Assembly (NCBI GenBank): GCA_018896875.1
Contig: JAHILT010000017.1
Span: forward strand, 1-52,494
Direction: 5' to 3'
Source: Patescibacteria group bacterium
Lineage (GTDB): Bacteria; Patescibacteriota; Minisyncoccia; UBA6257; 02-FULL-45-10c
Length of the DNA stretch: 52,494 nucleotides
Shown: piece after piece, positions 1 through 52,494 of the stretch
How the letters are laid out: every line of letters begins with the position of its first letter
Numbering within the stretch: position 1 is the stretch's first letter
Notes under the pieces: generated by a model
What the model was told of the DNA's origin: nothing
The model's database searches: none
Seen by the model: only the letters and a program-made list of their open reading frames with translations
Made by a program: the position numbers and the translations under genes

Positions 1-119
1 AAATTATTTTTTTGCGACTTATTCATTAATTTTATAGCATTTAAATATTTATATATTATCAGTCTTTGTTATGTGGGGGATTCATTTATTATTTTGATTA
101 TACCATTTTATAAATTTCC

Positions 120-989
120 CTACATTCTTTCCGCTAAACTCTTAAAACCAAGCTCTTCAAAATACTTTTTTAACTCCTCCTTATTAAAACCATCAAATTT
201 AGCGTCGTTTAAAGAAATTCCTAGGGGATAATCTCGTTTTATAGTAGCTAATTTTTTAGACAAAAATGCATTATCTTCTGATTGTACTAATTTTTCTTTC
301 AAAGTTTTACTAGGAATTAATTCAATATTTTCATAAATTCCTTCAATTGTCCTAAACTCTAAAATAAGCCCACTTGCTGTTTTGGAACCAACACCTCTTA
401 CTCCTGGAATATTATCAGAAGAATCACCCATTAAAGCCTTATAATCTACTAATTGCTCAGGAGAAAATCCATAGTCTTGTAAAAATAAAGACTCATTATA
501 AGTTATAGTTTTACTTACTCCTGTCCTCAACATTTCCACTACAACCTTATCTTTATCAATCAGCTGTAAATTATCTTTGTCTCCAGAAAATATAACTATT
601 TTCCCTTCAGCAAAATCGATATCTTGTTTAAATTTTTCAGCCAAAATACCGATAATGTCATCTGCTTCTAATCCAGCCTTCTCCACGACCTTAACTCCGA
701 ACCTATCAAAAACTTCATGAGATTTAATTATTTGCGAAATTAATTCATCTACCGCTGGTTTCCTATGAGCCTTATATTCTTTAAACATTTCCTTTCTAAA
801 GGTTGGCTCTGGGCGATCAAAAGCTGCCACTATATAAGCTGGATTATGATCACGCAAAATCTTAAGAAGCATTGTGCAAAGACCATAAACAGCATTAACA
901 GGCTCTCCCCTTAATGAAGTTAAAGTAGGCAAGGCATGAAAAGACCTATGAATTAAAGAATTTGCGTCTATTAAAAGAAATTTATTCAT
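120..989 (-). CDS. 5'-3' exonuclease (DNA polymerase I N-terminal domain type)
   Basis: MNKFLLIDANSLIHRSFHALP start, AFDRPEPTFR, EADDIIG, GDSSDNIPGVRGVGSKTA helix-3-turn motif. Confidence 0.93.
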   Translation of the reverse strand: MNKFLLIDANSLIHRSFHALPTLTSLRGEPVNAVYGLCTMLLKILRDHNPAYIVAAFDRPEPTFRKEMFKEYKAHRKPAVDELISQIIKSHEVFDRFGVKVVEKAGLEADDIIGILAEKFKQDIDFAEGKIVIFSGDKDNLQLIDKDKVVVEMLRTGVSKTITYNESLFLQDYGFSPEQLVDYKALMGDSSDNIPGVRGVGSKTASGLILEFRTIEGIYENIELIPSKTLKEKLVQSEDNAFLSKKLATIKRDYPLGISLNDAKFDGFNKEELKKYFEELGFKSLAERM

Positions 990-1438
990 AATATGTTTAT
1001 TATACGCTCTTTTTCATTTTCTCCATGTTTAAAATCAATCCAAACAGTATTTTTTGGCAAAATCTTTTTTATTTTTTCTGGCCATTCAATTAAAACAATA
1101 TTTCTAGATTTGCCAGCTAGCGGATTAATTATTTTTTTAAACCCTAAGTCTACAATTTCTTTTGATTTCTGAATTCTGTATAAATCAAAATGATATACAA
1201 AATAGTCTTTATCTTTAATCTTATATTTGCGATAAATCACGAATGTAGGACTAGGAATATGACTTTTTACACCAAGAGCCTTAATAAATCCTTGAACAAA
1301 AGCCGTCTTGCCAGACCCTAATTCTCCAGAAAGAGCAATCACAATAGTCTTTTGAGAACAAATTGTCTCTTTCAATACTACTTTCGAAAACTCTGTCGCT
1401 AATTTTTGAGTTTGAATTTTTGATTTAGATAAAAACAT
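986..1438 (-). CDS. tsaE: tRNA threonylcarbamoyladenosine biosynthesis ATPase TsaE
   Basis: GELGSGKTAFVQGF P-loop, SPTFVIYRKY, HFDLYRI, LIEWPEKI motifs. Confidence 0.93.
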   Translation of the reverse strand: MFLSKSKIQTQKLATEFSKVVLKETICSQKTIVIALSGELGSGKTAFVQGFIKALGVKSHIPSPTFVIYRKYKIKDKDYFVYHFDLYRIQKSKEIVDLGFKKIINPLAGKSRNIVLIEWPEKIKKILPKNTVWIDFKHGENEKERIINIL

Positions 1439-1456
1439 AATCAGAACAAATTATTA

Positions 1457-1939
1457 TTAAAATAAATTCTCGCCTCTTTTCTTTTCTAATTGCAGAATAA
1501 CATAAACCATTGTTAATCCTAAAATAAAAGCTATTAGAAAATCCGTAAAAAACACCATCTTTATAGGTCTTAATACTTCTTGATTTAAAACCCCAACACT
1601 TTCAAAATCCTTCCTATAAGTCTCTATTTTTTGATTCATTATAATTCTTCCTTCTTCGGCCTTCCCATTATAAATTAATTCATCAATTAATTTGCCTTCT
1701 GAATTAAAAAGAAAAATTTCTTCTCCATTGTTATTCAAAATAATCTTTGTTTTTGAATAAAATAAAATTATTTCTTCTTTTGACTTAATTTCACCACTTA
1801 AACTAAAAACTTTATCGGAAGTGTCTTTAATTTTCCATCCTGATAAATTAACAGTGTTGTCTGTATCATTTAAAATTTTAATATATTCGCCTTCTTTGTC
1901 CAATCCGACCGGATTGGGTAAAAATTCTTTAATTATCAT
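1457..1939 (-). CDS. Lamin-tail-domain (LTD)-like protein with C-terminal TM segment
   Basis: IKEFLPNPVGLDKEGEYIKILNDTDNTVNLSGWKIKD is LTD-like; hydrophobic FLIAFILGLTMVYVILQ near C-terminus. Confidence 0.75.
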   Translation of the reverse strand: MIIKEFLPNPVGLDKEGEYIKILNDTDNTVNLSGWKIKDTSDKVFSLSGEIKSKEEIILFYSKTKIILNNNGEEIFLFNSEGKLIDELIYNGKAEEGRIIMNQKIETYRKDFESVGVLNQEVLRPIKMVFFTDFLIAFILGLTMVYVILQLEKKRGENLF

Positions 1940-3305
1940 TATTTAATTTTTTAATGATTTTATTTTTTTCTAAATTTCCAATTTTAGTTTTCTTAACAAA
2001 AGTTTTCATTTTTTCAATTGTAAAATCATAAGTAGAACAATCAACTGGATACGGTGTAGAATCTTTTCCTCCATGAGCAAAACTATAACGAGCTGGATCT
2101 TCATAAGACGGATTAGCGCCATAAATTACTTCTCCTACTAATGCCAAGGCGCGCATTGTTTTTGGTCCAACTCCTTGTAAAGAAAGTAAATTTTCATAAT
2201 TTTCCGGCTTAGCATCGCATGCTTTCCATAAAATTTTTTCCAAATATTTACTTTTGCTAAAATCTTCTTTAATAGCTGGATGTGTTTTAAATTCTGTATT
2301 TTCTAAATTAAGTAATGTTAACTGATTTTTATTAATTTTAAACTTAGCCATTTGGCTTAAACTAGAGCTATGTTTGCGAAGTAATTGAATATCTTTTATT
2401 AATGTTTTATAACCACCACCAACTAAATCTGTGCTTAACTTTCTAGTCTTATCGCTTTCTTTAGCAACTAAATTTAAAACTGTTTCAGAATTCTCTCCAC
2501 CAACCTGCGAAATTCCCGAATGTGGCTCACACACAAAGTCAAATTCCTTTGACTTTGTCGCAAATTTCGCTGACTTTAAGCTGACTTCACTGACAATATT
2601 ATGTCCGCATTGGTTGTTTTTAGTCTGCGTAGTCCGCATATAGTCTGCGTTAGTCTGTGCCTGGGAGGAATACCAATGATATCTCCTAGCTGTTTGATTT
2701 TCTAAATTCATTCCTTGTTGAACAACTGCCCATGAACCACTAGTTAAAAGTTTGTCATTGCGAGGAGTCTGCGACGTGGCAATCTCATCGAATCTAGATT
2801 GCTTCGCTTTACTCGCAATGACAGATGATTTATTTTTATTTCCAAGCGAGAAAAAGAAAGAATGATGATAAATAGAATAATTGTCTTGTACTAAAGAACT
2901 ATCCACCTTAGCACTCATTTTGGAATTATAAATTAAAGCATTAGTTCTTTTTTCATTAAGACCTAATCTGTTTCCCCAGTTGGTAATTTCACTAGGAACC
3001 TTTAATGAAGTCTTGCCTTTTCCTCCACAAATAAAAATTCCTAACTCACGCTCTCGTCCACGGATAGCTTCTTTAAGAGCAGCCGTGAGAATAGTCGTAA
3101 GCCCAGAAGCATTCCAATCAAAAGCCAAAACTGTTCCTAAGGATTGAAACCAAACAGGATCAGCAATTCTTTTCACAAACTCGTCCGGACCCTCTTCGGC
3201 AATAATCACTTCCATCATTTCCCTACCTAAAAACACCATCCTATCAAAAAGCCATTTAGGACATTTCCCATAGTCAAGCGTGAACGTCGCAATACCTCTG
3301 TGCAT
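1929..3305 (-). CDS. DUF763 family protein carrying in-frame repeat insertions
   Basis: MHRGIATFTLDYGKCPKWLFDRM and LSLQGVGPKTMRALALVGEVIYG segments; internal SVIASKAKQSRFDEIATSQTPRNDKLL encoded by a palindromic repeat. Confidence 0.8.
   Translation of the reverse strand: MHRGIATFTLDYGKCPKWLFDRMVFLGREMMEVIIAEEGPDEFVKRIADPVWFQSLGTVLAFDWNASGLTTILTAALKEAIRGRERELGIFICGGKGKTSLKVPSEITNWGNRLGLNEKRTNALIYNSKMSAKVDSSLVQDNYSIYHHSFFFSLGNKNKSSVIASKAKQSRFDEIATSQTPRNDKLLTSGSWAVVQQGMNLENQTARRYHWYSSQAQTNADYMRTTQTKNNQCGHNIVSEVSLKSAKFATKSKEFDFVCEPHSGISQVGGENSETVLNLVAKESDKTRKLSTDLVGGGYKTLIKDIQLLRKHSSSLSQMAKFKINKNQLTLLNLENTEFKTHPAIKEDFSKSKYLEKILWKACDAKPENYENLLSLQGVGPKTMRALALVGEVIYGANPSYEDPARYSFAHGGKDSTPYPVDCSTYDFTIEKMKTFVKKTKIGNLEKNKIIKKLNNDN
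2753..2823. repeat. 71 bp dispersed-type repeat with TGTCATTGCGAG/CTCGCAATGACA ends, inside the DUF763 ORF
   Basis: 12 bp inverted ends read directly; translates in frame as SVIASKAKQSRFDEIATSQTPRND. Confidence 0.85.
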
Positions 3306-3470
3306 AAAAATATATTTTTATAGTTAATAAATTATAATCTAAAGTAAACCCCCTCACCTATCAAAGTAAATACTTATTGCCATAAACCAGCTGTTAAATA
3401 AAAAGAATATTACAATTTACTTTATAAATAATAGGTGTGGGGGTGAATGTTGCTATATCTCGTTGCATAA

Positions 3471-3503
3471 TAGTAGTTAGCCACTAGCGATTAGCGACTA
3501 GTA
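3471..3503. repeat. CTAGT/GCTA-rich intergenic repeat
   Basis: gtagttagccactagcgattagcgactagta; similar tracts near 9891, 15368, 18549, 41067 and 41350. Confidence 0.6.
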
Positions 3504-3624
3504 AATCAATATACTAAAATTCTAACACCACTAAATAAAAATACGAGTTTTTTAGCTTATATTTGTTTTCAATTATACCCTAAAATATTCGCCTTAAGCG
3601 AATATTCATTCGGACGAACAATAT

Positions 3625-3659
3625 ATTCCCAACGCCTCAATTTATGAGGCGTTGGGAAT
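3625..3659. repeat. Strong intergenic hairpin, 15 bp stem
   Basis: attcccaacgcctca-attta-tgaggcgttgggaat. Confidence 0.8.
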
Positions 3660-3676
3660 TTACGTGTTTTATTTAA

Positions 3677-3690
3677 TCTCACGCGTGAGA
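3677..3690. promoter_or_regulatory. Palindrome core TCTCACGCGTGAGA upstream of a sigma70-like promoter
   Basis: 14 bp perfect palindrome, same core as at 45014-45743. Confidence 0.7.
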
Positions 3691-3723
3691 CCAAAAGTTT
3701 AAAAAAATAGCTCGATAATTTTT

Positions 3724-3752
3724 TTGACAATTTTAATAATTAGTGCTAATAT
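3724..3752 (+). promoter_or_regulatory. Sigma70-like promoter (TTGACA-N17-TAATAT)
   Basis: -35 3724-3729, -10 3747-3752; near-duplicate of the promoter at 5586. Confidence 0.8.
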
Positions 3753-3814
3753 ATTAAATATTAAGGCTAAGAACCTTGAAAATTGAATAAAATCTAGAAA
3801 AAGGAGGTGAAAAG

Positions 3815-3946
3815 ATGAAAAACTTAGACATTACTTATTACAATGGTCTTGATGATGACGATGATGATGAAATGACCGAAGACCCATACGATGAAGATTC
3901 GGGTCCAGACAGCTCATCAACAACCGTCGGAAAAGACCCTGGATAA
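3815..3946 (+). CDS. Small highly acidic 43 aa protein, unknown function
   Basis: ATG after aaaggagg; MKNLDITYYNGLDDDDDDEMTEDPYDEDSGPDSSSTTVGKDPG; own promoter and terminator; not in the ORF track because it is short. Confidence 0.7.
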   Translation: MKNLDITYYNGLDDDDDDEMTEDPYDEDSGPDSSSTTVGKDPG

Positions 3947-3956
3947 TAAGATAACA

Positions 3957-4003
3957 AAAAAAGCGGAGAAATATTAATTAAATTTTAATTCTCCGCTTTT
4001 TTA
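3957..4003 (+). terminator. Rho-independent terminator
   Basis: aaaaagcggagaa...ttctccgctttttt. Confidence 0.85.
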
Positions 4004-4105
4004 TTTACCTCATGACTTTTTAAAAAAAATTGTCATTATACCAACTTGTGCTACTGGTCGAAAACACATGAATTTATTTCTAATATTATAATATTATTAG
4101 CAAAA

Positions 4106-5332
4106 TTATTCTTTTGGCATTAAAACATTCAAATATAAATTATCTTCATTGAAATATTTATCAATTAGTAATTTAATTTTATCCAAACTTATCGCCTCTA
4201 TTCTCCGTCTAGCCTCTTCATATCCCATCGGCTTTCCTAAATAAACCATATCTTTTGAAGCCTTGATAACAGTGTTAAACGGACTCTCAAATGCAAAGGA
4301 TAAACTGCCGATAGCTCTCTGTTTGGTATGATTAAATCTATTCTTATTTTGTTTGGTTTTTTCTATAATATCTAGAACAATTTTCCTAATTTCATTATAA
4401 TCTTTAAAGCTTGTACTCATAGAAATAGAGAATAATCCTTGATCAATTCCGACATTATAAGAAGAATTAATAGAATAAACTAAATTCCTTTTTACTCGGA
4501 ATTCCTGGAATAATGGCGACGCCATTCCACTAGACAACATATCAGATAAAAAATATAAAGCTATTTTATCTTCTAAGGATGGAGGTTGAATAAAAAAACT
4601 CAATCTAATCTTCATCTGCTTAAAATCTTTTATATTAATAAATTCTTTTTGAATAGGTCTAGAAAATTCATTAGAAATTAAGGAATGCTCAACATTATTT
4701 GTATATTGAAAATGTTGATTAAAAATATTTACAACTTTATCGCAATCAATATTACCAACAACAAAAAAGACATAATTATTTACTCCATAAAATTTTTTAT
4801 GAAAATTAATTAAATCCACTACGCTTAGATTTTGAATACTTTCTTCTGTGCCTAAAACTGAATGAGCCATAGGATGATTGCCAAAAAGATTTTTATAAGA
4901 TAACCTCCAGAAATAACTATCTGGATTATCATTACTTTTGTTAATCTCCTCAAAAATAACCTTTTTTTCAGCAACTAAATCACTTTCTCTAAGTAAGGGT
5001 TTTTCAAGAATTTCATATAACCAATTAACTGATCTTTCTAATTCATAATCTGGAAGTTTATTCCAGAAAAATGTTCTATCCTTACTAGTAGAAGCATTTT
5101 TAAATCCACCAACCTCTTCAATATAGCTTGATAAAGAAAGTGGATTAGGAAAATTTTTAGTTCCTTTAAATGGCATATGCTCTAAGGCGTGAGCAATACC
5201 AAAATTTTTTTCTAATAATTCATCTCTGGAACCAACTCTAATTAACGCTCCACAAACAACTGATTTTAAACTATTCATGGGCATCATATAAAGAGATGCT
5301 CCGTTTTTCATTTTGGTTTCAATAAATTCCAT
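4106..5332 (-). CDS. M16 family (pitrilysin/processing peptidase-like) zinc peptidase
   Basis: HALEHMPFKGT (HxxEH motif) with downstream VIFEEINKSNDNPD. Confidence 0.92.
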   Translation of the reverse strand: MEFIETKMKNGASLYMMPMNSLKSVVCGALIRVGSRDELLEKNFGIAHALEHMPFKGTKNFPNPLSLSSYIEEVGGFKNASTSKDRTFFWNKLPDYELERSVNWLYEILEKPLLRESDLVAEKKVIFEEINKSNDNPDSYFWRLSYKNLFGNHPMAHSVLGTEESIQNLSVVDLINFHKKFYGVNNYVFFVVGNIDCDKVVNIFNQHFQYTNNVEHSLISNEFSRPIQKEFINIKDFKQMKIRLSFFIQPPSLEDKIALYFLSDMLSSGMASPLFQEFRVKRNLVYSINSSYNVGIDQGLFSISMSTSFKDYNEIRKIVLDIIEKTKQNKNRFNHTKQRAIGSLSFAFESPFNTVIKASKDMVYLGKPMGYEEARRRIEAISLDKIKLLIDKYFNEDNLYLNVLMPKE

Positions 5333-5456
5333 AAAAAAATTATAACATAGATTTTGAAAAAAATTATCAAAAAAATAAATAACAAAAATTTAATATATTC
5401 CTAATAGCTCGCATATTGAGCCGTTAAAAATTTATGTATTTTGATGGTTTTCCTTT

Positions 5457-5474
5457 GGTTTTACGCGTGAGACC
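5457..5474. promoter_or_regulatory. Degenerate copy of the GTCTCACGCGTGAGAC palindrome
   Basis: ggttttacgcgtgagacc; deviations from the palindrome would be G.U wobbles in RNA. Confidence 0.55.
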
Positions 5475-5500
5475 AGCGGAGTTTAAATATATTGACTTCG

Positions 5501-5527
5501 TATGAACGACCTCCGAGGTCGTTCATA
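5501..5527. repeat. 27 bp near-perfect palindrome
   Basis: tatgaacgacctc-c-gaggtcgttcata. Confidence 0.8.
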
Positions 5528-5585
5528 TATGTGCTTGCTCCTGTGTGGCGGAGCAACGAAATTAAAAAAATAGCTCAATACTTTT

Positions 5586-5614
5586 TTGACAATTTAGATA
5601 ATTAATGCTAACAT
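5586..5614 (+). promoter_or_regulatory. Sigma70-like promoter (TTGACA-N17-TAACAT)
   Basis: -35 5586-5591, -10 5609-5614; flanks match the 3724 promoter and leader. Confidence 0.8.
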
Positions 5615-5671
5615 ATTAGGTATTAAGGTTGAGAACTTTAAAAATTGAATAAAATCTGAAAGGAGGAAATT

Positions 5672-6373
5672 ATGAAAAGAATATTTGGGGTTATCGCCGT
5701 GGCGATTATTTTCTGGTCAGTCTTTATTTTATTGGTTAATGCTCAAGAGGTTGTATCCACCGATACCAATAAGGTTGAAATTAAAAACCTTATTACGTCC
5801 ACGGATACTCTTGGAACAGAACAAATTGTCATTTCAAATCCAAAATTCAGTGTTTCGATAGGATTGGGAAATGGCTACAACATAAAAGAAAAGGACTTCG
5901 GAAAGCTTGGTTATGATAATAGCCCTGTTTCTTCAATTAGAGTTGGATATTCTCCTTGGAAATACATAGAGATAGAAGGAGAAAGTTCTAAGGCTAGCAG
6001 TTTTACAGATAATAGAGAAAACGCTAGCTGGATAGTTGAAAATAAATTCAGTATAACCACATTAACTCTGAACCTTAAAATTGGACTGCCGATAAGAATA
6101 GGAAAGGTATCTTTTGAACCTTATATTACTAAAGGAGTCGGCACAGCAAAATCAAAATATGTTCATAGGTTTAAGGGGTGGTACGAAAGAAATGATTCTT
6201 ATTCTTCCTCTAAGAAGTGTTCAAAAATAGGCGGGGGTATTGAAGTTAAGTTATATAAAGACCTCTTTCTATTTTATGAAATTACTCATTGGAAATGGAA
6301 GATAAACGTTGATGAAAAAGATTATTTATTCACTCATTCAGCAACTTTGATTGGGTTGAGTAAAAAATTCTAA
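5672..6373 (+). CDS. Exported OMP-like beta-barrel protein
   Basis: N-terminal signal sequence MKRIFGVIAVAIIFWSVFILLVNAQE; alternating amphipathic strands; C-terminal GLSKKF ending in Phe; RBS aaggagg. Confidence 0.6.
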   Translation: MKRIFGVIAVAIIFWSVFILLVNAQEVVSTDTNKVEIKNLITSTDTLGTEQIVISNPKFSVSIGLGNGYNIKEKDFGKLGYDNSPVSSIRVGYSPWKYIEIEGESSKASSFTDNRENASWIVENKFSITTLTLNLKIGLPIRIGKVSFEPYITKGVGTAKSKYVHRFKGWYERNDSYSSSKKCSKIGGGIEVKLYKDLFLFYEITHWKWKINVDEKDYLFTHSATLIGLSKKF

Positions 6374-6382
6374 AACAACAAA

Positions 6383-6413
6383 AAACCCGCGTTTTTTCAA
6401 AAACGCGGGTTTT
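6383..6413 (+). terminator. Rho-independent terminator
   Basis: aaaacccgcgttttttcaaaaacgcgggtttt. Confidence 0.88.
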
Positions 6414-6430
6414 CTATTTTAGAATTAAAT

Positions 6431-8008
6431 TTATTTACACTTATGATCCTCACACCCCTTCCATTTACATTCTCCACAAGGCCAATCATTACCACAAGCA
6501 TCAGTTATATCCCCACATTCCCAATTATTATTACTACATTTTTGATCAACCCAAGCTTGATTACAAGTAGATATATTAGGGACGCATATATTGCTAAGAC
6601 ACATAAAACCATCTGTATATGAACAAGAATAAGTACCTTGCGCTGATCGCTCGGGTTTATTCAAACAATTTTCGGCTGTTTGTGTAAATATACCGCATCG
6701 CGTTGCTGGGTCTGGTTTCCAGTCAGGAGTACAAATTCCCTCTATAATTTGAGTAGTGCCACAATTATCTGTCATAACTTGCTTACCATAAATCTGCGAA
6801 GCAGTAACTGTTTCTGGGGCAAACGGTTCCCATTCTCGAGAAACACAACTTACATCAATACTATTTTCAGTTATTTCAGTCCATTTTTCTTCACCATTTT
6901 CCATTTTTGTAATCGCAAAATTATATTTTCCTTTTTCTATATCAATTAAATTACATTGTTGAGGAAGAAGTTCACCATTTTCATCTCTACCATTTATCCA
7001 GCCTTCTTCTGAATCATAACTGTGAATAGTAAAACAATAAATCTTCTCTCCATCTTCTTTCATTAACATTAATTGAGCCCCAATTAAAGAATTAGAACTA
7101 TTAATTTTAGTTATTGAAATAAACCCATTATTTCCAGCCAATGATGGAGCACCTATGGTTAAATCTTCTGCTGTCGGAGGCATGATTCTAAATAAAGGAC
7201 TTTTTGAGCCAGAAAGCATAGTCATTTGACCATCAGGATTAGTAACTCTAATATCCCAATCGCCATATACTGTATCATCAAGAGGGCAAGCGCCTGTAAG
7301 GGTATGTCCATCATTACTAACAATAAAAGTATTTTCTCCATTTTGATTCTCGCAACGAATTTCTCTAATATCCACATCAGGATTATTATTTATCAAATCA
7401 ACTATTGCCTCTTGAATAAAGCCAGCCCCAGTTAGAGTGATAGGATAAAGATTTGTCGCCCCTTTTACAAAAGAATTATAATTTTCTCCTTCAAAACTTA
7501 TCCAACCAACACTTTCACTCCAAGCATAACCAGAAATACTGCCACTACTATGAACTCTTGCACCATATTTAATATCATCTTCAAGATCATCATTAAATAA
7601 ATGTATCCAACTATTATCAATTAAAATTTTCGCCCAACCAGTCAAAGGCATTGCGTTAGTAAATTGCTTATTCCAATCATTTATTCTAGCTTCACATTCA
7701 CCAAAAGGACAATTATCTAAATCAGATTGGTCAAAACTTATCCACCCCATTCTTTCGCTCCAAGCATAACCAGATAAAACACCATCATTATCAGCTACTA
7801 CTTTATAATTAGAAGCTTCGCAATGCTGACTATTCTCACAATTAAAACTAATCCAACCAATATTGTTGTTCCAACCATAGCCAACTAATTCATTGTCTAA
7901 AATCTCGCCTTCCTGACTTCTAGATATATTTGAATAAAAAACAAACGAATAGGAAATTAGTCCCAAGAAAATAATAAAAAATATTATTAAATGTATCCTT
8001 TTGGTCAT
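6431..8008 (-). CDS. Secreted repeat protein (GYAWSExxGWISF repeats) with Cys-rich C-terminus
   Basis: N-terminal hydrophobic segment; GYGWNNNIGWISFNC, GYAWSERMGWISFD, GYAWSESVGWISFE; C-terminal C-rich region. Confidence 0.75.
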   Translation of the reverse strand: MTKRIHLIIFFIIFLGLISYSFVFYSNISRSQEGEILDNELVGYGWNNNIGWISFNCENSQHCEASNYKVVADNDGVLSGYAWSERMGWISFDQSDLDNCPFGECEARINDWNKQFTNAMPLTGWAKILIDNSWIHLFNDDLEDDIKYGARVHSSGSISGYAWSESVGWISFEGENYNSFVKGATNLYPITLTGAGFIQEAIVDLINNNPDVDIREIRCENQNGENTFIVSNDGHTLTGACPLDDTVYGDWDIRVTNPDGQMTMLSGSKSPLFRIMPPTAEDLTIGAPSLAGNNGFISITKINSSNSLIGAQLMLMKEDGEKIYCFTIHSYDSEEGWINGRDENGELLPQQCNLIDIEKGKYNFAITKMENGEEKWTEITENSIDVSCVSREWEPFAPETVTASQIYGKQVMTDNCGTTQIIEGICTPDWKPDPATRCGIFTQTAENCLNKPERSAQGTYSCSYTDGFMCLSNICVPNISTCNQAWVDQKCSNNNWECGDITDACGNDWPCGECKWKGCEDHKCK

Positions 8009-8016
8009 TTATTTAA

Positions 8017-8586
8017 TTAATTAAACGGATTTTCTCCTTCTGGCCAAACTTTTTTGGTAACCAAAATTTCTGAAGCAAGGAAAGACGGCTCAGCATAATT
8101 TTCTATAAGCAACGGCACTATTGATAATCTATCCTCAGAAGCCAAGTCATCAATAGTCAAAGATTCGCCAAGACTATTGATAATTTTTGTATCTTTCCCA
8201 ATTATAATATGTCTAATTTCAACAGGTGTTTGAGGAGGTAATTGATTTCCAAGTTTTTCAATAACTTCATTCCCAAACATTAAATAACCAATTACGGTAA
8301 TAGCATGATCTTCTTTATTTTTAGAAATAAAATATCCGTCAAAACTACTAAAATCTTCAGCCGTATAATTCCCAAAAATATTAATTCCCTCCACTACCTT
8401 AGAAGAAGACTCTGAGCTTGAAAGCGCTTTAACTGCCACTATTTTTTGTTCGCTTAAAGCGCTAGTTTTTTCTTCAGATAATTTTAATTTTTGCGAAATT
8501 GCTAAATAACAGAAAGTTAAAATAACCAACCAAACAGCCATAACGCTTACTGATAAAATAAATATTTTTGAATTTTTGTTTTCCAT
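8017..8586 (-). CDS. Membrane-anchored protein of unknown function
   Basis: Single N-terminal TM (ILSVSVMAVWLVILTFCYLAI) and soluble domain. Confidence 0.6.
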   Translation of the reverse strand: MENKNSKIFILSVSVMAVWLVILTFCYLAISQKLKLSEEKTSALSEQKIVAVKALSSSESSSKVVEGINIFGNYTAEDFSSFDGYFISKNKEDHAITVIGYLMFGNEVIEKLGNQLPPQTPVEIRHIIIGKDTKIINSLGESLTIDDLASEDRLSIVPLLIENYAEPSFLASEILVTKKVWPEGENPFN

Positions 8587-8606
8587 TTTATTTTTTAATT
8601 TATTTA

Positions 8607-9395
8607 TTAATTACACCAAAAACGCCAATAACCTTTTGTATATATAGCAACATTGTCACTTCCACCATTATAACGAGGAAGAAATCTGCCATATTTTTTC
8701 TGAAGAGCAATGCTTTGTTCGGAATGACCACCACAACTATAATTACCCCCACTAGTTCCCATAACTAACGCGCTATCGTTACTATAATGATTTTCGTACA
8801 AACATAAATAATATTTTGATTTGTTATTATACATCGTGTACACAAGCTCTTCATTAGAGTGATAAACATTATCTTTACATTCATACCCCATATTTGTATG
8901 TACCTTTTCAATACATTTATATCCATATACATAGCCTTGAAAATTCACAAAATTTCCGCCCTTCGTGCACGCAGTTGGAGCATAAACATTTGAATAATGA
9001 TCTATCGTATATTCGTTTGTTCCGCTACAATCATAGTCTTTGCCGGAATCATATCGTGGCGCAGCGCCAGGATAAATATCTGCATTACCATCGTCACAAT
9101 CTCCTTCTCTAGCAGTATATCCATCATTATCTTTATCTACTAATTCAGTAATTGATTTAGAAACAGAAGTGCCCGACTCATTAGTATAATTAACAAGAAA
9201 ATCTTTAGCGCGAATATCACCGTCAATCACTAAACTTCCGTCTTCTCGTAATAAGCCAAAAATACCACTTACGTTACCAGAAGGAGGACTATCAGATGGC
9301 TCAACCCACGCATAAGAAATAACTCCCGCAGTTAATATGCCAACCAAACTCAAGAAGATGATAGTTGATAATTTTTTAAATTTTTCTATTTTCAT
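8607..9395 (-). CDS. Exported protein with MopE-like metal-binding motif
   Basis: DKDNDGYTAREGDCDDGNADIYPGA; N-terminal TM/signal. Confidence 0.75.
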   Translation of the reverse strand: MKIEKFKKLSTIIFLSLVGILTAGVISYAWVEPSDSPPSGNVSGIFGLLREDGSLVIDGDIRAKDFLVNYTNESGTSVSKSITELVDKDNDGYTAREGDCDDGNADIYPGAAPRYDSGKDYDCSGTNEYTIDHYSNVYAPTACTKGGNFVNFQGYVYGYKCIEKVHTNMGYECKDNVYHSNEELVYTMYNNKSKYYLCLYENHYSNDSALVMGTSGGNYSCGGHSEQSIALQKKYGRFLPRYNGGSDNVAIYTKGYWRFWCN

Positions 9396-9521
9396 ATATT
9401 ATTTTTAATTTTTAATATTATTATTTTTTTAATACTATACTTTATATAATATACTCTCTACATAATAAAACAAACGACTAATAATTAATAATTAATAATT
9501 ATATTTTGATTTTAAGAAGAG

Positions 9522-9550
9522 TTGACAAATATATTGTTTTATGCTAACAT
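9522..9550 (+). promoter_or_regulatory. Sigma70-like promoter (TTGACA-N17-TAACAT) upstream of a structured RNA candidate
   Basis: -35 9522-9527, -10 9545-9550. Confidence 0.75.
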
Positions 9551-9556
9551 ACTTAC

Positions 9557-9728
9557 ATAATAAAAGTGTATCAGTCTGTGGGCGGGAATTCGTTCTATAT
9601 GGACAGTTCGGCTTCGGCGGGGCTCATCCTATAAACAATTCTAATCTTTTTTAAAAAATTAATTTAAAAAAGCCCTACAAACCTTGTCGTTCATTCGACA
9701 TTGCCCACAGACTAATGCACTTTTTTTA
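9557..9728 (+). ncRNA. Structured RNA candidate with long closing stem (6S-like topology, family not identified)
   Basis: 9566-9583 gtgtatcagtctgtgggc pairs with 9703-9720 gcccacagactaatgcac (17 of 18 positions incl. one G.U); inner hairpin tgtcg/cgaca 9685-9700; T-run after the stem; own promoter. Confidence 0.6.
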
Positions 9729-9754
9729 TTTTATATAATCAACCAGGAAATCCA

Positions 9755-9855
9755 CCCTAACCCTCCTTTAAAAGGAGGGAACGAGAAAAGGGATAAGGAC
9801 TGGATTCCCGCCGGAGTTTATCCTGAGCCTTGTCGAAGCGCGGGAATGACAGATT
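9755..9855. repeat. Compound intergenic repeats (CCCTCCTTTAAAAGGAGGG palindrome plus GGATTCCCGCC...GCGGGAATGACA type)
   Basis: accctaaccctcctttaaaaggagggaa recurs near 39748; the second unit is a self-complementary GC-rich repeat. Confidence 0.7.
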
Positions 9856-9918
9856 CTTTGGTTTGTAAATTATCCTAATTCTTCTCATTGCTAATCACTA
9901 GTGGCTAGTCGCTAATCC

Positions 9919-11586
9919 CTACCCCAACTCTTCTAAGGGTCCAGTAATTTTTTCCAATTCTTCAAGACTTGTTATGCCATTTATAACTTTTAACATTCCA
10001 TCTTCTTGTATAGTCGTCATTCCTTCTTTTTTGGCAAAATCCCTAATCTGAAGTTCTCCTCCTCCTTTTATCAAAACTTCTTCAATATCTTTCGTAATTC
10101 TCAAAAGCTCATAGATACCCACCCTTCCTTTATATCCTGTCCCCCCACATTTTTCACAACCAATCGCTTTATAAATATTGAAATCTTTATAATTATTTTT
10201 ATCTACTCTATCGGGCAAATTAACAATAAATTTTTCAAGAAATTGTTTCATTTCATCCGCAATAACAACTTTTTCTTTACAATCAATACAAAGCCTCTTT
10301 ATTAATCTTTGGGCAATAATAAGATTAGTTGCTGGACCAATACTGGTATTTTTTATACCCAAATCCATCAAACGAGGAATAGCACCAGCGGCATTATTAG
10401 CATGGACGGTAGAAAAAACTAAATGACCAGTAAGAGCCGCTTGTATAGCTATCCCCGATGTTTCTTTATCTCTAATTTCACCTATTAAAATAATATCTGG
10501 GTCTTGTCTCATCATAGATCTTAAGCCATTCGCAAAAGTATAGTCAGCGCCAGGATTAATTTGAGTTTGTTCTATTCCCTCTAAATGATATTCAATAGGA
10601 TCTTCAATGGTAATAATTTTACTTTCTGGAGAATTTTTATGTTTCAAAAAAGCATAAAGTGTTGTTGTTTTACCCGACCCCGTAGGACCTGTATTTAAAA
10701 TCATGCCGTTTGGTCTTTTCAATTCAGTTTTTATTACATTTAAATCATCTTGACGGAAACCTAAGTCTTGCAAAGAAAGATTAATAGCAGAAGAATCTAA
10801 AACCCTCATTACTATAACCTCTCCAAATTCTGAAGGCGCTATAGCTATACGAAGTTCAATTTTTTTTGAACCGCAATCAACAGTAATACGTCCGTCTTGA
10901 GCCTTATCTCCAACATTAATTTTTAAATTAGCTAAAAGTTTTATTCTAGATATTAATCTACGATATATATCACTACCTAAATCTGACATCACATCACGCA
11001 AATCGCCATCAACACGATAACGAAGCCTTGTATTTTTTTCTTCTGGCTCAAAGTGAATATCAGAAGCTCTATTGGCTAAAGCTCCCGCAAAAATTATTTC
11101 CAAAATATCCCCTGTTGGATGATTTCTAAAATCAAAATTTAAAATTTCTTGTTTAATAGCTTCTAAATTTATTAGTTTTTTTTCAAGAGATATTATTCTT
11201 TCTTCATTAATATTAATACTACCAGTCAAAGAAGCAGTTTTCTTACTTACGTATTTATAGAAATCCCACGCCCTATTAAGACTAGCTATGGAAACTATAA
11301 ATGTTTTCACCTCATATCCTTTTGATTTTAATTTTTCTATTTGCTCTTTAGTTTTTGGATTAGACAAATCAAAAACAACTAAAACTACATTATTTCTTTT
11401 TGTTTCAATGGCAGCGATTTGAGCTTCTCTCGCTTCATCTTCAGACACTAAAGACAACGCATCTGTTTCTATTGGTAAAAGTGCTAAGTCTAAATAAGGA
11501 ACATTTAATTTCTCGGCTTTTCTTTTCGCATCACGCTCTTCAGCTTCTTTTCTAATTTTTACTAAAATAGCATCTTGATTTAACAT
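9919..11586 (-). CDS. Type IV pilus assembly / type II secretion ATPase (PilB/GspE family)
   Basis: GPTGSGKTTTLYAFL Walker A, IITIEDPIEYHLEGIEQTQIN, GEIRDKETSGIAIQAALTGHLVFSTVHAN, Cys motifs CIDC/CEKC. Confidence 0.93.
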   Translation of the reverse strand: MLNQDAILVKIRKEAEERDAKRKAEKLNVPYLDLALLPIETDALSLVSEDEAREAQIAAIETKRNNVVLVVFDLSNPKTKEQIEKLKSKGYEVKTFIVSIASLNRAWDFYKYVSKKTASLTGSININEERIISLEKKLINLEAIKQEILNFDFRNHPTGDILEIIFAGALANRASDIHFEPEEKNTRLRYRVDGDLRDVMSDLGSDIYRRLISRIKLLANLKINVGDKAQDGRITVDCGSKKIELRIAIAPSEFGEVIVMRVLDSSAINLSLQDLGFRQDDLNVIKTELKRPNGMILNTGPTGSGKTTTLYAFLKHKNSPESKIITIEDPIEYHLEGIEQTQINPGADYTFANGLRSMMRQDPDIILIGEIRDKETSGIAIQAALTGHLVFSTVHANNAAGAIPRLMDLGIKNTSIGPATNLIIAQRLIKRLCIDCKEKVVIADEMKQFLEKFIVNLPDRVDKNNYKDFNIYKAIGCEKCGGTGYKGRVGIYELLRITKDIEEVLIKGGGELQIRDFAKKEGMTTIQEDGMLKVINGITSLEELEKITGPLEELG

Positions 11587-11816
11587 GTTTCAAGTTTAAA
11601 ATGAAAATATCAAAATGTAAAATGTAAATAAAAGCGAATATAAGCTAATATTTATAACCTATGAAAAAAAACAGAGTCGCCTCGCGAAGTTAACTATATA
11701 AATTAATACCAAATTACATAATACTAAGTTATAATAATAATTAATAATAATTAAAAATTTTATAATTTTACATTGTCATTTTCCATTTTGATTTTTACAT
11801 TTTACATTATATTGAT

Positions 11817-12392
11817 ATGTCGGGACATAATAAATGGAGTCAAATAAAACATAAAAAAGGAGCTACCGATGCCAAAAAATCTAAGCTTTTCTCTAAGCTT
11901 TTGCATGCTATTTCTATTGCTGCCAAAACCGAACCTAATCCACAATTTAATCCTCGCTTAAGAACAGCTGTTGAGACAGCTAAGGAAAAACTTGTCTCTC
12001 TAGAAAATATAGAAAACGCAATTAATAAAGCCTCTGAACAAAAAAATCTTGAAGAAATGACTATTGAGGCTTATGGACCGGAAGGTGTCGCTATTATTAT
12101 TAAAGCTATTACAGACAACACTAATCGCACTATTTCTGAGATAAAGAAAATTTTAACTGATTATGAAGCAAAATTAGCTAACCCAGGTAGTGTGCTTTGG
12201 GGCTTTTCCGCCGAAGGCCTGCCCGCCTGCCCGGCCAGGGACCAGGGCGGATCCGCCTCTGGCGGAGATACAACTTGGAAATCTAAATTCCCACAAAATA
12301 TTTCTTCTGAATCAAAAAATAAAATAGAACAATTAATTACAGAATTAGAAAATTACGAAGATACTCAAAATGTTTTCACAAATATTAATTAA
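11817..12392 (+). CDS. yebC: YebC/PmpR family protein, shortened, with GC-rich in-frame insert
   Basis: MSGHNKWSQIKHKKGATDAKKSKLFSKL, TDNTNRT; insert EGLPACPARDQGGSASGGD in place of most of the usual middle region. Confidence 0.85.
   Translation: MSGHNKWSQIKHKKGATDAKKSKLFSKLLHAISIAAKTEPNPQFNPRLRTAVETAKEKLVSLENIENAINKASEQKNLEEMTIEAYGPEGVAIIIKAITDNTNRTISEIKKILTDYEAKLANPGSVLWGFSAEGLPACPARDQGGSASGGDTTWKSKFPQNISSESKNKIEQLITELENYEDTQNVFTNIN
12216..12267. repeat. GC-rich repeat inside yebC
   Basis: ggcctgcccgcctgcccggccagggaccagggcggatccgcctctggcgg; related to 15908-15930 in dnaN. Confidence 0.8.
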
Positions 12393-12487
12393 CTAATAGT
12401 TAAGTGCTAACTTTTTTTGGATGACGCCTCTAATACTGTCGTTATTACCATTACCTCATCTTTTGTTAATAATCAACAAATCTAGTC

Positions 12488-12515
12488 TTGACACTTCTGT
12501 TTTTTTTTATATAAT
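12488..12515 (+). promoter_or_regulatory. Sigma70-like promoter (TTGACA-N16-TATAAT)
   Basis: -35 12488-12493, -10 12510-12515, upstream of the 12547 ORF. Confidence 0.75.
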
Positions 12516-12546
12516 TTTCTTGAATTGAAATTAAATAATATTAAAT

Positions 12547-12798
12547 ATGAAAAAGAAAATTAATAAAATAAAATCGGGATTAAAAAAAGACGAAAATAAA
12601 AAAACCAAACAATGGTTTAATGACGATAAAGAATGGGATAAAGACGAACCAGATGAAGTATTGGGAAAAAATGAACCTATTAATAATGATGATAATAATA
12701 AAAAAGATGATAGTTGGATAGATGAAGAAATTGAATGCTATGATAAAGAAGATAGCATTGATGATTTCTTAGAATATGAAGATAGGGATAATTATTAA
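12547..12798 (+). CDS. Small charged (Lys/Asp/Glu-rich) protein, unknown
   Basis: 83 aa, ATG start, promoter upstream, precedes PBP gene. Confidence 0.6.
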   Translation: MKKKINKIKSGLKKDENKKTKQWFNDDKEWDKDEPDEVLGKNEPINNDDNNKKDDSWIDEEIECYDKEDSIDDFLEYEDRDNY

Positions 12799-12876
12799 TA
12801 ATCTGTATAATGGCTCAAGCATTAAAATCTAAAAAAAATAAAAAATAATTTTTCTAAAATTAGTATAAGTATTATT

Positions 12877-15360
12877 TTGGTAGTTCTTACAATGATTGCT
12901 TCTTTTTTGTTACTTTATATTTCTATTACTAAAAACCTTCCTAATCCAAATCAATTTGAAAATAGAAAAATAATTGAATCAACAAAAATATACGACCGAA
13001 CAGGAGAAGTCCTTCTTTATGAAATACATGGCGATCAAAAAAGGACAATAATTCCTTTTGAAGAAATCCCTCTTTATGTTAAACAAGCGACCATAGCCAT
13101 TGAAGACCAAGATTTTTATAAACACCCAGCTTTTGATTTTAAATCAATTATAAGAGCTTTTATTTCTAATATTTTAGATCGCCAAATCTCTCAAGGAGGA
13201 TCTACCATTACTCAACAATTAGCCAAAAATACTTTTTTAACTCCTGAAAAAACAATAATCAGAAAAATAAAAGAATTAATTATTGCTTCACAATTAGAAA
13301 AAAAATATAGTAAAGACGAAATTTTAAATTTATATCTTAATCAAATTCCTTTTGGAGGAAACACTTATGGCATTGAAGCAGCTAGTAAAATTTTTTTCAA
13401 TAAAAAAACCAAAGAATTAACTTTAGCTGAATCTGCTTTATTAGTTAGTCTTCCTCAGGCTCCTACTTATTATTCTCCTTGGGGAGATAATATTGAAAAA
13501 TTATTTACTAGAAAAGATTATGTTTTAGAACAACTCTATAAATTAGAAAATATAACTAAAGAGCAAATGATTTCAGCTAAAGAGGAAACTATAGAATTTA
13601 TTTCTCAATCTAAAAAAGGAATTAAGGCTCCTCATTTTGTATTAACAGTTCAAAATTATCTAAACAATAAATACGGCGAAAGTTTTATAAAAACAGCGGG
13701 GCTTAGAGTAATAACTACTTTAAATTGGGATATGCAAGAATTAGCAGAAGAAGTTGTTAAAAAAGGAGCTGAAAACAATAGAAATCTCTACCAAGGTTAT
13801 AATTCGGCTTTAGTAGCACAAGATGCTACTAATGGGCAAATATTAGCCCTAGTGGGGTCTAAAGATTATTTTGGAGCGTCTGAGCCAGAAGGATGTGAAC
13901 CAGGCAAAAATTGTAATTTTGAGCCGAATTTTAACGTAGCAACACAAGGATTAAGACAGCCAGGTTCAACTATGAAACCATTTGTCTATGCTACTGCTTT
14001 TCAAAAAGGATATACTCCCAACACAATGGTTTTTGATGTTCCTACCGAATTTGCTTCTAATAACCCAAATTGTCCATTGGAAGTTGATTATGAAAACGAT
14101 AATGAAGAATGTTTTCATCCGCAAAATTTTGAGGATGATTTTAAGGGTCCTTTGGATTTAAGAAATTCTTTAGCCCAATCAATTAACATAACTTCTGTAA
14201 AAACTCTTTATCTTGCGGGATTAAATTCAGTATTGAAAACAGTGGCTGATTTTGGAATAACAACTCTTACAGAAAAAAATCGTTATGGACTATCTTTGGT
14301 ATTAGGAGGAGGAGAAGTTAAATTAATTGATTTAGTTGGTGCTTATTCAGTCTTTGCTCAAGAAGGAATAAAACATCAACAAATTACAATCCTTAAAATA
14401 ACTGATTCTAAGGATAAAATATTAGAAGAATTTTCCGCCTTGGACGAACAAGTTAAAAACGAAAATAATTCCCGAGTAATGGATTCTAAATACACTATTT
14501 TTATAAACGATATCTTAACTGACATAGAAGCAAGATCTGCTCTTTTCTCTAGTAGTCTTCCTCTTACAATATTCAAAGGACACGAAGTTGCTATGAAGAC
14601 AGGAACAACCAATGATTATCGTGATGCTTGGACTATTGGGTATTCTCCAAATTTCGTAGTAGGTGTTTGGGCTGGTAATAATAATAACGAACCAATGCAA
14701 AAACACGGTAGTAGCCTTTTAGCAGCAGTCCCTATTTGGAGCGAATTTATGAGAGGAGCATTAGAAGATATAAGTCCAAAGACTTTTTCTAAACCAGAGC
14801 CTATTCTTACTAAAAAACCTGTATTAAATGGCGATCACGTTATGAATATTAAAATCAACGGAGAAATTTATCCGCAAATGCATAACATACTTTTCTATAC
14901 AGATAAAAATAATCCTCAAGGAGATTATCCAGAGAATCCTCAAAAAGATTCACAATTTGAAAACTGGGAAGAACCAGTATTAAAATGGGCAAGAGAAAAT
15001 ATTCCTGGTTTTAACGATGAATATAATAAACCAGTACCAATAAGCTTTTTAAATCAATCTGATGATTATTTTAGTGGACAAAATGCAAAAATAGAATGGA
15101 ATAGTCCTAAAAACGGAGATTTTATAAAAACAAATAATATTTCAGTAAATGCTGAAATAAATGCTGATTTTGAAATCAATAAAATTGAGTTATATTTCAA
15201 CAACAATCTTATATCGTCATTACAACAAACAATGGGGAAAAAATATACACTTACTCATCAATTTATTCCACAATTAATTGAATCTCAAAACATAATGACA
15301 ATTAAAATTTATGATCCTGTAGAAAACTTTATAGAAAAATCAATTATATTATTCAAATAA
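12877..15360 (+). CDS. Class A penicillin-binding protein (PBP1A-like transglycosylase/transpeptidase)
   Basis: AIEDQDFYKHPAFD, GGSTITQQLAKN, LRQPGSTMKPFVYATAF (SxxK), KTGTTNDYRDAW (KTG); N-terminus probably begins upstream across an A-run (see findings). Confidence 0.93.
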   Translation: MVVLTMIASFLLLYISITKNLPNPNQFENRKIIESTKIYDRTGEVLLYEIHGDQKRTIIPFEEIPLYVKQATIAIEDQDFYKHPAFDFKSIIRAFISNILDRQISQGGSTITQQLAKNTFLTPEKTIIRKIKELIIASQLEKKYSKDEILNLYLNQIPFGGNTYGIEAASKIFFNKKTKELTLAESALLVSLPQAPTYYSPWGDNIEKLFTRKDYVLEQLYKLENITKEQMISAKEETIEFISQSKKGIKAPHFVLTVQNYLNNKYGESFIKTAGLRVITTLNWDMQELAEEVVKKGAENNRNLYQGYNSALVAQDATNGQILALVGSKDYFGASEPEGCEPGKNCNFEPNFNVATQGLRQPGSTMKPFVYATAFQKGYTPNTMVFDVPTEFASNNPNCPLEVDYENDNEECFHPQNFEDDFKGPLDLRNSLAQSINITSVKTLYLAGLNSVLKTVADFGITTLTEKNRYGLSLVLGGGEVKLIDLVGAYSVFAQEGIKHQQITILKITDSKDKILEEFSALDEQVKNENNSRVMDSKYTIFINDILTDIEARSALFSSSLPLTIFKGHEVAMKTGTTNDYRDAWTIGYSPNFVVGVWAGNNNNEPMQKHGSSLLAAVPIWSEFMRGALEDISPKTFSKPEPILTKKPVLNGDHVMNIKINGEIYPQMHNILFYTDKNNPQGDYPENPQKDSQFENWEEPVLKWARENIPGFNDEYNKPVPISFLNQSDDYFSGQNAKIEWNSPKNGDFIKTNNISVNAEINADFEINKIELYFNNNLISSLQQTMGKKYTLTHQFIPQLIESQNIMTIKIYDPVENFIEKSIILFK

Positions 15361-15367
15361 TGAAATA

Positions 15368-15423
15368 GCAAATAGTCACTAGTAGTTAGTATAAAAACGC
15401 TAATCACTAGTCGCTAACTAACT
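15368..15423. repeat. CTAGT/GCTA-rich intergenic repeat
   Basis: agtcactagtagttagtataaaaacgctaatcactagtcgctaact. Confidence 0.55.
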
Positions 15424-16575
15424 ATTTTTAATTGGCATTAAGATATGAAAATAAGAAAAATCTTTTTGTGATTTAATAATAAATGGACGTTGATCTCCAT
15501 TTAGTCCTAAAAATATTTCTTCTGATTCAAAATTTTTAAGACCTTCTAATAAAAATTTCCAATTAAAAACAATTTCAAATTCATCTCCTTTTGTTTTAAT
15601 TGGGATTAAATAATGATTTTCACCAACAACCTGAGCAGAAGAAAACACTTCCATAACTTTCTTTCCTTTTTTATTTTTTAATTTAATATCATTATCCTTA
15701 CCACTTAAATTACTAACCAATTTAATAGCATTCATAAAGCCCTCTCTTTCAAGAATGCATTCTGTTTTAAAATCCTTAGGAACAATTTGTTCATAATCAG
15801 GATAATTCCCATCAATAAGCCTGGAAATAACTTCAAGATTATCTGTTTTAAATAGAACTTGATTAGAATCAAAATATATATTCATTTCTTCTTTTCCGTC
15901 GGAAACAGATCCGCCCTGGCCGGGCAGGCCTTTATTGGAAAATATTCTAGAAACTTCTTGTATTGTTTTTAGTGGAATAATAGCTTTAAAACCTTTGGAA
16001 AAATTAGATTTAAAATCTTTATCAAATAAAGTTTTTTCAGCTAATCTAAAACTATCAGTAGCAACTAATTTTAAACTAGAAATCTGAAAATCAAATAAAA
16101 TACCGCTTAATTCTGGTCTTATTTCAGAAATTTGAGCACAATTTAATACTTTTAAAATAGCATCATTGAAAGTATTACAATCAATTTTAAGATATTGCTC
16201 TGAATTATCAATTTTTGGAATTATAGGAAATTCTTCTTCTGTTGAACTTTGTATAATAGCTTCATAATTATCAGTCTTCAAAATTAATTTAGTATTTTTA
16301 TCTTCAGATTCTAAATCAACTTTATCACTATCTAGATTATTAATAATTCCATTTAGAATAGAGAAAGGCGTTGTTATTGATCCTTTTTCTATTATTTTCC
16401 CAGAAATAGTTTTAGTTATAGCTAATTCTAAATTAGTAGTTGTTACTTTTATTTTATTATCAAATATTTTTATAAGAACATTTTTAAGAATTGGTAAATT
16501 ATTATTTTCAGAAACCGCTTTGATAACAGCACTCAAACCTTCTTTTAATCTATCTTTTAAAATAATTATCTTCAT
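15418..16575 (-). CDS. dnaN: DNA polymerase III beta subunit (sliding clamp)
   Basis: MKIIILKDRLKEGLSAVIKAVSENNNLPILKNVLI, NYPDYEQIVPKDF, C-terminal HILMPIK; next to dnaA. Confidence 0.95.
   Translation of the reverse strand: MKIIILKDRLKEGLSAVIKAVSENNNLPILKNVLIKIFDNKIKVTTTNLELAITKTISGKIIEKGSITTPFSILNGIINNLDSDKVDLESEDKNTKLILKTDNYEAIIQSSTEEEFPIIPKIDNSEQYLKIDCNTFNDAILKVLNCAQISEIRPELSGILFDFQISSLKLVATDSFRLAEKTLFDKDFKSNFSKGFKAIIPLKTIQEVSRIFSNKGLPGQGGSVSDGKEEMNIYFDSNQVLFKTDNLEVISRLIDGNYPDYEQIVPKDFKTECILEREGFMNAIKLVSNLSGKDNDIKLKNKKGKKVMEVFSSAQVVGENHYLIPIKTKGDEFEIVFNWKFLLEGLKNFESEEIFLGLNGDQRPFIIKSQKDFSYFHILMPIKNS
15908..15930. repeat. GC-rich repeat inside dnaN, same family as in yebC
   Basis: gatccgccctggccgggcaggcc; reverse complement ggcctgcccggccagggcggatc. 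Confidence 0.8.
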
Positions 16576-16805
16576 ATATATAATATAATAATAGAACTAG
16601 TAGTTGTTATAGTATTTGATATCTTTGTTAATAAATACTTTTTAAGCCTATTTTCCCTCTCATTAATCTATTCACACTAGTTGTTAATTTAAGTTAAAAA
16701 CCTTGTTAAAAACTATTTTCTAATTATTATTGCTTTGTTTTCTACCTTTTTGATAACAGTTTTTTGGTAATTTATTAATAAGTTTTTAACAGACCTATCA
16801 ACAAT
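16576..16805. promoter_or_regulatory. dnaA-dnaN intergenic region, possible oriC component
   Basis: AT-rich; one-mismatch DnaA-box-like CTATTCACA. Confidence 0.35.
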
Positions 16806-18176
16806 TTATTCTTTGTTAATTATTTCTTTTATAGCTAATACTTTTTGATTTAAATTTTGGTTTTTACTTATTTCTTCAGATATTTTATTATAAGCGTAAA
16901 TTGCAGTTGTATGATCTCTTTTTCCTAGTTTTTCACCTATGGATGGATAAGACATGCCTAAAATATCTCGCAAAAGATACATAGCAATTTGTCTAGGTTC
17001 GGCTACGCTGTTTTTTCTACAACGCCCAGTAATATCATTAGTATTAATATGGAAATAATCAATTACGGCCCTAATTACCTGAGAATCACTGACGTTTTTA
17101 GTTGGCTGTTGGATTGTTTTATTAATAATATCTTCAACTTCTTTAGCGCTAAGTTCTGTATTTTTAGTATTTTGAATAAATAGAATCTTATTTAAAACAC
17201 CCTCTAATTCTCTTAGATTTTTTTGAACCTTAGAAGCAATTATATCAATTATATTATCAGACAAATTTAAATTTTTATCTTGAAGTTTGGTTTTTAAAAT
17301 AGCTGTTCTTAATTCGTAGTCTGGATATCCAATATCTACTATCATACCTCCCTCAAATCGTGATCTTAATCTTTCTTCTAGTGTTGGAATAAATCTTGGT
17401 GGTCTGTCAGAAGAAATAATAATTTGTTTATTATTTTCATATAGAGCATTAAATGTATGGAAAAATTCTTCTTCGGTTTTTTCTTTGCCACCAATAAATT
17501 GAATATCATCAATAATTAAAACATCAACAAAACGGTATCGTTCTTTAATGTCTTCCATTCGTTTGTTTCTAATCCCCCAAATTACTTCACTAGTAAATTT
17601 TTCTGAAGAAACATATTTTACTTTTACCTTATCATCATATTCTTTTTTTATTTCACTTCCTAATGCTTGAATAAGATGTGTTTTTCCAAGACCTACTCCT
17701 CCATAAACAAAAAGAGGATTATATTTTTTACCAACATCTTTTATAACAGCTGAAGCGGCAGCATGAGCCAATTCATTAGACGAACCAACAATAAAAGAAT
17801 CAAGAGTGTATCGTGGATTTAAATTAGTCTCTGGGTCAACTCGTAATTCTGCAAATGATTGTTGGAATTTTATATCAGGCTCAATTACTTTTTTCTGTTT
17901 ATTCTTAATATTTTGATTATTAGAAGAGTTTTTGTTCTCTACAATATATTCTATTTTTTTTGTTGAACTATCAAGGTTTCTTAAAACAGAAAGAATAATT
18001 TTATTATATTTATTCTCCACCCACTCTTTAGCAAAGTTATTAGGGAAACTTACGAAAACAACACCATCTTCTTTGTGAGTTAGTTGGCTATTTTTTAGCC
18101 ATGTAAGAAAATTAGGGCGAGATATTTGTAACTCTACTTCACTAAGTGTTGATTGCCAAAGGTGTTCTAAATTCAT
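16806..18176 (-). CDS. dnaA: Chromosomal replication initiator DnaA
   Basis: NPLFVYGGVGLGKTHLIQALG Walker A, DVLIIDDIQFIGGKEKTEEEFFHTFN, C-terminal GKRDHTTAIYAYNKI signature. Confidence 0.98.
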   Translation of the reverse strand: MNLEHLWQSTLSEVELQISRPNFLTWLKNSQLTHKEDGVVFVSFPNNFAKEWVENKYNKIILSVLRNLDSSTKKIEYIVENKNSSNNQNIKNKQKKVIEPDIKFQQSFAELRVDPETNLNPRYTLDSFIVGSSNELAHAAASAVIKDVGKKYNPLFVYGGVGLGKTHLIQALGSEIKKEYDDKVKVKYVSSEKFTSEVIWGIRNKRMEDIKERYRFVDVLIIDDIQFIGGKEKTEEEFFHTFNALYENNKQIIISSDRPPRFIPTLEERLRSRFEGGMIVDIGYPDYELRTAILKTKLQDKNLNLSDNIIDIIASKVQKNLRELEGVLNKILFIQNTKNTELSAKEVEDIINKTIQQPTKNVSDSQVIRAVIDYFHINTNDITGRCRKNSVAEPRQIAMYLLRDILGMSYPSIGEKLGKRDHTTAIYAYNKISEEISKNQNLNQKVLAIKEIINKE

Positions 18177-18410
18177 TTTTAAAACTTCTTAATTAATTTA
18201 ATTCTATTACTGTGCTGGAAATAGTCAAACAGTAAAAATATAACAATATGTTAGCTTTTTGTGGAGAACTTATTTAACACTGACGTCATATGGATTATTT
18301 ACCACTTGGTTTAATTACATTGTAAGGCTTCTTGTGATGGTTTTCAATAAGAATTCTAAAATTATTAAGACATCTTGTTTTTAGTATTTAAATTTGTTAA
18401 TCTTTTTTGT
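18177..18410. promoter_or_regulatory. Divergent dnaA/rpmH intergenic region, candidate oriC
   Basis: Classic dnaA-rpmH divergence; one-mismatch DnaA-box-like TGTGGAGAA. Confidence 0.45.
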
Positions 18411-18545
18411 ATGTCAATAACCTATCAACCAGCAAAAAAGAAAAGAGCCAGAACTCACGGCTTTTTAAAACGCTCTAGAACTCCTGGCGGCAGACGCGTG
18501 ATTGCTAATAGAAGAGCAAAAGGAAGAAAAAAGCTCACTGTATAA
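18411..18545 (+). CDS. rpmH: 50S ribosomal protein L34
   Basis: [44 protein letters not shown], 44 aa; not in ORF track due to length. Confidence 0.96.
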
Positions 18546-18548
18546 AAT

Positions 18549-18618
18549 AGTGGGCTAGCGACTAGTAGTTAGTGGTTAGTATTTTTTCAAATTTCTAGTG
18601 GCTAGTGGCTAGTTACTA
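18549..18618. repeat. CTAGT/GCTA-rich intergenic repeat
   Basis: gggctagcgactagtagttagtggttag...ctagtggctagtggctagttact. Confidence 0.6.
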
Positions 18619-18633
18619 AATTTCTATTCTTTT

Positions 18634-18999
18634 ATGCTTGCAAAGAAATATCGTTTGCCAATTCAATCTGTTTTACGTAAAAACGGCCATAGTTTTAAAA
18701 GTCGTTATTTTTTGTTTAAAGTTTTTTCCCGCCCAATAGAGCTGGACACCACCCAAAAAACAGATTTTAATCGTTTTGGCGTTATAATCAGCAAAAAAGT
18801 TTCTAAGAAAGCTACGGATAGGAATCAATTGAAAAGAATTGTTTTTGATTTTGTTAAGAAATTTATTTTTTCGCAAAGTAAAAATAAAATTGGTAAATTT
18901 GATATTTTAATTATTCTTTCTCCGGGTGTGGCTAAATTAAAAAAAATAGATATAATAAAAGAACTCAACGAATCTTTATCTAAGTGTTTAAAAATTTAA
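18634..18999 (+). CDS. rnpA: Ribonuclease P protein component
   Basis: FGVIISKKVSKKATDRNQLKRIV motif; position after rpmH. Confidence 0.93.
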   Translation: MLAKKYRLPIQSVLRKNGHSFKSRYFLFKVFSRPIELDTTQKTDFNRFGVIISKKVSKKATDRNQLKRIVFDFVKKFIFSQSKNKIGKFDILIILSPGVAKLKKIDIIKELNESLSKCLKI

Positions 19000-19024
19000 A
19001 ATTTAAAATTTAAAATTATTTGTT

Positions 19025-19726
19025 ATGTTTCATACTTATTTATATCTTCCTCTTTTAAATAGTTTAATATTTTTATATGAAAATATTTCTTTTGGAAGCT
19101 TTGGACTAGCCATTATTTTACTCACACTTCTTATTAGATTTATATTATTTCCTCTTTTTTATAAAAGTGCCAAAAGTCAGCTGGTGATGCAAAAGCTTCA
19201 ACCGGTCATACAAAAAATTCAAAAAGACAATAAGGACAATAAAGAAAAACAAGCGCAGGAACTATTAAGTCTCTATAGAAAAAACAACGTTAATCCTTTT
19301 ATTAGTATTTTAATGGTTTTTGTGCAACTTCCTATTCTAATCGCTCTTTATCGTCTTTTTATGTCTGATTTCTCTGCTTTGCCGATAGCAGAGCTATATA
19401 GCTTCGTAAGTCAACCAGAACATATAAATACTATGTTTTTAGGGTTGATAGATCTTAAAAGTCGCAGTATGCTTATGGTTGGATTAGCGGCAGCTGCTCA
19501 ATACTTTCAAGGAAAGCTAACTTTGCCAAAAACAAATAAAAAGAACAAGGACTTGTCTACTATAGAAAGAATGACTAAGCAGATGGTGTTCTTTGGTCCT
19601 ATGTTTACAGTTTTAATTTTATGGCAACTACCCTCAGCGTTAGGATTATATTGGTTAATAACTTCTGTTTTTTCTATAATCCAACAGATTTATATAAATA
19701 AGAAAATTAAAGTAGCAGTTAATTAA
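19025..19726 (+). CDS. yidC: Membrane protein insertase YidC
   Basis: LIRFILFPLFYKSAKSQLVMQKLQPVIQKIQ; C-terminal LPSALGLYWLITSVFSIIQQ. Confidence 0.93.
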   Translation: MFHTYLYLPLLNSLIFLYENISFGSFGLAIILLTLLIRFILFPLFYKSAKSQLVMQKLQPVIQKIQKDNKDNKEKQAQELLSLYRKNNVNPFISILMVFVQLPILIALYRLFMSDFSALPIAELYSFVSQPEHINTMFLGLIDLKSRSMLMVGLAAAAQYFQGKLTLPKTNKKNKDLSTIERMTKQMVFFGPMFTVLILWQLPSALGLYWLITSVFSIIQQIYINKKIKVAVN

Positions 19727-19746
19727 TTGAATTTTTACTATCTGAT

Positions 19747-20190
19747 ATGAGTAATATAGAAAATGTTAAAAATAAAATAGAAGAATTTTTGCAAATAGGC
19801 GGATTTAAAGATTTTTCTATAACAGCTGATACCGAAGGAAAAAGAATATCAATATTTATCCATGATTTAGATATTAGAAATATGTTGCCCGAACTTATTT
19901 CTGATTTTGAAAGAATCGGAAAACTTATTTTAAAAAGACTAGATGTTTTTTCAGAAGAAAATTTAATTTTAGATATAAATAATTATAGAAGAGAAAGAGA
20001 GGATTTGATTTCTGGACTGGCTAAGGCTGCAGCTAGGAAAGTTTTATTAAATAAAGAAGAAGTTAAATTACCAGCTATGAATGCTTACGAAAGAAGAATT
20101 ATTCATGTAGAGTTAGCTACAAGACCTGATATTAAAACAGAAAGCTATGGAGAAGGACGTGATAGATATATTATTGTAAAGCCAATATAA
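19747..20190 (+). CDS. Jag/KhpB-like KH-R3H RNA-binding protein
   Basis: Position after yidC; C-terminal R3H-like LPAMNAYERRIIHVELATRPDIKTESYGEGRDRYIIVKP. Confidence 0.88.
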   Translation: MSNIENVKNKIEEFLQIGGFKDFSITADTEGKRISIFIHDLDIRNMLPELISDFERIGKLILKRLDVFSEENLILDINNYRREREDLISGLAKAAARKVLLNKEEVKLPAMNAYERRIIHVELATRPDIKTESYGEGRDRYIIVKPI

Positions 20191-20257
20191 TACTAAGACA
20201 ATTTCCAATACCCAATTACCAATTTCTAAATTAAGAATCAGAAATTAGAAATTTTAC

Positions 20258-21418
20258 TCACTCAAGCTTGAGCGAGTAAAGTTTATTATCATAACGGTTT
20301 ATAAAAAGAAGGGAGTCATCTTTAATTTTCAAATTATAAATATCTAAAGCTACCTCGCTTCCATCAAAAATTTTAGAAATAGTTTCTTCGGAACGATCTA
20401 TCATAAAAATATCGTCAATGAAATACTCAGCTTTTTTATAGTAATCATCAGGCAGAGTGATGCCGTCTCTAATATTTTTTGGCACTCCACAATAAATTTT
20501 TTGGGATTCTATAAGACATTTTTCGGGCATACTTAAAAAAGTAAAATTAGCAGTGGTGTTTCCAAAATTATCAATCAAACTTAGTTTTGGTTTTCTTTCA
20601 AATACACCCATTTTAATACCCGAATCTCCGTTTTTATCCCAATTAATATTTAGTCCGTATTCTCCGTCAATTAAGGTTTTTAATGTTTTTTGTTCTAAGT
20701 TAAAAGAGTAAGCATATCCTCTTGATTCAATTGATGAATCTCCATAAAATAATAATTCGGAATCTTTTATCCAATTCAATCTTAATCCAACTTGACTCAT
20801 TTCTTGTATTTTAGAAGTTTCTTGGCTAGTTAAATCTAGTATATTAAGATTATTTTGGTCTGTATAAGCAATTTTTTTAGAGTCAGGAGAAAAAGAAGCG
20901 GAGATAGTGTCAATCGGAAGAGGCGTCCAATTAGTAGAACTAGCAGAAAAAATACTTAAAGTTGGCATTTGAGGGTAATTAAATTCTGCGACCGCAAAAG
21001 ATCCGTCATTAGAAGCCTTTATATTGTGTAGATTGTTTAATGTTTGCGAAATTACTAATTGTCTAGTGCCATCATTATTTATTCTGACTATTTGTCCATT
21101 TAAATTAGCAAAATAAAGACTATTTTCTTCAGGGTTGGACCAATACTCAAAAACAGGAGAATTTACCAAAATAGAAAGTTTTTGAGCTACAATCTGGGGT
21201 TCCTGACTAATTATATCTGTACCGTCTTCTTCTATAGGTTCAACAAAATCATCATCGTCAATATCAATTATGCTAGTAATTGGTGGTTTTCCATAGTCAA
21301 TAATATTTTTTATTCCCCCTTTACTATCAAGCCATTGCCAAAAATAATAACCTCCTGCGATTAAGAGAATAATAATCAATACAATAGCCATTATTTTCAC
21401 AAATTTTTGATAGTTCAT
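20258..21418 (-). CDS. Membrane-anchored TolB/WD40-like beta-propeller protein
   Basis: N-terminal TM; repeated blades such as ASFSPDSKKIAYTDQNNLNILDL. Confidence 0.65.
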   Translation of the reverse strand: MNYQKFVKIMAIVLIIILLIAGGYYFWQWLDSKGGIKNIIDYGKPPITSIIDIDDDDFVEPIEEDGTDIISQEPQIVAQKLSILVNSPVFEYWSNPEENSLYFANLNGQIVRINNDGTRQLVISQTLNNLHNIKASNDGSFAVAEFNYPQMPTLSIFSASSTNWTPLPIDTISASFSPDSKKIAYTDQNNLNILDLTSQETSKIQEMSQVGLRLNWIKDSELLFYGDSSIESRGYAYSFNLEQKTLKTLIDGEYGLNINWDKNGDSGIKMGVFERKPKLSLIDNFGNTTANFTFLSMPEKCLIESQKIYCGVPKNIRDGITLPDDYYKKAEYFIDDIFMIDRSEETISKIFDGSEVALDIYNLKIKDDSLLFINRYDNKLYSLKLE

Positions 21419-21424
21419 ATTGAA

Positions 21425-22495
21425 TTATTTTTTAATACATTTTCTGTCTTTTGATAATTCGTATCCTTCGGCACATTCATCGCATTCCATACCTTCTCCG
21501 GTTCCGTAGGTTTTTTTACTTTCGTCTCCTCCTATAGTTACAGATGCGCCGAAACTTCCTCCTGCGCTTGACCACTTAATACAACCTTCAGGTGCTTTAA
21601 GATTAGCTTTGGTATTATTTTGTTCTTCGTCAATATATCTTCCGGTTGGTGCAAGCGTGTCTAAATTAATCACTTCCATTGACGGATTAGCCAGATTAAC
21701 TAAATTAGGATTAATTGTGTAGAGTATTAAATAAGCGCCCATTAATAAGGCTAATCCTAATATAGCTTGCAACATTTGATCTTTAGCGTCGTCTTTGCTG
21801 GCAAAATTTCCAGCTGAAAGTGTATAACGTACAGCTCCGAGGATAAGGAATAATAAAGCTGTTAACCCAGCAATCATTAATCCGAATTGATACAACCTAG
21901 CAATATAACCTGCTGGAGTGTCGGATTTAGGACATTCTCCCAAGCTAGGATTACAAGGAATTTCGACTCTCATTTCATATGGGACTATAGGAGCGGATAA
22001 ATTTGAAAGGTCGGTTGTTGCTTCTAGGTCTTTTGCTCTTACAATTTTTGTTGGTGGGACAATACATCCTAATATTTGATTTGGATTTTTAGGGTCATAA
22101 TATTTCATTTTTGGAAGGTCACAGACAAATTGTCCATCTACAATCTTTCCCCCCTTTTCCAAACAAACCGTAGGCTTAGATGCGTCTCCTAAAGAAAATC
22201 CATATTGTGCTTTGATTACTGTCTGCCACCAAGCATTATCCACTACAAAAGTTTGATAACTACCCGTAGGACATTCAAGCGCTACTATTTTCTCTCCTTC
22301 TTTTGTGTCCCTATCTTCTTGTATTTTTTCTGGTATGTTTTTTGGTATTGTCTTATCATCGGTAGGTAAACCTATTTCTGACGGGAGATTTTGGTCTATC
22401 GCGTCTTGAGCAAAACTCGTTTGAATCAACCCAAAAAACAAACAAAAAATCACTAGTATTAATATAGGATATTTGATTGTTTTTTTATTTTTCAT
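21425..22495 (-). CDS. Secretion-cluster-associated membrane protein with pilin-like two-TM region
   Basis: Signal peptide; GLMIAGLTALLFLILGAVRYTLSAGNFASKDDAKDQMLQAILGLALLMGAYLILYTINPNL resembles VirB2/TrbC-type TM hairpins. Confidence 0.55.
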   Translation of the reverse strand: MKNKKTIKYPILILVIFCLFFGLIQTSFAQDAIDQNLPSEIGLPTDDKTIPKNIPEKIQEDRDTKEGEKIVALECPTGSYQTFVVDNAWWQTVIKAQYGFSLGDASKPTVCLEKGGKIVDGQFVCDLPKMKYYDPKNPNQILGCIVPPTKIVRAKDLEATTDLSNLSAPIVPYEMRVEIPCNPSLGECPKSDTPAGYIARLYQFGLMIAGLTALLFLILGAVRYTLSAGNFASKDDAKDQMLQAILGLALLMGAYLILYTINPNLVNLANPSMEVINLDTLAPTGRYIDEEQNNTKANLKAPEGCIKWSSAGGSFGASVTIGGDESKKTYGTGEGMECDECAEGYELSKDRKCIKK

Positions 22496-22516
22496 TTTAT
22501 TTTTTATTCGTATATA

Positions 22517-23269
22517 TTACCTTATATCCAAACTAATATAATCTTTGGCGAATTGTAATTGGTCGGCTAAATTTTGAACAAAAACCCTAATACTTATACT
22601 AGAACCTTCTTTTACTCCACCTTTTGTATCCATAGCAAGATTTAAAATATCTGATTTATCTGCTTCTCCAATAACATCTAAGCCATTTACGGTCCAATTT
22701 ATTTTTAATTCTCCGAGATTAGATATACCAAAAAAATAAGGCAACACCTGAAAAGTGTTTTCTCCGATATTAATTGTTTTATTTTGATAAGGAGTATTAA
22801 TAACTACTTCGGGACTAGAAGATGGAATAGTAATTATAGCTCCTAAATCAGTATTTTTGTATTTAGAATCTTTATAATTAGGAATTGATATTTCAACAAA
22901 TTGATCTATATTTCTAACAGCCGTAAATTTTATATTTTTTAAACCAATGCCTGATTTTAAGAAATTATCGTTTACATACCATTCTATTTCTTGATTAGAA
23001 ACATCTATAAATTTACCATTATCTAAAACATCAAAACTGATTTCTATATCAGAATTTTTACTAACCAAAATTTTTCCTTTGTAATCAGCTGGCACATAAT
23101 TGATTGCTTTCCAAGAAATTAAAAAATCAAAATCTGGGTTGGTTGGCATAGAAAAATCAGGCAATGCAATCTGTGCTTTAGTTTTAACAGATGGTCCCAT
23201 AATCAAACCAATCAATGAAAGACAAACAAAAAGCAATGAATATTTTTTTATGAAGTTGAATATTTTCAT
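22517..23269 (-). CDS. Secreted protein of unknown function in secretion cluster
   Basis: N-terminal signal; Ig-like beta-rich composition. Confidence 0.5.
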   Translation of the reverse strand: MKIFNFIKKYSLLFVCLSLIGLIMGPSVKTKAQIALPDFSMPTNPDFDFLISWKAINYVPADYKGKILVSKNSDIEISFDVLDNGKFIDVSNQEIEWYVNDNFLKSGIGLKNIKFTAVRNIDQFVEISIPNYKDSKYKNTDLGAIITIPSSSPEVVINTPYQNKTINIGENTFQVLPYFFGISNLGELKINWTVNGLDVIGEADKSDILNLAMDTKGGVKEGSSISIRVFVQNLADQLQFAKDYISLDIR

Positions 23270-23287
23270 TTATCTTTTAATTATAAC

Positions 23288-23680
23288 TTATTTTTTACTA
23301 ACAGGCTTAGTTATTTTTCTTGCTTTTTTAATTTTTTCAACAACTTTTCCTATTTTAGTTCCCCCTGAACGATCAAGGAATATTATAGTAAACCAAAGGA
23401 ATGTGGACGGGACCAACGAGCCTATGTATGGAATTACTTTTATTCCGTTGACTGCTAAATTAGTAAGCCATACCTCGGGACCCATTTTTTTTATGACAAC
23501 AAAATAAAATTGACTTATAGACGTTCTTGTAAGATCCATTATTCCGAAGTCGTCTAGGGCGAAAAAAAACAAAATAAGATCAATTGCATCGGAGATTAAG
23601 TAAAACGGAGTGATAAAAACTATTTCAGTTATTGAAATTTTTGGCTCGGAAATTTCTATTGTTTGTTTTTGATCAATCAT
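23288..23680 (-). CDS. Small membrane protein in secretion cluster
   Basis: Hydrophobic segments; 4 nt overlap with the VirB4-like gene. Confidence 0.5.
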   Translation of the reverse strand: MIDQKQTIEISEPKISITEIVFITPFYLISDAIDLILFFFALDDFGIMDLTRTSISQFYFVVIKKMGPEVWLTNLAVNGIKVIPYIGSLVPSTFLWFTIIFLDRSGGTKIGKVVEKIKKARKITKPVSKK

Positions 23681-25401
23681 ACATTACTCTCTCGTTGTTT
23701 TAAAATTTGCTCTGGTTTGGTTGTTATTATTTTGTCTTCTAAATATGAAGCGATAACTTTTATAGCTACATGATTTAGTCCGGCAAAGAATAATCCTTCT
23801 CCTATCGCTGCGTCAAGAAGTAAGCTTTTTTCGCCCTCAGTTAAATTAAATGATTTAGTAACCATATCTATTGTTGCGGGAGATTGTTTCAATAAGAGTT
23901 GGAGAGAAGAATTAGTTACAATTGGTCGTCCATAAGGCGATTTCAAAAAGTCTTCTACGTCCTGGGTAATAGTAGTTAATCCTAAATAATATTTTCTGCA
24001 TCTTTTTGCTAAACCAAAAAGGAATGATGATCCGTCATCGTATTTCATTAATATCCATGCCTCATCTATTATTAATATTCTTTTTTTTAATTCTGCGCGG
24101 ACAAGATCCCATATAAAATTCAAAATAATATACATTGCTATTGGTCTAAGCTCTTCTTCTAAGTCGCGGATAGAGAATACGATTAAACGATTTTTAACGT
24201 CTATATTTGTCCGTTGATTAGTGAATCCAGCATAACTGCCACTAGTGTATTTATACAATCTTTGCGCCAGAATTTTTCCTCCTTCCATATTTTCCAATAT
24301 TTTTTGCAAATCTTCTAAGAGAGGAGGAGTAGATTTAGAAAAATCTTTGCCAGTAGCGATGTCGTGGGACGCATATGTTTCAGTAATTGATCTGTCTAAA
24401 ATAGAATCTTCTTCTGGCGTTAATTTTCCCATCATAAGTTTTAATAAGCCAGCCAAGTTAACTATATGAGATCTTAATGTATCATCAGGATCTTCGTCTT
24501 TAGGAACAACTGGAAGATCAAAAGGGTTGATATGATTTTCTGATGCTAAAGAAACTTTAAAATAACTACCACCAACAGAAGATGCTAATGCTTCATATTC
24601 ATTTTCTGGATCTATAATTAAAACATCTACTCCCATCATCAATAATCTTAAGGCTTCTAATTTTACGGCATATGATTTACCACTACCAGCCTTAGCGAAA
24701 ACAACCATATTAGCGTTTTCTAAAGAGAAACGATCAAAAATAATTAATGTATTATTACTTTGATTTATACCGTAAAGTATTCCTTCTTCGGAAGTTAAAT
24801 CTGCTGAAGTGAATGGAAAAAATGAAGAAAGAGGTCCTGAATTAAGAGGCGCGTGAACAGCAAGTTTATCTTCCCCTAAAGGAATTGAAGAATTAAATCC
24901 TTCTATTTGCTGGAATAAAGAAGGTTTTACATAAACTAGTCTACTTTCTAAAAGATTTACTATTTTATTTTCTAATTTATTTAGATTTTCTAGATTATCC
25001 GCGTAAATGGTTATATAAACACCAACATTGAAAAGTCGTTCTGTCGCTTGTTGAAGAGAATCCCTTAGGCTTTCAACATCTTGAAAGGCGGTTTCTAAAA
25101 GAGGATCTCGCACGACTCCCTTGCCTTGTTTTTCGTATATTTGTGATTCAACTTGAGCAGCTTTTTTTCTTAATTTTTTTAAAGCTAGATTAGTTTCAAC
25201 AGGATGAACAAAAATAGAAACATCAATTAAATCAGGCATATTAATGACAGAAGAAAACCAACCAGTAGAAAGATAACGAGGATAAGAAAAAATAAATAGT
25301 GTTTTGACTAATTTGTCTCCAAGTTTCAAAAAATTAGAATTAACTTCTAACGCCGCAGGAGCGATTAAATCTATGATGTTTTTATTGTCGTTATTTTCCA
25401 T
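23677..25401 (-). CDS. VirB4/TraC-like secretion ATPase
   Basis: VVFAKAGSGKSYAVKLEALRLLMMGVDVLIIDPENEYEAL, LIIDEAWILMKYDDG, TITQDVEDFL. Confidence 0.88.
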   Translation of the reverse strand: MENNDNKNIIDLIAPAALEVNSNFLKLGDKLVKTLFIFSYPRYLSTGWFSSVINMPDLIDVSIFVHPVETNLALKKLRKKAAQVESQIYEKQGKGVVRDPLLETAFQDVESLRDSLQQATERLFNVGVYITIYADNLENLNKLENKIVNLLESRLVYVKPSLFQQIEGFNSSIPLGEDKLAVHAPLNSGPLSSFFPFTSADLTSEEGILYGINQSNNTLIIFDRFSLENANMVVFAKAGSGKSYAVKLEALRLLMMGVDVLIIDPENEYEALASSVGGSYFKVSLASENHINPFDLPVVPKDEDPDDTLRSHIVNLAGLLKLMMGKLTPEEDSILDRSITETYASHDIATGKDFSKSTPPLLEDLQKILENMEGGKILAQRLYKYTSGSYAGFTNQRTNIDVKNRLIVFSIRDLEEELRPIAMYIILNFIWDLVRAELKKRILIIDEAWILMKYDDGSSFLFGLAKRCRKYYLGLTTITQDVEDFLKSPYGRPIVTNSSLQLLLKQSPATIDMVTKSFNLTEGEKSLLLDAAIGEGLFFAGLNHVAIKVIASYLEDKIITTKPEQILKQRESNV

Positions 25402-25425
25402 AATTAGTTTTTAATTTAACTTTAT

Positions 25426-26079
25426 TTAGCTCTTCTTTTCTATAGTGCTTGGATTATAAAGATTACGGAACAAATCAGAAAGCTCCTCGTCATTCAAAGG
25501 AATAGTTCTAAGCCCAACCTGATTGAGCCCGTCTATTACTTCGTTAATTCTTAAATCTAATTGTTCTAAATATTCTTCTTCTGTTTTCTTTTTGGATTCT
25601 ATTTCTGGTTTTTTAGTTCCAAACAAACCAAGCACCGCTTTTTTTAGTCCAGAGCCCGCCTTAGAAATAGATACAGGATCGAATGGTACTACAACAAAAA
25701 AATTTTTTGACATAATAGCATTTTGAGCCACGAACGCTTTTATAAATTCTCTATATTCAAAAATTTGATTTTTTAAAAGCTCATTAGTTTCTTGGCTTTC
25801 GCGTTTTTCTACTTTATCAAGATAGTTTTTGATATTTAATTTTCTAGAATGTATAAAAAATTGGAGTGTGAAATCTGATGAATTTAAAAATCGTTGAAAA
25901 GCGTACGTAATCATTTCTTGCTCTTCATTAGATTTTAAATCAAAATTTATCCCTGAAACTATTAAAATTTTTCTATAAGAGCCATTTTTCAATTTAATTA
26001 CTCCATTGTTAATAGACTCAATGTTTATAAATTGTTGAGTTGATAAAGATGCTGGCGATGATTGTGGTGTATTAGGCAT
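25426..26079 (-). CDS. VirB4/TraC N-terminal-domain-like protein (separate ORF)
   Basis: IESINNGVIKLKNGSYRKILIVSGINFDLKSNEEQEMITYAFQRFLNSSDFTLQFFIHSR; adjacent to ATPase. Confidence 0.6.
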   Translation of the reverse strand: MPNTPQSSPASLSTQQFINIESINNGVIKLKNGSYRKILIVSGINFDLKSNEEQEMITYAFQRFLNSSDFTLQFFIHSRKLNIKNYLDKVEKRESQETNELLKNQIFEYREFIKAFVAQNAIMSKNFFVVVPFDPVSISKAGSGLKKAVLGLFGTKKPEIESKKKTEEEYLEQLDLRINEVIDGLNQVGLRTIPLNDEELSDLFRNLYNPSTIEKKS

Positions 26080-26137
26080 AAAGTAATTATAAAATATTAA
26101 ATAGAAAAGTTCTAATTAGATTAATTTTATTAGTTGA

Positions 26138-26650
26138 TTATTTATAATCAATTCTTCTAGCTATTTCTTTTTCTCCTGTGATTTTTCTGAAAACTTCATA
26201 TTGTTCTTGATGAGATTTGGATTGGTTGAAAATAGCTGGATGTGTGGTTTTTTCGCGTTTTGGGATAGGCGTTTTTGAGGTAAGAAGACGTTGCCAGATG
26301 TCTCCTAATGGTTTTTTAGACTCAGTGGATTTTTCAATTTCTTTGCCCTTTTGAATTTCAGATGATTTGATTTTTGTTTTTTTCCAAAGGTAAAATTTTG
26401 GTTGCCAAAAATAATTAATACTAGACGCAACTATTTTGGGCAATGGTATTCCATTGATTTTGGCTATAGCCAAAGAAATTGTTATTGTATTTATTGGTAT
26501 CGTTAAAAATACCCAAAGCCAGAGATTTAGGAAAAAGAATAAGAAAAATGTTAAACCTGCACCCATAGCAATATATACAAATTGCTTCAAGGTAAATGGT
26601 CCTATAATTTTATCTTCTGTTTCTATGAATTGAGGAACTTGAAATTGCAT
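26138..26650 (-). CDS. PrgI-family-like membrane protein
   Basis: MQFQVPQFIETEDKIIGPFTLKQFVYIAMGAGLTFFLFFFLNLWLWVF. Confidence 0.8.
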   Translation of the reverse strand: MQFQVPQFIETEDKIIGPFTLKQFVYIAMGAGLTFFLFFFLNLWLWVFLTIPINTITISLAIAKINGIPLPKIVASSINYFWQPKFYLWKKTKIKSSEIQKGKEIEKSTESKKPLGDIWQRLLTSKTPIPKREKTTHPAIFNQSKSHQEQYEVFRKITGEKEIARRIDYK

Positions 26651-26660
26651 AAATTGTAAA

Positions 26661-28010
26661 TTAATCAGTTGATTTAGATCTTAGGTCAACAGTATTTCCA
26701 GACACTTTTGTAAAGGTGGTCAAATTAATAACATCCCCCTTCTTTGATTCTTGTTTTTTTGGAATCCCAGCATTATTAAGATTGGTTTTGTGTCCTATAT
26801 AATGAACTATTTTTTCGGGCTCTTTTTGGGATAAATTAGTCTTGTTTTCTATAAGCTCGGAAATGGGTTTTTGCCAAATAGCTTGATCTGACCCTCCTTC
26901 GCAAGGCTTCGGGCGGGCAAGCGAAGTAGTTGGTTTTTTAATATTTATTTTTTCTTGCTGGCTTGTTTTGAGTAATGGTTGAATGGATTGAGGAGGGGTT
27001 GGTAATGTTATTTTTTTTGGTTGAGGTGTAGGTTTGTTAATTGGAGATATAGGAATATTGGGTTTAGGAGTGATTGTAATTGGTTTTTGTTCAATTTTTG
27101 GTTTTGGTGATGAGGTCGTCATAAAACTTTTAATTTTATCGAAAATATTTGGCACAGTTTGATTGTTTTTCGCTTCTTTCTTGTCGCTAGTTATTTGCTT
27201 GTTTTCAGAGTTATTAATCGTTAGCGGCATCCCAAATTTAGCACTTTTTGGTAATTCTGTTTCTAAATGGACTGACACTGGTTTTGGAGGAGAGGTCTTT
27301 TTAATGAAAGAAGGGTCTACTTTTAAATTTAGAGAGGAGTCTTTTCTGAAGGTATTATCAGAGGGTTTAGACGTTGTAGTTTTCAGAAATTGGTCTTTGG
27401 TTTGAATAATAAATGGAGCAGGGGCGTTTTCTTGCTGCGAATAATTTACTGCTTCGCCTTTTTGGGTGGCTTCTTTCTCTATTTGCCCCGTGAAATTGCG
27501 ATTCTGCCGCACTATTTCACTGGGATCATTCCCGCGGCGAGAATCTAGGCCATCCTTTTTATCGTTGGTTATAGAGACTGGTTCTGGCTTAATAATAATA
27601 GGTTCTTCGCCTACAGGAGAATCAAGTTTATCAGACTTCTGCGTTTTTTCTTGCTCTTCTAAAGATGGAGGATTGTAGTTTTTCTCTAAATCAGTCTTCA
27701 AGGGATTCAAAAGTTTTTGTTTAAGTTCTATTTCGATAAAATTAGCTTTTTGAAGATCAATATCAAAAAAAGTATGCAACTCAGAGGCGACTTCTTCTGG
27801 TTTTAAATAGCCTAAAAAAACTTCCATTACAAGCAAATTGACTTTTTTTATTTGTTCTTCGTCTAGTTTGTAATCTTGTGCAATAGAAAGTACGAGCTTA
27901 GCGTTTTTATCAGCCAAAAGCTCTTTTTTAAGATTATTAGGAAGCTTCTCAAATCTTTTTTGCACTTCTAGTTTATCAGCTTCATATTTATTTTGATCGT
28001 TATTTGGCAT
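26661..28010 (-). CDS. Pro/Lys-rich low-complexity protein in secretion cluster
   Basis: N-terminal helical region, long Pro/Lys/Ser linker containing in-frame repeats. Confidence 0.55.
   Translation of the reverse strand: MPNNDQNKYEADKLEVQKRFEKLPNNLKKELLADKNAKLVLSIAQDYKLDEEQIKKVNLLVMEVFLGYLKPEEVASELHTFFDIDLQKANFIEIELKQKLLNPLKTDLEKNYNPPSLEEQEKTQKSDKLDSPVGEEPIIIKPEPVSITNDKKDGLDSRRGNDPSEIVRQNRNFTGQIEKEATQKGEAVNYSQQENAPAPFIIQTKDQFLKTTTSKPSDNTFRKDSSLNLKVDPSFIKKTSPPKPVSVHLETELPKSAKFGMPLTINNSENKQITSDKKEAKNNQTVPNIFDKIKSFMTTSSPKPKIEQKPITITPKPNIPISPINKPTPQPKKITLPTPPQSIQPLLKTSQQEKINIKKPTTSLARPKPCEGGSDQAIWQKPISELIENKTNLSQKEPEKIVHYIGHKTNLNNAGIPKKQESKKGDVINLTTFTKVSGNTVDLRSKSTD
26898..26928. repeat. GC-rich repeat inside coding sequence
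   Basis: cttcgcaaggcttcgggcgggcaagcgaag; self-complementary ends. Confidence 0.65.
27486..27552. repeat. Compound GC-rich repeat inside coding sequence
   Basis: ccccgtgaaattgcgattctgccgcactatttcactggg followed by atcattcccgcggcgagaatct; GTGAAAT/ATTTCAC inverted ends. Confidence 0.7.
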
Positions 28011-28057
28011 TTAGAGATTACTTAATTTCGAAATTTAATGTAAATTTATTTTTGTTT

Positions 28058-29623
28058 TTATTCAGATTTTTCTGGCTTTGACTCTTCCGCTTTTTTTTCA
28101 ACTTTTTCTAATCTTTCTTTAAGCTCTTCTACTTCTTCGTTCGGACCTTGTTTCTCTTTTTCTATATTTTCGCTAACTCCTTTTATTTTACCCTTTGTTC
28201 TTTCGGCGTCTGTCTCAAGAGATTTTATTTTATTTTGATCAGGATTATTTGCTGTTTTTTCTTTAAAGATAGCTGAATTTATTGTTTCTAGGTTTTTATT
28301 AAGATCTCCTAGTCCCTTTGTCATTAAATCGATATTTTTTATTGTTCTTTCTTCCTTCTTTTTCTTTTTTTCTTCTTTTTTTATTCCAATGTCAACTCTT
28401 CTAGCTTTATAGCCTTTTACTCCTACTAGCATTTCATCCATACCCGCGCCTACTATGCTTTTAATACTAGATGTTCCTCCTGTTTCATATACTTTTTTAG
28501 CTCCTTCTCCAATTACCTTCGCTTCTTTTCTATATGTTTGATATTTTTGGTTTAATTTTTGCAACCAAGGACGTTTGCTTTCGGTTATTCCTTCTCCTGC
28601 TTTACCAGCGACATATTTGCCAGTCCTAAGTGCTCCGCTACCAAGTTTTAGAGGCAATGTTTTTCCGAGAAAATTTACTGCTCCCCTAGCTGATGCTAAT
28701 CCTCCTTTTGCTCCCGCAATAGACATAAATTCAGCCGCCATTAATCCTCCTAGAAGAAGCGCGACCATCATAATCATTGATCCTGCATCACTAGCTATAT
28801 TACTCATTGCTCCGGCACCACCATCAATCGCGGCGCTTTTAAGTCCTAATGGTTCGTATAAATCCGCGGATTTTAACGCTAAATAAATAAAAAATGCGGC
28901 AGCTGGACCGAAAAATGTTTGTTTTAAAAATGCACTTACCCACTTGCTCCATAATCCGCTACCAAATGTCCACATTAGTATCGCCCCCGGCATTAAAACA
29001 AGCAAAATGCCTATTGTGATGTATCGTCTAAGATACATTATAGCTAAGGTAAACATCGTAATAGCTGAAACAGCCGTCATTATATTTATAAATATTAAAT
29101 TATTTACAAATGCCACTGTTCCTCCCCCAAAGGTTTTTAGACTTTCTGAAAATTCTGCTACGGGCGGCTTAAGGAAACTTCCAGGAGAAAGACTTCCAGC
29201 TATGGCTTGAGAAATACCCCCGCTTCCTGTCGTAGTGTAAGCGCTATGAAGAAAAAAGTTCATAAAAATACCAGCAATATCAAGAGCCATTCCAGCTATT
29301 AAAATACTGAAGTTTATGAGAAGGGCGGCGATAATCAATTTTGGCAAAGTTTTTTTTGCTTGAAAACTTTCATTTCTTAGTATTGTGCCGAAAGCAATAA
29401 TTATTATTAACAAAACAAAACCAAGATTAGCTATATCTCTGGTAATTTCCCAGCCGATTTCAACGACTGGATTATCAATAATTTTAGAATTCAAAACTAA
29501 AACCCAATTTAGCATTAATCCAGCCAAAAAAAGCAATTTAGAAAAACAGTATCCTATCAAATAAAGGACTACACTGACTGTCCACGTTGCGACTTGAATA
29601 GCGCTATTAGCAATTATACCCAT
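28058..29623 (-). CDS. VirB6/TrbL-like polytopic membrane protein
   Basis: Multiple TM helices, long charged C-terminal tail; cluster context. Confidence 0.65.
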   Translation of the reverse strand: MGIIANSAIQVATWTVSVVLYLIGYCFSKLLFLAGLMLNWVLVLNSKIIDNPVVEIGWEITRDIANLGFVLLIIIIAFGTILRNESFQAKKTLPKLIIAALLINFSILIAGMALDIAGIFMNFFLHSAYTTTGSGGISQAIAGSLSPGSFLKPPVAEFSESLKTFGGGTVAFVNNLIFINIMTAVSAITMFTLAIMYLRRYITIGILLVLMPGAILMWTFGSGLWSKWVSAFLKQTFFGPAAAFFIYLALKSADLYEPLGLKSAAIDGGAGAMSNIASDAGSMIMMVALLLGGLMAAEFMSIAGAKGGLASARGAVNFLGKTLPLKLGSGALRTGKYVAGKAGEGITESKRPWLQKLNQKYQTYRKEAKVIGEGAKKVYETGGTSSIKSIVGAGMDEMLVGVKGYKARRVDIGIKKEEKKKKKEERTIKNIDLMTKGLGDLNKNLETINSAIFKEKTANNPDQNKIKSLETDAERTKGKIKGVSENIEKEKQGPNEEVEELKERLEKVEKKAEESKPEKSE

Positions 29624-29647
29624 TTAATGCAAATTTTTAATTTGTTT

Positions 29648-31255
29648 TTAGTCATTTGTTTCTTCGTCTGTTGGGCAAGAAAGTTCTCCAGAATTTAAAA
29701 GCTCAAATACATCTTTATAGCCACCAAGCGTGGAATCAAGCAATAAAAGTTCGTCAGAATAGTTTTGAACATCCGTTAATCCTACTTGCGCTTCGTTAAG
29801 CGCTTCGTTGGCGGATTCTAAATCTAATACGCCACTAGATTCCAAATGACTATAATTCATAAACATTGTTTCTTGGTTGTCTTCATCTAAATTATCAAAA
29901 CTTGCTTTTACACTCTCTAAATCTAAGATATTATCATCCAAGCTTATTACAGTAGGCGCTAAGTCGTTATTAATGACATCGCTGATTGTTTCTAATTTAT
30001 CTCCGAGATTCCCTGGATTCAGAGCCGTTGATTGTTCAGGGGTGAGTCCACTATCGGCGCTACATCCTTCAAGAGTCGCTAGCTCATTATATAATACACT
30101 CAAAATACCAATAGATTGATTAATGATATTAACTGTGTTGGTTTTTACAGTTAATACTGAATTAATAGTATCCAAATACATAGCCTTAGTATTATCTAGA
30201 GTGATTTGATTAATTAGGCTAAATCTATCTTTCTGCCATTTAGTCCACCCAAGTGCGTTGTCAGGAATATCTTCTTCTGATGTTCCTAACCATCCCACAA
30301 GTCCGTCATTTGCTAATACGCCTAATCTAAATAACGCGGCGTCGGCAAGCGCACCGAGATAAAGAGCCATGTCGTTAGAGGTCAAAACAGCATCAGTTTT
30401 ACGTTCCACCGCTTTTGTTGTTGCTCCGGCCAAAACTTGTCCTGGGGTAAGCACCTCGCAAACAGGTTTTCCTGTTTCTGGGTCTGGTTTGCAAACAGTT
30501 TGAGATTTAAATCCTAAATTAACAGTAGCTTCTAAATTTTTTTGTTCTAAAATTGATTTAGTTCCTCTTTCTAATTCGTCTCGCATCGCCAAAGAAGATC
30601 CGAAAAAATTATTTTGCGGTTCCCATAAAGCGTTATAAGTAACCCATTTTCCTATATTTTTTTTATCAAAATTTTCAATAGCGTCTTCTACATTATCAAC
30701 AACTTCGCTCAAGGTACATTCAATTTCTTTGGAAAATTTTTGTGGCTCCGAACCAAAGCCAATGGCCATATTCACTTGAAACGGAGTACAAAACGCAGGC
30801 ATAGATTCTTGAATAACTGTTCCCGCCCAATCATCAGCCGCTTTTTCTAGAAAACCGCCAAAATCGGTGATAAACGGAGGACTGCCACCCTTTCCTCCAG
30901 TTTTAATCCATTCAATGGTTTGATCCATTATTCTATCTAATATCATTTTTTTAAGTTTTTGCCCAGCTGTTTCTATAAGAGCTTTTTTTATGGCTATCCA
31001 AAGATCTTTGTACCATTTAGCTTGATCTTGAATCTTTTTGCCTTTATCATCAACGAGTAATCCTGATGGTGTTACTGCTAGTGCTCCTGTGCCAGTTAAC
31101 ATACTAGGATCTAAATAATCAACAATAGATCCTCCTTCTATGTCTAAAATTCCAGCCATAACCCTTTCTGTTTTCAAAGAAAAAACAGACGGATTAAATA
31201 TTAATCCACATAAGATACTTCCTATTATAATTTTTTTGTAAAAGTTTATGTTCAT
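29648..31255 (-). CDS. Exported protein of secretion cluster, unknown function
   Basis: N-terminal signal; 535 aa; paired with VirB6-like gene. Confidence 0.5.
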   Translation of the reverse strand: MNINFYKKIIIGSILCGLIFNPSVFSLKTERVMAGILDIEGGSIVDYLDPSMLTGTGALAVTPSGLLVDDKGKKIQDQAKWYKDLWIAIKKALIETAGQKLKKMILDRIMDQTIEWIKTGGKGGSPPFITDFGGFLEKAADDWAGTVIQESMPAFCTPFQVNMAIGFGSEPQKFSKEIECTLSEVVDNVEDAIENFDKKNIGKWVTYNALWEPQNNFFGSSLAMRDELERGTKSILEQKNLEATVNLGFKSQTVCKPDPETGKPVCEVLTPGQVLAGATTKAVERKTDAVLTSNDMALYLGALADAALFRLGVLANDGLVGWLGTSEEDIPDNALGWTKWQKDRFSLINQITLDNTKAMYLDTINSVLTVKTNTVNIINQSIGILSVLYNELATLEGCSADSGLTPEQSTALNPGNLGDKLETISDVINNDLAPTVISLDDNILDLESVKASFDNLDEDNQETMFMNYSHLESSGVLDLESANEALNEAQVGLTDVQNYSDELLLLDSTLGGYKDVFELLNSGELSCPTDEETND

Positions 31256-31347
31256 CTGTTTATTTTTATTTCATTATTTGGCATAAGATAATCATAACAA
31301 ATTACTAAATTAATTTTAAATAAGTTACGAGAATATAGATTTAAGAT

Positions 31348-31746
31348 TTAAGATTTAGGATTTAGGAATGATTTAGATTTAGAAATGAGTCCTTGTAATA
31401 ATTTGTGCGTACAATTAGCTTGTTCGGCTATTTGTTGTAAATCAGTTTGTTTTAAATATCCGATGTCTTTAGCGATTAATAATTGATTTTTTAATTCAAT
31501 TAAAGATCCTTGAGAAATATAATAAAATTGTATTTTTTCTTTATAACCCTGCCTTCCAAACCCCTCGGCGATATTACTAGTGATTGAAATAGCTGCTCGA
31601 CGCATTTGATTGGTTAATGAATATAATTCATCTTTTGGGAATTTTTTGGTTAATTTATATATCATTATTATTAATTTATGTCCTTCTTGCCATACCTTTA
31701 AGTCGGTAAACGATTTTATTTTAGTTTTTCTTTGTTCGAAATCCAT
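31348..31746 (-). CDS. Four-helix-bundle (23S rRNA intervening-sequence / S23-type) protein
   Basis: FTDLKVWQEGHKLIIMIYKLTKKFPKDELYSLTNQMRRAAISITSNIAEGFGR. Confidence 0.92.
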   Translation of the reverse strand: MDFEQRKTKIKSFTDLKVWQEGHKLIIMIYKLTKKFPKDELYSLTNQMRRAAISITSNIAEGFGRQGYKEKIQFYYISQGSLIELKNQLLIAKDIGYLKQTDLQQIAEQANCTHKLLQGLISKSKSFLNPKS

Positions 31747-31780
31747 ATTCTTAAATCTTAAATCATAAATCTTTTATCAT

Positions 31781-32539
31781 CTAATCTAGATGAGTTTCTA
31801 TAAAATCTTTTATTTCTATACTAAGTATAACAAATTCTTCATTTGTTTTTAACAGCTCGTTAGCAGCAAGTATAGCTGATACGGGATCTTCTCCAGCATT
31901 AGCGCCTTTTTCAAATATATTTTTTTTAATACTTAATAATTCAATTTCTTTTTTATGAATATTTAAGGCTAGTCTAGGTATTGTGATGTTGTATAAAGCA
32001 TCTATTGCATACTTGTACGCTTCTTTGATTTTTACAAAATCATAAATATCTAAGCTTTCCGGATTACTCATCATAGAAGCGGGCATTTTTTTACTAGCAG
32101 TGATTAAAATATTATTGAAAGAATTAAAATATTCTAGAAGAGCTTCTTTGTTATTATCTTCGGAAATTTTTAAAGAAGAATTGTCTATTTTGGGTCTAAG
32201 GCTTGCTGGATTAAAGTTTTTTTGGGCTTCTACAATTAAATCTTCAACCATTTTTTCCGGCGCTGGAGCGTTAATCATAGTTTCTCCGTCAATATTCTTG
32301 AGCCCTTCTAAATTTTTTTCAGCAATACCAGCGCTAATTTTTTCGGTCAAAGCATCGGTTAAATTTTTATTATTACTTGTTCCTATAAGTTCAATTTCTA
32401 CAGGATTATTCTCAATAACATTTTCAGTATTGCTTATTTTTGCTGGAGCTGGTGAATTAGAATTAGAGACAATTAAATAAGCTCCAGTCAGTCCGAGCCC
32501 TAAAATTAGAGTAGTTATTATGATTTTAAACACACTCAT
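31781..32539 (-). CDS. Membrane-anchored protein of unknown function
   Basis: N-terminal TM, helical remainder. Confidence 0.5.
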   Translation of the reverse strand: MSVFKIIITTLILGLGLTGAYLIVSNSNSPAPAKISNTENVIENNPVEIELIGTSNNKNLTDALTEKISAGIAEKNLEGLKNIDGETMINAPAPEKMVEDLIVEAQKNFNPASLRPKIDNSSLKISEDNNKEALLEYFNSFNNILITASKKMPASMMSNPESLDIYDFVKIKEAYKYAIDALYNITIPRLALNIHKKEIELLSIKKNIFEKGANAGEDPVSAILAANELLKTNEEFVILSIEIKDFIETHLD

Positions 32540-32638
32540 TACTTATTATTATACAATAAACAATCAAGGATTTAAAATTAAAAATTAGGATATTCTGCCA
32601 TTTTTTCCCTGAAGTCAAATCGTCATTCTTATTCCCTC

Positions 32639-33439
32639 CTAAAGGAGGGGGATAATTTTGGCCAATTCTAGAATATTATTTATAGTCAAATTCTGTGGTC
32701 TACAATTTTCTGGAATATTAAGAGATCTTAATATATTAATTAAATCTTCTTTTGAAAATTCTGTGCCATTTTTTAAATTATTAAGAAGCGTTTTTCTTGG
32801 TTGTTTAAAAATAATATGAATAAGTTTATAATAGTTTTTTGTTTCTAATTCATTAGTAGCTAATGTTTTAGTGACTAGTTTTATAATCGCAGAGTCTACT
32901 TTCGGCGCAGGACTAAAATCTTCGGATTTAAGTTTAAAAATTATTTCTGGATTAGCCCAAAATTGTGTAGCAGCGGACAAAAGATTTGTTTTGTTATGTT
33001 GGGCACAAATTCTTTCTGCAACTTCTTTTTGAATCATCAATACCGTTAAACTTGGCTTGTTTTTTAATTCGCTTAATATTCTTAACAATTTCCCAGTAAT
33101 ATAATAAGGAATATTGCCTACAATCTTGTAATTAGAATTAGGAATAATGAATTGTGAATTATGAATGAGATTGGGCAATATTCTCAATATATCTCCTTGA
33201 ATAATCTTAATATTTTTGTCTAACGTAAACTTTTGTTGAAGAAGTTGGGCGAGTCGAGCATCTTTTTCAATCGCAATTATTCTTAATTCGTGATTCTTAT
33301 TTCTTAATTCATTAGTTAGTTCTCCATGTCCTGAACCAATTTCAATAATAGTTTCGTTTGGCTTGATATCTAAAGTCGCAATAATTTTAGTAATTGCTGA
33401 TTTATTTTTAAGAAAATGTTGTCCAAGACGTTTGTTCAT
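32639..33439 (-). CDS. rsmA: 16S rRNA dimethyladenosine transferase
   Basis: KRLGQHFLKNKSAITKI, IIEIGSGHGELT, VGNIPYYITGKLL, FSPAPKVDSAIIKL. Confidence 0.95.
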   Translation of the reverse strand: MNKRLGQHFLKNKSAITKIIATLDIKPNETIIEIGSGHGELTNELRNKNHELRIIAIEKDARLAQLLQQKFTLDKNIKIIQGDILRILPNLIHNSQFIIPNSNYKIVGNIPYYITGKLLRILSELKNKPSLTVLMIQKEVAERICAQHNKTNLLSAATQFWANPEIIFKLKSEDFSPAPKVDSAIIKLVTKTLATNELETKNYYKLIHIIFKQPRKTLLNNLKNGTEFSKEDLINILRSLNIPENCRPQNLTINNILELAKIIPLL

Positions 33440-33473
33440 AAATATAGGTTGTAATTTTAATTTAAATTATTAA

Positions 33474-35267
33474 TTATTCTATATACATATATTCATCATC
33501 CCAATCTGATTGTATTTTGCCATAGCTTGTAATTTTTGAAAAATCAATTAACTCCTTTGGTATTTCCCCTAGAAATCTTGAAGGAATATTGTAAAAACTA
33601 ATAAATAATTTTTTTTTGGCGCGAGTCATTGCCACGTACATAAGCCTTCTTTCTTCTTCTATCTCTTCTGGATAAAAAATAGATTGTTCGTGCGGTAAAA
33701 GTTTTTCATTACAACCAACTATAAAAACATTATCAAACTCCAATCCCTTAGAAGCATGGATAGTCATTAATTTTACAGCTTTTGTTAAAAGTTTTGGTTT
33801 ACCGTCAGAAGCCGACATTAAGCTTACTTTTTCTAAAAATTCATAAGGATCTTTATGCTGAGAAGCAAAATTAATTAATTCTTTTATATTCTCCATTCTT
33901 TCGGATGGATTTTTAAAGCTTTTGGTTAGGTAATTTGTATAATCTATTTTTTTAAAAAAATAATTTATAATTTGAACCAAAGTTAATTCTTTGGCTAATT
34001 TTGGAAGTTCTTGAATTATTATTTTACTTTTAATTTTTCCAAAACTTTTATTAATTCTTTCAATACTGGCGTCATCTTTTGGATTAAAAGCGTAGCGTAA
34101 TCCAGCAATTAAGTCTTTAATTTCTTTTCGGGCATAAAATTTAAGTCCACCGTAAATTTCATAAGGTATTTTATTTTGAATAAGTGTCTGTTCTAGCGCT
34201 CGAGATTGCGCGTTGGTTCTGTATAAGACAGCAACTTCTCCAATTTTTTCTTTATTGCGAATAAGTTTTACTATATTTGCGCATATTCCCCGTGCCTCTT
34301 CTTCGGAATTTTGATAAGTAGTTATTTTTATAAGATCGCCTTCTTTATTATTGGTCCATAATTTTTTTGGCTTTTGTAGTTTATTGTATGCGATAAGATT
34401 AGAAGACGCCGAAACGATAACTGAAGTTGAGCGGTAGTTTTGTTCTAATTTTATTATTTTTGCCCTTGGCCAATCTTTTTCAAAATTTAAAAAATTTCTA
34501 AAGTCTGACCCCCTGAATTTATATATACTTTGCGCATCATCTCCAATAGCGAAAACATTTTGATATTTTCCAGCGAGCAGTTTTATTAATTGATATTGAG
34601 CAGTGTTAATATCTTGATATTCATCTATTAATATATATTCATATTGATCTTGATATTTATTTAAAACGCCCGATTTTTCTTTAAAAATTTTAACGACTTT
34701 AGTGATAAGATCATCAAAATCAAAAGAATTACTTTTTTGTAAATTATTTTCATATTCTTTATAAATTTCTAATGACTTGATTTCATAATTGTCTTTTGGG
34801 CTTAAATTGTCTACATCTATTAATTTACTTTTAATTGAAGATATTTTTTTCAAAATAACTAAAGGATTAAATTTTTCCTTAGAAAGATTTTTATTTTTAA
34901 GAATTTTTTTAATTAAACTCAAAGAATCTTTATCGTCAAAAATGGTGAAATTTTTTTCGCGCTTGAAATAGGTGATTTCAGTTTTTAATATTTTTGCTCC
35001 GAAAGAATGAAAAGTACCGACAAACAACTTATTTTCAAGGGTTTGTGATTCGTATGAATCAAAAACCCGCCTTCGCATTTCATTAGCTGCTTTGTTCGTA
35101 AAAGTTATGGCAATTATTTTTTCTGGAGACACGTCTGACTTTAATAATCGTATCAATCTATTTACTAATGTTTTGGTTTTGCCAGATCCGGCACCAGCCA
35201 CGATTAATAATGGACCATTTTTATGTTTTGTAGCTTCTTGTTGTTTTTCATTGAGTCCGTTTTCCAT
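33474..35267 (-). CDS. UvrD/PcrA-like superfamily 1 DNA helicase
   Basis: GLNEKQQEATKHKNGPLLIVAGAGSGKTKTLVNR, VLIDEYQDINTAQYQL, MTIHASKGLEFDNVFIVG; start moved to internal ATG because the track start lies in the 35302 repeat. Confidence 0.94.
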   Translation of the reverse strand: MENGLNEKQQEATKHKNGPLLIVAGAGSGKTKTLVNRLIRLLKSDVSPEKIIAITFTNKAANEMRRRVFDSYESQTLENKLFVGTFHSFGAKILKTEITYFKREKNFTIFDDKDSLSLIKKILKNKNLSKEKFNPLVILKKISSIKSKLIDVDNLSPKDNYEIKSLEIYKEYENNLQKSNSFDFDDLITKVVKIFKEKSGVLNKYQDQYEYILIDEYQDINTAQYQLIKLLAGKYQNVFAIGDDAQSIYKFRGSDFRNFLNFEKDWPRAKIIKLEQNYRSTSVIVSASSNLIAYNKLQKPKKLWTNNKEGDLIKITTYQNSEEEARGICANIVKLIRNKEKIGEVAVLYRTNAQSRALEQTLIQNKIPYEIYGGLKFYARKEIKDLIAGLRYAFNPKDDASIERINKSFGKIKSKIIIQELPKLAKELTLVQIINYFFKKIDYTNYLTKSFKNPSERMENIKELINFASQHKDPYEFLEKVSLMSASDGKPKLLTKAVKLMTIHASKGLEFDNVFIVGCNEKLLPHEQSIFYPEEIEEERRLMYVAMTRAKKKLFISFYNIPSRFLGEIPKELIDFSKITSYGKIQSDWDDEYMYIE

Positions 35268-35301
35268 GTATGATATTATAACCGTATTAAAACTAAATTG
35301 A

Positions 35302-35598
35302 ATCCCACACATAACTTACACTGATTATGTATTGCGTTTATTTATTACAATCGTTAAAAAACAAAAGTTTATATGTGGGTTGTACATCTGATTTAAAAAA
35401 AAGATTATTAATACATAATCAAGGAAAGTCATATCATACTAAAAAATATATGCCATGGAAATTAATATATTGTGAAGCTTATATCTCAAAAAAAGATGCT
35501 TATAGTCGCGAGCAATCGTTAAAGTTATGCGCTCAAGGATTACGTCGCCTTAAAGAAAGGCTTAATAATTCGTTGGTTGTGTAAGTTATGTGTGGGAT
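35302..35598. mobile_element. Candidate GIY-YIG unit framed by perfect 20 bp inverted repeats
   Basis: 35302-35321 atcccacacataacttacac; 35579-35598 gtgtaagttatgtgtgggat. Confidence 0.6.
35327..35584 (+). CDS. GIY-YIG nuclease family protein
   Basis: MYCVYLLQSLKNKSLYVGCTSDLKKRLLIHNQGKSYHTKKYMPWKLIYCEAY. Confidence 0.93.
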   Translation: MYCVYLLQSLKNKSLYVGCTSDLKKRLLIHNQGKSYHTKKYMPWKLIYCEAYISKKDAYSREQSLKLCAQGLRRLKERLNNSLVV

Positions 35599-36628
35599 GA
35601 AAAATTTTTTATATTGGTTGCAAGAGCATAGAATGACCGTAATCCCGGTTATTTTAGTCATTGTTATTTCAATTTTTAACATAAAGCTTCTTGCTTACTT
35701 AGAAAGACCATGGGGTGTTTTTAGCGCTAATGATTTTGCTTTTGCTGAGAGTCCTTATGAGAATAAAGAAAGTTTTAATGAATTAGATAGCGCTACAAAT
35801 AGTTTAGCATCAACATATAGTATTGATTATTTTAATACAGAAGAACAAATTAATTTTATTGTGATAGATAGCGGCTATCTTCTTAATAAAAATAATCCTT
35901 TAAGCGATATTTTGCCGTCACGAGATGGACTCCTTATATATAAAGTACAAAAAGGAGATAATCTAGCGAAAATTGCGACTAATTTTGGCATTTCTTTAAA
36001 TACTATTTTGTGGGCCAACAGAGATCTCAATTCTAATCTTCTTAAGATTGGGCAAGAAGTAGTAATATTGCCAGTATCAGGAGTTCTACATAATATACTG
36101 TTAGGAGATACGATAGAGTCTATATCCGAAAAATATTCAGTAAGTGTTAATAAAATTGTCGCGTATAATATTGGTTTGTCTCCGTCTAAATTAGAGTCAA
36201 GACAAACTATTATAGTTCCTTACGCCAAGCCATTACAAAGCTCGTCTATGGCTCAAAAATTACCTAATTATCCTGGCTATTTTGCTATCCCAACAACTGG
36301 ATGGAATTGGGGAATACTTCATAATTATAATGCGGTAGATATTGCCAATGCTTGTGGCACTTCTGTTTATGCCTCAGCTGAAGGCCTAGTGATTGAAGAG
36401 CTTCCTTCTGGTTGGAACGGAGGGTTTGGAAGATATATTTTAATTGAGCATCCAAATAATACTAAAACTAGATATGCGCATATGCAAAAAAATACAGTTT
36501 CTGTTGGTGATTATGTTTTACAAGGAGATTTGGTTGGTTATATAGGAAATACTGGACTCACTCATGGCCCTACTGGTTGTCATCTTCATTTTGAAATAAT
36601 TGGGGCTAAGAACCCCTTCGCTAAATAG
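35588..36628 (+). CDS. M23 family metallopeptidase with two LysM domains
   Basis: YKVQKGDNLAKIATNFGISLNTILWANRD, VLHNILLGDTIESISEKYSVSVNKIVAYN, HGPTGCHLHFEI; start may be the ATG at 35597. Confidence 0.93.
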   Translation: MCGMKNFLYWLQEHRMTVIPVILVIVISIFNIKLLAYLERPWGVFSANDFAFAESPYENKESFNELDSATNSLASTYSIDYFNTEEQINFIVIDSGYLLNKNNPLSDILPSRDGLLIYKVQKGDNLAKIATNFGISLNTILWANRDLNSNLLKIGQEVVILPVSGVLHNILLGDTIESISEKYSVSVNKIVAYNIGLSPSKLESRQTIIVPYAKPLQSSSMAQKLPNYPGYFAIPTTGWNWGILHNYNAVDIANACGTSVYASAEGLVIEELPSGWNGGFGRYILIEHPNNTKTRYAHMQKNTVSVGDYVLQGDLVGYIGNTGLTHGPTGCHLHFEIIGAKNPFAK

Positions 36629-36654
36629 TTTATTGACGTGATTTTTAAAATAAA

Positions 36655-36682
36655 CCCCCACACTTATATATAAGTGTGGGGG
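36655..36682. terminator. Convergent intergenic hairpin, likely bidirectional terminator
   Basis: cccccacactta-tata-taagtgtggggg between converging genes. Confidence 0.7.
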
Positions 36683-36700
36683 TGGGTTGGAAGGAAAACA

Positions 36701-37357
36701 TTAGGCGTTGTTATCTAATACCTCATTTACAACGTCTCCTAATGTGAATCCTTTTTCGGGCATCTTTTTCCCTAGGCGAGCAATAACTTTTTCAAAAAGA
36801 GCTTCAATAATTTCTGCTTGCTTTTTTTGAAGTCCGTTCCCTTTCTTTAGTTTTGCTATCAGATGTTGGACGCCGAGTATTCCTTCGTCGTCTGTAACAG
36901 GAAGTCCTAGTCCGTAAGGAGATATAATATGTATAGGTCCAGGAAGTTCTTCTCTGTTTTTGTATCCAAGAAGTTTCCATCCATAAACATATTCATCTGC
37001 GCTTTCTTTAAGGCTACGTCCTAGCCCTAAGAAGCCCCTTATCTCTTCACCAAGATAATAGAATATCTGTGGTCCTGCTTTGTATCTGATGTAAGCAAGT
37101 TGGACAGACTGAGCCCATTCACGCCGATATTTACTAGGAATTTCTTTGAGCGCGTCAACAAATTGTTTGCGCTTTTCTTCGGCTTGTTTACCTAGCTCTT
37201 TTTCTGTCGGCTGTTTTTTGGCTTTTGCCCATTTGAAAGCTCTGTGCGCTTTCATAGCATTAATAGCTAATATAATAAGTTTTTTGAACTTATCAAGGAT
37301 AGCTATTTTTTCAAGTATCACTCGTTCTGCTCGCATTTCTTCAATTTTCTTATTCAT
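36701..37357 (-). CDS. Hypothetical protein
   Basis: Internal ATG at 37357 preceded (minus strand) by ggagggtagacaa; MNKKIEEMRAERVILEKIAIL. Confidence 0.6.
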   Translation of the reverse strand: MNKKIEEMRAERVILEKIAILDKFKKLIILAINAMKAHRAFKWAKAKKQPTEKELGKQAEEKRKQFVDALKEIPSKYRREWAQSVQLAYIRYKAGPQIFYYLGEEIRGFLGLGRSLKESADEYVYGWKLLGYKNREELPGPIHIISPYGLGLPVTDDEGILGVQHLIAKLKKGNGLQKKQAEIIEALFEKVIARLGKKMPEKGFTLGDVVNEVLDNNA

Positions 37358-37519
37358 TTGTCTACCCTCCAATATTAAGTTTTTTTGAAGTTTTAACTTC
37401 AGTGTTCTGTTGAATAATATGTCATAAAATATTATAAAAGTCAATAAGAGGATAAAATTAGATTGACTGTGTTAGTTATTTTATATTAAACTAATGATAA
37501 TTAATTAATTTTTATTATT

Positions 37520-37780
37520 ATGATAGAAGAAAAAGATTTACTTAAATTAAAAACAGACTTAGAAAAACGTCAAAAAGAATTGGAAGAAAAAATTGAAAAA
37601 TTAAGCAAGCCTGTTGAGTTCGGAGATGATACTGAAGGAAGTTCTTCTGATGAGGAGTCTGATGAAACAGAAGAATTTGGCAATAATCTTGCTGTGGCTG
37701 AAATTCTTAAAAAGGAATTAGTGGATATTAAGAGCGCGTTGGAAAGAATTGAGAAAGGAGAATATGGCGAACATCTCTAA
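37520..37780 (+). CDS. DksA/TraR-like coiled-coil protein lacking the zinc finger
   Basis: LEKRQKELEEKIEKL ... LAVAEILKKELVDIKSALERIEKGEYGEHL stops where a CxxC motif normally follows. Confidence 0.65.
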   Translation: MIEEKDLLKLKTDLEKRQKELEEKIEKLSKPVEFGDDTEGSSSDEESDETEEFGNNLAVAEILKKELVDIKSALERIEKGEYGEHL

Positions 37781-39302
37781 AGTTTTTTCTGCATCTATTG
37801 AAGGTGTAGAGGCAAGCTTGATAGAAGTGGAGACCGATATTAATATCGGTCTTCGTAATTTTAGTATAGTAGGACTGGCTGATAAGTCTCTTTCTGAAGC
37901 TAAGGAGCGTGTTGATTCGGCTATTAAAAATAGTGGAATTAAGCCTCCTTCAAAAGAAAATAAAAAAATTATTGTTAATCTTGCTCCGGCTGATATTAAA
38001 AAAACTGGCTCACAATATGATTTGTCTATAACTGTTGGCTATTTACTTGCAAGTGAGCAAATAAAAAAATTTGAATCAAAAAATAAAATATTTGTTGGTG
38101 AATTAGCATTGGACGGATCCTTGCGAAGCGTTCGTGGCATTTTGAATATTGTGCGTATGTCCAAAGAAAAAGGATTTCAAGAAATATTTATGCCCACAAG
38201 CAATGCGGTTGAAGCAGCAATAATCGATGGAATTAAAGTGTTTGGATTTAATAATTTAAATGAAATAATTGCCCATTTAGAAGGTAGAGATATTAAAAAT
38301 TGCCAACCTAAAACATTAATTGAGCCAATTACTTTTTCTGAATATCAGACAGTAGATATATCTGATATCAAAGGGCAAGAAAATGCTAAGCGAGCCTTAA
38401 CAATAACTGCTGCTGGAGGACATAATATTTTAATGCAAGGCAGTCCTGGTGCGGGAAAAACGATGCTTGCTCAAGCATTAATTTCTATTCTTCCTCCTCC
38501 CTCTCTTCAAGAAATTATTGAGATAACGCAAATATATAGTGCTGCGGTTCTTTTAGGCAAAAAATCTTTTATTAATTGGAGACCTTTTCGATCTCCTCAT
38601 CAGACTGCTTCTCCAGCCTCAATTATAGGAGGAGGACAGAATCCTCGTCCAGGAGAAATTAGTTTAGCACACAGAGGAATTCTTTTTTTAGATGAATTAC
38701 CAGAATTTAGGCGTGATATTTTAGAAGCATTAAGACAGCCAATAGAAAGTGGTAAAGCGTTTATTTCTCGCGCTAAAAACAATCTAGTTTTTCCAGCTAA
38801 ATTTGTTTTAGTTGCTGCAATGAATCCTTGTCCTTGTGGATATTATGGAGATACCGAAAAAGAATGTCGTTGTAGTGCTTTTGAAGTTTTTAGATACCAA
38901 AAGAAAATTTCAGGCCCTCTTTTAGATAGAATTGATTTACAATTGGATGTGCCGAGAGTGAAATTAGATGAATTAAAAAAGAAAAATAGTAATAATAAAT
39001 TAACAGATGAGATAAGAAGCAAAATAATTAAAGCTCGTGAAATTCAAAAAGAGCGGTTCAAAGATTTTGGGATTTTAACTAATTCGGAAATGAGCTCTAA
39101 GCTTTGCGAAGAAATGATTAAATTAGATAACGAAGCTGATAATTTCCTAAAAAATATCTTTGAAAAATCTTTAGTCTCTGCTAGAGGTTATTATAGGATT
39201 TTAAAAACTGCTCGCACTATTGCAGATTTAGAAGAATCCAAAGATGTTAATGTTTCGCATTTAGCCGAAGCTTTTCAATATCGTTTAAAAGAAAAAAAAT
39301 AG
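37764..39302 (+). CDS. comM: YifB/ComM family Mg-chelatase-like AAA+ protein
   Basis: MANISKVFSASIEGVEASLIEVETDINIGL, GSPGAGKTMLAQAL, FRSPHQTASPASIIGGG, MNPCPCGYYGD. Confidence 0.94.
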   Translation: MANISKVFSASIEGVEASLIEVETDINIGLRNFSIVGLADKSLSEAKERVDSAIKNSGIKPPSKENKKIIVNLAPADIKKTGSQYDLSITVGYLLASEQIKKFESKNKIFVGELALDGSLRSVRGILNIVRMSKEKGFQEIFMPTSNAVEAAIIDGIKVFGFNNLNEIIAHLEGRDIKNCQPKTLIEPITFSEYQTVDISDIKGQENAKRALTITAAGGHNILMQGSPGAGKTMLAQALISILPPPSLQEIIEITQIYSAAVLLGKKSFINWRPFRSPHQTASPASIIGGGQNPRPGEISLAHRGILFLDELPEFRRDILEALRQPIESGKAFISRAKNNLVFPAKFVLVAAMNPCPCGYYGDTEKECRCSAFEVFRYQKKISGPLLDRIDLQLDVPRVKLDELKKKNSNNKLTDEIRSKIIKAREIQKERFKDFGILTNSEMSSKLCEEMIKLDNEADNFLKNIFEKSLVSARGYYRILKTARTIADLEESKDVNVSHLAEAFQYRLKEKK

Positions 39303-39351
39303 TTTTTATTTTTTCAATTTCCAATTTACGAATATACAAACAATGTGTGAC

Positions 39352-39386
39352 TTAGTTCCCCTCCTTTAGGAGGGGTTAGGGGAGAT
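39352..39386. repeat. CCCCTCCTTTAGGAGGGG palindromic repeat
   Basis: gttcccctcctttaggaggggttaggggaga. Confidence 0.75.
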
Positions 39387-39394
39387 TTAAAATA

Positions 39395-39745
39395 ATGCAT
39401 CTTTCATATAATAAAAATCTTAAAAAATTAAGTCGTCAGTTGCGTGCTAATTTTACTGACGCTGAAAAATTACTTTGGTCAAAAATAAGAAAAAAACAAA
39501 TAAAAAATTATCAATTTTTTAGACAAAAGCCAATTGGAAATTATATAGTTGATTTTTATTGCGATAAAGCAAGGTTAGTAATTGAAATTGATGGTGGGCA
39601 ACATTATGAAGATAAAAATATGAGAGATGATAAAATTAGAGAAGTTTTTTTAGAAAAATAAGGATTAAAAATAATGAGATTTACAAATTTAGATGTTTTG
39701 AAAAATACATACAATGTAGTAGAAAAAATTTACAATGAAATTTAA
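39395..39745 (+). pseudogene. DUF559 endonuclease-like gene interrupted by an in-frame TAA
   Basis: MHLSYNKNLKKLSRQLRANFTDAEKLLWSKIRKKQIKNYQFFRQKPIGNYIVDFYCDKARLVIEIDGGQH...FLEK-stop-GLKIMRFTNLDVLKNTYNVVEKIYNEI, all in one frame. Confidence 0.8.
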
Positions 39746-39747
39746 AA

Positions 39748-39782
39748 TCCACCCTAGCCCTCCTTTAAAAGGAGGGAATAAG
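39748..39782. repeat. CCCTCCTTTAAAAGGAGGG palindromic repeat
   Basis: ccaccctagccctcctttaaaaggagggaataag; near-copy of 9755 region. Confidence 0.75.
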
Positions 39783-39829
39783 AATAGATAAAATTTTTCT
39801 AAAATTAATTAGAAATTAGAAATTTTCTG

Positions 39830-41059
39830 TTATTCAGTATTTCCTTCAGGATTCATGTCTTCTGTTTTTTCTGGAGAATCTGCTATCCCTCCTTCTTGGA
39901 CTTCTTCTGGTCTAGATTGAGATCTTACATCTATTTTCCATCCAGTAAGTTTGGCAGCTAAACGAACATTTTGTCCTCCTTTTCCAATCGCTAAACTTAA
40001 TTGATCTTCAGGAACGAATGCCTTAGCTTCCCTACGTTCTAAAACTTCAACAGAATTTATTTTGGCAGGAGAAAGAGAATTAGCGATAAATTCTTCTGGA
40101 CTATCAGACCATTCAATAATATCAATTTTTTCTTGTCCTAATTCATTACTTACCGACATTACTCTAGTTCCGCGTTGTCCTACGCAAGAACCAACAGGAT
40201 CAATTCCTTCGGCGTTAGAAACAACAGCTATTTTAGTACGGTTCCCTGGCTCTCTGGCTATAGCTTTTATTTCAACTGTTCCGTCGCTAACCTCTGGAAC
40301 TTCTATTTGAAATAATTTTTTTATAAATTCAGGATGAGACCTAGAAAGTATTATACCTGGAATTCTTGATTCTTCTTGAACTGCCAATAAATAAAATCTC
40401 ATTCTATTCCCTGGTTTGTAATGTTCTCCAGGGATAGTTTCGTTGGAAAACATTATCCCGACAGCTCTTCCAAGATCCACAAAAGTATTTCCTCGTTCAA
40501 ATCTTTGAATAACGCCACTTATAATTTCTCCTACTTTGTCTTGGTATTCTTTAATTATAGATCCCCTTTCTGCTTCTCTTAATTTTTGAAGTACAACTTG
40601 TTTAGCAGTTTGAGCAGCTATTCTTCCAAAGTCATCATGAATTTCTAATGGAAATTCTAATTCTTCTTCTAGTTTTATTTTTTTGTTTATTTTCTTAGCA
40701 TCTTCAATAAGAATATGACGATCTGGATTATAGCGAGGAATCTTTTCTTCGTCATCATCTATGGTCTCTTTTGAAGGCAAAATTTCTTTTTTCTTAGACT
40801 CATGGTCGGAATCACTCAACTCAAATTCTTCTATAATCTTTACAGTATTTTCGTCTTCTACAGTTTTAATTTGCCAAAATTTTAACGTACCTGTTTTTAA
40901 ATCAAATTTGCATTTTATAATTTCGCTTCTTTTGCCAAATTCTTTTTTGTAAGCCGCGGCAATAGAACTTTCAATTGCAGTTAAAATTTGTTCAGAATCA
41001 AGTCCTTTTTCTTCTGCTATTTGATCAACAGCTTTTTTAATTTCTTTTAAGTTAAACAT
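39830..41059 (-). CDS. nusA: Transcription termination/antitermination factor NusA
   Basis: FNLKEIKKAVDQIAEEKGLDSEQILTAIESSIAAAYKKEFG; S1/KH region with DPVGSCVGQRGTRV and LSLAIGKGGQNVRLAAKLTGWKIDV. Confidence 0.95.
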   Translation of the reverse strand: MFNLKEIKKAVDQIAEEKGLDSEQILTAIESSIAAAYKKEFGKRSEIIKCKFDLKTGTLKFWQIKTVEDENTVKIIEEFELSDSDHESKKKEILPSKETIDDDEEKIPRYNPDRHILIEDAKKINKKIKLEEELEFPLEIHDDFGRIAAQTAKQVVLQKLREAERGSIIKEYQDKVGEIISGVIQRFERGNTFVDLGRAVGIMFSNETIPGEHYKPGNRMRFYLLAVQEESRIPGIILSRSHPEFIKKLFQIEVPEVSDGTVEIKAIAREPGNRTKIAVVSNAEGIDPVGSCVGQRGTRVMSVSNELGQEKIDIIEWSDSPEEFIANSLSPAKINSVEVLERREAKAFVPEDQLSLAIGKGGQNVRLAAKLTGWKIDVRSQSRPEEVQEGGIADSPEKTEDMNPEGNTE

Positions 41060-41066
41060 AGTAACA

Positions 41067-41090
41067 GTAATTAGCCACTAGCCACTAGTT
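41067..41090. repeat. CTAGT/GCTA-rich intergenic repeat
   Basis: agtaattagccactagccactagt. Confidence 0.5.
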
Positions 41091-41188
41091 ATTGCGAGTG
41101 GAGTGCGGCATTTTTATAATTTAATAACTCGACTTAGCTAATTGTATTTAATATTTTTTTTACGACTTTATTAGTTATACACTAATTT

Positions 41189-41219
41189 TGAAATGACTCC
41201 GCATTGCGGAGCCATTTCA
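41189..41219. repeat. Intergenic hairpin
   Basis: tgaaatgactccgca/ttgcggagccatttca, one mismatch. Confidence 0.65.
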
Positions 41220-41389
41220 ATCATTAACGTCATTATACGAATAGACTCACTAATTGTCAAATTTTTTCTAACCCACTCCTCAATCCTCCCTCTTCTGGAA
41301 GGGGGAGGAAGGTGGGGGGTTATTTTCTTTCTCCTTTCCTTTCTTCTTGCTAATACCTAGTGGCTAGTACCTAATCCCTAGTGTCTATT

Positions 41390-44300
41390 TCATTCTTCTA
41401 CTATCACTTCAGCTTCAAATGATTTAGAAACACTTGAATTATTACAAGTAAGAATATATGTAGTGGTTTGATCTGGAGAAACTCGTATTGAACCATAAGT
41501 ATTAATTTCTTCGTTAACGCCTGGTTCCAAAGAACACCATTCCGCATATTCACATTTCCAGGAAAGTTCAGAATCAGTAATAAAGGCAGATTGTTTATCA
41601 ATAGTTGGAGGCAAGGCAGTGAAAGAACAAGTAGGAGCTTCAACAACTCTTAATGCAATTGATTTTATTGTTGTTCCTAATTCTCCAACACAAGTTAAAG
41701 TATAATTGAAATTCTTTTTTACAGAGCTAACAAATCTTTGAATTCCTTCAAGCTCTTTTTCTCCACCCCAAGATCCCGATGCTTCGCAAGAATCAGCGTT
41801 AGCAACGCTCCATATTAGATTGTATTCAGCTGGCGCTCCTATAATTTGTTCCGAGGCATCATTTCCATCTATTTTAAAGTTAATAATTGGGGCTGTATCT
41901 GGAGGAGGAGGTCCTTCAACAGTTATATCTACATAAGATATATTGGAAAATTTCTTATCGTTTTGCAGTAATCTAAAAATACCGTATCTATAAGTTCCAG
42001 GTTCATTATTAAATGTAAAGTTTCCCAAACGAACATTGCATTCTTTGGCGTTTTCTGGACTTTTAACCATTCCTTTAAATTCTGCGGGATTTCTTGCTAA
42101 GTCTATATTGTATAAACAATAACCACTATTAGTTAAAAGAGAACTCCATCCTTCTGTAGCATCTCTACTAGTTTTTCCGTCATTGTTTATGTCTTGATTG
42201 ACTTTCACATAAAGATCAGTTGGTTCGCCGCGAGCCACAGTAATATCTTGAGAATAAGTTATTTGGTCCGTGCTAATAGAAGCCTCAGCGACAGGCATTT
42301 GCTCTTCTGATAATTTATCTTTTCTTCCTAATAAATTATCAATCAATCCGCTTCTACTATCTCCTCCTGTTCCTCCTACAACATTTACAACAACCGTATC
42401 AGATCCTGATCCAGGGCAGTAAAGAGAATAAGTATACTTGCCATTTTTCTTTAAAGTTATATCTTCGGAACCAGCTTTAAGTTTAACCTTAAGCCAAGAG
42501 CCAGTGGCTAAACAATATTTGTCTAAATTCCAAGAGAGCGTAAATTTAGACTGGCTTTCAATCGTAATAGGCCCATCAACGCCATTGACTTTAAGATCTA
42601 TAGTGTCTTTTTCTGGTAAAACCTCTTGTTCTCTAAATGGTTTAGGAGGTGGCGGAGGGGGCTCAGGTTCTTCCCATTCAGGAAGTTCAATACTGGCGCT
42701 TTTAATTTCTATTCTTACAGTTTTTGTTTTAGACGCGCCATTAAAACCTATCGCTGTTAAGGTATATGTAGTGCTTATGGCAGGGCGAACATTTGCGGTT
42801 CCGCTTAGCGAATTGCCGACATTATGATCAATAGAAACTTTTTCAGCATCAGCAACTTCCCACGTTAAAGTAGCGAATTCGTCTTTTTCAATTTCTGTTT
42901 TGTCTGTGCTGAATTCAACTTCTGGAAGTGGCATATCTTCAACATTTCCTACTAAAATGTTGAGTTTTCGCATAGCTTCTTCAGGCCCACCTTCGCTTTC
43001 TGGAAATTCACTATTATTCACTCTAAGCACGAAAGTGTATGTTCCTGTCCTAAGGGAGCTAGTGTTTATTTTTAACGGATTGTCTCTGTTGTTTTTAATA
43101 TCCGAAGAGCTTAATAACTTTTCATCTCCAATTCCTTTTTTGAGATAAACAGATATATCAAGGGGGCCGCTATATTTATTATATTCAACTTTAACGTCCC
43201 ATTCTAATTCAAAAGTTTTTCCAATAGGTATCTGCCATTCAGTAGTTGAATCTACAGGCATAGGTATTAAATCTTTATTGTCTTCTACAATTTCAAAATC
43301 ATTTATTTCAGGATTTGGAAGAACGTCTCTAAGATCTTTCACTGAAATTTTAATTGGTTCGAAAGTTGCTTCTTCAAGCCCGTTGTCGCTTGCAGGAAAT
43401 TCATCATTATTTACTTTAATTGTGAAAGTGTATATTCCTGTTTCAAAAGAACTAGTATCTATTAGTAATGGTTCGTTTTCATTATTTTTGATTTTTGAAG
43501 AAGCTACAAACTTGCTTTTTTCAATTCCTGTTTGGCTAAAAATATCTATTGAAAGAGGACTGCCGTTTTCGTCTCCATATTCGTCATTTTCAACATCCCA
43601 TTTTAATTCAAAAGTTTTTCCCTTAATTATTTGCCATTTAGACTTTGAATTAGGTATCGCGCTGATATCTGTCAAGTCTTCATTTCCTTCTGTAATAATT
43701 TTAAAGTCTTTTATTTCTGGATCTGGAGGAATGTCCCCGACGAATACTTTTATTTCTTTTTCTTCTTTACCGCGTTCAGGAGAATTTTTTCCATCTAGTA
43801 CTCCATAGCATGAAAACGTGTATATATATATTCCTCTCTTGACATTTTCAAAAGGAAAATCGTCTGATTTCGGAGTAATTTCTCCTGTTCTTACGTTAAT
43901 TCCAACTTCGCCAACTTCTATTTTTCTTTCAAACGAATTAGATGGGCTGGTTGCATTGTCTCCTGATAAATCACAACGCGCGGATGGATTAGAAAGACCC
44001 CACTTTAATATAAGTTTATTATAGGCGTCAATTTCAAATCTATCATTTTCAGAATTTAGCGTTGCATTTGTTGATAAAGACATTGAATTTTCATCAGATC
44101 TGAGTCCACACCCGTCAAATTTCAATGGCGGATAATTGCTTGGATAAAAAGTGCCGTAGACATCACGTGGTGGTGTGTGATAATTAATGTAACACCAAAT
44201 TGTTATAGAATTAGCGCTTTTTGATGTATTTATTTCTCCAGGCAAACAGGATCTTATAATTTCCGTTTTTATTTTGTCGTAAATTCGGGGTATTGAAAAA

Positions 44301-44767
44301 TAGACTGGAAGATTGACAGCTTTTATTTGATGGTGTGTGGTACCAAAACTTTCATAATCATTTTTCTTGCATTCAGCAGGACTATGCGCTGCGCCAGGAT
44401 TGCGCAATAAAGATGCCAAATAGTTTCCATCAGCTATTGTGCTCCAGTTGGGTATTGTGCTATCAATTGCCTTCCATAATTCTTCAAGATTAGAAGCAAG
44501 AGCATAGGGTATTTTTATAGTGTCTAAACTTAGTCTTATTTGTGTAATTTTGTTCCAGTTAGGAAAATCCGATTGATTAAAAATACAATACTTATTTTCT
44601 TCTAAATCATTAAGTTGCGCGAAACTTCCGTTTTCTTTAAAGGCAGCACAATGTATTATATTACCATCTTCATCTATTGCATTTTCGTAGCCTGCAAGGC
44701 TATCTTGGGCAAATAAAAAAACAAATCCAAAAGTTATCAATAATAAAAATTTAATTTTGTTATTCAT
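41390..44767 (-). CDS. Large secreted multidomain Ig/PKD-like surface protein
   Basis: Signal peptide; repeated LEWDV/LKWDV...TGTYTF modules, duplicated DUF-like segments, PPPPPP linker. Confidence 0.65.
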   Translation of the reverse strand: MNNKIKFLLLITFGFVFLFAQDSLAGYENAIDEDGNIIHCAAFKENGSFAQLNDLEENKYCIFNQSDFPNWNKITQIRLSLDTIKIPYALASNLEELWKAIDSTIPNWSTIADGNYLASLLRNPGAAHSPAECKKNDYESFGTTHHQIKAVNLPVYFSIPRIYDKIKTEIIRSCLPGEINTSKSANSITIWCYINYHTPPRDVYGTFYPSNYPPLKFDGCGLRSDENSMSLSTNATLNSENDRFEIDAYNKLILKWGLSNPSARCDLSGDNATSPSNSFERKIEVGEVGINVRTGEITPKSDDFPFENVKRGIYIYTFSCYGVLDGKNSPERGKEEKEIKVFVGDIPPDPEIKDFKIITEGNEDLTDISAIPNSKSKWQIIKGKTFELKWDVENDEYGDENGSPLSIDIFSQTGIEKSKFVASSKIKNNENEPLLIDTSSFETGIYTFTIKVNNDEFPASDNGLEEATFEPIKISVKDLRDVLPNPEINDFEIVEDNKDLIPMPVDSTTEWQIPIGKTFELEWDVKVEYNKYSGPLDISVYLKKGIGDEKLLSSSDIKNNRDNPLKINTSSLRTGTYTFVLRVNNSEFPESEGGPEEAMRKLNILVGNVEDMPLPEVEFSTDKTEIEKDEFATLTWEVADAEKVSIDHNVGNSLSGTANVRPAISTTYTLTAIGFNGASKTKTVRIEIKSASIELPEWEEPEPPPPPPKPFREQEVLPEKDTIDLKVNGVDGPITIESQSKFTLSWNLDKYCLATGSWLKVKLKAGSEDITLKKNGKYTYSLYCPGSGSDTVVVNVVGGTGGDSRSGLIDNLLGRKDKLSEEQMPVAEASISTDQITYSQDITVARGEPTDLYVKVNQDINNDGKTSRDATEGWSSLLTNSGYCLYNIDLARNPAEFKGMVKSPENAKECNVRLGNFTFNNEPGTYRYGIFRLLQNDKKFSNISYVDITVEGPPPPDTAPIINFKIDGNDASEQIIGAPAEYNLIWSVANADSCEASGSWGGEKELEGIQRFVSSVKKNFNYTLTCVGELGTTIKSIALRVVEAPTCSFTALPPTIDKQSAFITDSELSWKCEYAEWCSLEPGVNEEINTYGSIRVSPDQTTTYILTCNNSSVSKSFEAEVIVEE

Positions 44768-45013
44768 TTTTTAAAAATTTAATTCGGAAACAAATTATTT
44801 TTTTATCTTTAAAGTAATATCCGAATTTTTATTATTTAATGTATTTATAGATTATCATTTTTTTGAATGTGATACCAACCATAAAAATATAAATTTCTAA
44901 AGAAGGCTTATCTTTTCTCTTTTTCTCTTTTCCTCAATTCTTCTTTCTCTATTTTTGTTTTTCTATTCTTATTTTTGCATTTATATCTATATATATAAAT
45001 TTAGATAATCATT

Positions 45014-45041
45014 TCCATAGTCTCACGCGTGAGACTATGGA
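45014..45041. promoter_or_regulatory. 28 bp perfect palindrome, core GTCTCACGCGTGAGAC
   Basis: tccatagtctcacgcgtgagactatgga. Confidence 0.85.
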
Positions 45042-45093
45042 CTTTTTTAAAAATCACCCATTTTTTAATTATTTTACTTTTTAAGTAATTATA

Positions 45094-45123
45094 TTCTTTA
45101 GTCTCACGCGTGAGACTAAAGAA
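45094..45123. promoter_or_regulatory. 30 bp perfect palindrome, same core
   Basis: ttctttagtctcacgcgtgagactaaagaa. Confidence 0.85.
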
Positions 45124-45221
45124 CCTTTAAGGTTTTTAACTGTCTACTTTATTGTTTTTTTAATTACCTTTTTATCAAGTTTTCGATTATCCAGTTTTTA
45201 CTTTTTACTAAGTAGCTATCC

Positions 45222-45257
45222 TATCCCCATGGTCTCACGTGTGAGACCATGGGGATA
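45222..45257. promoter_or_regulatory. 36 bp palindrome, same core with one central mismatch
   Basis: tatccccatggtctcacgtgtgagaccatggggata. Confidence 0.85.
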
Positions 45258-45272
45258 ATGTAAATTCTAAAG

Positions 45273-45659
45273 CTATAAAATATTTAAAATATTTTCTGCG
45301 CCTTTATATTTTCGCTGATAAACTCTTATTTTTTTATGTTTTGTTAGAGTTGAATATTTTCTTTTTCTGTTGGGATTTTTACTATATCTTCTACCTTCTA
45401 AGATATCTTTTGTCTTACTTATTGTATTCGCCGAAACATTTAGAATTTTTTTAATATCACAATATTTTTTATTTTGATTTAATAGTTTCATTGTCGCTAT
45501 TCTTCGAAAAATAATACATTTTTCATAATCAGTTAAAAACTTATCAAAGAACTTATTTAAACTATCAATAGAATTAATATTTTTGAATTCTCTTAATAAT
45601 TCATTAATAATTTCTTTCTCAATAAACTTATCTAGTTTTTTATTAATTGAAGACTTCAT
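45273..45659 (-). CDS. TrpR/YerC-like helix-turn-helix DNA-binding protein
   Basis: FLTDYEKCIIFRRIATMKLLNQNKKYCDIKKILNVSANTISKTKDILEG; start set at ATG 45659 rather than the GTG at 45725, which lies in a palindrome. Confidence 0.75.
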   Translation of the reverse strand: MKSSINKKLDKFIEKEIINELLREFKNINSIDSLNKFFDKFLTDYEKCIIFRRIATMKLLNQNKKYCDIKKILNVSANTISKTKDILEGRRYSKNPNRKRKYSTLTKHKKIRVYQRKYKGAENILNIL

Positions 45660-45693
45660 ATTAAATTGATTGCTATTTTTTATATCAATAATA

Positions 45694-45699
45694 ATTATA
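45694..45699 (-). promoter_or_regulatory. Extended -10 (TGATATAAT on minus strand) for the TrpR-like gene
   Basis: minus strand tgtgaTATAAT, with the 45710-45743 palindrome over the -35 region. Confidence 0.6.
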
Positions 45700-45709
45700 T
45701 CACAATAAA

Positions 45710-45743
45710 CCTTACTTAGTCTCACGCGTGAGACTAAGTAAGG
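45710..45743. promoter_or_regulatory. 34 bp perfect palindrome, same core, upstream of TrpR-like gene
   Basis: ccttacttagtctcacgcgtgagactaagtaagg. Confidence 0.88.
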
Positions 45744-45902
45744 CGTTCAATGACTAAATTTTTAATAACTGATTATTATTTCATTTCTCTCTGCTTGTCT
45801 GTGTGCGTGGTCGAGAATCTAGTTTTTCTGTTTATCGTTAGAAAATTAGTAATTTATCGTTTAGGGTTTGTTTGGGCCAATTAGAAATTATTAATTAGAA
45901 AC

Positions 45903-46102
45903 CCCGCACCAGAAACTTCGCCGGGCAGTGAGAATTCAATTGCCCCCGCTTAGCGGGGGCAGTAATTGAAATAAATCACTATCTGGAAATAAAAATAGTT
46001 AAGTAATATAAAAAAGTTATATAATTATTGATTGAATTTCTACTGACCCGGTTCGTTTCGGTGCGGGACTAGTCCAGCACTGAGCCCTGCTCTAGTGCTG
46101 GG
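45903..46102. ncRNA. Candidate structured RNA or nested inverted-repeat element, strand unresolved
   Basis: cccgcacc/ggtgcggg closing stem (45903/46060), ccggg/cccgg, nested hairpin 45927-45980 (agtga, ttcaatt, gcccccgc), then hairpin 46074-46101. Confidence 0.45.
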
Positions 46103-46112
46103 TTGTTTTAGT

Positions 46113-46547
46113 CTATATATTCTCATAATGTCTTATTTCGGAATTTTTGAATAGTTCTTTAAGATTAAGATCTTTGGGATTTTGAAGGTAAATTTCTATA
46201 GCAATTAAATCTATTTGCCATCCTTTTTCTTCATCTATTAATTCTGGATGAGAATTTGCATAAAGAAGCACAGTTCGTTTTACTTTTTTAAATTTAGCTG
46301 GATTAAGATTGTTTTCTGGTGAAAAACAATCTGTGAAACATTTTTCGTTTTGTTTCACAGAAGTGTGAAACATTTTTAATGCTTTAACTTCCACAAATAC
46401 TAGAGTTTTATCCTTTTTTCTACATATAACATCTATCTCTCCCCATGGATATCGAACATTTCTTTCAATTATCTTATATTTTTTATCCACTAAGTACTGG
46501 CAAGCGATATCTTCTCCTATTTGACCTATTCTAATATGGTTTGGCAT
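46113..46547 (-). CDS. YraN/UPF0102 family endonuclease-like protein
   Basis: MPNHIRIGQIGEDIACQYLVDKKYKIIERNVRYPWGEIDVICRKKDKTLVFVEVK. Confidence 0.9.
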   Translation of the reverse strand: MPNHIRIGQIGEDIACQYLVDKKYKIIERNVRYPWGEIDVICRKKDKTLVFVEVKALKMFHTSVKQNEKCFTDCFSPENNLNPAKFKKVKRTVLLYANSHPELIDEEKGWQIDLIAIEIYLQNPKDLNLKELFKNSEIRHYENI

Positions 46548-46938
46548 AATTTTTTAATTTTAAATAATTATTTTACAAATAAGTTTAACATAAATTTATA
46601 GTGTGAGACATGTTTAATGTTTCACGAATTACATTAATTACATTTTACGTATAAGACTATACACAATGTTTGTCGTGAAACATATCGATATGTTTTTTGT
46701 ATGTTTTAAGTTATTTATGGGCAACATGGATTGTTTCACGAATTACATTAGATACATTTTATATATGAATTATTTATAATGTTTGTCGTGAAACATATTC
46801 GTGCGTCTATATAATAGAATAATACAATTTTTCCATGAATTAGATTATTAATAATTGAGTATAACTTGATGTTTCACGTTTTACATAATAATTATTTTAA
46901 GCATAAACTTGTAACCGATGTTTCACAAATTGTTTCAC
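46333..46938. repeat. Cluster of ten GTTTCAC/GTGAAAC motifs including two ~67 bp repeat units
   Basis: Motif starts: 46333, 46352, 46365, 46619, 46675, 46733, 46788, 46871, 46920, 46932; units 46618-46685 and 46732-46798. Confidence 0.85.
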
Positions 46939-46977
46939 ATTCGGCAATTTGTTTGTTATTAGCTTGCCGAATTAATT

Positions 46978-47011
46978 AAAAAGCGTGGAACATTTTTGTT
47001 CCACGCTTTTT
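46978..47011 (-). terminator. Terminator hairpin for the 47051 gene
   Basis: aaaaagcgtggaaca-tttt-tgttccacgcttttt, works on both strands. Confidence 0.8.
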
Positions 47012-47050
47012 AAGGGTTAGTTGATTAGAAAAGGTTAGGGGTAGTCTAGA

Positions 47051-47329
47051 TTAATTTTCTTCTTTCTCTATTTCTGATCTGATATATTCCATGGCTTCTT
47101 GTTCATTTTCTTTATATAATTCTATCAATTCGTTTTGTCGGTTTACAAACAAATCTCTAAATTTAGAAGCATATTTTTTTATCCAATCCTTTCTTATATC
47201 TTCTAATGATAATGATTTGTCCTGGTTTGCCATTAGGGAATGATATTCAATAACGCTTCTTTCAATTATTATAGCGTGTTCTTCCGGAGATAATTCTTTT
47301 TTTGGTTTTTTAAATTCTGGCGTTTTCAT
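47051..47329 (-). CDS. Hypothetical small charged protein
   Basis: 92 aa ORF with its own terminator; no recognised family. Confidence 0.55.
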   Translation of the reverse strand: MKTPEFKKPKKELSPEEHAIIIERSVIEYHSLMANQDKSLSLEDIRKDWIKKYASKFRDLFVNRQNELIELYKENEQEAMEYIRSEIEKEEN

Positions 47330-47383
47330 TTTTTTATTGTTTGCTATTAATTATAACTCTTCTTTTATTATTAGTTGTTTGTT

Positions 47384-47458
47384 TGGTGCGCGCTGAGGGA
47401 ATCGAACCCCCGACCTACTCGGTGTAAACGAGTCGCTCTGCCACTAAGCTAAGCGCGC
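47384..47458 (-). tRNA. tRNA-Val (anticodon UAC), CCA encoded
   Basis: GCGCGCT acceptor/AGCGCGC, anticodon loop TTTACAC, T-arm GGGGG-TTCGATT-CCC, ACCA end. Confidence 0.93.
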
Positions 47459-47506
47459 TAAAAATTTACTTTATAATAGCAATATTATTTTTTAATATCA
47501 ATATAA

Positions 47507-47538
47507 AAATCCCACACTCATTTTTGAGTGTGGGATTT
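47507..47538 (-). terminator. Terminator hairpin
   Basis: aaatcccacactca-tttt-tgagtgtgggattt. Confidence 0.8.
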
Positions 47539-47961
47539 AATTTTGCGAAGACACCATCCTTTTCTTGCTTTGAATATTATCCAAATTTCTGCATTGGAAA
47601 AATAAATTTGGAGAATTTTAATATCTTTATCCACAATAGAATATCCGTTAACCGAAGGATTGCTAATCGCCCATTTTCTATTTTTTGTGAGAAGGGCAGT
47701 GTATTCAATAAAAGTTTTTCTATTATGAGAAACAGAATAGCGCCAATTAATTATTAAGGGATTTTTTTGCTTGAAAAAGGTAGTTGTTATACAAAGTCCT
47801 AATCCAATCTTTTTGTTTTTAATCTCTCTATAGAACTTTATCTTGGTAACTGGTAGTAAAAAAGCTCCAATATAATCATATTTAATCTTTTTCCTGGCTT
47901 CCAATTCTATCCATTTGTTTTTGTCATTAAAATCCGGTATTTGATTGTATTCTATTTTCAT
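47518..47961 (-). CDS. Hypothetical protein
   Basis: 147 aa ORF, RBS-like gaggaggtatcc upstream on minus strand. Confidence 0.55.
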   Translation of the reverse strand: MKIEYNQIPDFNDKNKWIELEARKKIKYDYIGAFLLPVTKIKFYREIKNKKIGLGLCITTTFFKQKNPLIINWRYSVSHNRKTFIEYTALLTKNRKWAISNPSVNGYSIVDKDIKILQIYFSNAEIWIIFKARKGWCLRKIKSHTQK

Positions 47962-48063
47962 TTTTGGATACCTCCTCTTATTTTATTTTCAAATAACACT
48001 AATTTCATATTAGTCTTATAAATGGACTGTGTCTAGACAAGATTAGTAAATTGTTGGGAATCA

Positions 48064-48334
48064 GGACTCTATTTTCATAATAATCTCTAACGCGATACTT
48101 GTAAATTTCATTTAGAACAAGGAGCGAGGAAGGAAATCGCAGTTTTACTGCCTTTCCGACAAGCGACGATGTTATGAATAAAATTTACAGTATCCCGAAG
48201 GGTTGCGGTCTAAGATTGAAAATTTCTGCGTTATGCTTCCTCGTTGTGGTATAAACCACCAAACTCGTCAGCAAGCCTTGAAATTTTCAACTTATCCTAG
48301 CAACGCGTTGAGAGCTATTATGAAAATAGAGTCC
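48064..48334. mobile_element. 271 bp nested inverted-repeat element
   Basis: 19 bp perfect terminal inverted repeats ggactctattttcataata (48064-48082)/tattatgaaaatagagtcc (48316-48334); two inner palindromic arms. Confidence 0.65.
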
Positions 48335-48452
48335 ATATGTGAGTAAGTTGTGGAGATAATTAATTAATAGATTTGACTTTTTGAAAATTAAGTTGTAATA
48401 TATAGAGAATTGTTCATAAGTTCATTGAAAATTTTGCGTAAGGAGAGTGTTT

Positions 48453-49109
48453 ATGGGAATAGATAAAAATCCTGGACACGGCCTTCCTGGAGGAGGCGGT
48501 GGCCTTATAAATGGTATTTCTACCTCTGTTAAAGTATTAATTTTTTCTGAAAGAGGACTTTTAATAGTAAGCGAGAAGGTTTTTGAAAAGAATAGTAAAT
48601 CTGAAAGATATAAAGAATCAATGAGCTACGAAGAAGCAGTTGGTCGGATTACAAAAAGAGCAAGTTCCAATAAAATTGAGTCAAAGATACTGGGGAATTT
48701 TTTTTATAAATTCAATGCCAGTATTAAAAATTGTAAAATCTTATTGACTGCTATAAGAGAGACAGTTGAAGAAACTGGATTATTAATCAATCCACGGATA
48801 TTAAAATTTTTTCCTGTTGACAGGAGAAACAAACACCAATCAATAATTTGTCTAGGAGAAATAGTTGCGGGAAAAATGAAAAAGGAATCCGAAGAAACTT
48901 TTAATTCTTGGATACCATTAGAAGACCTACCTTATGCATCAAATGATCTTCGAGCTGAAAATTTTCCATTGGCTGCGTCAATGTATGCTAGCCATAAGAA
49001 AAAATTTTTGCGCGATGGATTAGAAATTCTTTTAAAAGAAAATTATAAGTTTCCTTTTCCAGAGGAAGAGGTAATAAATTTTCTTAAAGAAAAAACCCCC
49101 TCGTTATGA
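48453..49109 (+). CDS. Nudix-like protein with incomplete Nudix box
   Basis: RBS aaggag, ATG 48453; ISTSVKVLIFSERGLLIVSEK and AIRETVEETGLLI. Confidence 0.6.
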   Translation: MGIDKNPGHGLPGGGGGLINGISTSVKVLIFSERGLLIVSEKVFEKNSKSERYKESMSYEEAVGRITKRASSNKIESKILGNFFYKFNASIKNCKILLTAIRETVEETGLLINPRILKFFPVDRRNKHQSIICLGEIVAGKMKKESEETFNSWIPLEDLPYASNDLRAENFPLAASMYASHKKKFLRDGLEILLKENYKFPFPEEEVINFLKEKTPSL

Positions 49110-49119
49110 GGGGGTTTTT
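49091..49119 (+). terminator. Rho-independent terminator
   Basis: aaaaaccccctc-gttat-gagggggttttt. Confidence 0.88.
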
Positions 49120-49127
49120 ATATTGAG

Positions 49128-49200
49128 TGGGTCAGGAAGGAATCGAACCTTCGATCGCCGAGGTATAAGCTCGGTGCTTTAGCCGCTAAGCTACTGACCC
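49128..49200 (-). tRNA. tRNA-Ile (anticodon UAU), CCA not encoded
   Basis: GGGTCAG/CTGACCC acceptor, GCTT/AAGC D-stem, CCGAG-CTTATAC-CTCGG anticodon arm, GAAGG-TTCGATT-CCTTC T-arm. Confidence 0.9.
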
Positions 49201-49209
49201 AAATATTTA

Positions 49210-51087
49210 TTAAACTTCAATGGGTTTTATCTTATAGTCTTTTAGCAATTTATAAAAGTCTTCTTGTTCTAATGTTTCTTTTTCTATTAGTGTTTTAGCT
49301 ATTTTTTCTAATATTTTTTGGTGCAATTTAAGTATCCTCTGTGAGGCTTTATAGGCACGGTTTATAAGACTTCTTACTTCTTTGTCTATTTCTACTGCTA
49401 CTTCTTCAGAATAATTTTTTGTAGTAGATATTTCTCTTCCTAAAAACACAAGCTCTTGAGATTCTCCAAAAGTCATTGGTCCTAGTTTTTCGCTCATTCC
49501 GAATTGTGTGACAAGAGCCCTTGCTAATTTAGTGGCTTCTCTTAAATCATTAGATGCTCCCGTGCTTACTTCTCCAAAAATACTCTTTTCAGCCGCATAT
49601 CCTCCCATTAAGGTAGCTAAATCACTTAAGAATTGACTTTTAGTTTTAAGATGAGTTTCTTCTATTGGAAGCTTCATTGTGTAGCCTCCAGCACGGCCAC
49701 GACTAATAATTGAAATTTTATGAACAGGATCTGATCCTTTGATGCTAGCTGTTACTAAGGCGTGTCCAGCTTCATGATAAGCAGTTATTTCCTTCTCTTT
49801 TAATGAAATAACTCGACCCCTACGTTCTGGTCCAAGTAAAACTTTTTCAACTGATTCAAATAAATCGTCTTGTGAAATTGTTTTTCTGTTATTTCTAGCG
49901 GCTAAAATAGCAGCCTCATTCATAAGGTTGGCTAAATCTGCTCCAGAGAAACCAGGTGTTCTTACGGCTACCTTACGTAGATTAACATTCTTCTCAATGA
50001 TTTTATCAGCACCATGAATTTGTAGGATAGCTTCACGATCATTAATGTCGGGGAGATCTAGAACTACCTGCCTATCAAATCTACCCGGTCTTAATAAAGC
50101 ACGATCTAAAACATCTGGTCTGTTAGTTGCAGCAATAACTATAATTCTTGCTTCTTTTTCAAAACCATCCATTTCTACTAAAATTTGATTTAATGTTTGC
50201 TCTCTTTCATCGTGACCTCCCCCTATTCCTGTTCCTCTTTCTCGTCCGACTGCGTCTATCTCGTCTATAAATAAAATTGAAGGAGCAGATTTTTTAGCCG
50301 TATCAAAGATATTTCTTATTCTAGATGCTCCCACTCCAACAAACATTTCCACAAATTCAGATGCTGATATATAAAAGAAGGGTACACCACTTTCTCCAGC
50401 TACTGCGCGTGCCAATAATGTTTTTCCTGTACCAGGTGATCCCATCAACAATACTCCACGAGGAATTTTCGCTCCTATCGCTAAATATTTTTTAGGATTT
50501 TTCAAAAAATCAACAATCTCTACTAATTCTTGCTTCGCCTCTTTGAGCCCAGCCACATCTTTAAAAGTAACGCGATTTTTTAATGAATTAAAAAGTTTGA
50601 GATTGGATTTTCCGAAAGATAGAGCCTGATTAACTCCGCCCTTAGCTTGCTTAAGAATAAACAAAAAAATGGCGATAATTATAATTAATGGCAACAATGT
50701 CGGGATTATTATGCCCATCCAAAATTTAAATCCAGACCTATCTTTGATTTCTATATCTACGTTATCTAGGATACTAGATTCTATTCCGTAGTTTTTTAAA
50801 GTTTGACTAAGTCCTGCTTCTGCTTCTTTTTTAGCTATCGCTTTTTTATCATCTTTAAGATCAATAGAAAGATCGTCCCCCCGAACAGTTATTTTGGTTA
50901 TTTCTCCGCTGTTTATTTTTGATACTATTTGGTTGATAGATAATGTTTCGGCTTTCTCTGTATTTTCAAATAACAATGAAAAAACAAGCATAAAAACAAA
51001 CATTGTAATAATTGCCCAAAAAATATTTTTATAAATTAGTTTTTGCATAGCTATGATACTAATTAGATATACTAATATATGAAGCAA
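49210..51087 (-). CDS. ftsH: ATP-dependent zinc metalloprotease FtsH
   Basis: [20 protein letters not shown] region, HEAGHALV zinc motif; start could be the internal ATG at 51048. Confidence 0.97.
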
Positions 51088-51238
51088 CGAATTTATTAAC
51101 GAATTGTTTAATCATGCGAATATATTGCAAATTTAATTCGTAGCCATTCGTCAATTTATTCGTTATTTCGTATATTTAATATCACGTTATTTCTTAACCC
51201 TAGTAAATGCTCTTTGAGCAATTTTGCTTCCAGCAAAA

Positions 51239-52336
51239 TTATTTAACAGGGCGAAGTTTCAAAATAATTCTTTTTTCTTCTGGTTTTACTGAGTCAATTC
51301 GGAAAACATAACTCTTTTCTAATTCTAACCTATTTTTCATTTCTTCAACATTGCCATTAAATTCTGAAATGTGGATAATTCCTTGTATTTCTGGATCAAG
51401 TGCTACGAAAGCTCCAAAAGGATTAAATTTAGTAATAGTGCCATTAATTTCTTGGTCGGCTTTGTATTTTTCTTTCACTTTGTCCCATGGATTTGGCTGA
51501 AGGGACTTTAAGGATAGATTGACACGTCCGTCTTTAATTTCAACTATTTTAACTTTAACATTATCATCTATTTTTACGATTTCTTTTGGATTTTCAATTA
51601 ATTTATGACTAAGTTCAGAAATATGAACAAGTCCTTCAATTTGTGGGTTATCGGTAAAACGAATAAACGCTCCAAAACTAGCTACCCCAGAAATAATTCC
51701 GTCAATAATATCACCTACATTGTATTTAGAAAGCGAGTCGTTTATATCTTGTCTGCTGATTTCTTTTTCAGAAACAATAAGTTTATTGTTTCTTGGGTTA
51801 AGATCAATTACTTTGACAGCAAGCTCTTGTTCTACAAATTTTTTCAATTCTTCTAATATTTTTTCTTTAGAACCATTATTTACGCGTGGATAATGTTCTG
51901 TGGAAAGTTGTGAAACAGGTAGAAACGCTTTTATTCCTTCTATTTCGGCGATAAGTCCTCCAGAGTTAGCCGCGATTATTTTTATTTTTATCTCTTCTCC
52001 TTTCTCTTCAAATTCTTTGAGTTTTTGCCATATCTTTTGTCGTCCAGCTTCTGAAAGTGAGAGCTCTACGTAGCCATCCTCATTTTCTATTAAAACAACT
52101 TTTGCAGAAACAGGGTCGTTTTCTTTTAAATTTTTAAAGATTTCTTTAGCATTAAATATCTCTTGACGGTAAATTATTCCTGTGCCGAATTTTCCTAAAT
52201 CAAAAAAAGCCGCTTTAGGCGTTCTTTTAAGAAGTCTGGCTTCAACCACTTCTCCTTCTTTAAGTCCGAAAATTAAATTCGGAGAATTTTTAAGAAGACA
52301 ATCAATAATTGTGTCCGCTTTTTTAATATCTGTCAT
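51239..52336 (-). CDS. rpsA: 30S ribosomal protein S1 (multiple S1 domains)
   Basis: Repeated S1 domains, e.g. VGDIIDGIISGVASFGAFIRFTDNPQIEGLVHISELS and NGTITKFNPFGAFVALDPEIQGIIHISE. Confidence 0.92.
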   Translation of the reverse strand: MTDIKKADTIIDCLLKNSPNLIFGLKEGEVVEARLLKRTPKAAFFDLGKFGTGIIYRQEIFNAKEIFKNLKENDPVSAKVVLIENEDGYVELSLSEAGRQKIWQKLKEFEEKGEEIKIKIIAANSGGLIAEIEGIKAFLPVSQLSTEHYPRVNNGSKEKILEELKKFVEQELAVKVIDLNPRNNKLIVSEKEISRQDINDSLSKYNVGDIIDGIISGVASFGAFIRFTDNPQIEGLVHISELSHKLIENPKEIVKIDDNVKVKIVEIKDGRVNLSLKSLQPNPWDKVKEKYKADQEINGTITKFNPFGAFVALDPEIQGIIHISEFNGNVEEMKNRLELEKSYVFRIDSVKPEEKRIILKLRPVK

Positions 52337-52443
52337 ATTTATTTTTTTAGAATTTAATGCTTAATTTATATTAATAGTAAGTCTACAGTTAATAAAATCA
52401 GCGTTTTAATTATAATATAAGAATCTATATTTGTGATAATTCC

Positions 52444-52494
52444 TAAACGCGTTACTAGAATAAGTTGAAAATTCCAAGGCTTGCTGACGAGCTA
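52444..52494. repeat. Inverted partial copy of the 48064-48334 element, cut by the window edge
   Basis: aaacgcgttactagaataagttgaaaattccaaggcttgctgacgag versus reverse complement of 48262-48310, few mismatches. Confidence 0.8.

Follow-up and report, generated by a model that had tools for sequence, protein, structure and literature searches.

A TrpR-Like Gene Bracketed by Its Predicted Operators Marks an Apparent REP-Like Palindrome Family in Patescibacteria

Introduction

Why should a gene for a TrpR-like helix-turn-helix (HTH) protein be surrounded by long palindromes that keep one core but carry different, still self-complementary, outer arms? We pursued this question for a 52,494-nt stretch of DNA (hereafter, the window) from a 0.79-Mb Patescibacteria genome, in which a sequence-only reading had noticed four such palindromes and taken them for either autoregulatory operators or RNA hairpins. 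The usual partners of REP-like palindromes are RAYT transposases. We know of no identified helper for in-gene palindromes such as RPEs.

Results

Palindromes and TrpR-Like Gene of the Window

We found all four palindromes (28, 30, 36, and 34 bp) at exactly the positions reported (Table 1). They share the core GTCTCACGYGTGAGAC; the inner core TA/TG-GTCTCACGYGTGAGAC-TA/CA is fixed, and the outer arms vary yet pair over 14–18 positions. The arms differ between copies, which rules out simple duplication as the origin of the palindromes, as the sequence-only reading had held. At up to two mismatches, the core gave 12 strand-matches (6 sites) in the window compared with 0.03 expected from dinucleotide shuffles. 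Perfect palindromes with a half-arm of at least 12 number seven in the 52-kb window, and four of these are the gene-bracketing set. Further exact cores occur elsewhere in the same genome (G000) at C13:645 (the same locus as C24:47), C66:1773, and C75:4694. Palindrome 2 and the C66 copy have the arm TTCTTTA in common, and palindrome 1 and the C75 copy share the arm CCATA on the left side only.

Table 1. Features of the TrpR-like locus and solo core copies in the window
Feature	Position	Strand	Description
Decayed solo core copy	3676..3691	.	1 mismatch; intergenic, without long arms
Decayed solo core copy	5458..5473	.	2 mismatches; intergenic, without long arms
Palindrome 1	45014-45041	.	TCCATAGTCTCACGCGTGAGACTATGGA; 28 bp, half-arm 14; T-run on + strand after it (terminator-like)
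Palindrome 2	45094-45123	.	TTCTTTAGTCTCACGCGTGAGACTAAAGAA; 30 bp, half-arm 15
Palindrome 3, candidate post-stop operator	45222-45257	.	TATCCCCATGGTCTCACGTGTGAGACCATGGGGATA; 36 bp, half-arm 17, 2-nt centre GT unpaired
TrpR-like HTH gene	45273..45659	-	128 aa from ATG; PF01371 (Trp_repressor)
Extended -10 of TrpR-like gene	45702-45694	-	TGATATAAT; directly 3′ of palindrome 4; read from sequence
Palindrome 4, candidate promoter-side operator	45710-45743	.	CCTTACTTAGTCTCACGCGTGAGACTAAGTAAGG; 34 bp, half-arm 17

Other repeats were seen along the way. Two contigs of G000 (C13:645 and C24:47) carry the same tsaD/aspS spacer with slightly different flanking gene sequence, which suggests mixed strains within the assembly. 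An isolated 30-bp perfect palindrome, ACCCCCACACTTATATATAAGTGTGGGGGT, lies at 36654-36683 of the window, outside the gene-bracketing family. The spacer beside a YraN gene (46617-46935) carries repeated TGTTTCACG...CGTGAAACA half-sites reminiscent of parS, the ParB site TGTTTCACGTGAAACA.

The start of the TrpR-like gene is likely the ATG at 45659-45657 (128 aa) rather than the GTG at 45725 (150 aa). Its product scores above the curated Pfam cut-off for PF01371 (32.7 bits vs. 27; E = 7.7e-8), and this was the only Pfam domain to pass its cut-off; no transposase or nuclease domain was found in the protein. The label TrpR/YerC-like holds at the level of the family but not at that of the equivalogs, since the protein falls below the NCBIfam cut-offs for both YerC/YecD (TIGR02531; 23.1 bits vs. 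42.2) and the trp operon repressor (TIGR01321; 19.8 bits vs. 67.25). Closest by sequence in the PDB is 3g1c (E = 0.0078), the TrpR-like/HisR protein of Eubacterium eligens, which is treated as a HisR in PMC9413887. Orthologues in four genomes (G003, G004, G010, and G036) are 48–53% identical, and our search of phage records found no homologue. A single-sequence AlphaFold model had a mean pLDDT of 52, too poor for a fold match.

Gene and Palindrome Pairs Across the Order

We searched 246 genomes of the same order with Pfam PF01371 and obtained a match in 88, a patchy distribution. The matching proteins fall into two length classes, ∼95–117 aa and ∼125–170 aa. The window gene belongs to the long class, which is itself patchy and reaches nine genes in one genome (G133). 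We retrieved 80 long-class loci, giving 85 genes with that of the window included, and found at least two copies of one locus-specific core within 1.3 kb of 76 of the 85. The usual layout has one palindrome over the promoter and one just past the stop codon. Among short-type (∼100-aa) TrpR loci, 1 of 24 had such a shared-core pair. Up to 500 bp from the HTH domain, perfect palindromes have a density of 1.44/kb, compared with ∼0.1/kb farther out. The general form of the core is YR-N16-YR, 20 bp long, with CACTATCTCATGAGATAGTG (G038), TGCTACAGTTAACTGTAGCA (G133), and TGCTACCCTATAGGGTAGCA (G001) as examples, and several paralogues with private cores can coexist in one genome.

The exact window core was absent from the 60 relatives that we searched, most of those examined having their own, different palindrome at the homologous gene. 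Elsewhere in GTDB, the exact core occurs in 95 stretches from scattered taxa; none of them adjoins a long TrpR-like gene, and we regard these matches as unrelated.

Palindromes of other kinds also came up. At short-type loci L144, L145, and L148, ∼100-aa TrpR genes have nearby CACTTTAGTTAACTAAAGTG / ACTTTAGTATACTAAAGT palindromes similar to the Escherichia coli trp operator, with three copies in L145. Bacteroidales/Bacteroidaceae metagenome-assembled genomes (L016, L019, L035, L053, and L092) contain tandem arrays of TGTCTCAC-NN-GTGAGACA hairpins; the arrays have a 22-bp period, vary in loop and spacer, and have no relation to TrpR-like genes.

Predicted Operators

The operators of TrpR/HisR proteins are 20-bp palindromes with a lineage-specific consensus (PMC9413887). 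At the long-type loci, we found an extended -10 no more than 30 bp 3′ of the promoter-side palindrome in 23 of 74 cases and in none of 75 for the downstream palindromes, against a background of 1.9%. In the window, the -35/spacer region of the TrpR-like gene lies under palindrome 4, which is followed directly by the extended -10, just as had been claimed. The claim that the other three lie just 3′ of the gene suits palindrome 3, whose centre is ∼33 bp past the stop codon (the median for downstream palindromes in relatives is 28 bp), but the other two are centred ∼165 and 245 bp beyond, towards the next gene. The more similar two proteins are, the more similar their half-sites tend to be (Mantel r = 0.405; the largest value in 1,000 permutations was 0.112), with some phylogenetic structure remaining in this correlation. 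Four of the 12 best-tracking protein columns (96, 98, 99, and 100, numbered on the 150-aa ORF) fall in the HTH region.

The 20-bp TrpR/HisR-type symmetry, the promoter-side placement, and the way in which the relatives' differing palindromes follow the gene bear out the autoregulatory option, and on this comparative evidence, the palindromes are well supported as predicted operators of the TrpR-family protein whose gene they bracket. The operator form and its position are also what the main rival to our preferred reading would lead one to see: an ordinary TrpR-family transcription factor that controls itself and a small regulon, its palindromes maintained as operators by selection and nothing in the system mobile.

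Outer Arms and the RNA-Hairpin Reading

Covariation of the arms proved to be general in other copies. Measured from the centre, complementarity is ∼95–100% at positions 3–8, 92% at position 9, and 82% at position 10, and it reaches background by about position 21. At positions 11–16, a base pairs with its own partner in 57% of cases, with the corresponding base of another copy of the same element in 43%, and with that of unrelated copies in 27–28%. Binding by a homodimer would explain the symmetry of the inner 20 bp but leaves that of the outer arms to some other cause. Perfect reverse-complement arms can be created and repaired by template switching (PMC8794818). The view that covarying arms imply selection for pairing was, therefore, too strong, because a homodimer would suffice for the inner 20 bp and a templated DNA process such as template switching could produce the outer arms with no selection. 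An inherited site in the MurD gene (described below) has short arms, and many species-specific sites have long ones. Most likely, the outer arms are footprints of template switching or fold-back that decay with age, and not protein contacts or RNA stems; these patterns are suggestive of such an origin rather than proof of it.

Perfect stems with compensating arms and the T-run after palindrome 1 are features that RNA hairpins would also have, whether as terminators, mRNA stabilizers, or RNA sites for the protein. On the gene strand, G·T and A·C mismatches number 142 and 113 at positions 9–16, compared with 460 and 384 at background positions 21–40, and an excess of G·T over A·C is, therefore, absent. 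Most copies have no T-run, and some sites lie within coding sequences. Among the four window copies, one has a clear T-run and two pass a lax scan for intrinsic terminators, which does not mark the set as terminators. An Rfam search of the palindromes returned no family at gathering score, and we discarded weak miRNA matches as chance fits to perfect hairpins. We consider the RNA-hairpin option, the second one offered by the sequence-only reading, very improbable.

Dispersed Copies and Copies Inside Genes

Degenerate core patterns gave 1–34 copies per genome. Two of the scans, with 1–13 and up to 24 copies, were run with a reversed-pattern control, which had no matches. Richer genomes hold about 10–30 dispersed palindromes, coding regions included. 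At least three degenerate-core copies were present in 40 of the 88 genomes with a PF01371 gene vs. 5 of the 158 without one (Fisher p = 3e-16); those five, with no detected PF01371 gene, are G009, G039, G057, G123, and G162.

We checked the surroundings of 43 solo sites. By simple ORF prediction, with alignment to relatives for MurD, TrmL, Pgk, and KsgA only, 16 of the 43 are inside ORFs; the others are in tandem, convergent, or divergent spacers. Perfect half-arms of at least 13 occur at 21 of the 43. The in-ORF sites translate in frame, giving, for example, the peptide GTITRDSA, and alignments prove in-frame palindromes in the MurD, TrmL, Pgk, and KsgA genes of relatives. We saw no in-gene palindrome in the genome from which the window comes.

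In TrmL, the inserts are about 24 nt long; in MurD, they reach ∼51 nt. Three congeners share a MurD insertion of ∼17 codons that three other genomes lack, and the palindrome lies close to the middle of this insertion. The palindrome DNA differs among the three (TACTATGACGCGTCATAGTA, TGTTATGACGCGTCATAACA, and TGCTATGCTACCGCATAGCA), indicating that both halves changed together in situ; the peptide is not constant. In the TrmL loop of four genomes (G040, G227, G231, and G232), a palindrome sits at one shared codon, and three different cores are represented among the four. Their congener G059, without a detected long-type gene, is also without the TrmL-loop palindrome. An ordinary regulator could accommodate these two cases, in that the same-codon trmL sites, each with the core of its own genome, could be inherited functional sites, and MurD halves that change in step fit sites co-evolving with their protein. 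It does not readily account for the share of solo sites that lie within ORFs.

Coding loops of trmL (L356) and ksgA (L332) in G223 contain a further repeated motif, GCTACCGCAAGTTGTAGC or the complement of this sequence, which is an imperfect palindrome of another type.

Gain and Loss Between Genomes

Two congeners differ sharply in core copies, with 21 in G228 and 2 in G042, which keeps the TrpR-like gene but has no solo sites. Two gene-plus-palindrome units of G228 (C8:18933-19019 and C7:39725-40328) are missing from the orthologous positions when the whole of G042 is compared. Such a difference could mean that one lineage gained the units or that the other lost them. The flanks of candidate empty sites were located in these two genomes, the intergenic spacers being too diverged to read insertion boundaries or the origin of the arms. 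At the place adjacent to yifB/comM, G228 and G042 carry different subfamilies (24% identity, E = 0.40).

The interval from yifB/comM to ksgA is occupied by different TrpR-like subfamilies in several f27 genomes (L176, L228, and G042 C4:112661-119457) and is an apparent hot spot for TrpR-like genes. We set aside, as evidence of mobility, the homology between G221 and G223 that ends at palindromes, since the pilin-like genes on the two flanks may be orthologous.

Noc/NBS, SlmA/SBS, and MatP/matS are systems in which one DNA-binding protein uses short palindromes dispersed over the chromosome, also in coding regions. The numbers and coding-region positions of the palindromes in richer genomes would suit a chromosome-organizing system of this type, with the palindromes marking the chromosome. 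We find this improbable: a gene as patchy as this one is ill-suited to a core chromosome function, several paralogues with different cores occur per genome, copy number changes tenfold between congeners, and the gene here has its own sites on both flanks. A stronger candidate is an ordinary regulator whose sites co-evolve with it, although we judge this reading unlikely, given the same change in copy number, the several private-core paralogues per genome, the whole units that are present or absent at orthologous loci, and arms whose self-complementarity past the 20-bp core it leaves unexplained.

Discussion

From these sequence comparisons, we favor, with a probability of roughly 0.58, a TrpR-family autorepressor whose predicted operators behave as REP/RPE-like dispersed palindromes spread by host-aided copying. 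The TrpR-like protein would bind the 20-bp core as a dimer and repress its own promoter, and the gene with its bracketing operators would form a small selfish unit. Because the protein lacks any recognizable catalytic domain, the DNA copying that would spread the operator in the manner of REPs or RPEs probably draws on replication or repair by the host. Templated copying, by fold-back or template switching at the palindrome, would leave the outer self-complementary arms, which would then decay with age. The sequence-only reading was right about operators and missed their dispersal, their clade-wide spread, and their entry into coding sequences.

A bolder version, which we put forward tentatively, is that a repressor and its own operators are by themselves a minimal selfish element: binding may promote templated copying through the replication or repair machinery of the host, so that operators multiply, enter genes, and force protein specificity and site to co-evolve continually. 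Such a repressor–operator element, if real, would amount to mobile DNA lacking any transposase.

The system offers dispersed, partly in-gene palindromes that are linked gene by gene, across a clade, to a repressor-type DNA-binding protein. Its dozens of natural protein–site pairs provide a series for the study of TrpR-fold specificity, and the origin of compensating palindrome arms becomes directly testable. Our literature search found no account of TrpR-like genes with dispersed palindromes in CPR bacteria.

Among known systems, TrpR/HisR (YerC) regulators share the PF01371 HTH family, the 20-bp lineage-specific operator form (PMC9413887), and a promoter-side site. The proteins described here are longer (∼125–170 aa) and have basic C-terminal motifs (GKGRW.., YKGA.., and RTKYG..), and unlike TrpR/HisR, their genes are bracketed on both sides, their operators are scattered and sometimes inside genes, and many paralogues of private specificity occur per genome. 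REP/REPIN sequences with their RAYT genes (PMC3116915) likewise comprise a gene flanked by its own palindromes, dispersed solo copies, and species-specific sequences. However, RAYT is a Y1/HUH transposase, whereas the flanked gene here encodes a TrpR-like HTH protein, and REPs number in the hundreds and are almost all extragenic, compared with the ∼5–30 copies and many in-ORF sites found here; near-perfect symmetry with variable self-complementary arms is a further difference. The RPEs of Rickettsia (PMC3767692) also sit in frame in housekeeping genes, at sites shared by orthologues and with differing element types, but they are 100–150 bp long, compared with ∼24–50 bp here, where a cognate DNA-binding gene is identified. 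Judged by these sequence features, the palindrome family looks like an apparently new type of REP-like repeat, one whose partner gene encodes a repressor and not a transposase.

What the first reader, a model, noticed from the sequence alone, without database searches (positions are those of the whole stretch)
46333..46938. Ten GTTTCAC/GTGAAAC motifs in ~600 bp resembling parS half-sites
TGTTTCACG and CGTGAAACA are the half-sites of the well-known bacterial parS consensus TGTTTCACGTGAAACA (Spo0J/ParB). Ten 7-mers occur here, including two ~67 bp units (TGTTTCACGAATTACATTA...AATGTTTGTCGTGAAACATAT at 46618 and 46732) with the half-sites as inverted arms ~50 bp apart, plus direct and inverted copies near 46871-46938. 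A 7-mer should occur rarely by chance in 52 kb. Inference: divergent centromere-like locus, a regulator array upstream of yraN, or a repeat family derived from parS-like sequence. About 28 kb from dnaA, so origin-proximal. No ParB is encoded in the window.
Basis: partly seen in the sequence, partly recalled or inferred. Interest (0 to 1): 0.72.

Follow-up and report, generated by a model that had tools for sequence, protein, structure and literature searches.

The report
Diverged parS centromere cluster beside yraN
This is very probably the place where the chromosome-segregation protein ParB grips the chromosome of a tiny uncultured bacterium, built from weakened one-armed copies of the usual ParB site set at a fixed spacing next to the gene yraN, in a lineage that mostly has ParB but no recognisable ParA motor.

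Summary
Observation confirmed: 10 of the window's 11 GTTTCAC/GTGAAAC words lie in 606 bp (about 0.04 expected). They form a diverged chromosomal parS (ParB-binding) cluster. The genome (a Paceibacterota-type MAG) encodes one full-length ParB on another contig and has no perfect parS; its other near-matches look like coding DNA. In relatives the same place, beside yraN and near dnaA, holds perfect TGTTTCACGTGAAACA arrays (same-genus G003 four, G021 six, G017 five).

Three features look unusual. (1) Mismatches concentrate in one arm, at positions 6-7. (2) Within the family, 16 of 47 neighbouring sites are exactly 48-50 bp apart (null 1.3), with mostly unrelated linkers. (3) Half-site pairs (12-bp direct repeats, spaced palindromes) occur in 41 whole genomes almost only at these clusters.

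ParB carries serine at position 201, where a published survey found glycine invariant. ParA passed the cut-off in only 3 of 21 genomes searched. Most likely function: ParB loading and SMC recruitment near the origin without ParA. Binding is inferred, not shown.

The parts
46618..46633 (+). parS-like site A, TGTTTCACGAATTACA: left arm perfect, right arm keeps the outer ACA
46667..46682 (+). parS-like site B, TGTTTGTCGTGAAACA: right arm perfect, two mismatches in the left arm; 49 bp from A
   Evidence: the same variant recurs in G002, G003, G011, G018
46732..46747 (+). parS-like site C, TGTTTCACGAATTACA: left arm perfect
46780..46795 (+). parS-like site D, TGTTTGTCGTGAAACA: right arm perfect; 48 bp from C
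46870..46885 (+). parS-like site E, TGTTTCACGTTTTACA: left arm perfect, three mismatches in the right arm
46919..46939 (+). direct pair of half-sites, 12-bp period: TGTTTCACAAATTGTTTCACA
   Evidence: pattern essentially confined to this kind of locus in 41 genomes
46351..46372 (.). spaced palindrome of two half-sites, TGTTTCACAGAAGTGTGAAACA, inside the yraN coding sequence; also scores as terminator-like
   Evidence: lies in a loop of YraN that varies in length
46332..46340 (-). single half-site TGTTTCACA inside yraN
46113..46547 (-). yraN (UPF0102), the conserved neighbour of the cluster
   Evidence: Pfam PF02021 E 2.9e-18; relatives
47051..47329 (-). 92-aa gene of unknown function on the other side of the cluster; homologue at the same place in G003
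   Evidence: 43% identity, E 6e-22; no family match
16806..18176 (-). dnaA, origin marker about 28 kb away

Best explanation
The locus is the origin-proximal ParB-binding region (parS cluster) of this Paceibacterota-type chromosome, in a diverged form. The genome's single ParB is inferred to load at five asymmetric parS sites (A-E). Each keeps one perfect arm (TGTTTCACG) and an outer TGT/ACA in the other arm, and two pairs are set 48-49 bp apart. Nearby half-sites are inferred to add local ParB retention. ParB would then spread by its CTP clamp mechanism and recruit the SMC-like condensin to the origin region. Because no ParA was detected in this genome, segregation would depend on SMC rather than on a ParA gradient, as in Streptococcus pneumoniae. 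Shown here: sequences, positions, conservation, spacing, presence of ParB and of an SMC-like protein, failure to detect ParA. Inferred: binding, clamp spreading, SMC loading. The confidence given is for 'parS cluster used by ParB'; for SMC loading without ParA I would say about 0.5.
For: Perfect parS arrays in the same yraN-side place in relatives, including same-genus G003 with the same flanking 92-aa gene and tRNA. One ParB with N, HTH and C domains, conserved DNA-contact residues and close solved ParB/Spo0J relatives. No dispersion of the motif in the genome. All five TGTTTCACG arms are followed by a far arm ending ACA, and in relatives the far arm is conserved at its outer positions. 48-50 bp spacing far above random placement. 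dnaA proximity. Published precedent: P. aeruginosa ParB binds sites with one perfect arm and two changes in the other better than other two-mismatch sites (PMC4368675), binds half-parS GTTTCAC (PMC10419367), and asymmetric parS12J is bound by its ParB (PMC5450999). S. pneumoniae has ParB-parS without ParA (PMC7022226). SMC-like protein present.
Against: No binding data. This genome has no site with fewer than two mismatches. The assembly is fragmented (89 contigs, 97% complete), so perfect sites could be missing. ScpA/ScpB were not searched. The SMC-like protein is short (726 aa), no hinge domain was matched, and it is below the NCBIfam cut-off. Several distant relatives with ParB have no recognisable site near yraN.
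Confidence: 0.86

Rival explanations
1. Relict parS: the array descends from one with perfect sites, but ParB binding here is weak or lost and the sites are drifting.
For: No perfect site in G000 or G002, while G003 of the same genus still has four.
Against: Changes are not random: they concentrate at arm positions 6-7 and in one arm; the same variant TGTTTGTCGTGAAACA recurs in other genera and in another family; ParB is intact.
Confidence: 0.1
2. Operator array: a transcription regulator of yraN or of the 92-aa gene binds the repeats.
For: The array lies in the intergenic region upstream of yraN; ParB-like proteins can also affect nearby genes.
Against: Relatives have the canonical parS sequence here, with array length and layout varying widely; G003 sites extend past the 92-aa gene to both sides of the tRNA.
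Confidence: 0.03
3. RNA element: the inverted copies form a structured transcript or terminators.
For: Both strands fold better than shuffles (z -3.9 and -3.2); 46351-46372 looks terminator-like.
Against: Both strands fold well, as any DNA inverted repeat would; no Rfam match over threshold except the tRNA; the layout is not conserved among relatives, whose sites are loopless palindromes.
Confidence: 0.01
4. Dispersed repeat or small mobile palindromic element derived from parS-like sequence.
For: The two units are near-duplicates, and a spaced palindrome sits in a length-variable loop of YraN.
Against: Not dispersed: the words concentrate at this locus and the composite patterns almost only at such loci in 41 genomes. 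Linkers between sites are mostly unrelated.
Confidence: 0.01

Closest known systems
Chromosomal parS clusters of Spo0J/ParB systems (B. subtilis, C. crescentus, P. aeruginosa)
   Same: Same 16-bp palindrome in relatives, origin-proximal, a chromosomal-type ParB in the genome.
   Different: Here every site has only one perfect arm; changes fall at arm positions 6-7, whereas PMC5450999 names positions 5 and 1 as the usual degenerate ones; tight 48-50 bp spacing; parB is not beside the sites.
ParA-less ParB-parS of Streptococcus pneumoniae
   Same: Orphan parB, parS near the origin, no ParA (PMC7022226).
   Different: S. pneumoniae has four separate near-perfect sites; here a dense asymmetric array beside yraN.
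sopC of plasmid F (tandem 43-bp repeats, one ParB site each)
   Same: Evenly spaced ParB sites in one short array; works alike at most.
   Different: Plasmid system; different site sequence; here the linkers are mostly unrelated, so the spacing is not only repeat length. The 43-bp repeat is known to me and named in a reference title.
parS12J of Ralstonia pickettii 12J
   Same: Asymmetric parS, two changes in one arm, repeated and maintained; bound through the better arm (PMC5450999).
   Different: Sits upstream of its own parAB operon on an integrated plasmid; unrelated host.
half-parS sites of Pseudomonas aeruginosa
   Same: Same heptamer GTTTCAC (PMC10419367).
   Different: There scattered over the whole genome; here concentrated at the parS cluster, as 12-bp direct pairs and spaced palindromes.

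Membership tests
chromosomal parS cluster | Sites matching TGTTTCACGTGAAACA, clustered near the origin | tested here: inconclusive
   In this genome the best sites have two mismatches; relatives have perfect sites at the same place. About 28 kb from dnaA.
chromosomal parS cluster | A ParB with N, HTH and C domains and parS-type specificity residues in the genome | tested here: met
   ParB_N, HTH_ParB, ParB_C all over cut-off; Q162, GKSR170-173, N178, R204 kept, S at 201.
chromosomal parS cluster | ParB binds the sites | not testable with these tools
   Needs EMSA, interferometry or ChIP/DAP-seq.
complete ParABS system | ParA ATPase, usually beside parB | tested here: not met
   No PF13614 match in G000 and over the cut-off in only 3 of 21 genomes, though found in all 14 controls; none beside parB. 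One model in a 97% complete assembly, so absence is not proven.
SMC recruitment by ParB-parS | SMC-ScpAB present | tested here: inconclusive
   SMC-like protein of 726 aa; ScpA/ScpB not searched.
Noc-NBS nucleoid occlusion | Q173/K179/K184/R201 and site ATTTCCCGGGAAAT | tested here: not met
   Residues are R173, S179, N184, S201; score below the Noc cut-off.

The most novel reading that the evidence does not exclude
A chromosomal centromere with its own binding code: a ParB with S201 (a position reported as invariant glycine) reading parS sites in which only one arm is exact and the other is free at positions 6-7, packed at a fixed 48-50 bp pitch and flanked by half-site pairs (12-bp direct repeats, spaced palindromes), working without ParA.
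Probability: 0.35. Interest if true: 0.72.

Novelty: new variant of a known kind. Interest (0 to 1): 0.55.

Why it matters
Searches of the open-access library for parS/ParB with Patescibacteria or candidate phyla radiation found no paper devoted to it, so how these reduced cells mark their origin appears little described. The locus gives concrete, testable DNA: natural asymmetric parS sites, a ParB with an unusual residue at a specificity position, and a fixed spacing that could report how neighbouring ParB clamps pack. It would also test whether a ParA-less ParB-parS system is the norm in this order.

Tried and rejected
Other G000 parS near-matches (C16, C58, C71) were read and look like coding DNA. 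RNA element: folds better than shuffles on both strands, but no Rfam match and no conserved layout. Noc site: specificity residues do not fit. TIGR array: considered because that paper mentions ParB and Patescibacteria; it links tasA loci with parB-like genes, and nothing else here fits. Exact 48-50 bp spacing as a class-wide rule: rejected, since perfect pairs outside family f1 and G017 ranged from 35 to 61 bp. S201 as the sole cause of asymmetry: not supported, because G017 has S201 with five perfect sites. parS-yraN linkage as a rule of the whole class: rejected, many more distant yraN loci have no site within 4 kb.

Full report
OBSERVATION. Ten of eleven GTTTCAC/GTGAAAC words of the window lie at 46333-46938. 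The expectation for that interval is about 0.04 (Poisson P about 8e-21). The repeats described at 46618 and 46732 are real. Aligned to parS they resolve into five 16-bp sites: TGTTTCACGAATTACA (46618), TGTTTGTCGTGAAACA (46667), TGTTTCACGAATTACA (46732), TGTTTGTCGTGAAACA (46780) and TGTTTCACGTTTTACA (46870), with steps of 49, 65, 48 and 90 bp. Additional half-sites are a direct pair at 46919-46939, a spaced palindrome at 46351-46372 and a single copy at 46332-46340. The last two are inside yraN, in a loop whose length varies among YraN proteins.

SAME PLACE IN RELATIVES. The genome (790 kb, 89 contigs) is not named; the closest named records from the yraN search are Paceibacterota/Parcubacteria-type MAGs. 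It has no perfect parS. Same-genus G003 has four perfect and five two-mismatch sites; eight of these nine lie in a 0.9-kb stretch beside yraN, around the homologue of the window's 92-aa gene (43% identity) and a tRNA like the window's tRNA-Val. G002, same genus, has four two-mismatch sites and, like the window, no perfect one. Perfect sites beside yraN occur in G021 (six), G017 (five), G025, G032, G037, G039, G031 and G023. Where yraN and dnaA share a contig they are 3 to 92 kb apart. The association fades with distance: of 80 yraN loci across the class many have no site within 4 kb.

THE PROTEIN SIDE. G000 encodes one ParB (C19) with N-terminal, HTH and C-terminal domains and no parA beside it. 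PF13614 finds ParA over the cut-off in only 3 of 21 genomes (G016, G017, G018) while ringing in all 14 control genomes; ParB is found in 19 of 21. An SMC-like protein of 726 aa is present. I mapped Caulobacter positions through the ungapped HTH segment; the Caulobacter sequence was from memory and agrees with the residue numbers given in PMC7383237. Q162, K171, S172, R173, N178 and R204 are as in ParB, with S at 201 in 16 of 18 ParBs mapped, T in G019 and G in G015. That paper calls R173 and G201 absolutely conserved in the ParB orthologues it surveyed. In its selections S or T at 201 was tolerated in parS-specific variants and frequent in dual-specificity ones. G017 has S201 with perfect sites, so S201 alone does not explain the asymmetry.

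SITE ANATOMY. Over 103 sites with at most 3 mismatches, mismatches occur at arm position 6 in 24% and position 7 in 19%, and at the other six positions in 0.5-5%. Of 26 two-mismatch sites, 23 have both changes in one arm (P 1e-5 against random distribution over arms). The base facing residue 201 in the published structures corresponds to arm position 7, so S201 relaxing that contact is a reasonable but untested idea. Related genomes are not independent, so these probabilities are indicative only.

SPACING. In 20 yraN-side clusters, 21 of 79 neighbouring spacings up to 150 bp are 48-50 bp and none is 47 or 51. In family f1, 16 of 47 spacings are (null mean 1.3, maximum 7 in 20000; best 3-bp bin 16 against a null maximum of 10 in 5000). 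Thirteen of the 21 linkers are below 65% identity to each other, so tandem duplication explains only part. Outside f1 and G017, perfect pairs vary from 35 to 61 bp; L172 (FK_Sedi_B_Bin.401) has four further 48-bp steps.

HALF-SITE PAIRS. In 41 whole genomes TGTTTCAC-N4-TGTTTCAC occurs ten times in nine genomes with no reversed-control match. Seven are beside yraN, two are in the parS-like cluster of G027, where no yraN was found, and one is at a contig start in G024, whose yraN contig ends close by. TGTTTCAC-N6..9-GTGAAACA occurs at 13 places in eleven genomes, with one reversed-control match in another genome. Twelve are in yraN-side loci and the thirteenth is beside a parS-like site in G001. 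What these pairs do is unknown; half-parS binding in P. aeruginosa is the nearest precedent.

MECHANISM. Best reading: ParB loads at the asymmetric sites, spreads as a CTP clamp, and recruits SMC near the origin without ParA. Binding and every later step are inferred. Literature precedents for one-armed and half parS binding are in PMC4368675, PMC5450999 and PMC10419367, and for a ParA-less system in PMC7022226.

RIVALS. A relict array is the main rival; the patterned, recurrent changes and intact ParB speak against it. Operator, RNA and dispersed-repeat readings do not account for canonical parS arrays at the same place in relatives.

NOVELTY. Known kind (parS cluster), new variant. No open-access paper held combines parS, ParB and Patescibacteria; the one hit with 'candidate phyla radiation' uses that term once, and the two hits are on other subjects. 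Subscription papers and preprints were not searchable.

Noticed in passing
window 45900-46080: Very stable RNA-like fold (z -9.2) between the TrpR-like gene and yraN, with no Rfam match. The outer stem CCGGGCAGTGARAATTC...GAATTTCTACTGACCCGG also occurs in G003 (L065 about 680-755), apparently with A-U to G-C changes on both sides of the stem (read by eye): possibly an undescribed structured RNA.
   Followed up: partly
window 45711-45742: Perfect 32-bp palindrome CTTACTTAGTCTCACGCGTGAGACTAAGTAAG at the 5' end of a TrpR-like gene (45273-45725, PF01371); could be an operator or a terminator.
   Followed up: partly
window 46976-47013: Perfect inverted repeat TTAAAAAGCGTGGAACA/TGTTCCACGCTTTTTAA downstream of the 92-aa gene; its arms contain the Pseudomonas-type half-site TGTTCCACG pointing outward.
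   Followed up: no
L207:723-2903: SMC-like protein of this genome is only 726 aa; head domains match but no hinge domain was matched. Relatives show similar lengths.
   Followed up: partly
L096:1122-1267 and L098:7327-7419: G003 and G001 have a second small group of half-sites and parS-like sites next to a LysM/M23-type peptidase gene, about 10 kb from yraN in G003; absent at the matching place in the window.
   Followed up: partly
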